DNA of 64,000 nucleotides from Bacilli bacterium (GTDB lineage Bacteria; Bacillota_I; Bacilli_A; RF39; UBA660), in contig JAFRQT010000014.1 in the NCBI GenBank assembly GCA_017428485.1, positions 1 through 64,000 on the forward strand, read 5' to 3'. Below, piece by piece: positions 1 through 64,000 of the stretch. Under the pieces are notes generated by a model. The model was not told where the DNA came from. It worked only from the letters and a program-made list of their open reading frames with translations, and did not search any database. The translations under genes were made by a program, and so were the position numbers. Every line of letters starts with the position of its first letter. Position 1 is the stretch's first letter.

Positions 1-444
1 TGCTGAAGTTTGACCTCCAACACCTCCATTTGTATTAAAATTTACTTTATATTTAATAGTTTCAATTATTGGTGTTGGTTTCTCTGGTTCACTTGGATTA
101 TCTGGTGTTGTTGGTTCAATTGGAGTTTCTGGAGTTGTTGGATCTAATTTTTGATCTTCTTTCCATTGTGCATATATTACTTTACTTTCGGTGAAATCCT
201 CATCTAAATTAACTGGATTTCCATTTGTTTTAGCATCATACCAACCTGCGAATGTTTTTCCACTACATTCTGGAAGTGTAAACATACAATTAAGCTTATT
301 ATCTTCTATTTTGCAACTATAATCACTTACCCCTTCACAATTATAATTAAATGTTACTTCCTGTTTAGAACTACCAAATAGTTCGCATCCGCATAGAATT
401 AAACAAACTATTAATATTGAAATTACTCTCAAATATTTCTTCAT
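1..444 (-). CDS. secreted lipoprotein with InlB-type (Listeria-Bacteroides) repeats, 3' end cut by window
   Basis: This gene is open at the window start, so only the first 148 codons are visible. The N-terminus is a lipoprotein signal peptide: MKKYLR, a hydrophobic stretch, then the lipobox LCGC, so the mature protein should be lipid-anchored outside the membrane. Residues 30-90 contain a KTFAGWYDAKTNG segment ending in IYAQW, typical of InlB B-repeats. A Pro/Thr/Glu linker of about 30 residues follows, then the start of a second repeat (KVNFNTNGGVGGQ). Such proteins are usually surface adhesins or structural proteins; the exact role is unknown. The ATG at 442-444 follows an AAGGAG sequence and is the only sensible start. 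Confidence 0.75.
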   Translation of the reverse strand, partial: MKKYLRVISILIVCLILCGCELFGSSKQEVTFNYNCEGVSDYSCKIEDNKLNCMFTLPECSGKTFAGWYDAKTNGNPVNLDEDFTESKVIYAQWKEDQKLDPTTPETPIEPTTPDNPSEPEKPTPIIETIKYKVNFNTNGGVGGQTSA

Positions 445-487
445 ATGTACTCCTTATTATCATATTTAGTATACAAAATTTTAAATA

Positions 488-513
488 AAAAAGGAAGAAT
501 TATTCTTCCTCAT
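488..513 (-). terminator. intrinsic terminator after pheT
   Basis: On the minus strand GGAAGAA-taa-TTCTTCC forms a perfect 7-bp stem followed directly by TTTTTTATTT. It lies just past the pheT stop and ends the pheST transcript before the lipoprotein gene. Confidence 0.8.
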
Positions 514-514
514 T

Positions 515-2881
515 TTATTTATCTCTTAAAATTGCATTATATTTTTTTACAACTTCAGAAATGATTTTATCAAATATAGGCATTATTTCATCTAATTCTA
601 AAGTTTTTTCGCTACTTTCGAAGTATAAATTATATGCTATAGATTTCTTATCTTTATCTATTTTATCTCCTTCATAATAATCAAATACTTCTACTCTAGA
701 AAGCAATTTTCCACCTGCTTGTTTAATTGCTTCCATTACCATTTGATTTGTAACATCTTTTGGTAAAATAAATGAAACATCTTTTGATATACCTGGATAC
801 TTTGTTACATCTTTTACTTTGATTCTACCTGTTTTATTTTCAAATAGTGTATCTAGATTAATCTCGCAAACATATATCTCATCTTTGCAAACTCTTGGAT
901 GTATTTGGCCAAAGAATCCAACTATTTTACCAGAAACATTAATATATGCTGTTTTGGTAGGATGCATTTCTTCTGGAAATGCTCTTACTTCAAATGAATA
1001 TCTTCCTTTATATCCTAACGTATCTAATAAGTTTTCTACTATTCCTTTTATAACATAAAAATCATAATACTCTTTATTTAATCCTTCGGTATAAGTACCA
1101 GTACATAAGAATGCTAATTTATTTTCTTCTATATATTCAGAGTTGATTAAACTAAAACATTTACTTACTTCAAATATAGATATATCTTTAATATTTCTTG
1201 CTTTATTATAATTAAATACGTCAATTAATGAAGTGATAATACTATGTCTTAGTACTGTTCTTTCTTCAGTAAGTGGATCTAATACTTTAATAATACCAAA
1301 TTCATCATTAGTGAATTTAAATATATCTTTCTCATTTATTAATGAATAAGTAATAACTTCATTTAATCCTTCACTTACCATTATATCTCTTATTGCTCTA
1401 TTTTTTTTGTCATAAGATGAAGCACTGCTTTCAAATACAGGAAGAGTACTTTTAATATTATCAACACCATATATTCTACTTACTTCTTCAATTAAGTCTT
1501 CAGGTATAGATATATCTAATCTTCTAGTTGGAACACTTACTTTAAATACTTCATTTTTAACATTTACTTTGAAGCCTAATCTTTCAAAGCAATCACTAAC
1601 ATCTTTAGTGCTTAAATTATATCCTAGAACACCATTAATTTTATTCAAACTGATTTCAATTACTTTATCTTTTCTGTCAAGAGTATTATATTCTAGCATT
1701 CCTTTTAATACTTTTCCAGATGCATATTTTTCTAACAAATGACATGATCTTTCAATTGCCATATAACATCTATTAACATCTAATCCCTTTTCATATCTAA
1801 TGCTTGCTTCACTTCTAAGTAATTTCTTAGACGTACGTCTTATGTTTGTTGGATTAAATATTGCACATTCAATAACAACATTCTTAGTATTTTCATCTAT
1901 TTCAGTATCTAGTCCACCCATTACGCCTGCTAAAGCAACTGGATCTTTTCCATTAGTAATTACTATGTCATCACTAGTTAATAATCTTATTTGACTATCT
2001 AATGTTGTTATTTTTTCTCCATTAGTTGCATTTCTTGCTCCAAGCACTTTTCCCAATTTATCAGCATCATAAAAGTGCAATGGTTGTCCAGTTTCTAACA
2101 TAACATAGTTTGAAATATCAACTACATTATTAATACTTCTTATACCGCAAGCCATTAATCTATTTTTCATAAATAATGGGCTTTCTTCTATTTTGATATT
2201 ATTTACTCTTTTTACCAAAAATGTAAATACATTAGGAGTATCAACTTTTAGTGTTAAATAATCATTAATATCTTTATCTATTTCTTTATAATCAGTATTA
2301 GGTAAATTAACTTTTGAGCCAGTGATAACTGATGTTTCATATGCAAGTCCAAGCATACTTAATTCATCAGCCCTATTAGCAGTTAATTCAAAATCTATTA
2401 TTTCATCATCTAATTCTAAATATTTAATAGGATCCTCTCCCACTGGACTGTTTTTATCTAATTCATGTATTCCATTAACATCTTCCTCGGTCAAGAATTT
2501 TTTATCTAATCCTAGTTCAGCTAAAGAACATATCATACCATTTGATTCATGTCCTAAAACAATAGTCTTTTTTATAGTTCCACCAGGTAACATAGCTCCA
2601 TCTAAAGCAACAATTACTTTTAATCCTTTTCTTACATTAGGAGCGCCACATACAATATTTAGTGTTTCTTTTCCTACATTAACCTTGCATACATGTAAAT
2701 GATCACTTTCTTTTAAATCTTCACATGATACAACTTCACCAATAATTAAATTAGTAGCAGGTACTAATTTAGTGACACTTTCATATTCATTACCTAATTT
2801 AACCATTGAATCAGCAAGTTCCTTAGTATCAATTTTTTCTAAACTTGCATAATCATTAACAAATTTTTTACTAAGTATCAT
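515..2881 (-). CDS. pheT: phenylalanyl-tRNA synthetase beta subunit
   Basis: This is the large subunit of the alpha2-beta2 PheRS, which charges tRNA-Phe and hydrolyses mischarged Tyr-tRNA-Phe. The 788 residues match the bacterial size. Visible parts are the N-terminal tRNA-binding (EMAP/OB) domain at about 40-150 (VVSCEDLKESDHLHVCKV, VCGAPN), the B3/B4 editing region at about 200-390 (GVMGG, CAIFNPTNIRRTSKKL), B5 at about 400-470, and a C-terminal anticodon-binding domain (KYPGISKDVSFI). The frame is open 7 codons further upstream, but that start lies inside pheS. The ATG at 2881 has AAGGAG 7 nt upstream, begins one base after the pheS stop, and gives the family-typical MILSKKFVNDY start. It is co-transcribed with pheS. 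Confidence 0.96.
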   Translation of the reverse strand: MILSKKFVNDYASLEKIDTKELADSMVKLGNEYESVTKLVPATNLIIGEVVSCEDLKESDHLHVCKVNVGKETLNIVCGAPNVRKGLKVIVALDGAMLPGGTIKKTIVLGHESNGMICSLAELGLDKKFLTEEDVNGIHELDKNSPVGEDPIKYLELDDEIIDFELTANRADELSMLGLAYETSVITGSKVNLPNTDYKEIDKDINDYLTLKVDTPNVFTFLVKRVNNIKIEESPLFMKNRLMACGIRSINNVVDISNYVMLETGQPLHFYDADKLGKVLGARNATNGEKITTLDSQIRLLTSDDIVITNGKDPVALAGVMGGLDTEIDENTKNVVIECAIFNPTNIRRTSKKLLRSEASIRYEKGLDVNRCYMAIERSCHLLEKYASGKVLKGMLEYNTLDRKDKVIEISLNKINGVLGYNLSTKDVSDCFERLGFKVNVKNEVFKVSVPTRRLDISIPEDLIEEVSRIYGVDNIKSTLPVFESSASSYDKKNRAIRDIMVSEGLNEVITYSLINEKDIFKFTNDEFGIIKVLDPLTEERTVLRHSIITSLIDVFNYNKARNIKDISIFEVSKCFSLINSEYIEENKLAFLCTGTYTEGLNKEYYDFYVIKGIVENLLDTLGYKGRYSFEVRAFPEEMHPTKTAYINVSGKIVGFFGQIHPRVCKDEIYVCEINLDTLFENKTGRIKVKDVTKYPGISKDVSFILPKDVTNQMVMEAIKQAGGKLLSRVEVFDYYEGDKIDKDKKSIAYNLYFESSEKTLELDEIMPIFDKIISEVVKKYNAILRDK

Positions 2882-2882
2882 A

Positions 2883-3920
2883 TTATAACTCCTTTCTATC
2901 AAAGTTCTTTAAGAATCTATAATCATTTGTAAAGAAATCTCTTACAGATACTCCATATTTAAGGCAGGCAATTCTTTCTATTCCCGCACCAAATGCAAAT
3001 CCTTGATATTTTTTAGAATCAAATCCACAATTTTCTAGTACTTTTGGATGAACCATTCCACTACCTAAAATCTCAATCCATCCAGTTCCTTTACAAATAT
3101 TACATCCTTTTCCATTACATTTAAAGCATGAAACGTCTACTTCATAACTAGGTTCAGTAAATGGGAAATAACTAGATCTAAATCTTAGTTCTCTATTTTC
3201 ACCAAACATTTTTTTAGCAAATATTTCTAATGTTCCTTTTAAATCAGAAAGTGAAATGTTTTCACCTACAACTAGTCCTTCAATTTGGCTAAATTCATGT
3301 GAATGAGTAGTATCATCATCATCTCTTCTATATGTTTTACCAGGACAAATTAATTTAAATGGTTTTTTTTCAGTATTAGCAAGCATGCTTCTTATTTGTA
3401 CTGCACTTGTTTGTGTTCTAAGAAGGATTTCATCAGTTATATAGAAACTATCCTGGGCATCTCTTGCTGGATGATCTTTAGGTAAATTAAGCATTTCAAA
3501 ACAATACTTATCAGTTTCAACCTCTGGTCCATCTACCACATCATATCCCATTGATATAAATAAATCTTCCATTTCTTGTCTTACTAATGTAAGTGGATGA
3601 TAAGTACCCTTTTTTCTTTTTCTACTTGGAAGTGTAATATCAATTTTATCATTATTTAATTTCTTATTAAGTTCTTCTTCTTTTATAGTTTTAAGTCTAT
3701 TATCAAGAGCTTCAGTAATTAAATTTCTTACTTCATTTGATTTGCTTCCAACTTCTCTTTTTTCATCATTTGATAAGCTTGACATACCAGCCATTATCTC
3801 ATTAAATACACTTTTTTTACCTACATATTTAGATTTAACATTATTTAATGCTACTTCATCAGAACATTCATTAATATCATCTAATGCATGTTTTTTAATT
3901 TCTTCTAATTTTTCTATCAT
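2883..3920 (-). CDS. pheS: phenylalanyl-tRNA synthetase alpha subunit
   Basis: Catalytic subunit of PheRS, a class II synthetase that makes Phe-AMP and transfers Phe to tRNA. The protein has 345 residues, normal for the family. An N-terminal coiled coil of about 90 residues is followed by the catalytic core with class II motifs: HPLT near residue 107, the motif 2 region with [20 protein letters not shown], and motif 3 [13 protein letters not shown] four-cysteine insert [17 protein letters not shown] sits before the C-terminal motif, as in Firmicutes PheS. The start has GGGAGGAAGTT before ATG. The gene lies 3' of a T-box leader, so it is probably controlled by uncharged tRNA-Phe. Confidence 0.97.
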
Positions 3921-3923
3921 AAC

Positions 3924-4136
3924 TTCCTCCCAATAAAAAAATATTATAACTTAAGGGTGAGTTTATCCCACGGTACCACCTTAATTCATAATATTTTATG
4001 CTCTCATTTACGTTAACGCCGTTATACGTTCTTTTTAACTGAAGGTGAATTCATGAATATTTATTTATTGATATTTCACCATATTATCAACTCTCTTAAA
4101 ATAAATATGATTTCACTACTATTTCTTCACAAAGAT
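3924..4136 (-). promoter_or_regulatory. T-box leader (tRNA-Phe sensing) of pheST
   Basis: The minus strand carries the T-box core AAGGTGGTACCGTGGGAT at 3965-3982. The segment TTAAGG...CCTTAA can close a terminator (about 3943-3986) followed by a U-rich run, the usual T-box layout. Upstream is an AT-rich Stem I with GGTGAA...TTCACC pairing. Immediately 3' of that pairing is a TTC (minus strand of 4041-4043) followed by A, the expected Phe specifier codon in the specifier loop. Uncharged tRNA-Phe should stabilise the antiterminator and allow pheST transcription. The class is well known and the assignment is firm; the exact specifier is read by eye. Confidence 0.9.
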
Positions 4137-4142
4137 AAATAG

Positions 4143-4171
4143 ATTTTAACACACTTTATTATAAAATTCAA
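4143..4171 (-). promoter_or_regulatory. promoter of pheST T-box transcript
   Basis: On the minus strand -35 TTGAAT (4166-4171) and -10 TAAAAT (4143-4148) are separated by 17 bp. A start near 4136 would give a leader of about 215 nt covering the whole T-box. Confidence 0.6.
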
Positions 4172-4182
4172 TAACTCATTTG

Positions 4183-5649
4183 TTATTTTGCTTCATATAT
4201 TATATAAGCATCTATTGTCTCTTTTTTACCATTAGCATACGTCACTACAAAATCATCATCTCGAACTTCTACGTTTCTTACTTTAAGTTCATTAAATAAT
4301 TCCATCATACCTCTTTTGTAGTTTTCAGTATAATATAAATAATTATCTTCATTTAGTACATAAACAAACATAAATGATTCACCATTGCCATCTTCTTCTA
4401 AACCATCAAAGACAAATACTTTTTTAGCAGCAATATTTTTACCTTCATTTGTTTTTAAATATACATCAACTTTTACATCTTTGGAAACAATGTATAATGG
4501 ATTTTCATATGTTTGATCCACCCAAATTTTTTTATATTGTGATATATCATTTGATTTATAAAAATCATATAAATAAGTTTTTCCATCTGACTTTTTATAA
4601 ACAACACTTTGTTCTCCACCAGTCGCAATATCATAAATTATAACTGGAATTAATGAAAAGGCTTTTACGTTATTTGATATTAATTTTGCTTTAGAAACAT
4701 TAGTATCAAATTTACCATCTTCAGAAGCATTTAATACATATAAATTTCCATCATTAGTTAAATAAATTATTTTATCACATGGCCCAGCTGCTTCATCGCA
4801 GTATAATCCAACTTGCTTAACATTACTAATTTCAATTGCTGTTGTATTAGAATCTCTATCTGTATATTTAATTGAAGTACTATCAAAATCTATATTATAA
4901 GTTTCACCTTCAGGAATTATTCTTTTATTAAAATCTAAACTACTATAAGGATTTACATCTACTGTAGATAATATTCCATATATTTTTTCTTCTTCATCTT
5001 CTTCCTCATCATCATCGATATCTTTACCAGTATTTATTATTTCTCTAAAAGTATATTCATCATCGCCTTTAAACATATAATTTGTATAATATTTTCCTTC
5101 TTTTGTTTTGGCAACAACAAAATTTGACCATTCTTCTTGTTCTTCAATATCTCTAACATTTGTAGAGTATGATTCAACATCAGAAACAGCAAATTGTATT
5201 ACTTCAACATCTTTATATTCTGGGTCATCAGCAAGAAAATTAATATGATATAATTTTCCTTCTTTATTTAACACATAAACATCTACTGGTAAACCATCAA
5301 CACCGCCAACATAAAAAGTACTTACTGAGATAGGATCTTTTATAGATGTAATATTAACATTTCTGTTAAGTGTTCTTATTACAATTGTTTGATTTTCAAT
5401 TTTAACTGAGATGTTTATCTTATCACTAAAATCCTCTTTAATCATTTCTTCTTTTTGATCATTTACAAACTTAGCTTTACTTAATAATGTATTCAATCCA
5501 TCAACTTCTTTTGTGTCTTTAGAAATGGCTTGTATATTAACACTAACTGGTTTATCTTTTTTTAAAAAAATATAAGCTCCTATACATAATAATACAATTA
5601 TAATTGACACTGCTAAAACGATAACACTATTTTTATTATTTTCTTCCAT
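4183..5649 (-). CDS. membrane-anchored extracellular protein, possible beta-propeller
   Basis: Not recognised as a named family. The 488-residue protein has a short cytoplasmic N-terminus, one transmembrane helix at about 10-30 (SVIVLAVSIIIVLLCIGAYIF), and a large outer domain. That domain repeats a pattern of the type 'VYVLNKEGKLYHI', 'IYLTNDGNLYVLN' and 'VYVLNEDNYLYY' about every 80-120 residues, which suggests an RCC1-like or other beta-propeller fold (inference). A very acidic loop (DDDEEEDEEEK) lies near residue 225. The ATG at 5649 has GGAAGAG 5 nt upstream; the longer frame would overlap proS. It follows proS by 13 nt and is probably its operon partner. Confidence 0.7.
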   Translation of the reverse strand: MEENNKNSVIVLAVSIIIVLLCIGAYIFLKKDKPVSVNIQAISKDTKEVDGLNTLLSKAKFVNDQKEEMIKEDFSDKINISVKIENQTIVIRTLNRNVNITSIKDPISVSTFYVGGVDGLPVDVYVLNKEGKLYHINFLADDPEYKDVEVIQFAVSDVESYSTNVRDIEEQEEWSNFVVAKTKEGKYYTNYMFKGDDEYTFREIINTGKDIDDDEEEDEEEKIYGILSTVDVNPYSSLDFNKRIIPEGETYNIDFDSTSIKYTDRDSNTTAIEISNVKQVGLYCDEAAGPCDKIIYLTNDGNLYVLNASEDGKFDTNVSKAKLISNNVKAFSLIPVIIYDIATGGEQSVVYKKSDGKTYLYDFYKSNDISQYKKIWVDQTYENPLYIVSKDVKVDVYLKTNEGKNIAAKKVFVFDGLEEDGNGESFMFVYVLNEDNYLYYTENYKRGMMELFNELKVRNVEVRDDDFVVTYANGKKETIDAYIIYEAK

Positions 5650-5662
5650 AACTCTCTTCCTT

Positions 5663-7348
5663 TCATACAACATAATTTTCTATTTCATTGAGTATTTTAT
5701 TAAGAATACTATTTAATTCTACATCCGTACTATTTTCTTCAGTTCTTAATTTGAATTCAACAAAACCACTTTGAAATTTCTGGCCTATTGTTATTCTAAT
5801 AGGGACACCTATTAAATCCATATCATTAAATTTAACACCTACTGTATCATGCCTATCATCTAATATAGTATCAATATTTAAACCATTTAGTTTTTCATAT
5901 AATTTTTTACCATACTTATACGCTTCTCTATCATTGACATTTATTATTATGATAGCAACTTTGTATGGCGCTACACTCATAGGCCAAATAATACCTTTTT
6001 CATCATGATGTGTTTCAACTATTGCATCTATGCATCTATCGAGTCCTATTCCATATGAACCCATATAAACATATTGTTCTTCATTTGTTTCATCTGTATA
6101 TTTTAAATCATATTTTTTACTATAATTAGTATCCAACTTAAATATTTGTCCAACTTCTACTCCATGAAGTATTTTAGCTTTACTCTTACATCTTGGACAT
6201 AATGAATTCTCATCAAATAGTTTAATATCAGAATATTTACTTATTTTAAAATCTATTCCAGGGTTTACATTAATGTAATAGAATCCCTTTTTATTGGCAC
6301 CACATACTGCATTGGACATACTTTTCACTTCATTATCAGCTATTATTTCCATTGTAGAACTTATTGGTCCAATAAATCCTAAACAAGTTCCTATTTTTTC
6401 AAGTTCATAATCATCTGGAAATTCTATATTAGTAGTTTTAAATAATTTATATAATTTATAAACATTTATTTCGGAGTCCCCTTTTAATAAAATCATCTTA
6501 TAATTATCATTTACTTTTATTATTACTGATTTTAATATACTACTCTTATCTATATTTAATTCATCAATACTTTTTACTTTTACAATACTTTTTTCAAATA
6601 ATTTGTTTTCTTCTCTTTTATATTTATCATATGATGTTGCATATTCTATATTAGTACAATAACTACAACTATCACATTTAACTATTTCATTATCTCCATA
6701 ATCACACACCACTTGAAATTCTTCACTGGATGTACCATTCATTGACATAGGATCCGAATTACAGACAATAGCATTTATTCCCATTCTATTGAATATATTA
6801 TTAAATGCTAAATACATTTTATCATAACTAATATCAAGACCGCCTTCATCTGCATCAAAACTATACGCATCAGCCATATAGAATTCTTTTTTACGAACAA
6901 GGCCATATTTTGTTTTTACTTCATCTCTAAATTTATTACTAATTTGAAATAATGTAAAATGTAAATCTTTATAGCTATCTATTTTATTCTTTACAAGCAT
7001 AGTAAACAGTTCTTCATGAGTTGCACATAAAGAATACTTTTTATTATCTCTTCCTTTTATAGAAAATATTTCACTATTAAATGCAGAATCTCTTTCACTA
7101 TCTTCAAATATATTAGCAGAAACTAAAGATGGCATTAATATTTCTTCAGCACTACAACTCTTAATCATTTCATTTCTTATAATTCTTTTAATATTTTCAA
7201 GCAGTTTAAGACCCATAGGTAAATATGTATAAATACCATTATCGTTTTTGAAAATCATTCCGCTTTTTAATAACAATTTAGATGAAATAGTATTTTCATC
7301 TTTAGGAACTTCTTTTCTAGTTATAAAAAAGTCACTAGACATTCTCAT
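5663..7348 (-). CDS. proS: prolyl-tRNA synthetase, bacterial type
   Basis: Charges tRNA-Pro. Its 561 residues match the bacterial (ProRS type 1) form with the INS editing domain between class II motifs 2 and 3. Motif 1 region: GIYTYLPMGLKLLENI. Motif 2: FRDEVKTKYGLVRKKEFYMADAY. The INS region spans about residues 230-385 and includes a CDSCSYCTN cysteine cluster. Motif 3: YGIGLDRCIDAI. The C-terminal anticodon-binding domain begins near residue 460. Start: GGAG 7 nt before the ATG at 7348. The start lies only 4 nt after the prepilin stop, and the only promoter seen upstream is the one in front of the prepilin gene, so this essential gene seems to be transcribed with a pilin gene. Confidence 0.95.
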   Translation of the reverse strand: MRMSSDFFITRKEVPKDENTISSKLLLKSGMIFKNDNGIYTYLPMGLKLLENIKRIIRNEMIKSCSAEEILMPSLVSANIFEDSERDSAFNSEIFSIKGRDNKKYSLCATHEELFTMLVKNKIDSYKDLHFTLFQISNKFRDEVKTKYGLVRKKEFYMADAYSFDADEGGLDISYDKMYLAFNNIFNRMGINAIVCNSDPMSMNGTSSEEFQVVCDYGDNEIVKCDSCSYCTNIEYATSYDKYKREENKLFEKSIVKVKSIDELNIDKSSILKSVIIKVNDNYKMILLKGDSEINVYKLYKLFKTTNIEFPDDYELEKIGTCLGFIGPISSTMEIIADNEVKSMSNAVCGANKKGFYYINVNPGIDFKISKYSDIKLFDENSLCPRCKSKAKILHGVEVGQIFKLDTNYSKKYDLKYTDETNEEQYVYMGSYGIGLDRCIDAIVETHHDEKGIIWPMSVAPYKVAIIIINVNDREAYKYGKKLYEKLNGLNIDTILDDRHDTVGVKFNDMDLIGVPIRITIGQKFQSGFVEFKLRTEENSTDVELNSILNKILNEIENYVV

Positions 7349-7352
7349 AATA

Positions 7353-7757
7353 TTACTCCATTATATATGCCATTAGTTTTCTATTCATAACATCATTGTC
7401 TGAATATCTAATACATACTATTTTTGAATTCATATTTTCATTTGTTACAGGATTATGCATCTCTGTTTTATTATTATCACTGCCAGCCAAATATCCATCA
7501 TCGATTAATTTTTTTATTGTAACAGTTAAACAACTACTATCAGGAAGCGATGTATTAACTGAAACAGGTACTTGATCTAAATTATCATTGGCATAGTCTA
7601 GTGCTGCATTTTTAATTAATGATACTCTTGAATCATATGTTTTTTGAAGCATATCTTTTCTAATATCAATAATTGAAGGTGTAACTAATATTACTAATAT
7701 ACCTAGTATAGCAATTGTTGCCATAACTTCAACTAAAGTGAAACCCTTCCTACTCAT
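7353..7757 (-). CDS. type IV prepilin-like protein (ComGC/PilA type)
   Basis: The N-terminus MSRKGFTLVEVMATIAILG is a textbook class III signal: a short basic leader, Gly before the cleavage site, Phe at +1, Glu at +5, then a hydrophobic helix. A prepilin peptidase would cut and methylate it. The globular part (about residues 35-134) has KNAALDYANDN, a TIKKLIDDGYLAG motif, and two cysteines (SSCLTV and IVCIRY) that could form the C-terminal disulphide loop of pilins. It has its own promoter, copied from that of the next gene upstream, and runs into proS. The nearest assembly ATPase is the GspE/PilB-type gene at 11700. No prepilin peptidase or PilC-like gene is in the window. Confidence 0.85.
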   Translation of the reverse strand: MSRKGFTLVEVMATIAILGILVILVTPSIIDIRKDMLQKTYDSRVSLIKNAALDYANDNLDQVPVSVNTSLPDSSCLTVTIKKLIDDGYLAGSDNNKTEMHNPVTNENMNSKIVCIRYSDNDVMNRKLMAYIME

Positions 7758-7773
7758 ATTATCACCTATTATA

Positions 7774-7802
7774 ATTATAATTTATTATTTAATTGTTTTC
7801 AA
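7774..7802 (-). promoter_or_regulatory. promoter of prepilin-proS operon
   Basis: Minus strand -35 TTGAAA (7797-7802), 17 bp, -10 TATAAT (7774-7779), then AATAGGTGATAAT before the ATG, giving a very short leader. The same promoter and ribosome site occur at 9661-9689. Confidence 0.75.
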
Positions 7803-8115
7803 TAAAAAAGAGTTTGAAAACTCTTTTTAAAATATACATGACAAATCATAGCCAAATACTACTCCAATCAAGTAAACAATTGATGGAAGTATTCCTACTA
7901 TTGCAAGTACTACTGCCATAACAACTAATTTTCTTCCTGCTTTCTTTAAACCATCTGCATCTTTTGATATTACTGCTGGTATCAACACTATCATTGCATT
8001 AGCTATTGCTATTATTGCTGCTGCTATTCTAAGTACATTTACTATTCCCTTAATTATTTTAACGCCATTATTTTTAAGTATTTCACTACAGCTTTGTCCT
8101 TTTGGACCAAAGCCT
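7801..8115. repeat. near-identical duplicated block, copy 1
   Basis: About 300 bp covering the terminator and the last roughly 95 codons of the 605-residue gene. It is almost the same, base for base, as 9693-10008, which covers the end of the upstream paralogue. The first 120 bp have no differences that I can see outside the terminator; later differences are mostly silent. The rest of the two genes has diverged strongly. Confidence 0.85.
7804..7826 (-). terminator. intrinsic terminator of the 605-residue secreted protein gene
   Basis: Minus strand AAAGAGTTT-tc-AAACTCTTT followed by TTTATT, starting at the stop codon. It overlaps the -35 box of the prepilin promoter. Confidence 0.75.
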
Positions 8116-9644
8116 CCGTCACTCATTCCTGGTATTACGAATGTTACAAAACTTGCATCCCAAGATCGTTCTTGAACACTTTTTAACTCTTCTACTCCCT
8201 CTTCTACTTTTTCATCCATTATTTTATCTACTTCTATATTATGCTCTTGTATCTTCTCTGCTTTTTCACTTAATACATTTTCAAGACATTTTCTCTTATC
8301 TTCTGATAATCCTGCATATGCTGTTTTATAGCATGCACTACATTCTTGTGTCTTTGAATTTCCTAAACATTTATCATGATCAAGATTAACTTCAGAGCAG
8401 TTTCCACTAGGAGTATAGTCTTTATTTGCCCATCTATATGTTACTCCTTGGCTTCCACCGCAGGCAATACATTTTCCTTCTGTTGTACTTGTTCCACTTT
8501 CATATACTGCAAGTTTACATCCGTATTCACATACTGTTCCTTTTAATTTTGCTTTTACTGAACTTATTTCTGCACTTGTTAATCCACAATTTTTTTCTGT
8601 ACATTCTTCTACTTTATCAGCATACGCTTGTTTTACTCTATCTCCATTTTCTTGTGCCATTTTTTCCAAATATGTTCTTGAATATGCAGATTTTCCTAAC
8701 TGCTTCAATGGATCACATTCTTCTGCATAGTTTCCTAAATCTAAGTCAAAGTCTTTTATATCTGCTGGACAAACATATTTTTGTGCTTTTTCTATTTTTT
8801 TATCATAGCAGTCAGTTTTAAATTCTTCTCCTTCTACATCTTTTTGCGTACAGCCCGTTATTCTTCCACTATAATCTGTACTTAAAATGCTATCTATTAG
8901 ATATTTTTTATAATGAACTTCTGGATCATCTGAAAAAGTAAATTCTTTATCACTATTTACCCATTTAGCTAATCCTTTTAAATTAGAAGTGAAATTAAAA
9001 TACTTAGGACATGACCCTGTCTTGTATCCTTCATAACTTGTTGTATCAATATCTATATTTTCTGTTCCGCCCTTCATTACACTGGACAAATCTGTTTGTT
9101 TTTTATTCCAAACTATTTGATTTTTACTAGAAACGCATTTGCTTCCATGAGGTTCAATTACTCTTAAAAAAACAACCGGATATGGGTGATCTTTATCCTT
9201 TTCTTTAACAATGCCGGCGTATTCTTGTTGTTCAGGTTCACAGGCGCCCAAATCACGTTCAAGTTCTCCTAAATATCCTGCATAGCATAATCCTAGAACA
9301 GCTTTTTCATCATTATTAAATACTGTGTATGCTTGCATAAATTTTGCGGATTTTACATAATAATATTGAGCCGCAACAGCCTGTCCAGCATGACGTGATG
9401 AAAGCATATGTTTTTCTCCCAAACCATCATTTTCATTTGAATAAAAATCTCCATAAGTTTTAGCATCTTGTTCACTATTTGCATCAAAATAACAACCTTC
9501 AATTGTTATTGGGTCTGGATTACCTGCACAATAAAACTGATTTCTTTGATATGCATAACTTTTTTCTTCTTCTTCTGCATTAACATTTATAATTAAGACA
9601 AATGAAATTATTATGATTAATAAAATTCTATCGATACATTTCAT
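7827..9644 (-). CDS. large cysteine-rich secreted protein with VirB2/TrbC-like C-terminal hydrophobic hairpin
   Basis: 605 residues, family not recognised. Residues 1-23 are a Sec signal peptide ending VNA. The ectodomain (about 25-505) has many cysteines (for example YCAGNPDPITIEGCYF, GSCPKYFNF, CEYGCKLAV, CIACGG, CSACYKTA) and is probably disulphide-bonded. Residues about 515-605 form a separate module: SCSEILKNNGVKIIKG, two hydrophobic helices around AAAIIAIANAMIVLIPAVIS and MAVVLAIVGILPSIVYLIGV, joined by a basic loop KDADGLKKAGRK, and a final FGYDLSCIF. The loop and hairpin resemble VirB2/TrbC pilins (inference). It is a tandem paralogue of the next gene upstream, with its own promoter and terminator. 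ATG preceded by ATAGGTGATAAT. Confidence 0.7.
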   Translation of the reverse strand: MKCIDRILLIIIISFVLIINVNAEEEEKSYAYQRNQFYCAGNPDPITIEGCYFDANSEQDAKTYGDFYSNENDGLGEKHMLSSRHAGQAVAAQYYYVKSAKFMQAYTVFNNDEKAVLGLCYAGYLGELERDLGACEPEQQEYAGIVKEKDKDHPYPVVFLRVIEPHGSKCVSSKNQIVWNKKQTDLSSVMKGGTENIDIDTTSYEGYKTGSCPKYFNFTSNLKGLAKWVNSDKEFTFSDDPEVHYKKYLIDSILSTDYSGRITGCTQKDVEGEEFKTDCYDKKIEKAQKYVCPADIKDFDLDLGNYAEECDPLKQLGKSAYSRTYLEKMAQENGDRVKQAYADKVEECTEKNCGLTSAEISSVKAKLKGTVCEYGCKLAVYESGTSTTEGKCIACGGSQGVTYRWANKDYTPSGNCSEVNLDHDKCLGNSKTQECSACYKTAYAGLSEDKRKCLENVLSEKAEKIQEHNIEVDKIMDEKVEEGVEELKSVQERSWDASFVTFVIPGMSDGGFGPKGQSCSEILKNNGVKIIKGIVNVLRIAAAIIAIANAMIVLIPAVISKDADGLKKAGRKLVVMAVVLAIVGILPSIVYLIGVVFGYDLSCIF

Positions 9645-9660
9645 ATTATCACCTATTATA

Positions 9661-9689
9661 ATTATAATTTATTATTAAATTATTTTCAA
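9661..9689 (-). promoter_or_regulatory. promoter of the 605-residue secreted protein gene
   Basis: Minus strand -35 TTGAAA (9684-9689), 17 bp, -10 TATAAT (9661-9666), followed by TATAATAGGTGATAAT and the ATG. Nearly identical to 7774-7802. Confidence 0.75.
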
Positions 9690-9691
9690 TA

Positions 9692-9716
9692 AAAAAAAAG
9701 AGTTTCAAAACTCTTT
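9692..9716 (-). terminator. intrinsic terminator of the 619-residue secreted protein gene
   Basis: Minus strand AGAGTTT-tg-AAACTCT followed by a run of nine T; a copy of the terminator at 7804-7826. Confidence 0.8.
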
Positions 9717-10008
9717 TTAAAATATACATGACAAATCATAGCCAAATACTACTCCAATCAAGTAAACAATTGATGGAAGTATTCCTACTATTGCAAGTAC
9801 TACTGCCATAATAATTAATTTTCTTCCTGCTTTCTTTAAACCATCTGCATCTTTTGATATTATCGCAGGTATTAACACTATCATTGCATTAGCTATGGCT
9901 ATTATTGCTGCTGCTATTCTAAGTACATTTACTATTCCCTTAATTATTTTAACGCCATTATTTTTAAGTATTTCACTACAGTTTTGCCCTTTTGGTCCAA
10001 ATCCACCA
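9693..10008. repeat. near-identical duplicated block, copy 2
   Basis: Partner of 7801-8115. It covers the terminator and C-terminal hydrophobic module of the 619-residue paralogue. Confidence 0.85.
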
Positions 10009-11576
10009 TCAGCAACTCCTGGAATTATAAATGTATAAAAACTATTATTATATATTTCTCTTATTTTTTCTGCATTCTTTTCATTAGTTTCGTTTTCATG
10101 TTCTTCAAATGCATTATCAACGTTATTTTCATTATTAGAAATTGCTTGTTGAGATTCTGCAATCAAGTTTAATAAACATGTTTTCTTTTCTGCAGATAAT
10201 TCAGAGCAGGCTTTATCATAGCATTCTCTACATGCGCTTGTGTTACTATTTCCTAAACAATTATCATAATCTAATTTTGCTTCCACACAGCTTCCACCAA
10301 TAGCTGCATCTTTACTTTTCCAATAATAGACAACTCCATTGCTACCTCCACAAGCCACGCATTTTCCTTCTTTGTTATCGTTTTCTTCTTCACGTATAGC
10401 AATTTTACATCCAGTTTCACACATGGTACCCTTCATTTTATTTCTTACTGATGAAATTTCTGAAGAAGTTAATTTACATTTATCACTCCATGCTTTTTGA
10501 TAGCACTCATCTATTTTGTCATTTCCAGCTTTTTTTAATTTTGGTGCATATTCTTCAGTTTGGTTTGCTAAATATCTTGCTGATTCAATATCAACATTAT
10601 GCTTTTTTGAATATTCTTCTGCACAGCTATCAATATAAGTTTTGGTATCAATATTAATATCAGTTAATTTGTCTGGGCAAGTATATTTACTTACTAATTT
10701 TGCTTTTTCTTCAATGCATGCTGTCAAATCCTCATCATAATCTTTTGATTTTTCAGTACAGCCTGTTATTCTACCGGATACATCAACACCAACTATTTTT
10801 TCAAGCCAATTATTTTTATGTCTTACTTCTTCACTATCGGAAAAAATATATTCATATTCAGGATGAAAGAATGTCGCAACACCACTCATATTTTCTGAAA
10901 AACTCATATATTTAGGACATGTTAATGTTTTAAAGCCCTCATAACCAGTAGTATCAATATTCCTAACGGCGACTGTATCATTATAATGGCTAACATCTAA
11001 ATTAATGTATTTTTTTCTGGCTTTTTCGGTATCTTGAAAAATAATTTGATCTCTATAAGCAGTATCACATTTTTTATTAAAAATTCTCAAATAAATGAAT
11101 GCCAAATCATTGTCTGAATCTTGAGGTGTTGAGTATACAGTATCAATGTAATAATGGTCATTAGGATTCTGATAACTAGGATAAGAGTTTTCATAAGCAT
11201 CCGTTCTATGAACGTATCCTTTATAGCATGCCCCCACCACAGAATCTCCATTTTTATTAATTGATGTATATGCCCTTTCAAATGTTATATTATCTATAAA
11301 GAAGTACTTCATTTCAGAAGATATGGTACCGGCAGAATATTGATGTCCTATTGTGTATGCATTGATTTGTGTTTTTGATGGAATATTTTCATATTTTGAT
11401 GCTGTTTCATCATTATAGAAACAACCCGTTAATGTTACTGTTTTATCAGTACAATTCAGTACTTGTTTTTCACCAAGTTCTGATATTTCAGTATCATTAT
11501 CTTCTTCTGCATTAATATTTATTGCAAATATTAATGATGTGACTAAAAGCAATAAAAATTTACTTACATATTTCAT
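9717..11576 (-). CDS. large cysteine-rich secreted protein with VirB2/TrbC-like C-terminal hairpin (paralogue)
   Basis: 619 residues, tandem paralogue of the gene at 7827-9644. Signal peptide 1-23 (ends INA). The ectodomain carries matching landmarks: VTLTGCFYND, TTGYEGFKTLTCPKYMSF, VSGRITGCTEK, CETGCKIAI, CVACGG, CRECYDKACSELSA. The C-terminal about 95 residues are almost the same as in the paralogue, again two hydrophobic helices with a KDADGLKKAGRK loop and a terminal C-I-F. The N-terminal two thirds are only moderately similar. ATG preceded by GGATAGGTGATAAA. Its promoter diverges from that of the secretion ATPase gene at 11700, which fits a shared surface or secretion function but does not prove it. 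Confidence 0.7.
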   Translation of the reverse strand: MKYVSKFLLLLVTSLIFAININAEEDNDTEISELGEKQVLNCTDKTVTLTGCFYNDETASKYENIPSKTQINAYTIGHQYSAGTISSEMKYFFIDNITFERAYTSINKNGDSVVGACYKGYVHRTDAYENSYPSYQNPNDHYYIDTVYSTPQDSDNDLAFIYLRIFNKKCDTAYRDQIIFQDTEKARKKYINLDVSHYNDTVAVRNIDTTGYEGFKTLTCPKYMSFSENMSGVATFFHPEYEYIFSDSEEVRHKNNWLEKIVGVDVSGRITGCTEKSKDYDEDLTACIEEKAKLVSKYTCPDKLTDINIDTKTYIDSCAEEYSKKHNVDIESARYLANQTEEYAPKLKKAGNDKIDECYQKAWSDKCKLTSSEISSVRNKMKGTMCETGCKIAIREEENDNKEGKCVACGGSNGVVYYWKSKDAAIGGSCVEAKLDYDNCLGNSNTSACRECYDKACSELSAEKKTCLLNLIAESQQAISNNENNVDNAFEEHENETNEKNAEKIREIYNNSFYTFIIPGVADGGFGPKGQNCSEILKNNGVKIIKGIVNVLRIAAAIIAIANAMIVLIPAIISKDADGLKKAGRKLIIMAVVLAIVGILPSIVYLIGVVFGYDLSCIF

Positions 11577-11601
11577 TTTATCACCTATCCTACTATTATT
11601 A

Positions 11602-11630
11602 AGTATAATATATTTTGGGCTTTAAAACAA
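11602..11630 (-). promoter_or_regulatory. promoter of the 619-residue secreted protein gene
   Basis: Minus strand -35 TTGTTT (11625-11630), 17 bp, -10 TATACT (11602-11607). Divergent from the promoter at 11639-11667. Confidence 0.6.
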
Positions 11631-11638
11631 TAATAAAC

Positions 11639-11667
11639 TTGAAATAGTTTAAACATTAATATATAAT
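11639..11667 (+). promoter_or_regulatory. promoter of the GspE/PilB-type ATPase gene
   Basis: -35 TTGAAA (11639-11644), 17 bp, -10 TATAAT (11662-11667); GAAAGGA lies before the start codon. Confidence 0.7.
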
Positions 11668-11699
11668 ATAATATAGAATAGAATAGAAAGGAAAATGCG

Positions 11700-13094
11700 A
11701 TGAAAGAGTTTGACTTTGAAAAAGTTCCTATAGTTGAAATTGCAAATGAAATTATTTCTGATGCTGTTAAACGTAACGCAAGTGATATTCACTTTGATCC
11801 AACTAAAAACAGCGTTAGAATCAGAATTCGTATAGATGGAATTTTAACTGACTATTCTATTGTTCCTGAAAAATATAAAAGGAATATGATTTCACGTATA
11901 AAAATGATTGCTGGTATGAACATAATGGAAACAAGGCTTCCACAAGATGGTGCAATTAAAAGTAGACTTGGTAAAAGAGCACTAGATCTTCGTGTTTCTT
12001 CTCTACCTACTAATATGGGAGAAAAAGTCGTTATTCGTATTTTGGACTATTCAAAAAGTTTACAAGGATTAGACACATTGGGTCTTTCAGATGAAGCAAT
12101 TAAAAAAATAGATAGGATGATTAAAGTACCAAATGGCATTATATTAGTTACTGGTGCTACTGGTGCTGGTAAATCAACAACAGTTTACTCTATCTTGCAA
12201 AAAATGAATACCGATGATGTTAATATCATAACAGTTGAGGACCCAGTCGAAATGGATATCGCAGGAATTAACCAAGTACAAGCTCAAGCTGAAATTGGCC
12301 TTACATTCGCAAATGTTCTAAGAAGTATTCTTCGTCAAGACCCAGATATCATAATGATTGGAGAAATTCGTGATGATGAAACCGCAAGAATCGCTGTCCG
12401 TGCATCTATCACTGGACATAAAGTTTTATCAACAATTCACACCAATAACTCATTAAATACAATTGAAAGACTTACTGATATGGATGTTGAAAGATATTTA
12501 CTTGGTGCTTCTTTAGAAGGAATTATATCTCAAAAACTAGCAAGAAGATTGTGTCCAGAATGTAAGAAATTAAGACCAATAAGTAATTATGAAAAAGAAA
12601 TATTTAAAAGAGTTCTAAATAAAGACGTAAACGAAATATATGATGCTAATCCAGATGGGTGTGAGCATTGTTTCAGAGGATATGCAGGAAGAATTGGTCT
12701 TTATGAGGTACTAAACATAAATGATGATATTAGAGATGCAATTACTAATGCTCTTCCTAAAAGTGAATTAAGAAAACTTGTTTATAAAAGTGGAGTTATT
12801 ACACTACTTCAAGATGGACTTGAAAAAGCTTTAGCAGGAGAAACTTCTTTTTCTGAAATATTAAAAGCTGTTGATCTTGAAAATGATTTAGAAAATTATT
12901 CAGAAGATAACTTAAGAAGTAGTTTAGATGATGTTCAAAGAATAAAACAAGCTGAAGAAAGAGCTAATGAGGAGTTTACAATTATATCTAATCAAGAAGA
13001 ACCTAAAAAAGAAGAAATACAAACAAATAATGAATCTCCTGTTGAAAAGCAAGCTCCTAAATCACCTCCTGAAATTGAATATTTTAACTTTTAA
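11700..13094 (+). CDS. type II/IV secretion ATPase (GspE/PilB/ComGA family)
   Basis: Hexameric cytoplasmic ATPase that powers pilus, pseudopilus or competence-fibre assembly. 464 residues. It has an N-terminal domain (about 1-120, ending in RVSSLPTNMGEKVVIRIL), Walker A GATGAGKST at 152-160, the Asp box with VEDPVE, Walker B IIMIGEIRDDE, and a His box with TGHKVLSTIHTNN. A zinc-binding tetracysteine site has C285, C288, C321 and C324 (CPEC...CEHC), typical of GspE/PilB/ComGA and absent from PilT retraction ATPases. It lacks the long MshEN N-terminus and so is closest in build to ComGA. The C-terminal 70 residues are an acidic/Pro-rich tail. No comGB or pilC gene follows. It may serve the prepilin at 7353. 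Confidence 0.9.
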   Translation: MKEFDFEKVPIVEIANEIISDAVKRNASDIHFDPTKNSVRIRIRIDGILTDYSIVPEKYKRNMISRIKMIAGMNIMETRLPQDGAIKSRLGKRALDLRVSSLPTNMGEKVVIRILDYSKSLQGLDTLGLSDEAIKKIDRMIKVPNGIILVTGATGAGKSTTVYSILQKMNTDDVNIITVEDPVEMDIAGINQVQAQAEIGLTFANVLRSILRQDPDIIMIGEIRDDETARIAVRASITGHKVLSTIHTNNSLNTIERLTDMDVERYLLGASLEGIISQKLARRLCPECKKLRPISNYEKEIFKRVLNKDVNEIYDANPDGCEHCFRGYAGRIGLYEVLNINDDIRDAITNALPKSELRKLVYKSGVITLLQDGLEKALAGETSFSEILKAVDLENDLENYSEDNLRSSLDDVQRIKQAEERANEEFTIISNQEEPKKEEIQTNNESPVEKQAPKSPPEIEYFNF

Positions 13095-13120
13095 GAAACT
13101 TAAATAGTTTCTTTTTTTTT
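13093..13120 (+). terminator. intrinsic terminator after the ATPase gene
   Basis: AGAAACT-taaat-AGTTTCT followed by nine T. Confidence 0.8.
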
Positions 13121-13143
13121 GAATATAATTAATTGGTGATATT

Positions 13144-15033
13144 ATGTTTCAGAACATTCAAAATAAAAGAATAAGAAATGTTTTTTTAATATCATTATTA
13201 ATATTACTATTAGTTTTATTTAAAATATTCTATATACAAGTAATTGAATATAAAAAATTAAATAAACTTGCTAATGAACTCTGGAGCAGAAATTTAACAG
13301 TTCAAGCAGATAGAGGAAAAATATTAGACAGGAACGGTAAAACAATTGTAGATAATATTACTACCGTTGGTTTATATTTGGTTCCAAGTCAAATAAAAAA
13401 TAAAGAAGAGACAGCAAAACTTTTATCAAATATAATTGGTAATGATTATAATGAAATGTTAAGACATATTACTAAAAAGACATCCATAGAAAGAGTACAT
13501 CCTGAAGGAAGAAATCTTAATTATGAAATTGCAAATAAAATAAATGCACTTAATTTAGAGGGTGTATATCTATTAAAAGAAAGTAAAAGGAATTATTTAT
13601 ATGACAATGTCCTTTCACATGTCATTGGGTATACAGGAATAGATAATCAAGGATTAAGTGGTTTAGAACTTAAGTATGATAAAGAACTTACTGGTATTAA
13701 TGGTAGTATTAAATACTATAGTGATGGTAAAGGAAATAGATTAGATTTACCAGAAATATATGAACAACCAATTAATGGAAAAGATATCTATTTAACTATT
13801 GATTTGGATGTTCAATTAGCGCTAGAAAATGAACTAAATCAAGCATATACAAAATATAATGCAGAACAAGCCATTGGAATAGTTATGAAAGCTAAAACTG
13901 GCGAAATACTTGCCATGAGTAGCTTGCCCTCTTTTAATCCAACTAATTATCAAAATTATAGTGAAGAAATAATCAATAGAAATCTTGCTATATGGTCTAA
14001 TTATGAGCCTGGAAGTACTTTTAAAATAGTGACATTAGCTTCTGCTATAAATGAAAACATTGTTAATATTTTTGAAGACCATTATTATGATACAGGTAAA
14101 ATTAAAGTCGCATCTGCTACATTACATTGTTGGAAACATAAAGGCCATGGAGATCAAACTTATGTACAAGTTGTAGAAAACTCATGTAATCCAGGATTTG
14201 TTAATTTAGGACTTAAACTTGGTAAAGATAAATTATTTGATTATATCAATAAATTTGGGTTTGGCAAAAAAACAGGAATTGACTTAAGTGGTGAAGCAAC
14301 AGGAATATTATTTAAAAAAGATAAAGTTGGTCCTGTCGAACTAGCAACAACTGCTTTTGGTCAAGGAATAAGTGTTACTGCTCTTCAACAAGTAACTGCT
14401 GTTTCGGCTATAGTTAATGGCGGAACTTTATACACCCCATATATAGTTTCAAGCATTGGCGATGATAAAAAAACACCAAGTATTAAACGGGAAAATATAA
14501 TAACTAAAGAAACTAGTGATTTAGTTAAATATGCTCTTGAAAGTGTGGTTGCTAATGGTAGTGGAAGAAATGCATATATTGAAAATTATAGAATTGGTGG
14601 GAAAACAGGAACCGCTCAAAAAGTTGGTTCAAATGGAAAATATATGTCAGGAAATTATGTTTTATCATTTATTGGGTTTATGCCCGCAGATAATCCAGAA
14701 TATGTAGTATATATAGCTATAGATCATCCTAAAGGTGTTACACAGTATGGAGGAGTGGTCAGTGCCCCTATTGCTAAGGATGTATTTAAAAATATAATAT
14801 CTATCTATAATATTAAGGAAGATACAAATGGTTTACCAAAATCATATAGATGGAATGATATAAAATATATAACTATTCCAAATGTTATTGGAATGTCACC
14901 AAAAGAAGTAAAAAAAGAATTAAAAGGATTAAAAGTAGAATTTATTGGTAATGGAGAAAAAGTTATAGATACCCTACCAGAAATAAATACGCGAGTTAAA
15001 GAAAACTCTACTATTAAAATATTATTGAATTAA
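13144..15033 (+). CDS. penicillin-binding protein 2 / SpoVD-type transpeptidase with PASTA domain
   Basis: Class B PBP that cross-links peptidoglycan stems outside the membrane. 629 residues: one N-terminal membrane helix at about 13-35, a dimerisation domain (QADRGKILDRNGK near 55), and a transpeptidase domain with the three active-site motifs S291-T-F-K (PGSTFKI), S347-C-N and K487-T-G-T. A single PASTA domain occupies about 575-629 (IPNVIGMSPKEVKKELKG). One C-terminal PASTA domain is the SpoVD arrangement, which would suit a spore former, but the gene lies outside the usual mra/mur cluster, so a vegetative PBP2B role is also possible. TTGGTGATATT precedes ATG. Confidence 0.88.
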   Translation: MFQNIQNKRIRNVFLISLLILLLVLFKIFYIQVIEYKKLNKLANELWSRNLTVQADRGKILDRNGKTIVDNITTVGLYLVPSQIKNKEETAKLLSNIIGNDYNEMLRHITKKTSIERVHPEGRNLNYEIANKINALNLEGVYLLKESKRNYLYDNVLSHVIGYTGIDNQGLSGLELKYDKELTGINGSIKYYSDGKGNRLDLPEIYEQPINGKDIYLTIDLDVQLALENELNQAYTKYNAEQAIGIVMKAKTGEILAMSSLPSFNPTNYQNYSEEIINRNLAIWSNYEPGSTFKIVTLASAINENIVNIFEDHYYDTGKIKVASATLHCWKHKGHGDQTYVQVVENSCNPGFVNLGLKLGKDKLFDYINKFGFGKKTGIDLSGEATGILFKKDKVGPVELATTAFGQGISVTALQQVTAVSAIVNGGTLYTPYIVSSIGDDKKTPSIKRENIITKETSDLVKYALESVVANGSGRNAYIENYRIGGKTGTAQKVGSNGKYMSGNYVLSFIGFMPADNPEYVVYIAIDHPKGVTQYGGVVSAPIAKDVFKNIISIYNIKEDTNGLPKSYRWNDIKYITIPNVIGMSPKEVKKELKGLKVEFIGNGEKVIDTLPEINTRVKENSTIKILLN

Positions 15034-15039
15034 AAGGCA

Positions 15040-15068
15040 TTTACAAACAAACATTTGTGTGCTATTAT
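15040..15068 (+). promoter_or_regulatory. lexA promoter overlapped by an SOS box
   Basis: -35 TTTACA (15040-15045), 17 bp, -10 TATTAT (15063-15068). Between them CAAACAAACATTTG (15044-15057) matches the Firmicutes LexA box CGAACRNRYGTTYG at 12 of 14 positions. The operator would block RNA polymerase, so lexA should be self-repressed. Confidence 0.7.
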
Positions 15069-15087
15069 GTATATAGGAAGTGATGAT

Positions 15088-15705
15088 ATGGAAAAGTTAA
15101 CTACTCAACAAGAAAAAATACTAAATACTATTAAAAAATTCATTGCAGAAAAAGGTTATGCCCCTACAATAAGAGAACTATGTAAATTGTGTAATTTAAG
15201 TAGTACAGCAACAATGTTTGTTCATTTAAAAAACTTAACAAAAAAAGGCTATATTAATCAAACAGAAAGTAAATTTAGAACAATCGAGTTAAATGTTCCA
15301 AATGAATTTGATGATAAACATGACAATGTTGCATCTATTCCTCTATTAGGAAAAGTAGCTGCCGGTAACCCAATTGAAGCAATTGAAAATCCTAATGAAT
15401 ATTTTTCACTACCAAAAGAACTATTGCCTAAAAATCATGAAGTGTTTGCGCTTGAAGTTAGAGGTGAATCAATGATAAATGTTGGAATATATGATGGAGA
15501 TATTGTTATTGTTGAAAGAGAAAAAAATGCCAATAATGGCGAGATAGTTGTTGCAATGACAGATGAAAATGAAGTTACTTTAAAAAGATTTTATAAAGAA
15601 AATAATCATATTAGACTTCAACCTGAAAATGATACAATGGATCCAATTATATTAGATAATTGCTATATCTTAGGAAAAGCAGTTGGACTTTATAGATCAA
15701 TATAA
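15088..15705 (+). CDS. lexA: LexA SOS repressor
   Basis: Represses DNA-damage genes and cleaves itself when RecA filaments form. 205 residues, usual size. An N-terminal winged helix (LTTQQEKILNTIKKFI, GYAPTIRELCKLCNL) is followed by the S24 self-cleavage domain: the scissile Ala-Gly is in KVAAGNP, the catalytic Ser in GESMIN, and the catalytic Lys in VTLKRFY. The frame is open 11 codons further upstream, but the ATG at 15088 has AGGAAG 7 nt before it and gives the canonical MEKLTTQQ start. The longer version would begin upstream of the predicted transcription start. Confidence 0.96.
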   Translation: MEKLTTQQEKILNTIKKFIAEKGYAPTIRELCKLCNLSSTATMFVHLKNLTKKGYINQTESKFRTIELNVPNEFDDKHDNVASIPLLGKVAAGNPIEAIENPNEYFSLPKELLPKNHEVFALEVRGESMINVGIYDGDIVIVEREKNANNGEIVVAMTDENEVTLKRFYKENNHIRLQPENDTMDPIILDNCYILGKAVGLYRSI

Positions 15706-15715
15706 ATAAACAAAT

Positions 15716-15745
15716 AAAAATGTTACTTACGTAACATTTTTTTAT
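15716..15745. terminator. bidirectional terminator between lexA and the rhomboid gene
   Basis: AAAAATGTTAC-ttac-GTAACATTTTTTT: an ATGTTAC/GTAACAT stem flanked by A and T runs, usable on both strands by the convergent genes. Confidence 0.8.
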
Positions 15746-16875
15746 TTTGTCATCATTATATATGTCATAGCGGCAAACATAAGTATCAATACAACTATTC
15801 CATTTATTCTATCTCTCTTTTTAGTAGCATCCCCTACACCAATTATCATTGCCATAAGTATTCCACCAATTAATCCACCAATGTGGCAGAAAACATCAAT
15901 ACCTGGAATCATAAATCCTAATACTAAGTTAATTGCTAATGTTGGTAATAAACTACCTCTTAATAAGTTTTGAAGGGTTGCTCTATAATAATAAGTAAAA
16001 TATATTATGCTTCCAAATAGTCCAAATATTGCACCTGACGCTCCAAAACTAAGCGTATATTCATTACAGAATACACAAGAGAATATACTACCTAATAGAC
16101 CACTCATTAGATATATAAGCAAAAATTTAGTTCTTCCATAATACTTTTCTACTTGTGCTCCCAACACATATAGTGCATACATATTAAATGCTATATGTAA
16201 AAAATCCACGTGCAAGAACATACAAGTAAATAGTCTATAGAATTCTCCATATCTAACTAACACATAATTATCTGCCATAAACATTTTAACTGCATCAGAA
16301 CCATAAGTTAATGCAAATAAATATATCATTATATTTATAACTATAAGCCCATATGTTATTATAGGTTTTTTAGGACTAAATATCTTTTGTAATTTCTTTT
16401 CATTCTTTATTGTTTTCTGATTCATATCTTCTGTTAATTTAAAGAACTCAATTGGATCAGCTTTTTCATTTAAAACATTGTCTTTTACTTTTGGAAAAAA
16501 TTCATTAACTACTTTATTTGATTTAAAATCACTAATATCATCTACTTTGATAGTTTCAATATTTTTAGTATCAAAAACTTTAACTGCTTCCCCTGTATCA
16601 AGAAGTAAATTTAACATATTCATTCTAAGTGATAAAGTACTTTTTTTAATACTTTTCATAATTGTTTGAGCTTTATATGTATCTGCTTTTAATTGTTCTT
16701 CATTATGAATATAATTTGTATTTATTCTAATTAATTTTAAATCACTTTGCATATTTTCAAGCCAAATTTCATTTTCTATTCCATTAATTATTACAGGTTT
16801 ATAATCTTCTTCAGTAATAAAATAATGTAATATTTTTAAAATTATATCATCTTTGTTATTAATCTTTATATTCAT
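15742..16875 (-). CDS. rhomboid-family intramembrane serine protease (GluP-like)
   Basis: 377 residues. A soluble N-terminal region of about 170 residues is followed by six to seven membrane helices. The rhomboid signature is complete: RLFTCMFLHVDFLHIAFNMYAL, the catalytic Ser in GASGAIFGLFG, and the catalytic His in CHIGGLIGG. A cytoplasmic N-terminal extension is typical of Firmicutes GluP/YqgP, which cleaves membrane proteins and aids membrane protein quality control. AAAAGGAG stands before the ATG. It is the last gene before convergent lexA. Confidence 0.92.
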   Translation of the reverse strand: MNIKINNKDDIILKILHYFITEEDYKPVIINGIENEIWLENMQSDLKLIRINTNYIHNEEQLKADTYKAQTIMKSIKKSTLSLRMNMLNLLLDTGEAVKVFDTKNIETIKVDDISDFKSNKVVNEFFPKVKDNVLNEKADPIEFFKLTEDMNQKTIKNEKKLQKIFSPKKPIITYGLIVINIMIYLFALTYGSDAVKMFMADNYVLVRYGEFYRLFTCMFLHVDFLHIAFNMYALYVLGAQVEKYYGRTKFLLIYLMSGLLGSIFSCVFCNEYTLSFGASGAIFGLFGSIIYFTYYYRATLQNLLRGSLLPTLAINLVLGFMIPGIDVFCHIGGLIGGILMAMIIGVGDATKKRDRINGIVVLILMFAAMTYIMMTK

Positions 16876-16940
16876 TATTAACTCCTTTTCATTAATATTA
16901 TTTTACTATTATTCATATTATTAGTAAAGAGGTGAAAAAT

Positions 16941-17408
16941 ATCAAAAAGTATATAAAAGACATATTATTATTTATAGGAATACTATTTCTTTGGCTATTA
17001 AGTGGACTAATTTTCAAATATAATAAAGAATACTATGAAATGTTAAATTTACCATTCTTTGCCTTACCAGGAAAACTAATAAGTATTATATGGTTTATTA
17101 TTTACATTTTAATAACTATCAGTATTATTCTAGTAAGTAAAAAGACTAATATACTTAAAAATAATGATTATTTATATATATTACTTACTAATTATTTTTC
17201 TAATGAATTATTTATGTATTTCTTTTTCTATTTGATGAGTCCATTTTTAGGCTTCGCCGTCACAACCACTACATTTTTATCTAGTATATTCTTATTTTTA
17301 GAGACAAAGAAAATAGATAAAAAAGCATCATTCTTTTTAATACCTTATATGATTTATGGATTATATGCCTTTATTCTAATGGCAACAACTTATTTTATGA
17401 ATTTTTAA
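16941..17408 (+). CDS. TspO/MBR family membrane protein, apparent ATC start
   Basis: A membrane protein of about 155 residues with five predicted helices. The LNLPFFALPGKLISIIWFII segment matches the TspO core (PPGW..GPVWT.LY); TspO proteins bind porphyrins and other hydrophobic ligands. The start is unusual. The frame has no ATG before residue 38. A GTG at 16932 sits inside the Shine-Dalgarno itself (GAGGTGA, 16929-16935) and so has none of its own. An ATC at 16941 lies 5 nt after that sequence, the spacing used by neighbouring genes. I therefore place the start at 16941; 16932 is the alternative. It ends inside the rluD 3' end, 14 nt overlap, convergent. Confidence 0.65.
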   Translation: MKKYIKDILLFIGILFLWLLSGLIFKYNKEYYEMLNLPFFALPGKLISIIWFIIYILITISIILVSKKTNILKNNDYLYILLTNYFSNELFMYFFFYLMSPFLGFAVTTTTFLSSIFLFLETKKIDKKASFFLIPYMIYGLYAFILMATTYFMNF

Positions 17409-18294
17409 ACATATTTAATATTTCTAGAAATTCTTTTTCTGGTTCCACTTCAAATTCTAAAAATTTATGTGTGATAGGATGTTCAAATCCAAGATAAGCA
17501 GCATGTAACATTTGACCATAATCATTTATTACTTTTCTCTTACAATATAAAGGATCATTTACTATAGGATGATTAATGTATTCCATATGAACTCTTATTT
17601 GGTGTGTTCTTCCAGTCTCTAAAACAAGTTCTAATAAAGTTGCATTTTTATATCTTTCAAGTACAGTAAAATTTGTTACAGCATTTTTACTGTTTTCTTC
17701 AGTTACACACATCTTTTTTCGATCTATTTTACTTCTTCCAATTGGAGCAACTATTTTACCTTGATTGTGATCTATTACTCCATGTACTAATGCTATATAT
17801 TTTCTTTTAATTGTTTTATTTTTAAAACCTTCACTTAATATTCTATGAGCTTCGTTTGTTTTAGCAATCAAAAGAATTCCAGATGTATCTTTATCAATTC
17901 TATGAACAATTCCTACTCTTTCGGTTCCACCTTCATCTGATAATTCATCAGTATAACCCATAAGAGCATTTACTAAAGTATGGGAATAATTACCATTCCC
18001 CGGATGTACTACCATACCACTTTTCTTATTAACAACTAGAATATCATCATCTTCATATAAAATATCAAGAGGAATATTTTCTGCTTTTATTTCAGTATCT
18101 ACTTTTAATGATCCGATTTTAATTACATCATTAGTTTTAATAATGTAACCACCTTTTACTTTTTCATCATTAACTAGTATATTTCCACTTTTAATGTTTT
18201 TTAATATAAAGTTTCTACTCTCATTAGTATACTCTGTTAAAAAAACATCCAATCTTTTTAAATTATCTTTTTCATTTACAATTACTTCTTCCAT
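17395..18294 (-). CDS. rluD: RluD-family pseudouridine synthase
   Basis: Makes pseudouridine in large-subunit rRNA (RluD/YlyB type). 299 residues: an N-terminal S4 RNA-binding domain at about 12-75 (LDVFLTEYTNESRNFILKNIKSG) and a catalytic domain with the conserved HRIDKDTSGILLIAKT motif containing the catalytic Asp, then GRTHQIRVHM. It overlaps lspA by 13 nt, matching the common lspA-rluD pair of Firmicutes. AAGGAG 5 nt before ATG. Confidence 0.95.
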   Translation of the reverse strand: MEEVIVNEKDNLKRLDVFLTEYTNESRNFILKNIKSGNILVNDEKVKGGYIIKTNDVIKIGSLKVDTEIKAENIPLDILYEDDDILVVNKKSGMVVHPGNGNYSHTLVNALMGYTDELSDEGGTERVGIVHRIDKDTSGILLIAKTNEAHRILSEGFKNKTIKRKYIALVHGVIDHNQGKIVAPIGRSKIDRKKMCVTEENSKNAVTNFTVLERYKNATLLELVLETGRTHQIRVHMEYINHPIVNDPLYCKRKVINDYGQMLHAAYLGFEHPITHKFLEFEVEPEKEFLEILNMFKNS

Positions 18295-18746
18295 AAATTC
18301 TCCTTAAACATTGAAATCAATAAAAGTATTACACCTATTGTAATATAAGAATCCGCCACATTAAACACTGCCATTTCCCTTCCAAATATAGTGAAAGATA
18401 TAAAATCAACAACATATCCTCTAAATACTCTATCAATTAAATTACCAATTGCGCCGCTTAGAATCAAAGCATATGAAATAATAGATAATTTCTTATCTGA
18501 ATTATTCTTTAATTCCTTTATTATATAATATATAAAAAATAAAGTAATAATTATTAATAATATAATATTTCCACTAAGTATTCCAAAAGCCGCTCCCATA
18601 TTTTTAATATAAGTGAACTTTAAAAAATTATTTATTATTATCAAAGTATTAGATTTCAATAAATTAATCACTAAAATTTTAGAAACAAAATCAATAACAA
18701 TAAATAATAATATTAATATAATTATTTTAATATTTCCCTTTTTCAT
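18282..18746 (-). CDS. lspA: lipoprotein signal peptidase II
   Basis: Membrane aspartic protease that removes signal peptides from prolipoproteins, such as those at 1-444 and 32710. 154 residues, four helices. Signatures present: NMGAAFG, GAIGNLIDRVFRGYVVDFI with one catalytic Asp, and FNVADSYITIG with the other. No clear Shine-Dalgarno is visible; the upstream region is only A/T. Confidence 0.95.
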   Translation of the reverse strand: MKKGNIKIIILILLFIVIDFVSKILVINLLKSNTLIIINNFLKFTYIKNMGAAFGILSGNIILLIIITLFFIYYIIKELKNNSDKKLSIISYALILSGAIGNLIDRVFRGYVVDFISFTIFGREMAVFNVADSYITIGVILLLISMFKENLWKK

Positions 18747-18768
18747 ATTGTTAATTTTATCATATTTT

Positions 18769-18999
18769 TTAATTTATATCTATAAGTACAACATCTTCAC
18801 CCATTTTTTTTATTTGTGTAAATTTAATACTAAGTTCTTCTGATTGAGAAAATAAACTCTTAACAAAATGAGCCCTTTCAATAATAAATTTAATCATATA
18901 ACCATTAGATTGATCAAATTCAACATCAATTATTCTACCTACTTTTTTTCCACTTTTAATATCAATAATATCTTTTCTTTGCAATTCTGATAATTTCAT
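18769..18999 (-). CDS. YlmC/YmxH-family PRC-barrel sporulation protein
   Basis: 76 residues. MKLSELQRKDIIDIKSGKKVGRIIDVEFD is the PRC-barrel start of the YlmC/YmxH family, which commonly lies next to sigG in spore formers. It is 11 nt downstream of sigG. Its molecular role is unknown. No clear ribosome site is seen. Confidence 0.85.
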   Translation of the reverse strand: MKLSELQRKDIIDIKSGKKVGRIIDVEFDQSNGYMIKFIIERAHFVKSLFSQSEELSIKFTQIKKMGEDVVLIDIN

Positions 19000-19010
19000 A
19001 CTAAATTATA

Positions 19011-19781
19011 TTATAAAATAAGTTTTTTTATACTATTTAATGCACTGTTTTCTATTCTTGATACTTGAGCTTGACTAATATTTAATTCAGAGGCTATTTC
19101 AGCCTGAGATAAACCTATTAAATATCTTTTTGTTATAATTAACCTTTCTCTTTCTTTTATCTTTAAAAGAGCTTCTTTTAATGCTAAATAATCACTTATA
19201 TTAGTGTTTGATTTATCTTCTAATTGATCCAATAATAATATAGTGTCCCCACCATCATTATATATTGGTTCAAATATACTAACAGGTTCAGTTAAAGATG
19301 AGATTGCAATATTAAGTTCATAAGGACTAATATTAAATTTTTCACATATTAGTTCATTAGAAGGATACTCATAATACTTTTTTATATACTCTTCTTTAAA
19401 ATTAATAATTTTATATGATAATTCTTTAATAGTACGAGATATCCTTATTTGATTATTGTCTCTTATATATCTTTTTATTTCTCCTTCAATCATAAATACG
19501 GCATAAGTACTAAATTTAACACCAAAAGACAAATCAAAATTATCAACTGCTTTAATAAGTCCAATAGTCCCTATTTGAAATAAATCATCCATGTTATCGC
19601 ACCTATTTTGATATTTTTGTAATATGCTTAATACTAGTCTTAAATTACCTTTAATTAATTTTTCTTTAGCTGATTTAATACCATTATGATAATCATTGAA
19701 TAATTGATTCATTTCACTATTCTTTAATGTCTTTAGACCACTAGTATTAACACCAGTTAATTCAACTTTATTTTTTGCCAT
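19011..19781 (-). CDS. sigG: sporulation sigma factor SigG
   Basis: Late forespore-specific RNA polymerase sigma factor. 256 residues. Start MAKNKVELTGVNTSGLKTLKN is close to the known SigG N-terminus; region 2 has GNLRLVLSILQKY, DDLFQIGTIGLIKAVDNFDL and KFSTYAVFMIEGEIKRYIRDN; region 4 has the helix-turn-helix SQAEIASELNISQAQVSRIE. It differs from SigF by the N-terminal segment. The ribosome site (AAAGGA) and the AU of the AUG lie inside an 18-bp hairpin (19780-19822), so translation is probably restricted. Upstream genes are not sporulation genes (see findings). Confidence 0.95.
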   Translation of the reverse strand: MAKNKVELTGVNTSGLKTLKNSEMNQLFNDYHNGIKSAKEKLIKGNLRLVLSILQKYQNRCDNMDDLFQIGTIGLIKAVDNFDLSFGVKFSTYAVFMIEGEIKRYIRDNNQIRISRTIKELSYKIINFKEEYIKKYYEYPSNELICEKFNISPYELNIAISSLTEPVSIFEPIYNDGGDTILLLDQLEDKSNTNISDYLALKEALLKIKERERLIITKRYLIGLSQAEIASELNISQAQVSRIENSALNSIKKLIL

Positions 19782-19822
19782 AATAAAATCCTTTCAAATA
19801 AATATTGAAAAGATTTTATTAT
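19780..19822 (-). promoter_or_regulatory. hairpin sequestering the sigG ribosome binding site
   Basis: Arms 19780-19797 and 19805-19822 are complementary over 18 bp with a 7-nt loop. The only deviation is a G in the SD sequence that forms a G-U pair in the RNA. The stem contains the whole AAAGGA and reaches into the start codon. There is no long U-run after it, so it is unlike a terminator. Confidence 0.8.
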
Positions 19823-19832
19823 TTTTATGCAA

Positions 19833-20078
19833 TTATTGCTCAATTTTAATATTTTTAGCAAGTACTGTAAGTATATTTTCATCAGTAACTTCTTTTACTG
19901 TAAATTTACCATCTTTATCTATTCTTTCAAAGAATAAGAAGTTATTAGTAAAGTTTTCTTCATCTTCAGTTACTTCTACTGCTAAATAATATGTTACCCC
20001 TTTATATAGTGCTTGTCTTAATACAAAGTACTTCTTTCCACTGTCTAATTCTAAAATTTGATTAGTTAAATTTTCCAT
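19833..20078 (-). CDS. small DUF1292-like protein
   Basis: 81 residues, acidic, mostly beta-strand-like: KKYFVLRQALYKGVTYYLAV and NFLFFERIDKDGKFTVKEV resemble the short DUF1292 fold of Firmicutes. Function unknown. It is 24 nt after the 654-residue coiled-coil gene with AAGGGAAGAAGA before the ATG, so probably in the same operon. Confidence 0.65.
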   Translation of the reverse strand: MENLTNQILELDSGKKYFVLRQALYKGVTYYLAVEVTEDEENFTNNFLFFERIDKDGKFTVKEVTDENILTVLAKNIKIEQ

Positions 20079-20102
20079 TCTTCTTCCCTTCTTTACTATT
20101 TA

Positions 20103-22067
20103 TTAATGGTGATGAAACAAACTATGTCCTTGAAGCGCTTCATCTATTTCATCCATAGCCTGTTCTTCTGTAACTACTGGATTAAATAATTCATCTGGAA
20201 CTTGACTAGAAGCTTTTTGAGTTATTAATGCTTGAGCAGCATTTGCTTTTTCAGCTTCAGTTCCATTATAACTTTCATAATCTACACCTTTAACTCTAGT
20301 TTGTTCTTCTTCTAAAGTAGGAAGTTCTACTCTTGTATAATCTTCATCATTATAGTTTACATGTGTATGAGGAACTTCTCCATTGATAGTTATTTTGTCT
20401 CCTTCAGTTGTTGTTTTTTGTGCATCTGAATTAATCTCAACACGTACGTCTGTACCATCTTTTTGACCATTTAATACAAGGAAGTCACCAGATCTTAAAT
20501 CTACAGTTTCTTTATCACCATGTTCAGCGTCTTTTTCCGGCTCTTTTTCAGGTTCTTTTTCCGGCTCCTTTTCAGGTTCTTTTTCCGGCTCTTTTTCAGG
20601 AGTTACGGTTTCATTGTCAGTTGTTTCGCTACTGGGAGATAGTTCATCACCAGATTTCTCTTCTTCTTTTTCTTCAGTTTGTGCTACTCCTGTTTCAATT
20701 GTAGTATTAATATTTATATTATTATCAATAACATTATTTTGTGATAACTTATCAGCTACAAGACCAAGCTTATCAGCAATTCTATTTAGTCCAATTCCGC
20801 TTAAGAACGTAGCAGCTCCAAATAATACCATTCCTATTGCGTTAATCAATTTACTCTTTGGTAAAGATGTTTTCATAACCACACCTTCAACTGGTTCTGG
20901 TTTCTTTGTTGGAGTTGGTTCAGGTGTTGAAGGAGTTGGTTCAGGTGTTGAAGGAGTTGGTTCAGGTGTTGAAGGAGTTGGTTCAGGTTGAGTTACAACT
21001 GGAATTAATGGTTCGGTTGGCTCAGGTGTTGAAGGAGTTGGCTCAGGTTGAGTTACAACTGGGATTAATGGTTCAGTTGGCTCAGGTTGAGTTACAACTG
21101 GAATTAATGGTTCAGTTGGCTCAGGTTCTGTTGGTCTTGGCTCGATACCTATTAATGTTGGTGTAGGTGTTGGATCTTTTTTCATATTTTCATCCATTCC
21201 AGCCAATCTTGGATCAGGTTCCTGTTTCTTCCTTTCACGTGCTTCAGCTGCCTTCATTCTTCTGATCATTTTCTTTCTTTCTTCATCACGTTTCTTTCTA
21301 TCTTCTTCAGCTAATCTTTCTTGTTCATAATAATCTGCCTTTTTAGCTTCAGTTATTTCTTGTTGGAATCTATAATCCCAGGCATTGAAACTTCTATATA
21401 TCTCTTCATTCTCTTTTGTCAAAGATGGAATTAAATCTTGATTATATTGTTTCAATTTTTGTAATTCTTGTATTCTAGCTCTATGATGTTCAATGTCTTG
21501 ATTAATATCATCTCTTTCAAGAGAACTATGTTCATGATATTTTTGAGATTCAATAAATTGAAGTTTAGCTTCTAATCTATGAATTTCTCTTTCATGACGA
21601 GCTATTATTCTATCAATATCTTCTATTTCCTTATTTGCTGTTTCAATCTTATTATTATTTTCATCTATTTTTGATTGTTTTTCTTCAAATTCAGATCTCT
21701 TCAAACGAAGAACTGCATCTAATGCTAATAATGTTTCACGATTCTTTTCAGATACTACATCCCATGCACTTCCATAATTATGATAATCATCTGTATTTAA
21801 TTCTGTTTCACGATCTTGAACTGTAGCATATAATTTTTCAAGTTTTTCTAATGTATCAACACTAGCATTATATACTTCATCATATTTTTCTGGTGTCATA
21901 TCTGAATTAATATCTTTTGCAGCTTCAACATTTACTTCTTCATTTAATGCTTCTAATCTTTCGATAAATCTAGTCATTTCTACGCTTGATTCATCTTTTA
22001 CAACTTTCATTTTTTGTTCATAATCAGCATTTAATTCATTAATTCTTCTTATTAATTCTGTTTCCAT
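20103..22067 (-). CDS. coiled-coil protein with Pro/Thr/Glu repeats and one membrane helix
   Basis: 654 residues, not a recognised family. Residues 1-270 are highly charged and heptad-rich (coiled coil, for example IARHEREIHRLEAKLQFIE). Residues about 280-380 are low-complexity repeats of TPSTPEP and TEPLIPVVTQPEP units. One hydrophobic helix lies at about 392-415 (INAIGMVLFGAATFLSGIG). The remainder is acidic with five to six EPEK repeats and a short ordered tail ending LFHHH. With no signal peptide, the coiled coil is probably cytoplasmic and the tail outside, or the reverse. The start overlaps the preceding stop as TAATG, so translation is coupled. The gene lies between sigE and sigG. Confidence 0.7.
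   Translation of the reverse strand: METELIRRINELNADYEQKMKVVKDESSVEMTRFIERLEALNEEVNVEAAKDINSDMTPEKYDEVYNASVDTLEKLEKLYATVQDRETELNTDDYHNYGSAWDVVSEKNRETLLALDAVLRLKRSEFEEKQSKIDENNNKIETANKEIEDIDRIIARHEREIHRLEAKLQFIESQKYHEHSSLERDDINQDIEHHRARIQELQKLKQYNQDLIPSLTKENEEIYRSFNAWDYRFQQEITEAKKADYYEQERLAEEDRKKRDEERKKMIRRMKAAEARERKKQEPDPRLAGMDENMKKDPTPTPTLIGIEPRPTEPEPTEPLIPVVTQPEPTEPLIPVVTQPEPTPSTPEPTEPLIPVVTQPEPTPSTPEPTPSTPEPTPSTPEPTPTKKPEPVEGVVMKTSLPKSKLINAIGMVLFGAATFLSGIGLNRIADKLGLVADKLSQNNVIDNNININTTIETGVAQTEEKEEEKSGDELSPSSETTDNETVTPEKEPEKEPEKEPEKEPEKEPEKDAEHGDKETVDLRSGDFLVLNGQKDGTDVRVEINSDAQKTTTEGDKITINGEVPHTHVNYNDEDYTRVELPTLEEEQTRVKGVDYESYNGTEAEKANAAQALITQKASSQVPDELFNPVVTEEQAMDEIDEALQGHSLFHHH
20527..20604. 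repeat. coding tandem repeat (EPEK units)
   Basis: Five to six copies of a 12-nt unit of the type ggctctttttca/ggttctttttcc within the 654-residue gene, encoding EPEK on the minus strand. Prone to slippage. Confidence 0.8.
20906..21140. repeat. coding tandem repeats (TPSTPEP and TEPLIPVVTQPEP units)
   Basis: Several copies of a 21-nt unit (ggttcaggtgttgaaggagtt) followed by longer units containing gagttacaactggaattaat, all in frame on the minus strand. They form a flexible Pro-rich linker, and copy number is probably variable between strains. Confidence 0.85.
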
Positions 22068-23755
22068 TATTTACTCTCCTTCTTATTTCTAACCAACATC
22101 TGAAGTTTTAATTTTAATTCTCCATTATTTGTAATATCACTTAATTTATCTACTCTATAATTCTTGCTGTTTAAAAATTCGATTAATTCATCTTCAGTTA
22201 AGTATTCTTCTGTTAAGTCTTTCCATCCATCTCCAGTAGAACCTGTTATTGCCTGAAGTTTAATTTTTGTCTTTGTCTCTATTTGTCTTGTTCTTCCATC
22301 AGATACTTTAGGATTCTTAGTTGAATAACTTGACCATTCTGTCCATTTTGAATCAACACTCTTTGATGCTCCACTATATCCAGATGGTGCAACTGCAGTA
22401 TAATCTTTTGTCTGAGTTGATGTTGAATTATACCATTTATATACAGTTGCTTTTGTTGCTGTATCTTTAATTGCTCCACTTACTGGTGCTGAAGTATAAT
22501 ATACATTTTCACCAGCAGCAGTAGAACTTCCAGATGGATAATATATTCTAGATGCACTTGATTCTAATTTATACCAATTATATACACAATATGGTTCAAT
22601 CTTTCTACATGTATCTTTTGTTGTATCACATTTTGTTAAACTGTTTACCCAAGAACTATATGTATTACATTTTGTGCTTGAAGAACTAACTCTCATAGAT
22701 TCAACATCATCATAGTTTCCATATCCACAAGTATAGAAGTTTTCTATTTCATATGAATATGTAGGATTTGGTTCAGTTCCACATTTTTTATTGTATTGAT
22801 ATATTACATATTGTGAATTTTTACTCTTAGAACATTTATAATAATGATAAGCATTTGATGTTCCAGTAATTGTTCTTGTTTGATATTCAGTACATACAGG
22901 ATTATCACTATTAGGATATCCAGATAAAGCAGTATGACTAAATATTTTTACTTTATTTGCATCAACTGCATATGTCTTCTTAGATGATGTTGTAAACCAT
23001 TTATATCCTTCTGTTTTACTATCTTTTGAATTATATAAACTACTTGGAGTTGTTAAATAATATTCTTTAACATCACTTGCTTTTGTTTTTTCTCCTTTAG
23101 TAGTGTAATATTTCTTTGTTTGTAATGTCCATCTAAATAATTCATCTCTATATCTATAATACGTTGTTGTACTAATTGTTTTATATGAATCATATGGAAT
23201 TTCATCTTTCCATAATTCTTCAACTGCTCCATATTGAGGACTTCCAGTTACAAATATTTGTGGAATAAATTTGAAATTAACCACTGTCTTATTTGGAATA
23301 ATATCAGCAAGGCTTCCAACTTGTTCATTTCCATATTCACCTTGGCTATTTTTGTCTGAACATACATACCAAGGATAATAGTGATATGTACCATTTTCTA
23401 ATTTACATACTCTAACATAAGTGTTATTTGCATTACATTTAGAAAAGTTTGATACATTAACAAGTCCTCTATCAATCAAAGCTTGAAGTTCAACTTCTTC
23501 ACACTCTCCAGCACTTTCTGGATATTTTCCACTATTTGAATTAAAATATTTTTTAGCACCTTCTATTAAAGAACTATCATAATCTATATTATTATTTGAT
23601 TTTTCATCACTTTTTTTACTGCATCCTTTTACTAAAAGTAATACAAATATAATAGCTAGAACAATCATTGCAATTATAAAAATTCTTCTAATAAGTGCTC
23701 CTCTTCTTTGATAACTGTCATCTTCATAAGAGTAGTTATCATAATTATTTGCCAT
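22067..23755 (-). CDS. membrane-anchored extracellular protein with pilin-like domain and Tyr/Trp-rich repeats
   Basis: 562 residues, family unknown. A short cytoplasmic N-terminus (MANNYDNYSYEDDSYQRRG) precedes one membrane helix (IFIIAMIVLAIIFVLLLVKG). The next about 90 residues (GAKKYFNSN, VELQALIDRGLV, then cysteines) match the globular pattern of the pilin-like proteins at 7353 and 55193. The rest is Ser/Thr/Tyr-rich with at least three copies of a KWY/KWF...Y...SG motif (EGYKWFTTSSKKTY, YNWYKLESSASRIYYPSG, YKWYNSTSTQTKDYTAVAPSG) and paired cysteines. GGAGGG stands 4 nt before the ATG at 23755. It has its own promoter, and its stop overlaps the next start. Confidence 0.7.
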   Translation of the reverse strand: MANNYDNYSYEDDSYQRRGALIRRIFIIAMIVLAIIFVLLLVKGCSKKSDEKSNNNIDYDSSLIEGAKKYFNSNSGKYPESAGECEEVELQALIDRGLVNVSNFSKCNANNTYVRVCKLENGTYHYYPWYVCSDKNSQGEYGNEQVGSLADIIPNKTVVNFKFIPQIFVTGSPQYGAVEELWKDEIPYDSYKTISTTTYYRYRDELFRWTLQTKKYYTTKGEKTKASDVKEYYLTTPSSLYNSKDSKTEGYKWFTTSSKKTYAVDANKVKIFSHTALSGYPNSDNPVCTEYQTRTITGTSNAYHYYKCSKSKNSQYVIYQYNKKCGTEPNPTYSYEIENFYTCGYGNYDDVESMRVSSSSTKCNTYSSWVNSLTKCDTTKDTCRKIEPYCVYNWYKLESSASRIYYPSGSSTAAGENVYYTSAPVSGAIKDTATKATVYKWYNSTSTQTKDYTAVAPSGYSGASKSVDSKWTEWSSYSTKNPKVSDGRTRQIETKTKIKLQAITGSTGDGWKDLTEEYLTEDELIEFLNSKNYRVDKLSDITNNGELKLKLQMLVRNKKESK

Positions 23756-23787
23756 ACAACCCTCCACCAATCACTTATATCATATAT

Positions 23788-23817
23788 ATTTTAGCACATA
23801 TACTATTATAATTACAA
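23788..23817 (-). promoter_or_regulatory. vegetative-type promoter between sigE and sigG
   Basis: Minus strand -35 TTGTAA (23812-23817), 18 bp, -10 TAAAAT (23788-23793) preceded by TGC (extended -10). It drives the 562-, 654- and 81-residue genes. Confidence 0.6.
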
Positions 23818-23844
23818 GTAAAATAATATATTTTAATAAATTAA

Positions 23845-23872
23845 AAATCATAATTATATTATGATTTCATTA
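23845..23872 (-). terminator. terminator after sigE
   Basis: Minus strand AATCATAAT-ata-ATTATGATT followed by TTTAATTT, overlapping the sigE stop region. It would separate spoIIGA-sigE from the genes downstream. Confidence 0.6.
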
Positions 23873-24539
23873 ATATTTTTAATTTTCTTATAACTTTCTT
23901 TTCTATTCTTGAAATATATGATTGAGAAATATTAAGTTTATCAGCTAAATCTTTTTGGGTTAACGCTTGTTTACCAAATAGCCCATATCTATACTCTATT
24001 ATCTCTTTATCCCTTCCAACTAACTTTTTAACTTCACTTTCTAATAGTTTTTTATCATCAGATTCTTCAATTGATTTATGAATTATATCTTCATCAGTTC
24101 CAAAAACATCCTCTATATGTAATTCATTACCTTCACTGTCAAAGTTAATTGAATCTTCAAAACTAACTTCACCAACCCTTCTTTTGTTTTTTCTTAAAAA
24201 CATTAATATTTCATTATCAATACATCTAGATGCATAAGTAGCAAGTTTAATATTTTTATCAAGTTTATATGTTTTTATTCCTTTAATTAAACCAATGGTG
24301 CCAATGCTAACTAGATCTTCTAAGTCATAGATGGTATTATCATATTTCTTAGCTAAGAATACTACCAATCTTAAATTGTGTTCAATTAATTTATTTCTTG
24401 CTTTTAAATCGCCCAAGTTACTTTTAATTACAAGTTCTTCTTCTATTTTTTTATTTAGTGGTGGTGGTAATATGTCAGTACTTCCTATAAAAAATACATC
24501 ATTTTTTTTAAAAAACTTTTCTAGTAATTTCTTTATCAT
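23859..24539 (-). CDS. sigE: sporulation sigma factor SigE (pro-sigma-E)
   Basis: Early mother-cell sigma factor made as an inactive precursor and cleaved by SpoIIGA. 226 residues. A short basic pro-region (MIKKLLEKFFKKND) precedes GSTDILPPPLNKKIEEELV, the diagnostic SigE segment. Region 2: NLRLVVFLAKKYDNT, EDLVSIGTIGLIKGI, KLATYASRCIDNEILMFLR. Region 4: LTQKDLADKLNISQSYISRIEKK. The ATG at 24539 has GGAGG 5 nt upstream; a longer frame would start inside spoIIGA. It overlaps the spoIIGA stop by a few bases, the normal spoIIG arrangement. Confidence 0.97.
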   Translation of the reverse strand: MIKKLLEKFFKKNDVFFIGSTDILPPPLNKKIEEELVIKSNLGDLKARNKLIEHNLRLVVFLAKKYDNTIYDLEDLVSIGTIGLIKGIKTYKLDKNIKLATYASRCIDNEILMFLRKNKRRVGEVSFEDSINFDSEGNELHIEDVFGTDEDIIHKSIEESDDKKLLESEVKKLVGRDKEIIEYRYGLFGKQALTQKDLADKLNISQSYISRIEKKVIRKLKILMKS

Positions 24540-25261
24540 TTTTCCTCCAATAAGCAATTATTTAATAAACAATTAAAACCTATAAATTTTTTATTTATTA
24601 TTCCTATCAAAATATCATTTCTCTCGCCAATTCCGTCAATATATACTTTTCTAGGTTTAAAGCATTTCATTAAAGACTCATTATCTATTGTTCTATATGG
24701 AACAAAAAAATAATTTTCATTAATTTTTTTGTTAATAATAATGACTTTTTTATTTGTTATAGGATCAATTAAATTATTACCAGTATCCATATGACCATTT
24801 AAATATAAGACACTACCATTATTTAAATAAATTGTTACTTTGTACTTAGTACTTAAAATATTCTTTAAATTATATGTTAATTTTTTATAACTATTCATAA
24901 TAATTGGTATTAATAATAAAAAATATTCATATTTGATTAAATTTTCAATTTTAAAATAATAGAGAGTCCCTCCTAATAAAAAAGAAAAAGTATAAAAATA
25001 AAGAATATTTTTAATAAAAGATTTAATATCATTAAATCCAAATGCTATTAAAATCATAATAATTCCAACAAATATTTTAAATAGTATTAAAAATACATTG
25101 TTTAAATTAATAAACAAGTATAATATAGATAATTCTCCAAACAAGCATGATAATATTTTTCTTTTAACTCTGATATTTATCTTTAGTATATTACTTGTAA
25201 AATCGATTAAAATGTAATCAATTATAAAATTTAAAAAGATTAATTCATCTATATAAATCAT
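24536..25261 (-). CDS. spoIIGA: sporulation sigma-E processing peptidase SpoIIGA
   Basis: Membrane aspartic protease that activates pro-sigma-E at the sporulation septum. 241 residues: five N-terminal membrane helices (about 1-125), then a cytoplasmic protease half with the catalytic Asp159 in GHMDTGNNLIDP. It directly precedes and overlaps sigE. TGGTGA 5 nt before ATG. Confidence 0.93.
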   Translation of the reverse strand: MIYIDELIFLNFIIDYILIDFTSNILKINIRVKRKILSCLFGELSILYLFINLNNVFLILFKIFVGIIMILIAFGFNDIKSFIKNILYFYTFSFLLGGTLYYFKIENLIKYEYFLLLIPIIMNSYKKLTYNLKNILSTKYKVTIYLNNGSVLYLNGHMDTGNNLIDPITNKKVIIINKKINENYFFVPYRTIDNESLMKCFKPRKVYIDGIGERNDILIGIINKKFIGFNCLLNNCLLEEK

Positions 25262-25285
25262 TTATATCACCAAATGAATTATATA

Positions 25286-25324
25286 AAAAAAGATGAAATA
25301 ATTATGTCGAATTATTTCATCATA
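25286..25324 (-). terminator. terminator of the 333-residue gene
   Basis: Minus strand GATGAAATAATT-cgacat-AATTATTTCATC followed by TTTTTTTA; the 12-bp stem includes the stop codon. Confidence 0.85.
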
Positions 25325-26313
25325 TCTAATAAACTTAATTGCATAGTTTTTGGTTGTTCTTTTTTTCTCTTTTGTGCTTCTTTTATTTGTTTACTCTCTT
25401 CTTTTAATCTTAGTAATTCCAGTTGTCTTGGAGTAAGTTGATATCTATATCTCATTGGATTAATTCTTTTGTCTTCGGGTAGCATATAATCTCTTACAAA
25501 GAATCCAAAATCTCTAATTCTTCTTTTACTAGTTAAACATTCTGCATTATTATTTCTACATACAGTGCTATCACTATTTCTTTCTTTGATTAATTTATCA
25601 TATAGTTGCATTGCATGATATGCTAGTTCAGAATAATAATCTTCTCCTCTTCTACAAAGGTCAACATAATGTCTTAAATTATCTATTTCTTCACCAACTA
25701 CATGATAAAAGCAAAATTCATTTGCCATTTTATTAAAGAAAGTAAAATCATGTAATCTAGCCATATCTTTAACTGCACCTTCAACATAAGATCTTTGCAT
25801 ATATCTTTCATCACCTTTATATAAGACTGGTGTATATTTTATTCTTAAAATAGGTGTATTATCTTTTCTTTCTTTTTTATTTTTTTCTTCAAAATACATA
25901 ATGTTAATATCTGGCTTGTTAGGACTTGTTGTCCTTAAGTATGGTCTATATTTTTCGATTATTTCATCTTCTGTTTTGTTAGATGTTAAAGCATCTATTT
26001 CAGAAATAGTCATTTTAGGAGTTAATCTATTATACATATGCAAAGATACTATATATTTTCCATCCTCTTCTACATATGTAACATTACCAAAAAAGAATCT
26101 ATTTATGCCACAATTATTTAAATGTTCATTTGAATCACTATTTTTCTTTAATAATTCATTTAATCTACGGACATTGTTAAGAAAATTCTCAAGTCCTTTT
26201 TCAGTATAAAAAACTCTTGGTTCTTTTTCTGGAACAAGTCCACAATATTCACACAAAAAATATCTTTTTTGTTCTTCTTTAACGTCTCCTTTTGTACTTT
26301 TATTTTTTCCCAT
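25312..26313 (-). CDS. hypothetical protein with N-terminal CxxC
   Basis: 333 residues, not recognised; cytoplasmic, basic, no membrane helix. The N-terminus has a FLCEYCGLVPEKEPRVFY knuckle that could bind zinc if paired with cysteines later in the chain (CRRGEDYY, CRNNNAEC). The C-terminal 60 residues are a charged helix (LTPRQLELLRLKEE). The ATG at 26313 has TAGGAGG 8 nt upstream, far better than the longer frame's start. Single-gene unit with a strong terminator. Confidence 0.6.
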   Translation of the reverse strand: MGKNKSTKGDVKEEQKRYFLCEYCGLVPEKEPRVFYTEKGLENFLNNVRRLNELLKKNSDSNEHLNNCGINRFFFGNVTYVEEDGKYIVSLHMYNRLTPKMTISEIDALTSNKTEDEIIEKYRPYLRTTSPNKPDINIMYFEEKNKKERKDNTPILRIKYTPVLYKGDERYMQRSYVEGAVKDMARLHDFTFFNKMANEFCFYHVVGEEIDNLRHYVDLCRRGEDYYSELAYHAMQLYDKLIKERNSDSTVCRNNNAECLTSKRRIRDFGFFVRDYMLPEDKRINPMRYRYQLTPRQLELLRLKEESKQIKEAQKRKKEQPKTMQLSLLDMMK

Positions 26314-26375
26314 AACGTTACCTCCTAACACGCTTATAATTATATCATATTTGATACATAAAGTCAATTTTTATA

Positions 26376-27275
26376 TTATTTTAGTACTAATTTTTTATTG
26401 TCCCCCATTTGATTTATAACTTTACTAATTAGTTCTCTAAAGATACCTCTATCACAATCAAAATAGTTTTCCTCAAACTCTCTTAGTAATTGTATTAGTT
26501 TGCAATAATTCTCTTTTCCTATTTTGTTGATAAATCTTCTTAAATTTAAAGTTATTCTAGCATCGACAAGATCTTCTTTAAAATCTTTATAAAATTTAGC
26601 GACACTTGGTATAAACAAATCATATTTGCATTCAAAAGATTTATTTGGATAAAACTCATCAATAAATGATATACCTTTTGACTTTATAATTTCATAAATT
26701 ATTAATGCCTCTATTTGAGTCATACACTCTTCCAATAAATCTTCACCTTTATCACCAGATGTAATAAGCCCTATTTTATATTTTAATATTTTGTAATCAG
26801 GAGATTCAATTAGTCCTAATGGTGAAGACATAACTGCATGAATCATCTCATGAATTATTCCTTCATCATTTACAAAATAAAGTGGAATAAATATTGTTTT
26901 CTCTATTTCTTTCTCACCATTATTATACATAGAAGTAAAATCTGTTTCATTATATGGGCAAACAAATCTAGCGGCTGCTGATTTTTTATTATATAAATTA
27001 AATAGTTCACCATTCTTTTTAGCTTCTAGCCTTGTTTTTCTATAGTTTTCTTTTATTTCATCAAAATTTTCTTTTCTTCTATCGCTATGACTTCTTTTTA
27101 TTCTTCTTTTCTTAGGATTTATATAAAAAATAAAGTTAGTATCATTAATTCTAGATACAATTTCATCTTTATATTTTTCTCCATAATATGCAATCAATTC
27201 ATTAATTACAACATTTTTAAATCCTTCAAAATTAGATTTTAAATAATCTTTAATATTTTGATACCCCTCTATCAT
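26376..27275 (-). CDS. putative zinc metallopeptidase-like protein (HExxH)
   Basis: 299 residues, family not recognised. The central segment EGIIHEMIHAVMSSPLG has the HExxH zinc-protease signature, with EDLLEECMTQIEA about 45 residues further giving a possible third ligand (gluzincin-like). No signal peptide, so probably cytoplasmic. The N-terminal third is basic (KKRRIKRSHSDRRKE). AAGGGGG 5 nt before the ATG at 27275 fixes the start. Its neighbour at 25312 is on the same strand but has its own leader. Confidence 0.55.
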   Translation of the reverse strand: MIEGYQNIKDYLKSNFEGFKNVVINELIAYYGEKYKDEIVSRINDTNFIFYINPKKRRIKRSHSDRRKENFDEIKENYRKTRLEAKKNGELFNLYNKKSAAARFVCPYNETDFTSMYNNGEKEIEKTIFIPLYFVNDEGIIHEMIHAVMSSPLGLIESPDYKILKYKIGLITSGDKGEDLLEECMTQIEALIIYEIIKSKGISFIDEFYPNKSFECKYDLFIPSVAKFYKDFKEDLVDARITLNLRRFINKIGKENYCKLIQLLREFEENYFDCDRGIFRELISKVINQMGDNKKLVLK

Positions 27276-27394
27276 AAATCCCCCTTGATTGGCTATATAT
27301 TTTATCAAAAAACGCAAAAAAGTCAATTTTTGCTTTACTTAAATCAATTTTTATGTTAAATTATATTTGGCTTAAAAAGAGGAGGCAAAGTATA

Positions 27395-27562
27395 ATGGCA
27401 AAGAATGTATCAAATAGAAAAAATATGAGTGCACAAAATAGACCTTTTTCATTAAAGGCTACTAAAAAGACTCAAAAAGTAAATTTACAAACTGTTGTAG
27501 TTGATGGAAAAAAAGTAAGAATGTCAACTAAAGAAATTAGAGCAAATAAAAAGAATAATTAA
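27395..27562 (+). CDS. rpmB: 50S ribosomal protein L28
   Basis: Small basic large-subunit protein. 55 residues; KNMSAQNRPFSLKATKKTQK and NLQTVVVDGKKVRMSTKEIR are the L28 landmarks. It is a cysteine-free form with no zinc site. The ATG at 27395 has GAGGAGG 8 nt upstream; the upstream in-frame ATG is not preceded by a ribosome site. Confidence 0.92.
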   Translation: MAKNVSNRKNMSAQNRPFSLKATKKTQKVNLQTVVVDGKKVRMSTKEIRANKKNN

Positions 27563-27589
27563 TTGACTTATAAAAAAGTCAATTTTTTA
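27561..27589. terminator. bidirectional terminator between rpmB and murB
   Basis: AATTGACTT-ataaaa-AAGTCAATT followed by TTTT on the plus strand and A-rich on the other side. Confidence 0.8.
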
Positions 27590-28459
27590 TTCTATTATTT
27601 CTTGTTCTAATACCAAATCAATATCATAGGTGTCCTTGACATCTTTTTTTATTTTATTAATTAAATTAACTATGTCCTCTTGAGTTGCATTATCGTCATT
27701 AATAATAAAATTTGCATGTATTTTACTTACCATAGCGCCATTAATATTAAGCCCTTTTAATCCCAAATCATCTATAAGTTTGCCAGCCGCTACACCTTCA
27801 GGATTTCTAAATACACTTCCACATGAAGGATGAGACAAATCTTGAGTTTGAAGTCTCTTTTGAGTCCTATCATTTACAATTTGCTTAAGTTCTTCCTTAT
27901 CAGCTGAAACTATTTTTAATTTACAAGATAAAAGTATTAAATTTTTATTATGTTTTAATATTGAATCTCTATAACTAAAATTCATTTCTTCATTGTTTAG
28001 TTCAATAATCTCTTTACCATCATAGATAGTTGCACTTATTAATATTTCAGAAATAGATGAATTATATGCTCCAGCATTATTATAAACACATCCACCTATT
28101 GTTCCAGGTATACCATTTGCCCATTCTAATCCAGAGTATCCCTTCTCTACTAAATCCATAGATAATTTATTAATCATATATCCACATTCTGCATATACAT
28201 AATCATCATGTAATTCACAGCCATTAAATTTATCCAATTTTATTATTACTCCATCATAATAAGGAGGTAATATCACATTAGATCCATTACCTAATATCAT
28301 ATGTTTATAATCTTTAACAACATTTAATACTTCTTTTAATTCATCAATATTAGATGGAAAAACAACACATTTAGAAATTGAATTCAATCTATATGTGTTG
28401 TATTTTGTTAAGTCAAATTCTTCTTTTGTTTCACAAATTTTATTTAACTTTTCAATCAT
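27587..28459 (-). CDS. murB: UDP-N-acetylenolpyruvoylglucosamine reductase
   Basis: FAD enzyme that reduces UDP-GlcNAc-enolpyruvate to UDP-MurNAc in peptidoglycan synthesis. 290 residues, type II MurB. FAD-binding segments MILGNGSNVI and WANGIPGTIGGCVYNNAGAY; the substrate loop has SYRDSIL; the catalytic Ser is in HPSCGSVFRNPEG; a Glu-containing C-terminus follows. It overlaps the preceding gene by 4 nt; GAGGAA lies in that gene's end. Confidence 0.96.
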   Translation of the reverse strand: MIEKLNKICETKEEFDLTKYNTYRLNSISKCVVFPSNIDELKEVLNVVKDYKHMILGNGSNVILPPYYDGVIIKLDKFNGCELHDDYVYAECGYMINKLSMDLVEKGYSGLEWANGIPGTIGGCVYNNAGAYNSSISEILISATIYDGKEIIELNNEEMNFSYRDSILKHNKNLILLSCKLKIVSADKEELKQIVNDRTQKRLQTQDLSHPSCGSVFRNPEGVAAGKLIDDLGLKGLNINGAMVSKIHANFIINDDNATQEDIVNLINKIKKDVKDTYDIDLVLEQEIIE

Positions 28460-28992
28460 TTATTAAAATATTCCTCAATTTTTTCACTGCCAGTAATATA
28501 TTTTGCTATTTTTCCTTTAGTAATTCTAATAACTGTAATATCATTAATCTTTAATTCACTTGCATTCTTAGCATTAGGATTACTCGTATCAGATAAGCAA
28601 GATGTATTCTCTGGTTTACTTGTATCTACTTTATATACGGGTACTTTAGCGTTATCTTTAACTAAATTATTCACATACTTATTAGTATTTTTATCATAAT
28701 CATCGAATATAACATAATAATCTTTTTCAGTTCTATCAAACACTGTACCAAGTAAAATATATTCATAGTTAATTTGAGTTGTTTCTTTAGTTGGTTTTTT
28801 ATAACCTGGATCAAATACTCCTAAAGCTTTTAAACCTAAAACCCCTAAATAAACTACTCCTATAAAAAGGACTACTGAAAATAAATTAACTAAAAATGAT
28901 TTTATTTGTATATCACTACTAACTTCGTTTTTATTCTTATTTCTTTCTCTTTTTGGACTTTTATACCTTAAATTCATTTTACTTTTTGCCAT
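28456..28992 (-). CDS. hypothetical single-span membrane protein
   Basis: 178 residues; function unknown. A very basic N-terminus of about 30 residues (NLRYKSPKRERNKNKN), one membrane helix at about 33-55, and an outer domain of about 120 residues with one cysteine and a DYYVIFDDYD motif. The position before murB and the topology recall FtsL/DivIB-type division proteins, but no POTRA domain is evident, so I do not assign it. GGGAGAAGG before ATG; 4-nt overlap with murB implies co-translation. Confidence 0.6.
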   Translation of the reverse strand: MAKSKMNLRYKSPKRERNKNKNEVSSDIQIKSFLVNLFSVVLFIGVVYLGVLGLKALGVFDPGYKKPTKETTQINYEYILLGTVFDRTEKDYYVIFDDYDKNTNKYVNNLVKDNAKVPVYKVDTSKPENTSCLSDTSNPNAKNASELKINDITVIRITKGKIAKYITGSEKIEEYFNK

Positions 28993-29052
28993 AACAAACC
29001 TTCTCCCTAAAAATGATTATAGCATAAATTCTTTAAGTATATCAATTATTTG

Positions 29053-29081
29053 TTGATTTTTTAAAAGTTTTATTATATAAT
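29053..29081 (+). promoter_or_regulatory. rpsD promoter
   Basis: -35 TTGATT (29053-29058), 17 bp, -10 TATAAT (29076-29081). The resulting leader to the rpsD start is about 150 nt. Confidence 0.7.
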
Positions 29082-29089
29082 TTACTAAG

Positions 29090-29225
29090 TATTTATTTGG
29101 CAGTGCCAAAAAGATTATAATGTGTTTCTTTGAAAAAAGTATAAGTAACTTCTGCCAAAGCGAAAGTAAACAAGAAACTCCCTATGATTTTAATGGTGGC
29201 CTTTAATACAAATTTTGTAGAAGGA
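29090..29225 (+). promoter_or_regulatory. structured rpsD leader, probable S4 autoregulatory RNA
   Basis: TTGGCAG (29097-29103) can pair with CTGCCAA (29152-29158), and GTTTCTT (29124-29130) with AAGAAAC (29172-29178). The two helices interleave, i.e. a pseudoknot. TTGGC-agt-GCCAA is a competing local hairpin at the 5' end. Bacterial S4 commonly represses its own mRNA through pseudoknotted leaders; this leader probably does the same (inference). Confidence 0.6.
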
Positions 29226-29237
29226 GGAACAAATACT

Positions 29238-29837
29238 ATGTCAAGATATATCGGACCAGCTTTTAAAAAGTCTAGAAGATATGCTTTCTCAACTCTTGAA
29301 ACTGGTAAAGAATTAAGAAAGAAAGCACAAGCTCCTGGTATTCATGGAACTACAAGAAAGAAACTTAGTGAATATGGTGTTCAATTACACGAAAAGCAAA
29401 AAGTTAGATTCTTATATGGACTTTCTGAAAAGCAATTTAGAAAAACATTCGAAGCAGCTGGTAAAATGCAAGGAATTCATGGTTTAAATTTCTTATTACT
29501 TCTTGAAAGTAGATTAGATAATTTAGTATATCGTGCTGGCTTTGCTAAAACTAGAAGAGCTGCTAGACAAATCGTTAATCATGGACATATCTTAGTAGAT
29601 GGAAAGAAAGTTGATATTCCATCATACAGAGTTAAAGTTGGAAGTGTTGTTTCTGTTAAAGAAGCTTCAATGAATCATCCAGTTATTAATGAATGCACTA
29701 ATATGGATATTAAAATTCCTGCATTCTTAAATGTAGATGCTTCTAAAAAGACTTTCACTTATGTAAGATATCCAGAACGTGAAGAATTAAATTCTGAAAT
29801 TAATGAATCATTAATAGTTGAATTTTACAACAGATAA
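29238..29837 (+). CDS. rpsD: 30S ribosomal protein S4
   Basis: Primary 16S rRNA-binding assembly protein and translational repressor. 199 residues. [18 protein letters not shown] start, [22 protein letters not shown], and the S4 domain [38 protein letters not shown]. No N-terminal zinc cysteines (C-minus form). The ATG at 29238 has AGAAGGAGG upstream; the longer frame runs into the leader RNA. Confidence 0.97.
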
Positions 29838-29841
29838 TAAA

Positions 29842-29868
29842 AGCCTTGAATTTCAAGGTTTTTTATTT
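29842..29868 (+). terminator. rpsD terminator
   Basis: CCTTGA-att-TCAAGG followed by TTTTTTATTTT. Confidence 0.8.
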
Positions 29869-29919
29869 TGTTTATAATATGTTATAATTAAATTAATATA
29901 ATTTATATAGGTGAATATT

Positions 29920-31161
29920 ATGAATGAAAAAGACTGGATAAAATTGGATAATGCTGCATTAATATACCCTGCAATTCTATCAAGAAAACTTGCAAGTATG
30001 TTTAGATTGACAATCACATTAAGTGAAGATATAGATAATAACATTTTACAAGAAGCATTAATAAAAATAATGAAGAGATTCCCGACTTTTAATTATTCAT
30101 TAAAAGAAGGTTTCTTTTGGTGCTATTTAGAAAAGATAAATAAAACTCCAAGAATTGAAGATGATGTTTTAAATCCAATGCTTAGAAAAGATTTGGATAA
30201 AAAGTATATGTTTAGAGTACGTACTTTTAAGAATAGAATTGCTATTGAATATTTTCATTCATTAACAGATGGTACTGGTGCTCTTACATTTTTGTTGTCT
30301 TTAACAGCAGAATACTTAAAAATGAAATATAATATTAAAATAAAATATTCTAATCTTGTACTTAATCCAAAAGATAAACCTACAGAAGAAGAAATGTCTG
30401 ATAGTTTTTTAAAATATGCAAGGAAAACTGGAGCCCTAGAACATGAAAAAAAAGCATATCATATGAAGGGAACTAAAGAAAAACCAAATATAATAAATAT
30501 AATAACTGGTAAAATGAATGTAGATGAAGTTAAAAAAATATCAAAACAATATAATGCTAGTATTACAGAATTTATTACTTCAATGATATTATATTCTATA
30601 AAGCAAATGGTAAAAACAAAAAAACAAATTAAAGTATCAGTACCAATCAATTTAAGAAACATATACAAAACTTCTACTCTTAGAAACTTCTCATCATATA
30701 TGAATGTTGGTATAAATGGAAGTGAAGATTACACATTAAATGAAATAATTGGTTCAGTAAAAACTCAACTTAAAGAAATGTCAGAAGAAAAAAGAATAAA
30801 TGCTAAAATAAGTGGAAATGTAAAACTTATGAAAAATCATCTAATTCGTAGAATACCAATGTTTATCAAAAAACATTTTATGTCTTTTGCAGAAGCAAGA
30901 ATGGGAGATGGATATATAACTACTACCTTTTCTAATTTAGGATTAGTTAAATTGGACGCACCCATGAACAAATACGTTACCGATATGAATTTTATTCTTG
31001 GAAATTCCAGGGGAAAACCAGGATCAGTAACAGCAATTGGATATGGTGATAATTTATATATAACATTTTCTAGAAAAATAAAAGAAAGTGAACTTGAAAG
31101 ATTATTCTTTACTAACTTATCTAAAATGGGATTAGATATAGAAATAGAAAGTAACAGGTGA
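29920..31161 (+). CDS. CoA-dependent acyltransferase / alcohol acetyltransferase-like protein
   Basis: 413 residues, of the condensation-domain superfamily (alcohol acetyltransferase, PapA5, wax-ester synthase). The catalytic HxxxDG motif is present as FHSLTDGTGAL near residue 110, and the second-half landmark VPINLRNIY...SSYMNVGI fits. Acceptor unknown. The ATG at 29920 has AGGTGA 5 nt upstream; a GTG 9 nt earlier lies inside that site. It overlaps the ribosome site of the following zinc-ribbon gene, a pairing often seen in Clostridia, so they probably act together. Confidence 0.75.
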   Translation: MNEKDWIKLDNAALIYPAILSRKLASMFRLTITLSEDIDNNILQEALIKIMKRFPTFNYSLKEGFFWCYLEKINKTPRIEDDVLNPMLRKDLDKKYMFRVRTFKNRIAIEYFHSLTDGTGALTFLLSLTAEYLKMKYNIKIKYSNLVLNPKDKPTEEEMSDSFLKYARKTGALEHEKKAYHMKGTKEKPNIINIITGKMNVDEVKKISKQYNASITEFITSMILYSIKQMVKTKKQIKVSVPINLRNIYKTSTLRNFSSYMNVGINGSEDYTLNEIIGSVKTQLKEMSEEKRINAKISGNVKLMKNHLIRRIPMFIKKHFMSFAEARMGDGYITTTFSNLGLVKLDAPMNKYVTDMNFILGNSRGKPGSVTAIGYGDNLYITFSRKIKESELERLFFTNLSKMGLDIEIESNR

Positions 31162-31165
31162 AATA

Positions 31166-31840
31166 ATGAAATGTAAAAAATGTAATGTTAGAATAGCAAC
31201 TTATTTAGATGAATGCCCTCTATGCCATGAAAAACTAGATTATACAAAATCAGAAGAAAATCCATATAATTCACAAATAGAAAACTTTTCTAAAAGAGTT
31301 AATACTATTTATTTTACAAAACTAATTTATAAATTATTAATATTTTCATCATTAGTTGTTATGTTTATAAACTTACTTGTTAATAAAAAAATTAGTTGGT
31401 CACTTTATGTATTATTCTCTTCAATATATATTTCATCATTTTATTCGTTTGTTATTTTAAAAAATAAAATGAGAGCTTTTTTAATAAATATGCTTTGTTT
31501 ATAATTATTACTATTTATGATATCCTATTTATCACATTCAACTGGTTGGTTTTTATATTTAGTAGGCCCAATTATATTATTTGTAACTATGTTTGTGTAT
31601 TTAAATGTTTATTTAACGAATAAAAATAATATTCTTAGGAACTTTTACTATTTAATGACATATTTAGCATCTTGTTTAATACTACTTAATGGATTAATTA
31701 AATTATATAATACAGGGATATTTACAATAACATGGGCTATATATTCAACTATTGTATTATCATTATTTGCTATAACATGTTTAATATTATCATTTAATAA
31801 AAAAATTGAAAATGAAATAGAAAAAAGATTCTTTATTTAA
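31166..31840 (+). pseudogene. zinc-ribbon membrane protein (DUF6320-like) interrupted by an in-frame TAA
   Basis: The first part (31166-31504) has a zinc ribbon CKKCN...CPLCHE and two membrane helices, then stops at TAA 31502-31504. The second part (31517-31840, 107 residues with about four helices) is in exactly the same frame; only the codons TTA TTA CTA TTT lie between. Read through, it gives one protein of about 224 residues with a zinc ribbon and six helices, the expected form for the partner of the acyltransferase just upstream. Either a nonsense mutation, a sequencing error, or two separately translated halves. No good SD precedes the ATG at 31517. Confidence 0.75.
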
Positions 31841-31855
31841 GAATCTTTTTTATTT
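31822..31855. terminator. bidirectional terminator between the split gene and folD
   Basis: AAAAGATTCTT-tattt-AAGAATCTTTT with T-run after and A-run before. Confidence 0.8.
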
Positions 31856-32707
31856 ATTTAATGACATTATATCAACAACTCCATGTTGTTTTTTATATGC
31901 TTCAAATGTATTTTTAAGAATCATGGCGACTGTCATAGGTCCTACTCCGCCTGGAACAGGTGTCAAATAAGAACACACTTCTTTTACGTCTGGATTTACA
32001 TCTCCATATAATTTACTATTCTCTCTAGTAATCCCAACATCGACAATAACTGCATCTTTTTTAACCATAGATTTATCAATTAGATATTTATGTCCTGTTG
32101 CAACAATTAATATATCTGCCCTTTTTGTATACTCTTTTAAGTCTTTCGTTTTAGTATGACACATTGTTACTGTAGCATTGTTCTTTAGGCATAAAGAGTA
32201 TAATGGTTTAGATACAAGATTACTTCTACCCACGATAACTACATTTTTAGAAGTTAAATCAATGTTATAATATTTCAATAATTCCATTATTCCTTTAGGA
32301 GTACATGGTATTAAAGTATCATGGTTATTATATAGTTTTCCTTGAGATATAAAAGTTAATCCATCTATATCTTTTTCAGGATCTATTGTGTTTATTAATT
32401 TATTTACATCATAATTTTCTGGTATCGGAAGTTGCAATATTATTCCATTTACACTTTTATCTTTATTTAATTCTTTGATTTTATTAATAACTATTTTCTC
32501 TTTAACATCACTGGCATAATTGAAATACATAAAACTCATGCCAACATACTCACAAGCTTGCTTTTTATTTTTAACATATACTTTGCTTGCTTCATTATCT
32601 CCGATAGAAATAACGGCTAATATTGGTGTTTGAACATAAGCATCAATTTCACTTTTAAGTTCATCTTTTATTTTCGCACTTAATCCTTTTCCATCAAGTA
32701 TTTGCAT
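31850..32707 (-). CDS. folD: methylene-THF dehydrogenase / cyclohydrolase FolD
   Basis: Bifunctional one-carbon enzyme making 10-formyl-THF for purine and formyl-Met synthesis. 285 residues. Active-site Tyr/Lys in YVKNKKQACEYVGM, NGIILQLPIP, Rossmann GRSNLVSKPL, VDVGITR, and PVPGGVGPMTVAMI. The SD (AGAAGGTGA) lies inside the end of the cyclophilin gene, 2 nt after its stop. Confidence 0.96.
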   Translation of the reverse strand: MQILDGKGLSAKIKDELKSEIDAYVQTPILAVISIGDNEASKVYVKNKKQACEYVGMSFMYFNYASDVKEKIVINKIKELNKDKSVNGIILQLPIPENYDVNKLINTIDPEKDIDGLTFISQGKLYNNHDTLIPCTPKGIMELLKYYNIDLTSKNVVIVGRSNLVSKPLYSLCLKNNATVTMCHTKTKDLKEYTKRADILIVATGHKYLIDKSMVKKDAVIVDVGITRENSKLYGDVNPDVKEVCSYLTPVPGGVGPMTVAMILKNTFEAYKKQHGVVDIMSLNK

Positions 32708-32709
32708 AA

Positions 32710-33282
32710 TTATTCACCTTCTTTAAATCTAATTGTATTAATTACTACATCATGTATTGGTTTATCATTTTCATCTGTTTCAACTACCGCTATTTTATCT
32801 ACTATTTCCATTCCAGATATTACTTTTCCAAAAGCAGCATAATTACCATCTAAATATGTAGAATCTTTTTGTACAATAAAGAATTGACTAGAAGCAGAAT
32901 TCATTGTTGCTTCTGTATCTGGATTTCCACCTACTCTTGCCATTGAAACAACCCCTCTTGTATGAGATATATTATTTCTAATTCCATTATTTACAAATTC
33001 TCCCTTAATTGTTTTTTCACTGCCACCATGTCCAGTTCCAGTAGGATCTCCAGTTTGAATCATAAAGTTATTAATTACTCTATGAAAAGTAACTCCATCA
33101 TAAAAATTATTAGAAACTAATTCTTTAAAATTCTTGACTGTTCTTGGTGCTACTTCAGGGTATAATTCAATAACTATTTTTCCATAATCTTTTACATCTA
33201 TTTCAACTATATTATTGCTGCCACATGAACATAATAAAAATACAAAACTTACTATTATTAATGCTTTTAATATTTTTTTCAT
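32710..33282 (-). CDS. cyclophilin-type peptidyl-prolyl isomerase lipoprotein
   Basis: Extracytoplasmic proline isomerase, lipid-anchored. 190 residues. Signal peptide with lipobox LCSC at about residues 16-19, then the cyclophilin fold: YPEVAPRTVKNFKEL, GVTFHRVINNFMIQTGDP, RGVVSMAR, SQFFIV, YAAFGKVISGMEIVDKI. Helps fold exported proteins. Its ATG overlaps the trmK stop (ATGA), with TAGGAG upstream. Confidence 0.93.
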   Translation of the reverse strand: MKKILKALIIVSFVFLLCSCGSNNIVEIDVKDYGKIVIELYPEVAPRTVKNFKELVSNNFYDGVTFHRVINNFMIQTGDPTGTGHGGSEKTIKGEFVNNGIRNNISHTRGVVSMARVGGNPDTEATMNSASSQFFIVQKDSTYLDGNYAAFGKVISGMEIVDKIAVVETDENDKPIHDVVINTIRFKEGE

Positions 33283-33890
33283 ATTACATCTCCTAACATT
33301 CTAATCATTTCATCAATTTTGGGGTTATTATCTTCTGATGATAACTTAATTTTATTATATTTTTTTAATAAATGATTTAAATACTCATTATATAATTCTT
33401 TTTCTATATGATTTAAACCTAACAATATTTCTTTTCTACTATACTTAGTTTTACCTTCTTTAAAAACAATTAAATTATAATATTTATTATTTTCTTTAAC
33501 TATTAATTCTTTATCAACAATATAATTAAAAGCATTCATTTTTTCTCTTAAAATATCATGATAATTATTAGATATAGTAATTATTTTTTTAAATCTTAAC
33601 TTAGTATTGTTAATTATTTCTAATATTGTATGTGTTCCCATACCAGCTAAAACAAGAGTATCTGCTTCACCCTCTTTAATATTGGAAAGGCCATTAGAAA
33701 CTCTTAAATCTATCAAATCATTTTTAATATCATTTTTAGCTTTATTAATTACATTTTCACTAATATCTGATGCGATAGATGGTTGATTTCTTTTTGCTAA
33801 TAAAAGGCTTAATTTGGCTTGATCACACCCTACATCCACTACTTTATCTTTATCATCAATTAATGAATATATTGCTTCTATTCTATTCAA
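33279..33890 (-). CDS. trmK: tRNA (adenine-22-N1) methyltransferase TrmK
   Basis: Methylates N1 of A22 in tRNAs using SAM. 203 residues; SAM site [18 protein letters not shown], then [20 protein letters not shown], the TrmK/YqfN landmark, and a C-terminal coiled region. Starts with TTG at 33890 inside the last codons of sigA (8-nt overlap); no ATG occurs before the SAM site. The dnaG-sigA-trmK order is classic Firmicutes. Confidence 0.9.
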
Positions 33891-34968
33891 TTAAGAAATC
33901 TCTTAATTTTTTAGCTCTAGATGGGTGTCTTAATTTTCTTAGAGCTTTTGCTTCGATTTGTCTAATTCTTTCACGAGTAACTTTAAATTGTTTACCAACT
34001 TCTTCTAAAGTATGAGAAGAACCATCGAATAAACCAAATCTTAATTCTAATACTTCTTTTTCACGAACAGTTAATGTATCTAATACTTCACGAAGTTCAT
34101 CTTTAAGTATTTCATAGTTAGCAAATTCTTCTGGTGACATTGTTCTTTCATCAGCAAGGAAATCTCCTAAATGAGAATCATCTTCTTCTCCTATTGGTGT
34201 CTCTAAAGATACTGGATCTTGACTAATCTTTCTAATTTCAGCTATCTTATCAACAGATAATCCCATTTTCTTTGATAATTCTTGATCAGTTGGTTCTCTA
34301 TTTAGTTCTAAAGTCATTTGTCTTTCAATTCTAGCCATTTTATTAATTGTTTCAACCATATGAACAGGAACTCTTATAGTTCTGGCTTGATCAGCTAAAG
34401 CACGAGTAATTGCTTGTCTAATCCACCAAGTTGCATAAGTAGAGAATTTATATCCTTTATCATAGTCAAACTTCTCAACTGCTTTCATTAATCCAATATT
34501 ACCTTCTTGAATTAAATCTAAGAACAATAACCCACGTCCAACGTATCTTTTAGCAATTGAAACAACAAGTCTTAGGTTAGATTCAGCAAGAGTATTTTTA
34601 GCTTTTTCATCACCAGATGCTACACGTCTAGATAATTCTTGTTCTTCTTCCATTGAAAGCAAACTAATTTTACCTATTTCTTTTAGGTACATTCTGACAT
34701 TATCATTAACACTCATATCCTTACTTTCATCAGGTACATCATCAATAATAATATCATTTTCTAAATTAATTTCTCCTCCGCCCTCATCGTCTTCTGCTTT
34801 AATTTCAATGTTATTTTCAGTTAAAGTATTATAAAGTTTATCTAAGTCATTAGCATCTAAATCTAAATCAATTGTTTTTTTAGCTATTTGTTCATAAGTT
34901 AAAAAACCTTGTTCCTTACCTTCTTTAACTAATTCTTCTAATCTTTCTTCAAAACTTTTAATTACCAT
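33883..34968 (-). CDS. sigA: primary sigma factor SigA (RpoD)
   Basis: Housekeeping sigma factor. 361 residues. Region 1.1 at 1-75 ([18 protein letters not shown]); region 1.2 to 2 ([79 protein letters not shown]); region 3; region 4 with [28 protein letters not shown]. It overlaps the dnaG stop by a few bases; AAGGAAGTG before ATG. Confidence 0.97.
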
Positions 34969-36707
34969 TTTAACACTTCCTTATTAATATTTTCTATTTT
35001 CTTTGCTATTTCTATTTTCTTGTTAATATCTAATGTTTCATTCATTTCTTTCTTTAATGATTCGATTCTTCTTTTTACTGAATATTCTTTTACTATATTA
35101 ATACACTTTTCAAGTTCACTTTCTTCATATTCTTTATCATTATGAACACTCATAACTTCATTTAATGTATTAGTTAAGTCTTCATCTTCAATAATATAAT
35201 TCTGAAAATCAAAATAATCAAAATACCCCCTATCATTCCTAAACTCAATTATTTTATATGCAAGATTAGACATATTATCATGGATTAAATAACCCAAAGA
35301 ATTTTCGAAGTATAGTATAACATCATCATAGTTCATCATCAAGTATAATATTCTAATCTCACTCAAATCATATTTATTATATTTTTTCTTTTTTTCTTCT
35401 TTATTTACTTCTTTCTTTTTAATTTCTACATTAATTTTTATTTTATTCCTAATGATTGATTCATCTATATCAAATTCATTAGCTATTTCTTTTATTTTTA
35501 ATTCTCTTAATACATCATCATTTATTTGATTTAAAGATTCAATTGCTTCATTAATATATTTACTTATTTCTGCTGAATCCTTCATATTCTTATTTGATCT
35601 TATGTATTTAAGTTTAAAGTCGATAAAAGGTATTCTATTATTAAATACTGTATCAAAAGCATTTTTCCCTTTATTAATTATAAATTCATCACTATCTTTA
35701 TAATCATCAAATACAACTACAGTTGTATCAATATTATATTTTTGAAGTAAATCTCCAATCTTAATGGTGTTTTCTACACCAGCTCCATCTTGATCAAGGT
35801 TCAATACTACATCACATTTCCATTTAAGTATTTTTTCTAAATGATCACGTGTAAATGCAGTACCCATTAATGCAACTACATTTTTATATCCGATACTAAC
35901 CATTCTAATAGTATCCATAAATCCTTCAGTTAAAACTATTTGATGATTAATTCTAATATTTGGAAGAGCATTATTTATATTATAAAATATTGAACTCTTT
36001 TTAAATATATTACTTTCTTTAGAGTTAGAATATTTAGGTAAAGTATCATCATTAATATCATCACTTAAATATTTTCTACCCGAAAATGCTATTACATTAT
36101 TATTTTCATCTATTATTGGAAATATAATTCTATTTTGAAATGCATCATATATTCTACCATTAGATTCTTTAATAATACCAAGGGTTAATAAATCATTTTC
36201 ATCATATTTTTTTAATAATATTTCATTTAATTTATTATTAGTTGAAAGCCCAATATTGAATTCTTGAATTAAGTCTTTATCAAGTGATCTATCACTTAAA
36301 TATTTTAATGCTTTAGTTCCATCTTTTGATAATAAATTATTTTTAAAATATTTATTAACAACATCATTTATTTCATAATATTTTTGATATTTAGTATCTT
36401 TTGGCTTAGAAATATTATTGTCAAGTTTAATACCAGCTCTATCTGCAAGTATTTTTATTGCCTCTAGTCTGGTAACACCTTCTTTTTTTTCAACAAAAGT
36501 AAAAACATCACCTGTAAAATCACATTTACCAAAACAAGTAAATATTTGTTTTTCTACTTGTACACTAAAAGATGGTGTTTTTTCTTTATGAAATGGACAT
36601 AATGCTTTATATCTACTGTCTAAATCCACTCCATAACTTCTAATAACATCTTCTATTCTATTTTTAGATTTTATTTCATCTATAATTTCTGGTGTTATTC
36701 TTGACAT
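34962..36707 (-). CDS. dnaG: DNA primase
   Basis: Makes RNA primers for replication. 581 residues. An N-terminal zinc domain ([14 protein letters not shown]...FTCFGKCDF), then the RNA polymerase core, the TOPRIM domain at about 250-340 ([22 protein letters not shown]), and a C-terminal DnaB-binding region. The zinc knuckle reads C-x3-C where most primases have C-x2-C. The ATG at 36707 has GGGAGG 5 nt upstream; the longer frame is not preceded by one. Confidence 0.96.
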
Positions 36708-36820
36708 TTTGCCTCCCAATAATATATATACAAAATAAATAATCAAAAACACTTCTTTTTTTTTAAAATTTTTTCATATTATATCATTTAATTACATATA
36801 ATACAATTTAATACAAAGAA

Positions 36821-36845
36821 AAAAACCACAAAATGTGGTTTTTAC
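36821..36845 (-). terminator. cdaR terminator
   Basis: Minus strand AAAACCACA-ttt-TGTGGTTTT followed by TTTCTTTG, right after the cdaR stop. Confidence 0.8.
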
Positions 36846-38206
36846 TTTTTACTGATTACTACATCTATTTTAATAGTTCTAGAAGAATATTTAAGTTTTA
36901 AGTCACTACCTGTTACGATTACAGGAACTGGATATGTTCCTTCTTCTAAATCAGATAAATCAACATAAGCTTTAATATCTTCAGCTTTTAATTTATCTAG
37001 AAGTGAACCAACTCCTTTAACTACAACATCCACTTTAGTATCAGCTTCACTCTTAGCTAAAGCTTTATATTTAGATGTATCTAAGTTTTCAAATTCTAAA
37101 GGAATATCTTTGAATTCTTTAGAAGTTTCTCCCTCCATCTTAACTTTAATTGTTATTGCAGTGTCTGACATTGATCTTACACCATTAGGTTTAACAATTG
37201 TTTCTTGGTAAGATTTATCTTTACTCAATCCTGTAACATTAATTTCTACTTTTAATTCATCTATTCCATTTAATGCATCTTCATCACCATATAGAGTTAC
37301 TGTATTAACATTTGCTGATATAGATCCAATTGCGCTTCCACTTGCTACATCTCCAATTGGAACAATCTTAAGTGGAACAACCTTACTTGGTGATTTAACT
37401 TCTATAGTGGCAGTTACTGTTTCCGGAACTATTTCTATATCTTTAATTTCAGTTCCTTTTTCATCATAGCCAATCAATTTAACATTTTCTAATGTATAAG
37501 TTCCTGAAGTTGTTGCATTTAAAGCATTTACATCAACTAATGCTTTAACATTAGCAACTGTCTCTAATTTCTCTTTATATGATTTTACTATTACTTCATC
37601 CTTATCAAGTTTAATTGAACTAATAACTAATGTATTATTTAATTTATCTGTGTTAAGAATATCTGTTGTTAAGGTCTTAGATTCACTAATTTTAGGATAA
37701 ATAACTAATGTTACTCTAGATGGATCTATTTTATAATCTAATGTTTTAATTGGATTATTATATTTAATATTAATCTTATGTGTACCAGCAGAATAATTAG
37801 TTAAATCAAGTGTTAATTTATGATCTCCTAATTGTTCAGCAAGATATAAATCACTTCTTCTACCCATTAAAACTATATCTGCTCCCTCTGGAATACCTTC
37901 AACTACGTAAGCTTCTTCATTATATTCAGCAGTAATAGTTTGATTAGATAAAACCACTGCTTCTGTTTCAGCTAAATTGATAACCTTTAAATCTACAGCT
38001 AAATACATCCCAAAAGCACAAATAAGTGATATGTATATTAAGGTATTAGGCTTATTTAAGAACTTATCAAGTGACCAGTTATTACTAGTAAATTTATCAG
38101 AGATAAAGTATACAAGCTTAGAAAGTGGTGTAATAATTATTTTATCAATTACTCTATATATTCCTTTAAATATTACAGTAAAGAATTTGAATATTTTTCT
38201 AAACAT
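36842..38206 (-). CDS. cdaR: CdaR (YbbR-domain) regulator of diadenylate cyclase
   Basis: 454 residues: cytoplasmic N-terminus, one membrane helix at about 52-70 (TLIYISLICAFGMYLAV), then four extracellular YbbR domains in tandem (VVLSNQTITAEYNEEAYVVEGIPEGADIV-type repeats, starts near residues 80, 165, 270 and 360). CdaR binds CdaA and modulates c-di-AMP output. The ATG at 38206 has AAGGTGA upstream and overlaps the cdaA stop; the longer frame runs deep into cdaA. glmM, the usual third gene, is absent. Confidence 0.92.
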   Translation of the reverse strand: MFRKIFKFFTVIFKGIYRVIDKIIITPLSKLVYFISDKFTSNNWSLDKFLNKPNTLIYISLICAFGMYLAVDLKVINLAETEAVVLSNQTITAEYNEEAYVVEGIPEGADIVLMGRRSDLYLAEQLGDHKLTLDLTNYSAGTHKINIKYNNPIKTLDYKIDPSRVTLVIYPKISESKTLTTDILNTDKLNNTLVISSIKLDKDEVIVKSYKEKLETVANVKALVDVNALNATTSGTYTLENVKLIGYDEKGTEIKDIEIVPETVTATIEVKSPSKVVPLKIVPIGDVASGSAIGSISANVNTVTLYGDEDALNGIDELKVEINVTGLSKDKSYQETIVKPNGVRSMSDTAITIKVKMEGETSKEFKDIPLEFENLDTSKYKALAKSEADTKVDVVVKGVGSLLDKLKAEDIKAYVDLSDLEEGTYPVPVIVTGSDLKLKYSSRTIKIDVVISKK

Positions 38207-39026
38207 TTTTTTCACCTTCTTCACTTTCACTTTCAACATCAGCTTCATAGAATGTTTCTTTCTTAGGTTGTAATGCATCAAGTAACATTATTCTTGCGTC
38301 TTCTAAAGTTAAGTTATAATTAAGTTCACTTTGAATTGCAATAGAAATTCTACCAGTTTCTTCACTAACAATTACTGATACACAATCAGATATTTCACTA
38401 ATTCCAAGAGCAGCTCTATGTCTTGTTCCTAATCTTTTAGAGATATTTTGATTTGTACTTGTTGGGAATACACTTCCAGCACAAGTAACTTTATTTCCTT
38501 GAAGTATTACTCCACCATCATGAAGTGGATTGTTCTTCCAGAAAATTGATATTAATAACTCACTACTTAAGTCAGCATATAACTTAGTAGCAGGTTCAAT
38601 ATATTGTGCTAAACTATAATCTCTTTCAATAACTATTAATGCTCCAATTTTATTCTTTTTCAAATAATCTAGTGCATTAACAATTTCATAAACCATTTTC
38701 TCACGTTCATCAACAGTTAATGTTTTATGACGACCTAATAGTTGACTTCTTCCTATACTTTCAAGTGCATTTCTTATTTCTGGCTGGAATATTATAATCA
38801 ATGCAAGCGGTCCCCATGCAATAACATATTGAAGTATAGTACCAACTACATATAAATCTAATAATTTACTTAAAAAATTTAAAACAATTATTATTAATAA
38901 TCCTTTAAATATTAATGTTAATTTGAAATTATTTCTTGAATACTTTAATAATTGGTAAAACATAAACCAAACTATAACAATATCCAAAATATTAGAAAGA
39001 ACTTTTAATATTGTTGTATAAAACAT
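38199..39026 (-). CDS. cdaA: diadenylate cyclase CdaA
   Basis: Makes c-di-AMP from two ATP at the membrane; controls potassium, osmotic and wall homeostasis. 275 residues: three N-terminal helices (about 1-80), then the DisA_N domain with LHDGGVILQGNKVTCAG and LGTRHRAALGISE. The usual DGA motif is DGG here; RHR is intact. The C-terminal tail is acidic (EADVESESEEGEK). Co-transcribed with cdaR. Confidence 0.94.
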   Translation of the reverse strand: MFYTTILKVLSNILDIVIVWFMFYQLLKYSRNNFKLTLIFKGLLIIIVLNFLSKLLDLYVVGTILQYVIAWGPLALIIIFQPEIRNALESIGRSQLLGRHKTLTVDEREKMVYEIVNALDYLKKNKIGALIVIERDYSLAQYIEPATKLYADLSSELLISIFWKNNPLHDGGVILQGNKVTCAGSVFPTSTNQNISKRLGTRHRAALGISEISDCVSVIVSEETGRISIAIQSELNYNLTLEDARIMLLDALQPKKETFYEADVESESEEGEKNV

Positions 39027-39123
39027 AATACACCTTCCTATCCAATTAATAATTATACACTAAATAATCAATATTATCCATAATTTTAATATAATTTACA
39101 CAAATTTATATTCTTCCAAATTA

Positions 39124-39151
39124 AAAGATTTACTTGTGAAGTAAATCTTTT
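39124..39151 (-). terminator. terminator of the SPFH gene
   Basis: AAAGATTTACTT-gtg-AAGTAAATCTTT, a 12-bp stem; on the minus strand it is followed by TTAATTT. Placed 3 nt after the end of the SPFH gene. Confidence 0.6.
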
Positions 39152-39153
39152 AC

Positions 39154-39924
39154 TTATTTTAAATTGAATAGGCCAAGAATATTTTCTCCGGCATATGTAC
39201 TTGGTAATTTACCATCCCATTTTTCGATGAATTGTTTTGCTATTAAATTATCTGTTAAACTTTGACGCATTAAGTCATTTGCTTTTTTAGTTGCTTCTGC
39301 TTCTACAAGTTTAGCTTCTGCTTCTAATTTTGCTTTAGATAGTTTTTGTTCTGCAACTTGTTTTTCTTCTATCGCACGAGTATATTCATCGCTAAAACTT
39401 AAATTAGTAATATTAAAATTATCTATTACAATTCCATATTTTTGAACCTTAGCTTGCAATTCTTCCATACATTTAGCAGATACTTCGCTTCTTTCAGTAA
39501 TTACTTCAGCAGCAGTGTATTTAGCAATAGTAGCTTTAATGCTTTCTTTGATTGCTGGATCTAAAACTGTTGATTCATAATTATTTCCAACTGTTTTATA
39601 TAGACTAGCTGCTTTATCACTTTCTATTCTATAGTTTACTGCAATATCAGTTTGTATTGTCTGTAAATCTTTACTAGAACTTTCAGTTGTAAGTTCAATT
39701 TTTTGAACTTTTATATTAACAACAACTATATCCTCAATATAAGGTATTTTTAAATTAAGTCCTTCATTTAATCCTTTACTAACTATTTTTCCAAATCTTA
39801 CTTTAAGTCCAACTTCTCCACTTCTTATTGTTTGAAAACTACTAAATAATGTAATTAAAACAAATAAACCAATAACAGAACAAATAATTATTTTTTTAAA
39901 ATCTCTTACTCTTAAATTTTTCAT
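39154..39924 (-). CDS. SPFH/prohibitin-family membrane protein
   Basis: 256 residues. N-terminal signal anchor at about 12-30, then an SPFH (band 7) domain (SFQTIRSGEVGLKVRFGKI), then a long charged coiled coil (EKQVAEQKLSKAKLEAEAKLVEAEA). The FDGxxP-like ending is replaced by LPSTYAGENILGLFNLK. Closest to prohibitin/HflC-type scaffolds that organise membrane microdomains or proteases. A second, distinct SPFH protein is at 54360. AGGAG before ATG; 8 nt after the HerA-like gene, so probably co-transcribed. Confidence 0.85.
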   Translation of the reverse strand: MKNLRVRDFKKIIICSVIGLFVLITLFSSFQTIRSGEVGLKVRFGKIVSKGLNEGLNLKIPYIEDIVVVNIKVQKIELTTESSSKDLQTIQTDIAVNYRIESDKAASLYKTVGNNYESTVLDPAIKESIKATIAKYTAAEVITERSEVSAKCMEELQAKVQKYGIVIDNFNITNLSFSDEYTRAIEEKQVAEQKLSKAKLEAEAKLVEAEATKKANDLMRQSLTDNLIAKQFIEKWDGKLPSTYAGENILGLFNLK

Positions 39925-39932
39925 CTATGCTC

Positions 39933-41507
39933 CTATTTCTTAAACAATGTGCTAAGAAGTCCTCGTCCTAGACTAGCTCCAACATTTCCACCAAGTGTTT
40001 TTCCAAATTTTCCGAATTTTCCACCAACACTTTTACCCATTTCACGTCCAACAGTTCCAACCACAGAATTTCCTATGGTTTTAAATGTTTTATTTCTTGC
40101 AGTTGCTTCTTGTTTTGCTTTCTTAGCATCTTCTTTTGCTTTCTTTTCTGCTTCTTTAGCTGCGATTTTTTCTTCTTCTATTCTTTTTGCTTCTTCTAAA
40201 GCAGCTTGTTCTTCTTCCAAACCTTTTCTTTGTAAGAACTCATAGGCAGAATCATTATCAATTGATTTATAATATTTACTATATAAAATACTCTCTTTAA
40301 TTTTCATGTCTCTTTGTGAATCACTAACAGAGCCAAAATTACATTGAGGTGGTAAAATGTATGCTTTTTCTGCTATACCAGGAATACCATCTTCACCTAA
40401 GAATGATACTACCGCTTCTCCAGTTCCTAAAGATAAAATTGTTTCATATGTATTAAATTCAGGATTTACTCTAAATGATTCAGCAGCTGCCTTAACTGCT
40501 TTTTGATCAGCAGGAGTATATGCACGAAGTCCATGCTCTACTTTATTTCCAAGTTGAGATAATACTCCATTAGGAATATCTTTTGGATTTTGAGTACAGA
40601 AGTATACTCCAACCCCTTTAGAACGTATTAGTTTAACCATTTGTTCAATCTTATCTAATAATACTTTTGGTGCATCATCAAATAATAAGTGAGCTTCATC
40701 AAAGAAGAATATCATCTTAGGTTTATTTAAATCACCTACTTCTGGTAATGTTTCAAATAATTCAGACATCATCCAAAGAAGGAAAGTTGAATAAAGCTTT
40801 CCATTATTAATAAGAGTGGAACTATCAAGTATGTTAATCATACCTTTGCCATTATCTTGAGTTAACCAATCACATATATTTAAAGCTGGTTCACCAAAGA
40901 ATACGTCTCCCCCCTCTTTTTCAAGTGAAACTATACTTCTTATAATTACTCCTACAGAAGCACTACTGATTTTTCCATATTCTTCAGCAAAATCATTAGA
41001 ATGTTTATCAACATATGTTAAAATAGATTTTAAATCTTTAGTATCTGTTAATAATAAATTATTATCATCAGCAATCTTAAATACAACACTTAATATATCT
41101 GTTTGTAAATCATTAAGTCCTAAAATTCTTGATAACAATAATGGTCCCATTTCAGATATTGTAGTTCTTACTTGAATACCATTTTTTCCATAAATATCCC
41201 AAAATGTGACAGGGTATCCCTTATATGAAAAATTAAATTCATCAAGTCCAAATCTTTTAATTCTTTCTTGCATATTTTCACTATCTTCACCAGGATTCAT
41301 TATTCCTGCTATATCACCTTTAACATCCGCCATAAATACAGGAACACCCATTTCACTAAATGTTTCTGCCATTACTTTTAAAGTGACAGTTTTACCTGTT
41401 CCAGTAGCTCCTGCAACTAATCCATGACGATTTGCCATTTTGGGAATAATAAATAAAGGTTCACCTTTATTATTATTAGCCAACCATATTTTTTCATCTC
41501 TTAACAT
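39933..41507 (-). CDS. HerA-like ATPase (DUF853 / YjgR family)
   Basis: 524 residues. P-loop GATGTGKTVTLKV near residue 37, Walker B FFFDEAHLLFDD, VYFCTQNPKDIPNGVLSQLGNK sensor region, and a Lys/Glu-rich helix followed by a Gly-rich C-terminus (GKFGKFGKTLGGNVGASLG). DUF853/HerA-family proteins are hexameric DNA-translocase-like ATPases; the cellular role is unclear. AGAGGTG before ATG. Confidence 0.88.
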   Translation of the reverse strand: MLRDEKIWLANNNKGEPLFIIPKMANRHGLVAGATGTGKTVTLKVMAETFSEMGVPVFMADVKGDIAGIMNPGEDSENMQERIKRFGLDEFNFSYKGYPVTFWDIYGKNGIQVRTTISEMGPLLLSRILGLNDLQTDILSVVFKIADDNNLLLTDTKDLKSILTYVDKHSNDFAEEYGKISSASVGVIIRSIVSLEKEGGDVFFGEPALNICDWLTQDNGKGMINILDSSTLINNGKLYSTFLLWMMSELFETLPEVGDLNKPKMIFFFDEAHLLFDDAPKVLLDKIEQMVKLIRSKGVGVYFCTQNPKDIPNGVLSQLGNKVEHGLRAYTPADQKAVKAAAESFRVNPEFNTYETILSLGTGEAVVSFLGEDGIPGIAEKAYILPPQCNFGSVSDSQRDMKIKESILYSKYYKSIDNDSAYEFLQRKGLEEEQAALEEAKRIEEEKIAAKEAEKKAKEDAKKAKQEATARNKTFKTIGNSVVGTVGREMGKSVGGKFGKFGKTLGGNVGASLGRGLLSTLFKK

Positions 41508-41561
41508 ACTAACACCTCTTATCTATTAATAGTATAAAATTTATTAATAAAAATTACAAGT

Positions 41562-41600
41562 AAATAAATAAGCATTTAATAACATTAAATGCTTATTTAT
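41562..41600 (-). terminator. spoVS terminator
   Basis: AAATAAGCATTTAAT-aac-ATTAAATGCTTATTT, a perfect 15-bp stem that includes the spoVS stop; T-rich after it on the minus strand. Confidence 0.8.
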
Positions 41601-41856
41601 TTTCAACAATTAATTTTATCGCTGTTTTTTCTTTCCCATCGATAATGACATCATAAAATGCAGGTGTACAAACTAAATTAAGTCCTAGAGGTGCAACAAA
41701 ACCACGAGCTATAGATACAGCTTTTATTGCTTGATTAATTGCTCCCGCACCAACCGTTTGTATTTCAACCATCTTACTTCCTTCTCTAAAAGAATTTGCT
41801 ATACTACCTGCTACTTTCTGAGAAATACTTTTGCTAGATACTTTTATAACATCCAT
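41593..41856 (-). CDS. spoVS: stage V sporulation protein S
   Basis: 87 residues, Alba-like fold. VSSKSISQKVAGSIANSFRE, VGAGAINQAIKAVSIARGFV and DGKEKTAIKLIVE closely follow known SpoVS. Needed for proper septation and coat assembly during sporulation in Bacillus, with a nucleic-acid-binding role proposed. Independent unit with its own terminator. Strong support that this organism sporulates. Confidence 0.96.
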   Translation of the reverse strand: MDVIKVSSKSISQKVAGSIANSFREGSKMVEIQTVGAGAINQAIKAVSIARGFVAPLGLNLVCTPAFYDVIIDGKEKTAIKLIVENK

Positions 41857-41904
41857 TAATATTCACCTCATTAATTAATATGTTATTAAAAGAAAATAAT
41901 ACAT

Positions 41905-41926
41905 TAAAAAATAGCATTTCTGCTAC
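41905..41926 (-). terminator. terminator of the 237-residue membrane gene
   Basis: Minus strand TAGCA-gaaa-TGCTA followed by TTTTTTAAT. Confidence 0.75.
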
Positions 41927-42636
41927 TTCTTAGATTTTTTAATTGGTTTTTTCACTTGTCTTTTAGGAAGTGTTTTTAATTTAGGCTTTTCTTCTTTTTT
42001 AACTTCTTTCTTTTCTTTCTCAACTTCTTTTATAATTTTTTCTTCTATGCATTCTTTTCCGCATAAATATTTTGATAATTTTTTATTGCTAACAATAATA
42101 TATAAATATGGTTCGATTAAACTTATTAATCCAAATGCTAAGAAATAATATCCTAATATTGTACTTTCAATTTTATCATGCGAAAACAAATTAATCGCAG
42201 TGAACAATGTTAATATAGTTAACAAACTTAAAATGGATAATTTTGATACAGCACTTACACTATTCTTTTCATCTAATGCTTTAATATGAATTCCTTTATT
42301 TAATATGTTAGCTATAGTATAAACTAACATCGCGCATCCAAGTATAATCCAAAATTGTTTATAAGTGGAATATATTAGTGAAAAAGATCCAACATATATA
42401 TTAATTAATCCAAATAGTAAAAATTCATAATCATCTTTTCTTCTGTTAGAAAAATATGCAATTAATGAAAAGAAAGCAACTATAAAAAATATAACAAAGC
42501 AATAGTTTAATGGATTTAAATATTCTATTCCTTCAGTATAAAGAATTGCAATTCCAATTAAACAAATAAGATTATATAAAATAATATCAACTATTAATAA
42601 GCATTTATCTGTTTCCCTAAATAATACTTTTTTCAT
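41923..42636 (-). CDS. multi-pass membrane protein with Lys-rich tail
   Basis: 237 residues; six predicted helices from residue 15 to about 185, then a cytoplasmic tail of about 50 residues dominated by Lys and Glu and ending KKPIKKSKK. Family not recognised (DUF308-like topology). GGGTGAAGTAA before ATG; 15 nt after the AI-2E family gene, so probably in one operon with it. Confidence 0.6.
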   Translation of the reverse strand: MKKVLFRETDKCLLIVDIILYNLICLIGIAILYTEGIEYLNPLNYCFVIFFIVAFFSLIAYFSNRRKDDYEFLLFGLINIYVGSFSLIYSTYKQFWIILGCAMLVYTIANILNKGIHIKALDEKNSVSAVSKLSILSLLTILTLFTAINLFSHDKIESTILGYYFLAFGLISLIEPYLYIIVSNKKLSKYLCGKECIEEKIIKEVEKEKKEVKKEEKPKLKTLPKRQVKKPIKKSKK

Positions 42637-42651
42637 TTACTTCACCCACTA

Positions 42652-43815
42652 TTATTCTTCTTTATCTTTATAACCAAAGAAATTATATTTTTCATCAAAG
42701 AAATTATAAATTATCTTTAATAGTGCAACAACAGGAGTTGCAATAACCATACCAAATATACCAAATAAATATTCAAATACTAATAATGATATGATAATTG
42801 TTATTGGACTCAAATTCATTTTCTTACTCATAACCAAAGGTTGTAAAACATTACCTTCAATTGTTTGAATTACTAAAATAAATATTAAAGTTAATATTCC
42901 AATTAGTGAACTTTGTGAAAAACCTATTGCTCCAGCCACAGCAGCTCCTAAATAAGGTCCAATATATGGTATTAAATTAGTAACAACACATACAAATGCA
43001 ACTAGTACTGGCGCATTAAGCCCAATAATGGAAAAACCAATTACTGAAACTATAAACAATAATAATGATAACCATAATGTGCCACTAATAAACGAATATA
43101 ATGAATCATTTAACAATCCCATCAATCTTTGAACTTCATCTTCTAAATTTTTAGGGAACAATTCAACAAAACCAGATGAGAATTTATCAAAATCAAATAA
43201 TATATAAAATCCTAAGATTAAGCTTAATGCTATAGTACCAACACCACTAATTAATCCAGAAATAATTTTCATTGCAGTTGTTGGTAAACTTGTTTGTATT
43301 CCAACAGACATAGAGTCTATTCTTGTTAAGAATGATGCTTTTATACTATCTAAATTTTGTAAACTTAAATTAGACAATTTAATAAATATATTATCAATCC
43401 ACTCTTTTATATCATTCATTATTTTAGGAACTGAAGCAACTATATCTGATATTTGAGTTCCTAAAGATGGTATAGTAAATACAAGTATAAGTGTTATTAT
43501 GAGTACTAATGCTAAATATACTACTACTACACTTGAAATTCTTTTCATACCTTTATTTTGTAATCTTTTAACAAGCGGATTTAATAACCATGCAATAAAC
43601 CATCCTATAAATAAAGGAGACATAATACCTAATATTTTTCCAATAAAGCTTAATATTTTCCACTCTTTAAATATTAGACTAACAACATATATTAATAAAA
43701 TAATAAATAATACATAAAGTATCTTTAGTATTTTATTACCAGTTCTTACAAGACCGTTAACTCTACCAGTATTTAATTTTTTGGTATTTTTCTTCTTCAA
43801 CTTATCTTCTTCCAT
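42652..43815 (-). CDS. AI-2E family transporter (PF01594 type)
   Basis: 387 residues with about eight membrane helices. The two hallmark segments are GWFIAWLLNPLVKRLQNKG and a C-terminal LIPYIGPYLGAAVAGAIGF followed by EGNVLQPLVMSKKMNLSPI. Members transport small solutes or ions; the name reflects one founding member and not proven AI-2 export. GAGGAG 9 nt before ATG. Confidence 0.9.
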   Translation of the reverse strand: MEEDKLKKKNTKKLNTGRVNGLVRTGNKILKILYVLFIILLIYVVSLIFKEWKILSFIGKILGIMSPLFIGWFIAWLLNPLVKRLQNKGMKRISSVVVVYLALVLIITLILVFTIPSLGTQISDIVASVPKIMNDIKEWIDNIFIKLSNLSLQNLDSIKASFLTRIDSMSVGIQTSLPTTAMKIISGLISGVGTIALSLILGFYILFDFDKFSSGFVELFPKNLEDEVQRLMGLLNDSLYSFISGTLWLSLLLFIVSVIGFSIIGLNAPVLVAFVCVVTNLIPYIGPYLGAAVAGAIGFSQSSLIGILTLIFILVIQTIEGNVLQPLVMSKKMNLSPITIIISLLVFEYLFGIFGMVIATPVVALLKIIYNFFDEKYNFFGYKDKEE

Positions 43816-43854
43816 ATCAATTATCTCCTCAATTATAATAATATCATACTTTCT

Positions 43855-43886
43855 TAAAAAAAAATAGTTCTATTCGAACTATTTTA
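43855..43886 (-). terminator. terminator after recD2 and the small ATT-start gene
   Basis: Minus strand AAATAGTTC-gaata-GAACTATTT followed by eight T. Confidence 0.8.
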
Positions 43887-44006
43887 TTTCATAAACCTAG
43901 TTATTTTTTTTAGATAGCCCATTATATCTTTTTCATATTTTTTATAAATAATCCCAAGACCCATTCCGCCTGCAAAAGCCATCATCTTTTCTATTGTTTT
44001 AATAAT
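43884..44006 (-). CDS. small protein of 40 residues with apparent ATT start
   Basis: A frame of 40 codons begins with ATT-ATT at 44006, six nt after a clear AAGGAG (44013-44018), and ends TAA at 43884 just before a strong terminator. Predicted product: basic, with MMAFAGGMGLGIIYKKYEK and a C-terminal LKKITRFMK, a short amphipathic or membrane-associated peptide. No ATG, GTG or TTG in frame has proper spacing; an internal ATG-ATG 7 codons later has only weak GAAAAG upstream. It follows recD2 by 40 nt. Function unknown; the non-canonical start is an inference from spacing. Confidence 0.5.
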   Translation of the reverse strand: MIKTIEKMMAFAGGMGLGIIYKKYEKDIMGYLKKITRFMK

Positions 44007-44046
44007 ATCACACTCCTTGATATTATTATTTAACTAATTATTTTAT

Positions 44047-46203
44047 TTATACATATTTCAAGTATGTACATCTGTTAGCTGCATATGATGCATTCACTGA
44101 TTGGTTAAATGAATCAAGACTACCTATTATTATTAATGATGCTTTGGCTCTTGTAACAGCAGTATATATTAGTTTATTATAAAACATTCTGTTAAAGCTT
44201 TTAGCAAGTATTATTACAACATTATCATATTCACTTCCTTGAGATTTATGAATGGAAACTGCATATGCGAGATTAAACTTATCAAACTCACCACTTTTAT
44301 ATTCAACTATATTTCCACCATAATCTATTTCAATAACTAATTTTTTATCAATATATTCTATACTTTTAATATATCCTATATCACCATTATAAACATTATT
44401 TTCAACATCATTAACAAGTTGAATAACTTTATCATTAACTCTATAATATCTATCAGCAACATTATAAATTTCATCGGTTTTATTAAATATATTTGCCATC
44501 ATATTATTAATATTATCTATTCCATTTAATCCTTTATACATAGGTGCCAAAACTTGAAAATCATTTAATGATATATTTTTTTCTTTTACTGAATTACATA
44601 TTTGAACTAAATAAGATTGTATATTATCATCAGAGCTTTCTATAAATTTAAAATCAGAATAATTATTTGAAAATTTATCAAAATGTTTTCTGTTTTTTAT
44701 GTCATTAGCAAGATATGTAATATAGCTCCCTTCTTTAACCCTATATATTGTATTTAAATATTTATAATTTAAATTATCCCTCATTAACAAATCATTAAGT
44801 AAATCTCCAGGTCCAATCGAAGGTAATTGATTAGAATCTCCTACTAATACTAATTTAACTGTGCTTTTTAGTCCCTTTAATAATGATTCAAATAAGAAAA
44901 TATCAATCATTGAAGCTTCATCAACTATTATAATATCTTCATATGTTTTATTATATTCATCTATTGAAAATGATTCTGTTTCTTTATTCCATTTTAGAAA
45001 TTTATGAATAGTATATGCTGGGCATCTTATACTTTCTGTCATCCTTTTTGCAGCTCTTCCAGTTGGAGCAAGTAATGCAATGTTATCACTTGTATAATCA
45101 TATAAATCTTTTATAATTTCAACTATTGCTTTTATTATTGTCGTTTTACCTGTACCCGGTCCGCCACTTATCATATAGAAATTATTAATAATTGAACCTT
45201 TAATTGCCTCTTTTTGATCATCATTAAATATTATTTTACATCTTTTTTCATATTGCTTAATTAATAAATCTAATTTAGACTCTTTAATAATATTTTTAGT
45301 ACTATTAATTCTATTGATTTCATCTAATATAAATGATTCAGTATTAACAAAATTAGTAAGAGCAACCATATCATTTATTTCAATTATTTTACCTTCATTT
45401 TTTAATTTATTAATATAAACCAAATAATTATCAGCAGTAAATGATGATTTAAAGCACTTTTTCATTCTTAAAAATAGTTCTTCTCTTTTCATAAGAGTAT
45501 CCCCTGTTTCATAGCAATAAGAATAAATATTATGAAGTATTAATGCTTCAACTCTAAATGGATGCATTTCCTCGTTATTCTTTAAAAATATTAAATCTAA
45601 CTTATCAAAATTAATTATATCTATAAGTTCATATATATTTCCATCTATCACATCATTAATTCTACTTTTATATGTAGTTATTAATCTAATCGATTCATTA
45701 ATGCTAAAACCATATCCGTTAAGTTTTAATATTAAATCCTGATTATATTCACTATTTAAAATGGCATCATGCATTTTTCTGGCTTTAGTTATTGTCATAC
45801 CACTTACAGTAGCTAAAGACGTATAATCATTTTTAATAACGTCAATAGTATTCATTCCAAATCTTTCTACTATTTTTTTAGCAGTTTTAGCGCCAATACC
45901 TTTAAATAATCCACTACTCAAATAAAGAACTAAACTATCTAAATCATTAGGGGCTTTTACTTCATAATTCTCTACTTGATACTGCAAACCATATTTAGGA
46001 TGAGTAACCAATTTACCATAAAGTACATAGTCAAGGTCAGTGTCAATCTCTGTAAATGAACCTGTAAATCCAATTATTTTATTTAAAAAGGGTACCATAT
46101 CATCATCATTTGTTTCTCTTACCTTAAAAATTCCAACTTTATATGGACCACTATTACTTTCATAAATAATTTTTCTAATATTTCCTAATATATAATTTTT
46201 CAT
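44047..46203 (-). CDS. recD2: RecD2-type helicase (RecD/TraA family)
   Basis: 5'-3' DNA helicase of bacteria lacking RecBC-linked RecD; acts in recombination and repair. 718 residues. The N-terminal OB/helix-hairpin region (FKGIGAKTAKKIVERFG and TVSGMTITKARKM) is characteristic of RecD2. SF1B motifs follow: GGPGTGKTTIIKAI near 346, LLAPTGRAAKRM, IIVDEASMIDIF, VLVGDSNQLPSIGPGDLLNDL, and YAVSIHKSQGSEYDNVVII. The start at 46203 gives the family-typical start, but no convincing SD is seen; a GTAATATATTAC palindrome lies just before it. A longer frame starts inside the upstream terminator hairpin. Confidence 0.93.
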   Translation of the reverse strand: MKNYILGNIRKIIYESNSGPYKVGIFKVRETNDDDMVPFLNKIIGFTGSFTEIDTDLDYVLYGKLVTHPKYGLQYQVENYEVKAPNDLDSLVLYLSSGLFKGIGAKTAKKIVERFGMNTIDVIKNDYTSLATVSGMTITKARKMHDAILNSEYNQDLILKLNGYGFSINESIRLITTYKSRINDVIDGNIYELIDIINFDKLDLIFLKNNEEMHPFRVEALILHNIYSYCYETGDTLMKREELFLRMKKCFKSSFTADNYLVYINKLKNEGKIIEINDMVALTNFVNTESFILDEINRINSTKNIIKESKLDLLIKQYEKRCKIIFNDDQKEAIKGSIINNFYMISGGPGTGKTTIIKAIVEIIKDLYDYTSDNIALLAPTGRAAKRMTESIRCPAYTIHKFLKWNKETESFSIDEYNKTYEDIIIVDEASMIDIFLFESLLKGLKSTVKLVLVGDSNQLPSIGPGDLLNDLLMRDNLNYKYLNTIYRVKEGSYITYLANDIKNRKHFDKFSNNYSDFKFIESSDDNIQSYLVQICNSVKEKNISLNDFQVLAPMYKGLNGIDNINNMMANIFNKTDEIYNVADRYYRVNDKVIQLVNDVENNVYNGDIGYIKSIEYIDKKLVIEIDYGGNIVEYKSGEFDKFNLAYAVSIHKSQGSEYDNVVIILAKSFNRMFYNKLIYTAVTRAKASLIIIGSLDSFNQSVNASYAANRCTYLKYV

Positions 46204-46225
46204 TAGTAATATATTACCACAATTA

Positions 46226-46255
46226 AAAAGAAAAATCATTAATGATTTTTCTTAT
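46226..46255 (-). terminator. terminator of the tRNA-Arg transcript
   Basis: Minus strand AAGAAAAATCAT-ta-ATGATTTTTCTT followed by TTTAATT, upstream of recD2. Confidence 0.7.
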
Positions 46256-46349
46256 ATTTCCATTTGAAAACTTTAATATCCATAACTGTCCTACCATAAT
46301 CACCATAGTAAGTAATTGTTATTTTATATAATTTTTTTAAATAAAAAAA

Positions 46350-46426
46350 TGGCGTCCCCGACTGGAATCGAACCAGCGACCTATAGCTTAGGAGGCTATC
46401 GCTCTATCCTACTGAGCTACGAGGAC
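46350..46426 (-). tRNA. tRNA-Arg (CCT)
   Basis: Complete cloverleaf of 77 nt on the minus strand: acceptor GTCCTCG/CGGGGAC (one G-U), D arm with AGCTCAGTAGGATAGAGC, anticodon stem ATAGC/GCTAT with loop CTCCTAA (anticodon CCT), T arm CTGGTTCGATTCCAG, and an encoded CCA end (46350-46352). Reads AGG codons. Confidence 0.95.
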
Positions 46427-46457
46427 ACACACATGTTATTATATCACAAATAACAGC

Positions 46458-46949
46458 TTATAATAACGTTCTTACACAAAAAATATATGCAAATACATAT
46501 GTTATACCAAGTTCGAATCTAAAAAACTCATACATGCTTACCAATTTATCACATATACATACTAATTTTGATTCTTTATATTTTGGTTTTTCTTTTGTTA
46601 TTGGATACATATGTGTTGTTATAATATCTGATTCTATTTCATTTATATCAAAATAATTATTAGCATTATTTAATGCAATATTAGGATGTGTTTTTAAGAA
46701 ATTACTATATTTAGTATCTCCTTTTTTAATATCTGATTTTGTAAAGAAATCATGCATCATTGCACCTCTTGTACAAGAAATATAATCATAACCCAATTTT
46801 TTAGACATTAAAAAACTCAATTTAGCCACTCTATTTATATGATTTAATCTGTTATCGCCATGATGCATAATTGATTTTAATTCTCTAAATTTATTAACAT
46901 TATAAAATTCACTATATATATCATAATAAATTGATTTATTATTTTTCAC
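46458..46949 (-). CDS. HD-domain phosphohydrolase-like protein
   Basis: 163 residues from a GTG at 46949. HD-superfamily pattern: DNRLNHINRVAKLSFLMSKKLGYD, then the His-Asp pair in RGAMMHDFF, THPNIALNNANNYF, TTHMYPIT, and CDKLVSMYEFF. Likely a metal-dependent phosphohydrolase of unknown substrate. The frame is open further upstream, but that start lies inside the previous gene; the GTG has GGTGA 5 nt before it and lies 13 nt past the previous stop. Confidence 0.75.
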   Translation of the reverse strand: MKNNKSIYYDIYSEFYNVNKFRELKSIMHHGDNRLNHINRVAKLSFLMSKKLGYDYISCTRGAMMHDFFTKSDIKKGDTKYSNFLKTHPNIALNNANNYFDINEIESDIITTHMYPITKEKPKYKESKLVCICDKLVSMYEFFRFELGITYVFAYIFCVRTLL

Positions 46950-46962
46950 ATCTTTCACCACT

Positions 46963-47334
46963 TTAAATCCATTTTGGAATATATAAGTTCCTTGTAAATC
47001 CTTCCATATACTTATCAAACTCTTTTATTATTTCACTTGCAATAAATCCATAAATATCAGTTTCTTTTTTAGAAACTTTTAGAGATAACAAAAAACTATT
47101 TAACATTGTTTTAAATTCTCTATCATCTATATACCTTGCCACTGCTCTATTTAAATGATTAACTTTTTTTAATGCTGATTTATCAGATATATCAATTGAA
47201 AAAATATATGATTGATATATTTCAATAATTTTATCAGTTAAATAATCATAATCACTAAATTCTTCATTTATAATTCTATAATAATCTGGGCAATATTTTA
47301 ATATTATCTTGTTGTTAAGAAAACTGTTTTCCAT
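46963..47334 (-). CDS. hypothetical helical protein
   Basis: 123 residues; no recognised family, no signal or membrane helix, predicted all-helical. GGTGA before the ATG. Probably translated with rseP upstream (4 nt gap) and the HD protein downstream. Confidence 0.6.
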   Translation of the reverse strand: MENSFLNNKIILKYCPDYYRIINEEFSDYDYLTDKIIEIYQSYIFSIDISDKSALKKVNHLNRAVARYIDDREFKTMLNSFLLSLKVSKKETDIYGFIASEIIKEFDKYMEGFTRNLYIPKWI

Positions 47335-47337
47335 TAT

Positions 47338-48408
47338 TTATTTCACCACTGCCTTAAATAATCTTATTATATCATTAAATGTTACATATATCATTAATAG
47401 TATCATTAATGCAAATCCTGCATAATTGATAATTGTCTCTAATTTATCGCTAGTTCTACGCTTAGTAATCTTCTCTATTATAATTAATAAAATTCTTCCA
47501 CCATCAAATACAGGTACTGGTATTAAATTAATTATTGCGACATTTATACTTAAATATGCAGTTAAATATAATATTACTTCCATTCCTTGAGTCTTAACAG
47601 AAGAAATAACAGAATATATTCCTACTGGACCACTTAAATTCTTAACAGATACTTCTCCAGTAAATAATGATACAACGATTTTAATTATAGTGCATGTATT
47701 ATTATAGAATCCTTCGACACCATATCTAAGTGCATTTACAAATCCTTTTTTATGCACTGTTCCAACAGATTGAATACCAAATATTCTTACTTCTTGTCCT
47801 TCTATTTTTGTTATTTCTGGAGTCATAGTATAATCTTTTATTTCTTTATTACTTTTTTCCACTGTAATTGTATAACTTTCTTTTGCTTTCTTTGCAGAAG
47901 CTTCCAACAAAAAGTCATCCCATGTTTTAATATTAACACCATTTACTTTAATAATTCTATCGCCAGCTTCCATTCCAGCAACAAAAGCAGGTTTACCTTC
48001 AATAACACTTTCAACTATAGGTTCATTAATTGGTCTACCATATATTAATCCACTAATAAAAAATAACAAAATCGCAAGAACACAATTCATAAATATTCCA
48101 GCAATTAATACAATAAACTTTTGAATAAAACTTTTATTTTCTAATACTCTATCTTCTTTTATTTCAGTACTATCAGGATCAACTTTTTCTGCCATAGAGC
48201 AAAATCCACCAATTGGGAATAATCTTAATGAATAAGTTGTTTCACTATTTTTAGGTTTAAATTTAATAATTTTAGGTCCCATGCCAAGTGAAAATTCATC
48301 AACATATACTCCACTTTTTTTGGCAGCAATAAAATGTCCGAATTCATGTATTCCGATTATTAAAGATAACATCACAAATAAAATTAATATTGTTATAATA
48401 GAGCTCAT
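47338..48408 (-). CDS. rseP: RIP metalloprotease RseP (site-2 protease)
   Basis: Membrane zinc protease that cleaves anti-sigma factors and leftover signal peptides within the membrane. 356 residues. HEFGH at 21-25 with the typical following AAKKSGVYVDEFSLGMGPK, one PDZ domain at about 165-235 (GDRIIKVNGVNIKTWDDF), and the third ligand motif NLIPVPVFDGGRIL. It follows cdsA by 8 nt, the usual order. AGGAGG before ATG. It could process the membrane anti-sigma protein at 61313 (inference). Confidence 0.95.
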   Translation of the reverse strand: MSSIITILILFVMLSLIIGIHEFGHFIAAKKSGVYVDEFSLGMGPKIIKFKPKNSETTYSLRLFPIGGFCSMAEKVDPDSTEIKEDRVLENKSFIQKFIVLIAGIFMNCVLAILLFFISGLIYGRPINEPIVESVIEGKPAFVAGMEAGDRIIKVNGVNIKTWDDFLLEASAKKAKESYTITVEKSNKEIKDYTMTPEITKIEGQEVRIFGIQSVGTVHKKGFVNALRYGVEGFYNNTCTIIKIVVSLFTGEVSVKNLSGPVGIYSVISSVKTQGMEVILYLTAYLSINVAIINLIPVPVFDGGRILLIIIEKITKRRTSDKLETIINYAGFALMILLMIYVTFNDIIRLFKAVVK

Positions 48409-48416
48409 ATGTCCTC

Positions 48417-49232
48417 CTAGAAACCAATAATAGAACTACATAGAATTGAGAATGCTAACATAGCAAAAATCAAACTATCTAGTCTATCCAAAACTCCCCC
48501 GTGTCCTGGCATAATATTGCCATAATCTTTAACATCATATTTTCTTTTAATCGCAGAAAATACTAAATCACCGATTTGTGCCACTAATGATAATACTAAT
48601 GTTACACCTATTACTGAAAATATGTTGGCTATTGAATTTGTAAATGTAATATAATACACAGTTCCAATAAATGTACCCATTATTGTACCGCCAATCATTC
48701 CTTCAATTGTCTTATTTGGTGATACATATGGACATAGTTTGTTACGTCCAATCTTTGTGCCAAAAAAATGTGCAAAAGTGTCAGTCATAATCGTAATCAT
48801 TAATAAATATAATAAGAAATGAATACCAAAATTTCTGAATATTACTAAATATCTAAATGATATACCTAAAAAGAATACACTTGCCATAACAAATAGAGCA
48901 TCTTCAGCATCATATTTTTTGGATTTACCATAAAATAATAATGGTGATAATAAGACTAATGGCACAATAACTAATAGTCTATAATCAATACTAAAATTAT
49001 GTTCAAAAATAGATGTTGCGGTTAAAGTTAGAAAACATAAAAAAGATAAAATCTTCATTAGTAAAGGTATTTCTTTTTTCTTATTTCTTAATGAAAGCAT
49101 TTCATAAAAACCAATGCATCCTATAATACAGGCACCTATATAAAAAGCATAACTACCAATTATTAATATAGGTATAACTATAATTAATGCAACTATAGCA
49201 CTTATTACTCTAACTTTCAAATCACTTTTCAT
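48417..49232 (-). CDS. cdsA: phosphatidate cytidylyltransferase
   Basis: Makes CDP-diacylglycerol for phospholipid synthesis. 271 residues, about eight helices; the signature near the C-terminus is AQIGDLVFSAIKRKYDVKDYGNIMPGHGGVLDRLDSL. The ATG at 49232 has GGTGGAAAG upstream; the longer frame adds only six residues without a ribosome site. Confidence 0.95.
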   Translation of the reverse strand: MKSDLKVRVISAIVALIIVIPILIIGSYAFYIGACIIGCIGFYEMLSLRNKKKEIPLLMKILSFLCFLTLTATSIFEHNFSIDYRLLVIVPLVLLSPLLFYGKSKKYDAEDALFVMASVFFLGISFRYLVIFRNFGIHFLLYLLMITIMTDTFAHFFGTKIGRNKLCPYVSPNKTIEGMIGGTIMGTFIGTVYYITFTNSIANIFSVIGVTLVLSLVAQIGDLVFSAIKRKYDVKDYGNIMPGHGGVLDRLDSLIFAMLAFSILCSSIIGF

Positions 49233-49337
49233 AACTTTCCACCATATCAATTATAACACGCTATTGTCTTTTTAACAAGAAAAAGAAACTCTTTAATTAT
49301 TTTAAACACTAGTTTATAATATTAATTAGGTGATTGT

Positions 49338-49973
49338 ATGAAGAAAGCTTTAATTATATTTTTATTATTATTATCTTTTAATAAAGTATATGCGTATGAA
49401 AATAAATATTTTAAATTAGATATACCAGAAGACTTCAAAGAAGAAGAAATAAACTCTAATACTTATAAATGGATATCAACAAAAAACAGTCATGAATACT
49501 TAATAATTACTGTTTCTAATAATAGTGCAACAAATAAACATAATGTTAAAGATTATAATAGTAATGATATTAAAAACTATGAAGAATACATGGAAAAAGA
49601 AATCAATAATCAATTAAAAGATTATAATTTAAAAGTAGATGTTACAAATGTAAGAAAAGAAAAAATAAATGATTTAGATTCTATAACATATGATGTATTT
49701 TGGCCAACAAAGGAATCAATATTATACGATACTTATCAAAAAGGATATTCATTTACAACTGATAAATACGTATATGTTTATACATTCACATCAGATAAAC
49801 AAATAACAAATGAAAATGTTAATTATAAAAAAACATTAGATAGTTTAGAATTATTAGATACCGAAATAGAAGAAAAAGGATTTCTTACTGAAAAGTGGCA
49901 ACAAGTCTTATTGGTTAGTGTGATTTTTGGGACACTTGGAGCAATATTTTCATTGATATTTAGGCGTAAATAA
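49338..49973 (+). CDS. secreted/membrane-anchored hypothetical protein
   Basis: 211 residues: signal peptide 1-19 (ends VYA), an outer domain of about 155 residues whose start (YFKLDIPEDF) looks like a PsbP/DUF-type beta-sheet domain, and a C-terminal membrane helix at 187-206 followed by RRK. Type I topology. Function unknown. AGGTGA before ATG; TATAAT at 49315-49320 may be its -10. Divergent from cdsA. Confidence 0.65.
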   Translation: MKKALIIFLLLLSFNKVYAYENKYFKLDIPEDFKEEEINSNTYKWISTKNSHEYLIITVSNNSATNKHNVKDYNSNDIKNYEEYMEKEINNQLKDYNLKVDVTNVRKEKINDLDSITYDVFWPTKESILYDTYQKGYSFTTDKYVYVYTFTSDKQITNENVNYKKTLDSLELLDTEIEEKGFLTEKWQQVLLVSVIFGTLGAIFSLIFRRK

Positions 49974-49999
49974 AAAATTGATTAAAAATCAATTTTTTT
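49972..49999. terminator. bidirectional terminator
   Basis: AAAATTGATT-aaa-AATCAATTTT with flanking A and T runs, between convergent genes. Confidence 0.8.
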
Positions 50000-50636
50000 A
50001 TGCACAAATATTCTTCTTAATTCTACTTAAAATCATTTTTTCTTTTCTTGATACCTTCGCTTGCGAAATACCTAAGATACTTGCCGTTTCACTTTGAGAC
50101 ATATCATTATAATATCTATAATATATTATTGATTTATCAAATGGACTTAATGAATTTATTTCATCTGATATTAAAATCTTATCATCTATTTCTTCTCTAG
50201 AATCATTTCCATACTCATATACTTGCTCATCAATACTTTTAGTAAATGAAATTGATTCAATTATGCTTAATAATTCAGATTCATTTATTTCCATAAAAGT
50301 ACATATTTCTTTAAAAGTTACTTCCCTACTGTATTTATCTGTTAATAATTTTTTTACATTTAAATATTTCTTATAAATAGACATATATTCATCGCTAATT
50401 TTAATGTTTCTTTCACTTTTAATATAATTTATTATTTCACCTAAAACATAATTATATGCATATGTAGAAAACTTTATTTCACTATTCTTATCATAATTAT
50501 TATAAGCTTTTATTAATCCAACAATACCCGCCTGATATAAATCATCTTTATTGTAATAATTACCATATTTGCTTATAAATTTATAAATTATCCATTCACT
50601 TTCTTTTATCAAATTGTTATCTATCAAATTTATCAT
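49998..50636 (-). CDS. sigma-70 family factor of the SigF/SigG (sporulation) group
   Basis: 212 residues. Region 2: DDLYQAGIVGLIKAYNNYD, KFSTYAYNYVLGEIINYIKSE (the IGEI..Y motif is typical of SigB/SigF/SigG). Region 4: MSQSETASILGISQAKVSRKEK, very close to SigF/SigG. It lacks the SigG N-terminus and the SigE pro-sequence, so SigF is the best guess, but no spoIIAA/spoIIAB anti-sigma genes adjoin it. Start choice is open: AAAGGA lies 1 nt before the ATG at 50636 but 9 nt before an in-frame TTG at 50627. Confidence 0.75.
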   Translation of the reverse strand: MINLIDNNLIKESEWIIYKFISKYGNYYNKDDLYQAGIVGLIKAYNNYDKNSEIKFSTYAYNYVLGEIINYIKSERNIKISDEYMSIYKKYLNVKKLLTDKYSREVTFKEICTFMEINESELLSIIESISFTKSIDEQVYEYGNDSREEIDDKILISDEINSLSPFDKSIIYYRYYNDMSQSETASILGISQAKVSRKEKMILSRIKKNICA

Positions 50637-50675
50637 TCCTTTATAAATAACATTTTATAATACTTTGAATGATAA

Positions 50676-51950
<1,275 letters not shown>

Positions 51951-52012
51951 TTTATCACCTCCTAATAATATAATTAGAAATTTAATAGTGAAAACACTTC
52001 TTTTTTTGTAAA

Positions 52013-52041
52013 AAAAAATAAAAAGAGGTTTAACCTCTTAA
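52013..52041 (-). terminator. FNT-gene terminator
   Basis: Palindrome AAGAGGTTTAACCTCTT; on the minus strand it is followed by TTTATTTTTTTT. Confidence 0.75.
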
Positions 52042-52673
52042 TTTTTATAGAACCTATTATAGAAGAAAGCAAATAGAATTGATCCAACGGAATTACCCGC
52101 AACCATAACAAGTACATATAATAATGTTTTAAAACTCCATAGGGAACCTGCTGAGAAATAAAACATATTCGCAATACTATGTTCAAATCCACAAAGAATA
52201 AATACCATAACACATAGAAATATACCAATATATTTTCCTATCTCTCCACTTATCTTTTTATGATTATTTACTGCTATATACATAAGAATTCCGCAAAAGA
52301 ATGCAAGGATAAATATACTTAATAAATTATCATTTAATTTTAACATTCCTATCTTTTTAGCTGCTTGCCCAATTGATTTAAATCTAGTGAGAAGAATTAA
52401 TTTACCAACAACAAATGTACCGATAAAATTACCTAATAAAGTAAATAATAATTCAAATAAATATGTAGCTTTATTAATTAAAACATATCCTATTTTTCCA
52501 GTATATAAATTCATTCCATACATACATATAGTTAATAATCCAAGTGCAAACAAGAATGATCCCATAACATGATTTTCTACACTTAAATACACGCATCCAG
52601 CAATGCCTATCATTATTCCGGCATAAATACCTTTAATTAAATAATTTAAAAATTCTACTAATTTCTTCTTCAT
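52038..52673 (-). CDS. formate/nitrite transporter (FNT) family channel
   Basis: 211 residues with six helices. The FNT pattern includes GIYAGIMIGIAGCVYL near the start, LLGNFIGTFVVGKL, and CGFEHSIANMFYFSAG, which holds the conserved channel His. Conducts formate, nitrite or related small anions. It is shorter than FocA but complete. The ATG at 52673 has AGAAGGTGA upstream; a GTG three codons earlier lies within that site. Confidence 0.85.
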   Translation of the reverse strand: MKKKLVEFLNYLIKGIYAGIMIGIAGCVYLSVENHVMGSFLFALGLLTICMYGMNLYTGKIGYVLINKATYLFELLFTLLGNFIGTFVVGKLILLTRFKSIGQAAKKIGMLKLNDNLLSIFILAFFCGILMYIAVNNHKKISGEIGKYIGIFLCVMVFILCGFEHSIANMFYFSAGSLWSFKTLLYVLVMVAGNSVGSILFAFFYNRFYKN

Positions 52674-52685
52674 TAACTTCACCTT

Positions 52686-53108
52686 CTAACAACTTTCTAC
52701 TAGTTTTAATTCACTTCTTTTTTTTGCAAGCCTAAATAAAATATAGAATGTTATAAATACAAATATTATAAATAAACTTACCGTTGATAATACTAATCCA
52801 GATAATACTCCTTTGTAATTATATAAATAGTTAGGTATATAGATTATTTTACCACCATTGGTTTTTAATGCACTTATTTGATTATTTTCATCTGCGTTTA
52901 TATAAAACTTTTTCTTAATATCTATTGTTTTTGATATATCTCCACTTCTTGCAGATACAATAGTTATAATATCTTTATTACTACTAACAACATCATATTT
53001 TAAAACACTAACATTTGAAAACAATGATGAAATTAATAAAGTAACAATATACATACAGAAAATAATTACATCTATTTCAAATATCATATAGATTAACTTT
53101 TTCTTCAC
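52686..53108 (-). CDS. hypothetical two-helix membrane protein
   Basis: 140 residues from a GTG with GGTGATGAT upstream. One helix at 8-30, an outer loop of about 70 residues with beta-strand character (DIITIVSARSGDISKTIDI), and a second helix at 105-128. Function unknown. It precedes the FNT gene by 12 nt, probably in one operon. Confidence 0.55.
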   Translation of the reverse strand: MKKKLIYMIFEIDVIIFCMYIVTLLISSLFSNVSVLKYDVVSSNKDIITIVSARSGDISKTIDIKKKFYINADENNQISALKTNGGKIIYIPNYLYNYKGVLSGLVLSTVSLFIIFVFITFYILFRLAKKRSELKLVESC

Positions 53109-53141
53109 ATCATCACCATATTAATTATACAATAAAAATAA

Positions 53142-53168
53142 TAAATTCCAAAGAAGAATTTATTATTT
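53142..53168 (-). terminator. carboxypeptidase-gene terminator
   Basis: Minus strand AATAATAAATTC-ttcttt-GGAATTTATTATT followed by TTTATT; the stem overlaps the stop codon. Confidence 0.7.
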
Positions 53169-54311
53169 CCTTATATTACCAGTTATAATATCATTTAAAT
53201 GATTTTTAAATATTTTAAAATAATTTGCTTTTTTAACTTCGCTGGTTAGTACTAAATTATATGTATATTGCTTATTATCATAATTAAGAATCAAATTACC
53301 AATTATTGTTCCCTTTCCTAGTGGTGCCTTTATATTATTATTTAGTTTTATTTCAGTATTATATTTAATATCTCTTGTATTTTTATCTACTATTATTTTT
53401 ACATCTTTATCTAAAGTATAATAATAATTTACTTTTTCACTGTTATTTATTTTAATTGTTTCTTTAAATTCATCTTTTTTATATATTGCTTCACTTCCAT
53501 ACATAGAATATCCATATTCCATCATTCCAATTGTATCAGAACTTCTATTGTCTTTAGTATCACTTTTCATAACAACACTAATTAATCTCATATTATTTTT
53601 ATTCATAGTAGCTGTTAAACAATAACCTGCTTTATCTGTATAACCTGTTTTTAAACCATCTATTCCTTTATAAAACTTAATTAATTTGTTTGTGTTAACA
53701 AGCCAATGATTTTCTCCAGAAACATTTATATGTTCATCATATGTACTTGATATTTTAAGAGCATAATCATATTTTACAAGTTCACTTGCAATTAAGGCCA
53801 TATCATATGCAGAACTATAGTGTCCATCTTCATCTAACCCATGAGGGTTTTTAAAATTAGTATTTTTGCATCCTAACTCTTCGCATCTTTTATTCATCAT
53901 GTTAACAAAATTTTCTACTGTACCGCCAATTTTCTCAGCAATAGCTACTGCAGCGTCGTTAGCAGATGCTATACCTATTCCTTTAATTAAATCTTCTATT
54001 TTAACTTTACTACCTGCTTCAATATATATTTGAGTTCCTCCCATATCTTGTGCTCTTTTGGAAACAATAACATCTTCATCTAATTTAATATTACCTTTTT
54101 CTAGTGCTTCCATTGTAAGTAACATTGTCATAATTTTAGTCATTGACGCTGGTGCCATTTTTTTATGAGATTCTTTTTCAAATATAATTTTATTTGTAGA
54201 TGCTTCCATTAAAATTGCAGTTTCACTATGCTTAGCAAGTCCCAATTCTTCGGAATAAATATTATTTATAAACATTAAAAATAATAAACAAAATAAAAAG
54301 ATTTTTTTCAT
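53163..54311 (-). CDS. D-alanyl-D-alanine carboxypeptidase (DacF/DacA, PBP5 type)
   Basis: Trims the terminal D-Ala from peptidoglycan stems and so limits cross-linking. 382 residues. Signal peptide to about residue 21; S11 motifs ASMTK (catalytic Ser), SAND (SxN) and KTGYTDKAG (KTG); a C-terminal PBP5-type beta domain and an amphipathic membrane-binding tail. In Bacillus the family includes DacF, a forespore protein. The start codon lies in the arm of a strong hairpin with the ribosome site in the loop (54296-54351). The ATG at 54311 follows AGGTGA by 5 nt. Confidence 0.93.
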   Translation of the reverse strand: MKKIFLFCLLFLMFINNIYSEELGLAKHSETAILMEASTNKIIFEKESHKKMAPASMTKIMTMLLTMEALEKGNIKLDEDVIVSKRAQDMGGTQIYIEAGSKVKIEDLIKGIGIASANDAAVAIAEKIGGTVENFVNMMNKRCEELGCKNTNFKNPHGLDEDGHYSSAYDMALIASELVKYDYALKISSTYDEHINVSGENHWLVNTNKLIKFYKGIDGLKTGYTDKAGYCLTATMNKNNMRLISVVMKSDTKDNRSSDTIGMMEYGYSMYGSEAIYKKDEFKETIKINNSEKVNYYYTLDKDVKIIVDKNTRDIKYNTEIKLNNNIKAPLGKGTIIGNLILNYDNKQYTYNLVLTSEVKKANYFKIFKNHLNDIITGNIRK

Positions 54312-54351
54312 ACATATCACCTATTAAATAATATGTATTTAAAAATCTTTT
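54296..54351 (-). promoter_or_regulatory. hairpin over the carboxypeptidase start codon
   Basis: Arms 54296-54317 and 54331-54351 are complementary over about 20 positions with one small mismatch zone; the 13-nt loop holds most of the ribosome site and the start codon is in the stem. Could lower translation, or end upstream transcripts, since T-rich sequence follows. Confidence 0.55.
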
Positions 54352-54359
54352 ATAATCAA

Positions 54360-55139
54360 TTATTCTTTGTTAGTTAGTTTTTTTATAGCATTAGCGGCAT
54401 TTCCAGCTTTAAAAGACTCTAGTACTTCTACTGGTAAGCAGAAAATAATTGTATTAGATTGGTCGCTACTTACATCATTAATTGTTGATAATGTTCTTAA
54501 ATGTAGAGCTCCAGGTGTCATTGACATTGTTTCAGCAGCTTTAGCTAAGTTTTTAGCAGCTTCAACTTCACCTTCTGCTTTAGTAAGTATAGCAGCTCTT
54601 TCACGTTCAGCTTCAGCGGCTTTGGCGATAACTCTTTTCATTTCTTCAGGTAATGATACATCTTTTAATTCTACATTTTCTACTTTTATTCCCCAAGGAT
54701 CAGTTGCTTCATCAATTATCTTACAAATTTCAGATGATATTTTATCTCTTTCTGCAAGTAGTTCATTTAATGATACACTACCTACAACATTTCTCATTGT
54801 AGTTTGTGCAAGTTGACTTACTGCATAATAGAAATTTTCTACTTCTAAAATTGCTTTAGATGCATCAAATATTTTGTAATAAATAACTGCATTAATTCTT
54901 ACTGATACATTATCTTTTGTAATAGCATCTTGTTCTGGAACATCTACTGCTTTTGTTCTAATATCAACTTTTTTATAACTTTGGAATATTGGTAAAACTA
55001 AATTCCAACCTGGTGACATTATTTTACTAAATTTACCTAATGTAAATTTAACACCTCTTTCATACTCATTAACTTGAACAACACTTCTAAGTAAAATGAT
55101 TCCAATGAAAATAATTAATACTACTCCAAATACGTCCAT
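54360..55139 (-). CDS. stomatin-like SPFH membrane protein (slipin)
   Basis: 259 residues. N-terminal membrane hairpin at 1-20, then a stomatin/band 7 domain: VQVNEYERGVKFTLGKFSKIMSPGWNLVLP, VDIRTKAVDVPEQDAITKDNVSVRINAVIYY, VGSVSLNELLAERDKISSEI, WGIKVENVELKDVSLPEEM. Then an Ala/Glu coiled coil. A membrane scaffold, often paired with an NfeD protein, none of which is seen here. AAAGGAG 8 nt before ATG at 55139. Confidence 0.92.
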   Translation of the reverse strand: MDVFGVVLIIFIGIILLRSVVQVNEYERGVKFTLGKFSKIMSPGWNLVLPIFQSYKKVDIRTKAVDVPEQDAITKDNVSVRINAVIYYKIFDASKAILEVENFYYAVSQLAQTTMRNVVGSVSLNELLAERDKISSEICKIIDEATDPWGIKVENVELKDVSLPEEMKRVIAKAAEAERERAAILTKAEGEVEAAKNLAKAAETMSMTPGALHLRTLSTINDVSSDQSNTIIFCLPVEVLESFKAGNAANAIKKLTNKE

Positions 55140-55170
55140 TTTATTACTCCTTTCATTAATATTATACAAT

Positions 55171-55198
55171 AAAAAAATAACTAATACTATAATTAGTC
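55171..55198 (-). terminator. terminator of the pilin-like pair
   Basis: Minus strand TGACTAAT-tatagt-ATTAGTTA followed by seven T, overlapping the stop of the 109-residue gene. Confidence 0.8.
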
Positions 55199-55522
55199 AT
55201 TTTCTTTTGAACAATCTTTTATTATATTATATTCATAGCTAAATAATCCTTTAGTTATTTCAATATTTTTTATACAATATTTTTCAATATTTTCATTTTC
55301 ATCTAAATATTCATTTGTAATTAAATCATTAATAGTTATTACATGCATTTTATTAAATTTTAATTCAATATTATTATCTTTAACATATTTTTTCGTTGAT
55401 GTTTTAATATCTCTTTCTAATTTTAATAATACTTTATCCATCTTATTAAAACCAATTATTAAAACAGTTGCAAATATTAGAAATACCACAAAGCCCCAAA
55501 TCATCATTAATCTTTTATTCAT
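55193..55522 (-). CDS. small pilin-like membrane-anchored protein
   Basis: 109 residues. N-terminal helix MIWGFVVFLIFATVLIIGF, then a charged helix (KLERDIKTSTKKYVKDNN), an ITINDLITNEYLDENE motif, and two late cysteines (KYCIK, KDCSK). This helix-'LI..GYL'-two-Cys order matches the prepilin at 7353 but there is no KGFTLVE signal, so it may be a non-processed relative. The ATG at 55522 overlaps the upstream stop by 8 nt and has GCAGG 8 nt upstream. Confidence 0.6.
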   Translation of the reverse strand: MNKRLMMIWGFVVFLIFATVLIIGFNKMDKVLLKLERDIKTSTKKYVKDNNIELKFNKMHVITINDLITNEYLDENENIEKYCIKNIEITKGLFSYEYNIIKDCSKEND

Positions 55523-55922
55523 AATCATAACCTGCTGTTTTATATCTTGGACAATTAATATAAGTATTAAATGAAGGCTCATTTTGATAATTTATAAATA
55601 CCCTTGTATATCCAGAACAAACATTACCATTTTCATCTAACATATTTGACATATATCCATTTAATAACAAAGTAGATGATTTAATAATAATTGTGTCACT
55701 TACATTATTTTCATAATTATTTTGGTAATATCTTTTAGCTGCTTCATTCATATTATTTTCAAGTTCAGAATAAGAATAAGTTTTTTCTCCATCTAATAAA
55801 CCAGGTCCTCCAAACAAACCCAATTTATTTAAACCAATTGTTGCAATTAAAAGACAGAATAAAAATAAAACTATAAATAAAAGTTCAACTCTAAGTCCCC
55901 AACCATTCTTATTAAGTTTCAT
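55515..55922 (-). CDS. small pilin-like protein with Gly-Trp-Gly N-terminus
   Basis: 135 residues. MKLNKNGWGLRVELLFIVLFLF is a basic leader, then Gly-Trp-Gly and a Glu just before a hydrophobic helix, which resembles a degenerate prepilin signal. Then YSELENNMNEAAKRYYQNNY, IIIKSSTLLLNGYMSNMLDE and two cysteines (NVCSGY, YINCPRY), again the pilin-like order. Translationally coupled to the 109-residue gene. AGGTGATATT before the ATG at 55922. Confidence 0.6.
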   Translation of the reverse strand: MKLNKNGWGLRVELLFIVLFLFCLLIATIGLNKLGLFGGPGLLDGEKTYSYSELENNMNEAAKRYYQNNYENNVSDTIIIKSSTLLLNGYMSNMLDENGNVCSGYTRVFINYQNEPSFNTYINCPRYKTAGYDYE

Positions 55923-55966
55923 AATATCACCTACACCCATATTATATATTATTTAATATTATTTTT

Positions 55967-56263
55967 CTATAATAATTCTTCTATTTTATCTTTTACTTTT
56001 TCATCATTTATTTCTTCTAAACAAGTCAATATCATACATTTTCTACTTTCAATATGCATTGTGTCTTCATATTTTAACAAATTTTTATTTATTTTATTTA
56101 AATATTTAGATGTATAAGCCTTACTAACTTTATATAAATCAGCTATCTCATTTAATGAATAATCTTCAAAATAATAATATTCAAAATAACTCTTTTCTTT
56201 TTCAGTTAAAAGACCTTTATATATTTCATATAATTTAATTATATATTCTCTATCTATATTCAT
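55967..56263 (-). CDS. ylxM: YlxM family DNA-binding protein (UPF0122)
   Basis: 98 residues, sigma-region-4-like helix-turn-helix (DYSLNEIADLYKVSKAYTSKYLNK). The family sits with signal recognition particle genes and is thought to assist SRP expression or function. Start overlaps the ftsY stop as TAATG, with AAGGAG upstream. ffh does not follow, which is less usual. Confidence 0.88.
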   Translation of the reverse strand: MNIDREYIIKLYEIYKGLLTEKEKSYFEYYYFEDYSLNEIADLYKVSKAYTSKYLNKINKNLLKYEDTMHIESRKCMILTCLEEINDEKVKDKIEELL

Positions 56264-57291
56264 TAGAACTCCTTAAATAAACCATATATATATTTTTCAA
56301 TATCAAATGTAATTAAGTCATCTTCCTTTTCTCCAAGACCTACAAACTTAACTGGAATATTAACTAACTCTTTGATGGCTAATACTATTCCACCTTTAGC
56401 AGTACCATCTAGTTTAGTTAAGACTATTCCGGTAATATTAGTTATTTCCTTGAAACTTTTAGCTTGTACAACTCCATTTTGTCCAGTAGTAGCATCAATT
56501 ACAAGTAATGTTTCAACTGGATTACCAGGAAGAATATCATTTATTACTCTATTCATTTTATCAAGTTCATTCATTAAATTAACTTTATTTTGAAGACGGC
56601 CTGCAGTATCAACTAATACTACATCATATTTTTCATCACGTGCTTTTTTAAGTCCATCATATATTACTGCAGAGGGGTCTGTTCTATCATCTCCATAAAA
56701 TGATACTTTTATTCTATCAGCCCATTCTTTTAATTGGTTAACTGCTCCAGCTCTAAAAGTATCACCTGCGATTAACATAACTTTCTTATTTTCTTTTTTA
56801 AATCTATTTGCTATTTTAGCAATACTTGTAGTTTTACCAACACCATTTACTCCAACAAATAAAATTACATTAGTTTCCCCATTTTTAATATTTAATTTTG
56901 AAGATAATATATCATCTCCAACATATATCATAAATAATTCATCAACAATTACTTCTTTTAAGTATTCAAAATCAGTTATGTTTTCACTTTTAACACGTTT
57001 TTTTAATCTATCTACAAAATCCATAACGGTATTAACACCAACATCAGCTGTTATTAATATTTCTTCAAGTTCATCATAAAAATCATCACTTATTTTAGTA
57101 TATTTGATACCTAAAACAGATAACTTATTTACAAAGTTATCTCTTGACTTAGATAAACCATCTACGTATTTAGTTGTGTCTTCTATTTCCTCTTTTTCTT
57201 CTTCAGTAATTATTTCTTTTTCTTCTACTACTTTTTCTTTTACTTCTTCTTGTTTACTAAAAATACTTTTAATCTTACTAAATAGTCCCAT
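56263..57291 (-). CDS. ftsY: signal recognition particle receptor FtsY
   Basis: SRP receptor GTPase targeting ribosomes to the membrane. 342 residues: an acidic N-terminus (KEKVVEEKEIITEEEKEE), then the N domain and G domain with GVNGVGKTTSIAKIA, DTFRAGAVNQLKEWA, VDTAGRLQNKVNLM, TKLDGTAKGGI and GLGEKEDDL. ATG at 57291 with AGAGGTGA 7 nt upstream. Confidence 0.96.
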   Translation of the reverse strand: MGLFSKIKSIFSKQEEVKEKVVEEKEIITEEEKEEIEDTTKYVDGLSKSRDNFVNKLSVLGIKYTKISDDFYDELEEILITADVGVNTVMDFVDRLKKRVKSENITDFEYLKEVIVDELFMIYVGDDILSSKLNIKNGETNVILFVGVNGVGKTTSIAKIANRFKKENKKVMLIAGDTFRAGAVNQLKEWADRIKVSFYGDDRTDPSAVIYDGLKKARDEKYDVVLVDTAGRLQNKVNLMNELDKMNRVINDILPGNPVETLLVIDATTGQNGVVQAKSFKEITNITGIVLTKLDGTAKGGIVLAIKELVNIPVKFVGLGEKEDDLITFDIEKYIYGLFKEF

Positions 57292-57296
57292 AATTA

Positions 57297-57626
57297 TCAC
57301 CTCTTATCAATTGTACGTTCTAGAAAAATTTTTTTATCAAAAGAACCTCTTTTAAGTTTCTTTTGCTGTGCAATATCTATTACTTCATCTATTGATGAAC
57401 CTTCTAATTTAGCTAAACATTTTATTACTTCTAACATATCAGCGAGCTCTTCTAATCTGTCTTTTCCACTAGAAGATAATACCTCATTTAACTCTTCATT
57501 TAATTTTTTCTCTAGTTCAATTTTATATTCTTCATCTGTTAATATTCTTGTAATAGCAATTTCTCCATTACTCTCTATTTTATTTGGAATATTATCTCTA
57601 ACTAATTTGTTAAATGTTTGCTCCAT
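57297..57626 (-). CDS. MazG-like nucleoside triphosphate pyrophosphohydrolase
   Basis: 109 residues, all-alpha. FNKLVRDNIPNKIE start and KKLNEELNEVL...RLEELADMLEVIKCLA carry the ExxE...ExxD metal-binding pattern of the MazG/PRA-PH superfamily (YvdC-like). Probably hydrolyses non-standard NTPs. AGAGGA before ATG; overlaps the methyltransferase by 17 nt. Confidence 0.82.
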   Translation of the reverse strand: MEQTFNKLVRDNIPNKIESNGEIAITRILTDEEYKIELEKKLNEELNEVLSSSGKDRLEELADMLEVIKCLAKLEGSSIDEVIDIAQQKKLKRGSFDKKIFLERTIDKR

Positions 57627-58212
57627 CTTTTTTCCTCTCTAAAATGAAATTACCCCATATTCTTTCTTCATTTTTATTAATTACAGATTCACTAGCAGAA
57701 TAATCTTTTATTATTAATCCACAATTATTTACCATCCCCATAAATTCTTCTTTAGTTACATATGCATAGTATCTTCCTTGATTATCTATTTCTTCACCAG
57801 TTCCAAGCTTTAAGCAAATATAAATAACTCCATCTTTCTTTAATGCATTTCTAATTTTGTTTAAAATGTCTAACAATTTGCCATTTTCAACATGAACTAG
57901 TGATGCACATGCCCATATACCATCATAGAATTCTTCTTCACTTAATGCACTAAAATCTGCACATTTTACATCTAATCCTGTATGTTTAGAAGCTAATTTA
58001 CAAAGTTCCTTTGATCCATCTACAGCGGTAACATCATATCCTAAATTTTTAAAATATAAACTATCTCTACCACTACCACAACCCAAATCTAATATTCTTC
58101 CTGTTTCTTTCATATATTGTAAGAAGAAATCATATTGTGCTTTCATATTTGCATGAACAGTTTTATTAAAATATTCATAAGCATTTTCATTATAATAATC
58201 AATTGTGGACAT
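57610..58212 (-). CDS. class I SAM-dependent methyltransferase
   Basis: 200 residues. YYNENAYEYFNKTVH start, SAM motif ILDLGCGSGRDSLYFKNLGYDVTAVDGS, IWACASLVHVE, and KDGVIYICLKLG. Substrate unknown; resembles small Tehb/UbiE-like methyltransferases. AAGGGGG 6 nt before ATG. Divergent from ribonuclease J. Confidence 0.88.
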   Translation of the reverse strand: MSTIDYYNENAYEYFNKTVHANMKAQYDFFLQYMKETGRILDLGCGSGRDSLYFKNLGYDVTAVDGSKELCKLASKHTGLDVKCADFSALSEEEFYDGIWACASLVHVENGKLLDILNKIRNALKKDGVIYICLKLGTGEEIDNQGRYYAYVTKEEFMGMVNNCGLIIKDYSASESVINKNEERIWGNFILERKKDGANI

Positions 58213-58254
58213 AATATTCCCCCTTACTCATAATTATAATATAAATATCATTTT

Positions 58255-58283
58255 TTGACAAACATTAAACACTATGATATAAT
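58255..58283 (+). promoter_or_regulatory. consensus promoter of ribonuclease J
   Basis: -35 TTGACA (58255-58260), exactly 17 bp, -10 TATAAT (58278-58283) preceded by TGA. This is a perfect SigA consensus, the strongest promoter in the window. Confidence 0.9.
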
Positions 58284-58324
58284 CTTTATTACTGAATTAA
58301 CTTTTTTTGAAAGGAAATGATAAA

Positions 58325-60001
58325 ATGAACAGTAAAAATGGAGAGACTTTAGTCTGTGCCTTAGGCGGGCTTGGAGAAGTCGGAAAAAATATGTATGTTG
58401 TTACTCATGAAGATGAGCTTTTTATAATAGATTGTGGAGTTATGTTTCCAGAAGAAAGCCTAATGGGAATTGATTATGTTTTAGCAGACTATTCACATTT
58501 AAAGAATATTCAAAATAAGATAAAAGGATTAATAATTACTCACGGGCATGAGGATCATATTGGAGGTATACCTTTTCTTCTTCAAAATATAAATATACCT
58601 GTTATTTATACACCTAATATTGCAGGTAAACTTATTAAGAATAAATTAGAAGAAAGAAATATACCTTGTCCTAAAATGGTAACAATTAATGAGGAACTAA
58701 ATATTAAAACAAAATACTTTAATATAGAATTCTTTACAACAACACACTCTATTCCAGATTCTTTTGGAATGGCTATTAAAACTCCAAATGGAACTATTGT
58801 TGAAACAGGAGATTTTAAATTTGATTTAACTCCAATTGGACCTGTTGCGAATATAGGAAAAATGGCAACCATTGGGAATGAAGGTGTTACTTTACTTCTT
58901 AGCGATTCAACAAATGCTCTTGTTCCTGGATTTTCAGCATCAGAATCAGTTGTTGATGAAGCACTGGCAGAAATATTTGCAGAAAATCCTCATTCACGTA
59001 TTATTTTAGCAACTTTCGCAAGTAATATTTATAGACTTACTCATATAGTTGAGACTTGTAAAGAAAATAATAGAAAAATTGTAGTATTTGGAAGAAGCAT
59101 GAATACAAGTATAGAAATAGCTCAAGATTGTGGATATATAAAAGATAAAGACATATTTATATCAAGTGAAGAAGCAAATAGAATGAATCCCGCTAATGTA
59201 TGTTTACTTTGTACTGGAAGTCAAGGTGAACCATTAGCAGCACTATCTCGTATCGCAAATGGAAATGATAAAAATATTACATTAATGAAAGATGATACTG
59301 TAATATTCTCATCTTCACCTATTCCTGGCAATGCTCTTTCAATTAATAGAATTATTAATAAACTATATTTAAAGGGAGCAAAAGTTTATACGAATGCTAG
59401 TGAATATGATGTTCATACAAGTGGACATGCTAAACAAGATGAATTAAAACTATTATTTAGATTAATTAAACCTAAATACTTTATGCCAATGCATGGTGAA
59501 TATAGAATGCTAGCAGCTCATGCTCATTTAGCGACACTTTGTGATGTTAAAGAAGAAAATACATTTATTTGTAAAAATGGTGATATTATTGCTCTTAAAG
59601 ATGGTGAAGTTTACAGAAAAGGAAGTATATTAATTAATGATATATATGTAGATGGTTCTCGTATTGGAGATGTTGGAGTATCAATTATTAAAGATAGAAA
59701 AATAATGTCTACGGATGGTGTACTTGTTGTAATATTAAATATTGATTTAAAGAATAAACAAATGTTACTTCCACCTAATATAACAACAAGAGGATTTGTA
59801 GTAGTTAATGATAATCAAGAATTACTTAAAAAGATTCAAGATAAAACAAATATAATTGTATTAAATGAACTTGAAAAAGATAATTTTAGTTTAACTGATT
59901 TAAAAAATAGAATTATTTTAGAAATTAATTCATATATTATTGAACTTACTGGTAGAAGACCAATAATAATACCAATGATTTTGAGTAAGAAAACAAATTA
60001 A
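58325..60001 (+). CDS. rnj: ribonuclease J
   Basis: Metallo-beta-lactamase-fold 5'-exo/endoribonuclease, central to mRNA decay and rRNA maturation. 558 residues. ALGGLGEVGKNMYVV start, zinc motif THGHEDHIGG near residue 73, HSIPDSFGMAI, beta-CASP segments (VFGRSMNTSIEIAQ, LCTGSQGEPLAALSRIANG, SASEYDVHTSGHAKQDEL), and a C-terminal domain after 450. The ATG at 58325 has AAAGGA upstream; a TTG six codons earlier lies in that leader. Only one paralogue is visible. Confidence 0.96.
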   Translation: MNSKNGETLVCALGGLGEVGKNMYVVTHEDELFIIDCGVMFPEESLMGIDYVLADYSHLKNIQNKIKGLIITHGHEDHIGGIPFLLQNINIPVIYTPNIAGKLIKNKLEERNIPCPKMVTINEELNIKTKYFNIEFFTTTHSIPDSFGMAIKTPNGTIVETGDFKFDLTPIGPVANIGKMATIGNEGVTLLLSDSTNALVPGFSASESVVDEALAEIFAENPHSRIILATFASNIYRLTHIVETCKENNRKIVVFGRSMNTSIEIAQDCGYIKDKDIFISSEEANRMNPANVCLLCTGSQGEPLAALSRIANGNDKNITLMKDDTVIFSSSPIPGNALSINRIINKLYLKGAKVYTNASEYDVHTSGHAKQDELKLLFRLIKPKYFMPMHGEYRMLAAHAHLATLCDVKEENTFICKNGDIIALKDGEVYRKGSILINDIYVDGSRIGDVGVSIIKDRKIMSTDGVLVVILNIDLKNKQMLLPPNITTRGFVVVNDNQELLKKIQDKTNIIVLNELEKDNFSLTDLKNRIILEINSYIIELTGRRPIIIPMILSKKTN

Positions 60002-60024
60002 AAAGGATTTAATCCTTTTTTATT
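60001..60024. terminator. bidirectional terminator after ribonuclease J
   Basis: AAAAAGGATTTAATCCTTTTTTATT, a short palindrome with A and T runs between convergent genes. Confidence 0.75.
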
Positions 60025-60991
60025 TTTCAAATTCAACAAACACATGATATTCTTTACCAAAAATAAAACCACCTTCTGTATGATCAACTATTTCAGTAAA
60101 TCCTTTAATTAATCTATATTTTCCTTTTGGAAGAGATGATATTAAATTATAGGTACGTTCATTTTCTTCAAACGGAGTTAAAATATAGCCTATTGCAATA
60201 ACGTTCATTTGAATATTAACATCATGCCACTTACCATCTACATATTCTTGCAAGTTATAACCTTCTCCATATAAGAATTCTTTATCAGATATATTTTTAA
60301 TTAATAGTTTTAAAACATTCCCATTAATATTTTTTATTTCAAACTTTATGGGATCATTATAATAACCAAGTTTTTTTAATAGTTCATTAAATTTAGAAGA
60401 TGATTCTCCATAATACTTTATATTACCATAAAGTTCATTAATATTACTTAAAGTAACTTCGGCTTTATTTGTTTGAGTTTTCCACTCTATTTTTTCAATT
60501 TTATCTATAAGGGCAAGTATTATACTAGATTTTTCATGTAGTATATCATTTTTGTTTACAATATTTCCCCAACCTTCTACTTCATAGTAATCGATTAATA
60601 ATGTTTTATTTTTAATCTCATATTTATACTTTCCATATAAATCCAATTCTAGAACATGTAATAAATCACTTGCAGAATTTTTGTAACTAAACAAATAAGA
60701 TGATTCATAAGTGTCTTTTAAATCATTTACATTTGTATCATTTATACAAGTATCATCTATTTTCATACTATAAAAACCGAAATGAATAGACTCATCACCA
60801 CTCAATGTATTACATTTTATTATTTTATAAAGTGGACCAAAATATTCCTTAGTTCCCCCGTCAAAATATTTAAGAGTTTTAAATATAAAAATTGGTTCTT
60901 TATTTTTTTTAACTCTATAAGAATCTATTAAACACATAGATATAAATATAATCAAAACTATACTTATAATTAATATTATTTTCTTTTTCAT
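60020..60991 (-). CDS. secreted protein with bacterial Ig-like C-terminal domain
   Basis: 323 residues. N-terminal signal anchor at about 4-24. The middle domain (about 30-200) begins EPIFIFKTLKYFDGGTKEYFGPLYKI, and the C-terminal 100 residues (VLKLLIKNISDKEFLYGEGYNLQ...LPKGKYRLIKGF) match the Big_14-type Ig-like fold. Fourth gene of the ECF sigma operon, so probably an envelope or stress target. ATGA overlap with the preceding stop; AAGGGG 9 nt before the chosen ATG. Confidence 0.7.
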   Translation of the reverse strand: MKKKIILIISIVLIIFISMCLIDSYRVKKNKEPIFIFKTLKYFDGGTKEYFGPLYKIIKCNTLSGDESIHFGFYSMKIDDTCINDTNVNDLKDTYESSYLFSYKNSASDLLHVLELDLYGKYKYEIKNKTLLIDYYEVEGWGNIVNKNDILHEKSSIILALIDKIEKIEWKTQTNKAEVTLSNINELYGNIKYYGESSSKFNELLKKLGYYNDPIKFEIKNINGNVLKLLIKNISDKEFLYGEGYNLQEYVDGKWHDVNIQMNVIAIGYILTPFEENERTYNLISSLPKGKYRLIKGFTEIVDHTEGGFIFGKEYHVFVEFEK

Positions 60992-61302
60992 GCTATCCAT
61001 CCCCTTATAAGGAATTTATCAAATAGCCAAAATTCCTCGTGTATTAAATAAAATATTTTATTATCCTCGCTACTCTGTTCACCTAAAATATATTCTCTTT
61101 TAATTCTATATCCCAAACCAATACAATCTTCTTTATAATTGCTTATATGTTCAATTTTATCATCTGTGCATGTACCACCAAGTTTTATTAATGGAGAACC
61201 TTTTCCATTTTGTAATCTAATAGATTCTTCAAATATAAAAACTGCATATAGGAAAGATACACTAACTATTATTAATAATAATATTTTTAATACTTTTTTC
61301 AT
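60988..61302 (-). CDS. small membrane-anchored protein, third gene of the ECF operon
   Basis: 104 residues. N-terminal membrane helix (VLKILLLIIVSVSFLYAVFIF), then EESIRLQNGKGSPLIKLGGTCTDD and YIVKREYILGEQ-like strands. The start and the 'K..PL..LGG' segment resemble the N-terminal domain of its neighbour at 60020, suggesting partial paralogy. Function unknown. AAGGAG before ATG. Confidence 0.6.
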   Translation of the reverse strand: MKKVLKILLLIIVSVSFLYAVFIFEESIRLQNGKGSPLIKLGGTCTDDKIEHISNYKEDCIGLGYRIKREYILGEQSSEDNKIFYLIHEEFWLFDKFLIRGWIA

Positions 61303-61312
61303 ACTTTACTCC

Positions 61313-61978
61313 TTATTCTGTAATAACTCTGATAAAATTAATAAGCTCTTCTTTAGAAATATTTTCAGATTGGATAAATACATTATAGCCCATATATTTA
61401 AAAGCTGTCCTAAAAATATTATCTTCTTCTTTCATTATTATATCATTTATGTTTATTATTTTAAAATCTCCACCACTAAAATAATCATTAAATGGTATAT
61501 ATTCTTTTGAAAATGCTATTTTTAATAACCTATCATCATCGAAAGTAAATATAATATTGTTTTCATGTAAAATAGTATACAAATTGTTATCATCTTTAAT
61601 GTATAATTCATATATTTTCATATTTTTTAAATCAGTTAGACTTTTAAATGTTGTGATACTATCAATAAAATTATAGTTATTTGAACTTGTAGTACTATAG
61701 TTTTTAGAAACATCATTATTTTTTAAAGTAATATCTTTTATAATATAATCTTTTGAGTCTTCAATATTAAAAGTATGAACATTTTCAGATTCAAATGTTT
61801 TATTTTTAAATTTATAAATAAATGTAAGAGAAATTATTAATGCAATTAAAACTCCAAATGAATACTTTATTATTTTACTGGTGGTATTTTTTTTATAATT
61901 GTTTATTACGTTATTATATATTTTCTCCTTATTTATTTTTTCACCCATTATTTTTTTAATTATTTCATTATTAAACAT
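61313..61978 (-). CDS. putative membrane anti-sigma factor
   Basis: 221 residues: cytoplasmic N-terminus of about 50 residues (FNNEIIKKIMGEKINKEKIYNNVINNYKKN), one membrane helix (IIKYSFGVLIALIISLTFIYKF), and an outer domain of about 140 residues. Position directly after and overlapping an ECF sigma gene, plus this topology, marks it as the cognate anti-sigma factor (inference; no conserved zinc anti-sigma motif). GGTGATAAAA before ATG at 61978. Confidence 0.65.
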   Translation of the reverse strand: MFNNEIIKKIMGEKINKEKIYNNVINNYKKNTTSKIIKYSFGVLIALIISLTFIYKFKNKTFESENVHTFNIEDSKDYIIKDITLKNNDVSKNYSTTSSNNYNFIDSITTFKSLTDLKNMKIYELYIKDDNNLYTILHENNIIFTFDDDRLLKIAFSKEYIPFNDYFSGGDFKIININDIIMKEEDNIFRTAFKYMGYNVFIQSENISKEELINFIRVITE

Positions 61979-62504
61979 TTTTATCACCTTCACTTTCAAT
62001 AAGAAATGATAATTCATTTAATGTTCTATATATATAATGTTTTACATTACTTTGACTAATATTTAACAATTTAGCAATTTCTCTAATCGATAATCCTAAA
62101 TAATAGTATAAATAAAATATTTTAAAAATAATTATTTTTTTACGTTTTAAATATTCCCATAACCTATCAACATCATATTTATTTATAATTGTTTTTTCTA
62201 AATTAAAATTTGATGGTATTCTTTCAAAAACTTCCTCTTTATCATTCATGAATATTGATATAATTTTATCTTTATATCTAAACCTATAATAATCTTTTAC
62301 TTTGTTTTTAGCTATACCAATTATATACGAAATGTCTATATTAATATTTCGTTTAATACATTTAAATACATCAATATATATATTTTGAAGTATGTCATCA
62401 ACATCATCTATTTTAGAGCAATTTAAAACAACATATTTAGAAACTTCTAAATAACTCTCATCATATATTTTACTAAATTTATTTAAGGCGACATTATCAA
62501 TCAT
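61971..62504 (-). CDS. ECF-type sigma factor
   Basis: 177 residues with only regions 2 and 4. Region 2: DDVDDILQNIYIDVFKCIKRN and ISYIIGIAKNKVKDYYRFRYKDK; region 4: YYYLGLSIREIAKLLNISQSNVKHYIYRTLNEL. First gene of a four-gene operon. The ATG at 62504 has GAGGTGA upstream; a GTG three codons earlier is inside that site. An ECF-like promoter stands in front (62527-62553), so it is probably autoregulated. Confidence 0.88.
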   Translation of the reverse strand: MIDNVALNKFSKIYDESYLEVSKYVVLNCSKIDDVDDILQNIYIDVFKCIKRNINIDISYIIGIAKNKVKDYYRFRYKDKIISIFMNDKEEVFERIPSNFNLEKTIINKYDVDRLWEYLKRKKIIIFKIFYLYYYLGLSIREIAKLLNISQSNVKHYIYRTLNELSFLIESEGDKNV

Positions 62505-62526
62505 TATTTTCACCTCTATTATTATA

Positions 62527-62553
62527 GTCGTAAATATAATCCATAAAGTTCCA
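62527..62553 (-). promoter_or_regulatory. putative ECF self-promoter
   Basis: Minus strand TGGAACTTT (-35; GGAAC at 62548-62552), 17 bp, then CGAC (62527-62530) followed by TAT. GGAAC plus CGTC/CGAC is the usual ECF sigma promoter pattern. Confidence 0.55.
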
Positions 62554-62609
62554 AATTACGTAATAATTAATATAATTATACTATTTTTTTGTATTTAATT
62601 AATTTTTTC

Positions 62610-62639
62610 TTGACTTATAATTAATTTATATGCTAATAT
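62610..62639 (+). promoter_or_regulatory. tRNA-Ala promoter
   Basis: -35 TTGACT (62610-62615), 18 bp, -10 TAATAT (62634-62639). Confidence 0.55.
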
Positions 62640-62674
62640 TAATATGCTTGATTATTATCAAGTGCCTACCTAAT

Positions 62675-62751
62675 GGGGAATTAGCTCAGTTGGCTAGAGC
62701 ACCTGCCCTGCACGCAGGGGGTCAAGGGTTCAAGTCCCTTATTCTCCACCA
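62675..62751 (+). tRNA. tRNA-Ala (TGC)
   Basis: Cloverleaf of 77 nt: acceptor GGGGAAT/ATTCTCC (one G-U), D arm GCTC...GAGC, anticodon stem CCTGC/GCAGG with loop CCTGCAC (anticodon TGC), T arm AAGGG-TTCAAGT-CCCTT, encoded CCA at 62749-62751. Position 33 is C instead of the near-universal U. Confidence 0.93.
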
Positions 62752-62761
62752 TGGAAAGATT

Positions 62762-62800
62762 AAGCGAACCATTTACTATTCTGTTGGATGGTTCGCTTTT
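62762..62800 (+). terminator. tRNA-Ala terminator
   Basis: AAGCGAACCAT (62762-62772) pairs perfectly with ATGGTTCGCTT (62788-62798), followed by TT and A/T-rich sequence. Confidence 0.75.
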
Positions 62801-62939
62801 AAAATAGACCTTTAAAAATCAAAGAAAAACGCTTAATTTCAAGTGTTTTTCTTTTTTCGTGTATTTATTCAAAAAAACAAATAAAGCCTCAAATAGCCCA
62901 TTATAAAAAAGTGTGAGCAGTGCTTAAATTGTAAAAAAC

Positions 62940-62966
62940 AAAAAGTAAGTCATAAAACTTACTTTA
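62940..62966 (-). terminator. terminator of the 91-residue membrane gene
   Basis: Minus strand AAAGTAAGT-tttatg-ACTTACTTT followed by TTGTTTT. Confidence 0.7.
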
Positions 62967-63234
62967 TTAGTTTTTTTACCTTATGAATTGCTATTAAAAC
63001 AATGTTTATCATAAATAATATTATATAAATAATTGTAAATATTTTAAAAACATTTTCGAACTTTGTTATATTAAATATTTCAGTAATTAGAGAAATTATT
63101 AAAAGTATAGGTATATATAGTAATATAAAACTTAAAATACAAGAAATGAAACTTGGCTCTTTTTTAATTTTTATTTCATCAGATACAACATAATCATATA
63201 TCCACATAAATAAAACATAATCAAAAAGGTTCAT
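62959..63234 (-). CDS. small three-helix membrane protein
   Basis: 91 residues; a short N-terminus, a basic loop (DEIKIKKEPSF), then two long hydrophobic stretches and a Lys-rich end. Unknown family. AGGAAG before ATG, 1 nt after the 113-residue gene; probably one operon of three unknown genes reaching to the window end. Confidence 0.55.
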   Translation of the reverse strand: MNLFDYVLFMWIYDYVVSDEIKIKKEPSFISCILSFILLYIPILLIISLITEIFNITKFENVFKIFTIIYIILFMINIVLIAIHKVKKLIK

Positions 63235-63235
63235 T

Positions 63236-63577
63236 TTAACTTCCTTTCTTACTTTCAGTTATAGTTCTGTTTATATTACCATTTGGTTCTTTATAGTCCC
63301 AATTTCTATTTAAAAATCTTGTTATATCCCATGCACCAACTGACCAATATTTATGATTTCCTGCAAATAAGACTTGATACTTTTTGTTATTGAATGTTTC
63401 TTCTTCGTAGTGTTCTTGAATATACTTATTTAATGATCTAATTATTTCTAATTCTTTTGTATTATCTTTTGCCATTGCATACTCGTGTGGTGCAAAATTG
63501 GTAAAAGTTTTAGCATATCTATAATTCAAAGATGTAGCATATTTAACAAATTGTTCAATGTTTTCAATTTTTATCAT
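63236..63577 (-). CDS. hypothetical cytoplasmic protein
   Basis: 113 residues, no recognised family, no membrane segment. Contains RYAKTFTNFAPHEYAM and HKYWSVGAWDITRFLNRNW motifs. Overlaps the upstream partial gene by 14 nt, so probably co-translated. Confidence 0.55.
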   Translation of the reverse strand: MIKIENIEQFVKYATSLNYRYAKTFTNFAPHEYAMAKDNTKELEIIRSLNKYIQEHYEEETFNNKKYQVLFAGNHKYWSVGAWDITRFLNRNWDYKEPNGNINRTITESKKGS

Positions 63578-64000
63578 ATGTATCTTTTTCCTTTTTTATA
63601 ACTGGTAAAATTATTTTGTCCAGTTTTGAAAAAATAACATCTTTCTCATTTTCATTATTATAAGTGTTTTCACTATCAATTTCAATATTTCCAAATTTAA
63701 CACTTAAATGATAACCATTTTTCCATGCATCCTTTGTTGGTTTTAGTGATTGTTTGTCTAAATAATCCATTATTTTTTTATATTGAATATCTTTATCAAC
63801 AAAATAATTACTAAAATATAATTCAAATATTAATTTATTTTGTTTAATTTCGACTGCATAACCACAAGTTCTGCCATTACCCCAAAAACTATTTTTAACA
63901 TCTTCAATTAAAGGAAATACTTTTTCTAATGCTTTAGTGCTAAATCTTAAAGTTTTTGGAGAACTATCTTTTTCATTATATATAATCAAGCCTTTATCAT
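63564..64000 (-). CDS. hypothetical protein, 5' end beyond window
   Basis: At least 145 codons. A TTG at 63989 could start it, but the frame stays open to the window edge and no good ribosome site fits, so I treat it as the C-terminal part of a longer protein. Visible motifs: PKTLRFSTKALEKVFPLIEDV, YAVEIKQNKLIFELYFSNYF, AWKNGYHLSVKFGNIEID. The alternating strand pattern could be a nuclease-like alpha/beta fold, but that is a guess. Confidence 0.5.
   Translation of the reverse strand, partial: DKGLIIYNEKDSSPKTLRFSTKALEKVFPLIEDVKNSFWGNGRTCGYAVEIKQNKLIFELYFSNYFVDKDIQYKKIMDYLDKQSLKPTKDAWKNGYHLSVKFGNIEIDSENTYNNENEKDVIFSKLDKIILPVIKKEKDTYDKN

Follow-up and report, generated by a model that had tools for sequence, protein, structure and literature searches.

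Two large cysteine-rich secreted proteins, encoded side by side in a Bacilli bacterium of the UBA660/RF39 group, end in a membrane hairpin that belongs to a family of type IV secretion system (T4SS) pilin-type hairpins. On balance, we think that these proteins, named here CysA (605 residues) and CysB (619 residues), are pilin-position subunits of the family's chromosomal secretion machine which bear a large ectodomain and are displayed as adhesins; this reading is favoured with some reserve. UBA660/RF39 bacteria are genome-reduced, uncultured gut Bacilli (PMC13155120).

The following features were found in the window, which is the whole stretch of 64,000 nucleotides that was analysed.

7353..7757, minus strand: type IV prepilin (KGFTLVEV), 134 aa (N_methyl PF07963, E 3e-7)
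7805..7828, no strand: A/T-rich inverted repeat, terminator-like, at the end of CysA, between CysA and the prepilin gene (sequence reading)
7827..9644, minus strand: CysA, secreted Cys-rich protein of 605 aa, 24 Cys, with a T4SS-pilin-type hairpin tail
7830..8090, minus strand: hairpin tail of CysA, from C519 to the end, with two helices, a basic loop and a flanking Cys pair
9573..9644, minus strand: predicted signal peptide of CysA (sequence reading; residues 1-26 hydrophobic)
9717..11576, minus strand: CysB, secreted Cys-rich protein of 619 aa, 23 Cys, with the same tail as CysA
9720..9980, minus strand: hairpin tail of CysB, from C533 to the end
11505..11576, minus strand: predicted signal peptide of CysB (sequence reading; residues 1-25 hydrophobic)
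11700..13094, plus strand: PilB/GspE-type ATPase, 464 aa (T2SSE, E 5e-124)

All reading frames named in a first-pass annotation of this DNA, a prepilin, two Cys-rich secreted proteins with a shared tail and an ATPase transcribed away from them, were present. The ATPase had also been called divergent, which it hardly is: it has an ordinary full T2SSE domain and lacks the N-terminal PilB domain, and a counterpart was found in most relatives. CysA and CysB have ordinary signal peptides, with neither a prepilin signal (GFTLxE) nor an N_methyl match. Promoter-like matches of 11/12 were located upstream of the CysA gene, the prepilin gene and pilB, at an overall frequency no higher than in shuffles. 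From these matches and the inverted repeat at 7805-7828, the window genes look as if each were transcribed separately. Further along the window, at 20103-22067, a protein of 654 aa is marked by recurring PEPTPSTPEP stretches rich in proline and by a short run of His at the C-terminus; a Pfam scan of it gave a low-complexity match only.

The tail of CysA and CysB comprises about 87 residues and shows in hydropathy two hydrophobic helices around KDADGLKKAGRK, with two cysteines flanking them. Between the two proteins the tails are 96% identical in both amino acids and nucleotides, whereas the ectodomains share 34% of their amino acids, so the likeness of the tails is not due to chance. When CysB was used as a single query, matches were obtained in 26 of 117 genomes of the same family, mostly in the tail region, and the relatives' tails found in this way had E values of 4e-15 to 1e-7. 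A profile of 25 tails detected the hairpin in 105 of the 117 genomes and at 10 places in the genome that contains the window (E 1e-4). A pair of conserved cysteines flanks the hairpin across the family tails. PF18895 (T4SS_pilin) was matched by 18 of the 25 family tails (best 1.7e-7) and NF045849, which comprises pilin-like proteins of conjugal transfer in mycoplasma ICEs, by 11 of them. The tails of CysA and CysB themselves had no match in Pfam at E values up to 10, and their kinship to T4SS pilins therefore runs via the family members. In a profile-profile comparison, the CysB family matched the small hairpins of the secretion cluster described below with a probability of 98.9 and E 2.5e-17. 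The TrbC/VirB2 model PF04956 was absent among the matches up to E 10 of eight tails and the small members. Of the VirB2/TrbC likeness first ascribed to the tails, a T4SS pilin-type hairpin thus stands, by PF18895 and NF045849 through family members, but the match to PF04956 does not. The accompanying proposal that the hairpin anchors a large Cys-rich ectodomain was supported. With 605 and 619 aa, CysA and CysB are outside the size of about 100-150 aa expected of a T4SS pilin. Small hairpin members of 133 aa and 124 aa are encoded on contigs C5 and C13 of the window genome, and a third full-length Cys-rich paralogue lies beside rpsB on contig C43.

The structure model of a small hairpin member showed helices at residues 25-59 and 63-97 (mean pLDDT 84). 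CysB was modelled with moderate confidence (mean pLDDT 71.6, with the hairpin region low) as a beta-rich N-terminal half, a helical part and a long helix leading to the hairpin. Foldseek and VIA-align searches with the hairpin and CysB yielded no match informative of the fold; the rows returned contained no VirB2 pilin, which excludes nothing. A PDB sequence search with the tail profile yielded mostly GPCR helices, which were taken as chance matches, and CysB had no match in a phage collection.

In relatives, hairpin genes are part of a secretion gene cluster. Its order was taken from 18 relatives picked for the proximity of the parts, which show order and not frequency. A giant Cys-rich secreted protein, DUF5411, a CpaB-like protein, a CpaF-type ATPase and two TadB/TadC-position proteins come first, followed by small Flp-like and TadE-like proteins, a TadZ-like protein, one small hairpin and at least one further hairpin with or without an ectodomain. 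The last part encodes a VirB6-like protein, a PrgI-like protein, VirB4 in two parts, a wall hydrolase and VirD4. The cluster resembles the Tad (Flp) pilus in that the CpaF-type ATPase and CpaB/RcpC-like proteins adjoin the VirB part. It differs in that the TadB/TadC/TadZ/TadE labels follow from order and size only, with no profile match, and in that VirB11 gives the ATPase a slightly higher score than TadA does; the TadB/TadC-position proteins did not match the PilC of the window genome, a single PilC sequence. Many relatives have 1-9 hairpin proteins, many of them of 250-800 aa, directly upstream of VirB6-PrgI-VirB4 and often after the Tad-like module. The gene of one tail matched by CysB at E 3e-9 (genome G110) lies between the TadZ-like/small hairpin genes and VirB6-PrgI-VirB4. 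In the order hairpin-VirB6-VirB4, VirB6 matches the Mbov_0396 family and VirB4 the Mbov_0397 family.

Two features of the cluster were seen in passing. In nearly all relatives VirB4 is spread over three adjacent ORFs, a PrgI-like, an N and a C part (as at L109 6505-9165), where the mycoplasma ICE model is one chain. The giant secreted Cys-rich proteins (L115 200-3010, L125 8479, L128 290-3667) have 936-1522 aa and 33-48 Cys; in many relatives they are encoded ahead of the Tad-like module, and the two that were scanned had no Pfam match.

The linkage was then counted in the set of 117 family genomes. Among the matches listed, and with short contigs, a hairpin gene was within 10 kb of VirB4 in 56 of 77 genomes and within 10 kb of PilB in 2 of 80. 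VirB4 and CpaF were at most 20 kb apart in 34 of 83 genomes, again on short contigs. At loci fetched by VirB4 alone, a hairpin gene was present within 10 kb in 53 of 80. The presence of the hairpin was associated with VirB4 (p 9e-5) and with CpaF (p 3e-6) and not with PilB in the family genomes, the relatedness of the species being ignored throughout, and hairpins also occurred in genomes without detectable PilB. Thirteen hairpin-bearing genomes gave no VirB4 match, and in at least one of these (G044) VirB4 had been missed. The Cys-rich genes of the window genome and of its close relatives lie away from VirB6/VirB4. A VirB4 of at least 1000 bits was found in 46 of 54 genomes of the window family and was absent from the rest of a class sample of 395 genomes, where the best score was near 400; the best plasmid VirB4, from a Mycoplasmatota plasmid, was 29% identical.

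In the window genome itself, contig C41 encodes VirB6, a PrgI-like protein, VirB4, a hydrolase and VirD4 (locus L109: NF045975 8.8e-107, NF045848 1e-7, T4SS-DNA_transf 7.5e-52). VirB4, VirB6, PrgI and VirD4, the components of a monoderm-type T4SS, are thus present at the genome level, with the PrgI-like protein assigned by position and one weak match only. Contig C13 carries CpaF/CpaB with a small hairpin gene; this module scored T2SSE 7e-29 and RcpC 3e-5, the latter below the curated cut-off, and CpaB 5.8e-7 in a relative. The VirB4 locus looks chromosomal because recG-like, YebC-like, RmuC and radical-SAM genes are its neighbours on C41. No relaxase was seen among the few VirD4 neighbours that were scanned.

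The machine resembles the T4SS module of the mycoplasma ICE (Mbov_0395 pilin-like, Mbov_0396, Mbov_0397 VirB4), since hairpin, VirB6-like protein and VirB4 match its three NCBIfam families and follow one another as the locus numbers would lead one to expect. Unlike the ICE module, it is chromosomal, family-wide and located beside housekeeping genes; its VirB4 is divided among a PrgI-like, an N and a C part, and its hairpin genes have increased in number, with large Cys-rich or enzymatic domains attached. Among published systems, the nearest is the chromosomal T4SS of Patescibacteria, which, according to the passages of PMC12102498 used here, has arrays of VirB2-like pilins and mostly lacks a relaxase. 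Shared with it are VirB4, PrgI/VirB3, VirB6, the coupling protein, arrays of 2-11 PF18895/VirB2-like pilins and genome-reduced hosts, whereas the same passages report neither a hairpin fusion to ectodomains of 250-800 aa nor a CpaF/CpaB neighbour, and the phylum is a different one. In the literature searched, no account of such a machine in RF39 was found.

We infer that CysA and CysB would be exported by their signal peptides and that the hairpin would then be placed in the membrane so that its basic loop faces inward and both ends outward, the conserved cysteine pair flanking it. The machine would consist of VirB6, PrgI, the split VirB4, VirD4 and a wall hydrolase together with the CpaF/CpaB Tad-like module. 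VirB6/VirB4, perhaps with the CpaF-type ATPase, would assemble the hairpins, which would most likely be taken up into the channel or a short pilus of the machine. The Cys-rich domains would thereby be displayed on the surface as adhesins and could make contact with other cells. In the window genome, the Cys-rich genes would have been relocated to positions beside pilB and rpsB. It is conceivable, and we propose it only tentatively, that the T4SS with the merged Tad-like module builds a pilus or channel of domain-bearing hairpins, unlike a bare VirB2 filament, with Cys-rich adhesins and, among the paralogues, esterases and wall hydrolases. The missing Pfam match of the window tails, the distance of the Cys-rich genes from VirB6/VirB4 in this genome and its close relatives, the thirteen hairpin-bearing genomes with no VirB4 match and the uninformative fold searches with ectodomain and hairpin weigh against the pilin-subunit reading.

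Genome-reduced uncultured gut bacteria of the UBA660/RF39 type are widely distributed among animals. A chromosomal secretion machine that about 100 genera have retained, and whose pilin-type subunits are multiplied and bear domains, would be a leading candidate for attachment to, or exchange of material with, neighbours, in parallel to what has been proposed for the similar machine of Patescibacteria. The pilin hairpin also serves here as a module to which large domains are attached.

The same hairpin was found joined to GDSL-lipase-like, esterase-like, NlpC/P60 and CHAP domains at scattered loci of the window genome, and to NlpC/P60 and C39 peptidase domains in relatives, with the fused domains on either side of the hairpin. 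The fusion loci in the window genome are L104 5383-6489, L105 4870-6696, L106 2-1903, L107 4517-6673 and L055 12706-14310. Judged by the position of the signal peptide and the basic loop, the fused enzymatic domains are predicted to be extracellular. Such fusions at scattered loci would suit a plain membrane anchor and therefore count against pilin-position subunits. The main rival explanation is that the hairpin serves as a general anchor for adhesin-like or enzymatic domains and has no tie left to the secretion machine, which also agrees with the window copies being away from the VirB locus. We consider this rather unlikely, since the linkage to VirB6/VirB4 is strong across the family, the absence of the hairpin is shared with VirB4/CpaF and the conserved flanking cysteines would not be needed for a plain anchor.

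The closest relative, with a VirB4 that is 99% identical, has one Cys-rich gene at its pilB locus, which is nearest to CysA, and the best counterpart of CysB at its rpsB locus. For this reason the pairing of CysA and CysB beside pilB looks recent. Hairpin genes are located at rpsB in further relatives also. The DNA of the two genes is 96% identical at 7830-8090 / 9720-9980 and 54% identical in the rest, and synonymous codon differences amount to 7% in the tails, compared to 40% in the ectodomains and 28-37% between the tails of the two species. The tail identity and the few synonymous changes point to a recent gene conversion, or a partial duplication, that involved the tail. The same contrast between tails and ectodomains, and the very different ectodomains between genera, would fit receptors or decoys for the recognition of phage or partner cells, with diversifying selection on the ectodomains and a tail kept uniform by gene conversion. 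However, the divergence may be plain drift and the ligand is purely hypothetical, so that we regard this role as improbable; it is compatible with CysA and CysB being pilin-position subunits.

PilB is present as a single copy in the window genome, the window ATPase, as a genome search showed. PilC, prepilin peptidase and VirB4 had been reported as missing, which is correct for the window locus but not for the genome, where PilC and the peptidase are together on contig C25 and VirB4 on C41. N_methyl matches identified 14 prepilins genome-wide, the window prepilin among them; they are scattered with no single pilus operon, and some are within frames of >900 aa. With PilC and the peptidase on C25 and the scattered prepilins, the genome offers the window ATPase and prepilin an ordinary type IV pilus, to which the window PilB probably belongs. 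This distribution, PilB and a prepilin in the window and PilC and the peptidase elsewhere, is like that of a type IVa pilus, but there is no sign of the Cys-rich hairpin proteins as part of one. The prepilin and PilB are probably bystanders, functionally unrelated to the Cys-rich proteins. The first-pass annotation suggested that the prepilin, the Cys-rich proteins and PilB could be parts of a single, undescribed filament or secretion apparatus. This agrees with their being neighbours here and with the Cys-rich gene at pilB in the closest relative, but is highly improbable, and a single system was rejected on linkage and co-occurrence: the linkage to pilB is unconserved and recent (2/80 compared to 56/77 for VirB4, among the matches listed), hairpin presence is not associated with PilB and extends to genomes without detectable PilB, the genes have their own promoter-like sites and a terminator-like repeat, the Cys-rich proteins lack a prepilin signal and the type IV pilus is equipped with a PilC and a peptidase of its own. 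Near the genes for PilC and the prepilin peptidase, a SipW-like signal peptidase and three TasA/CalY-like proteins were recognised by sequence reading only (L052 12713-15816).
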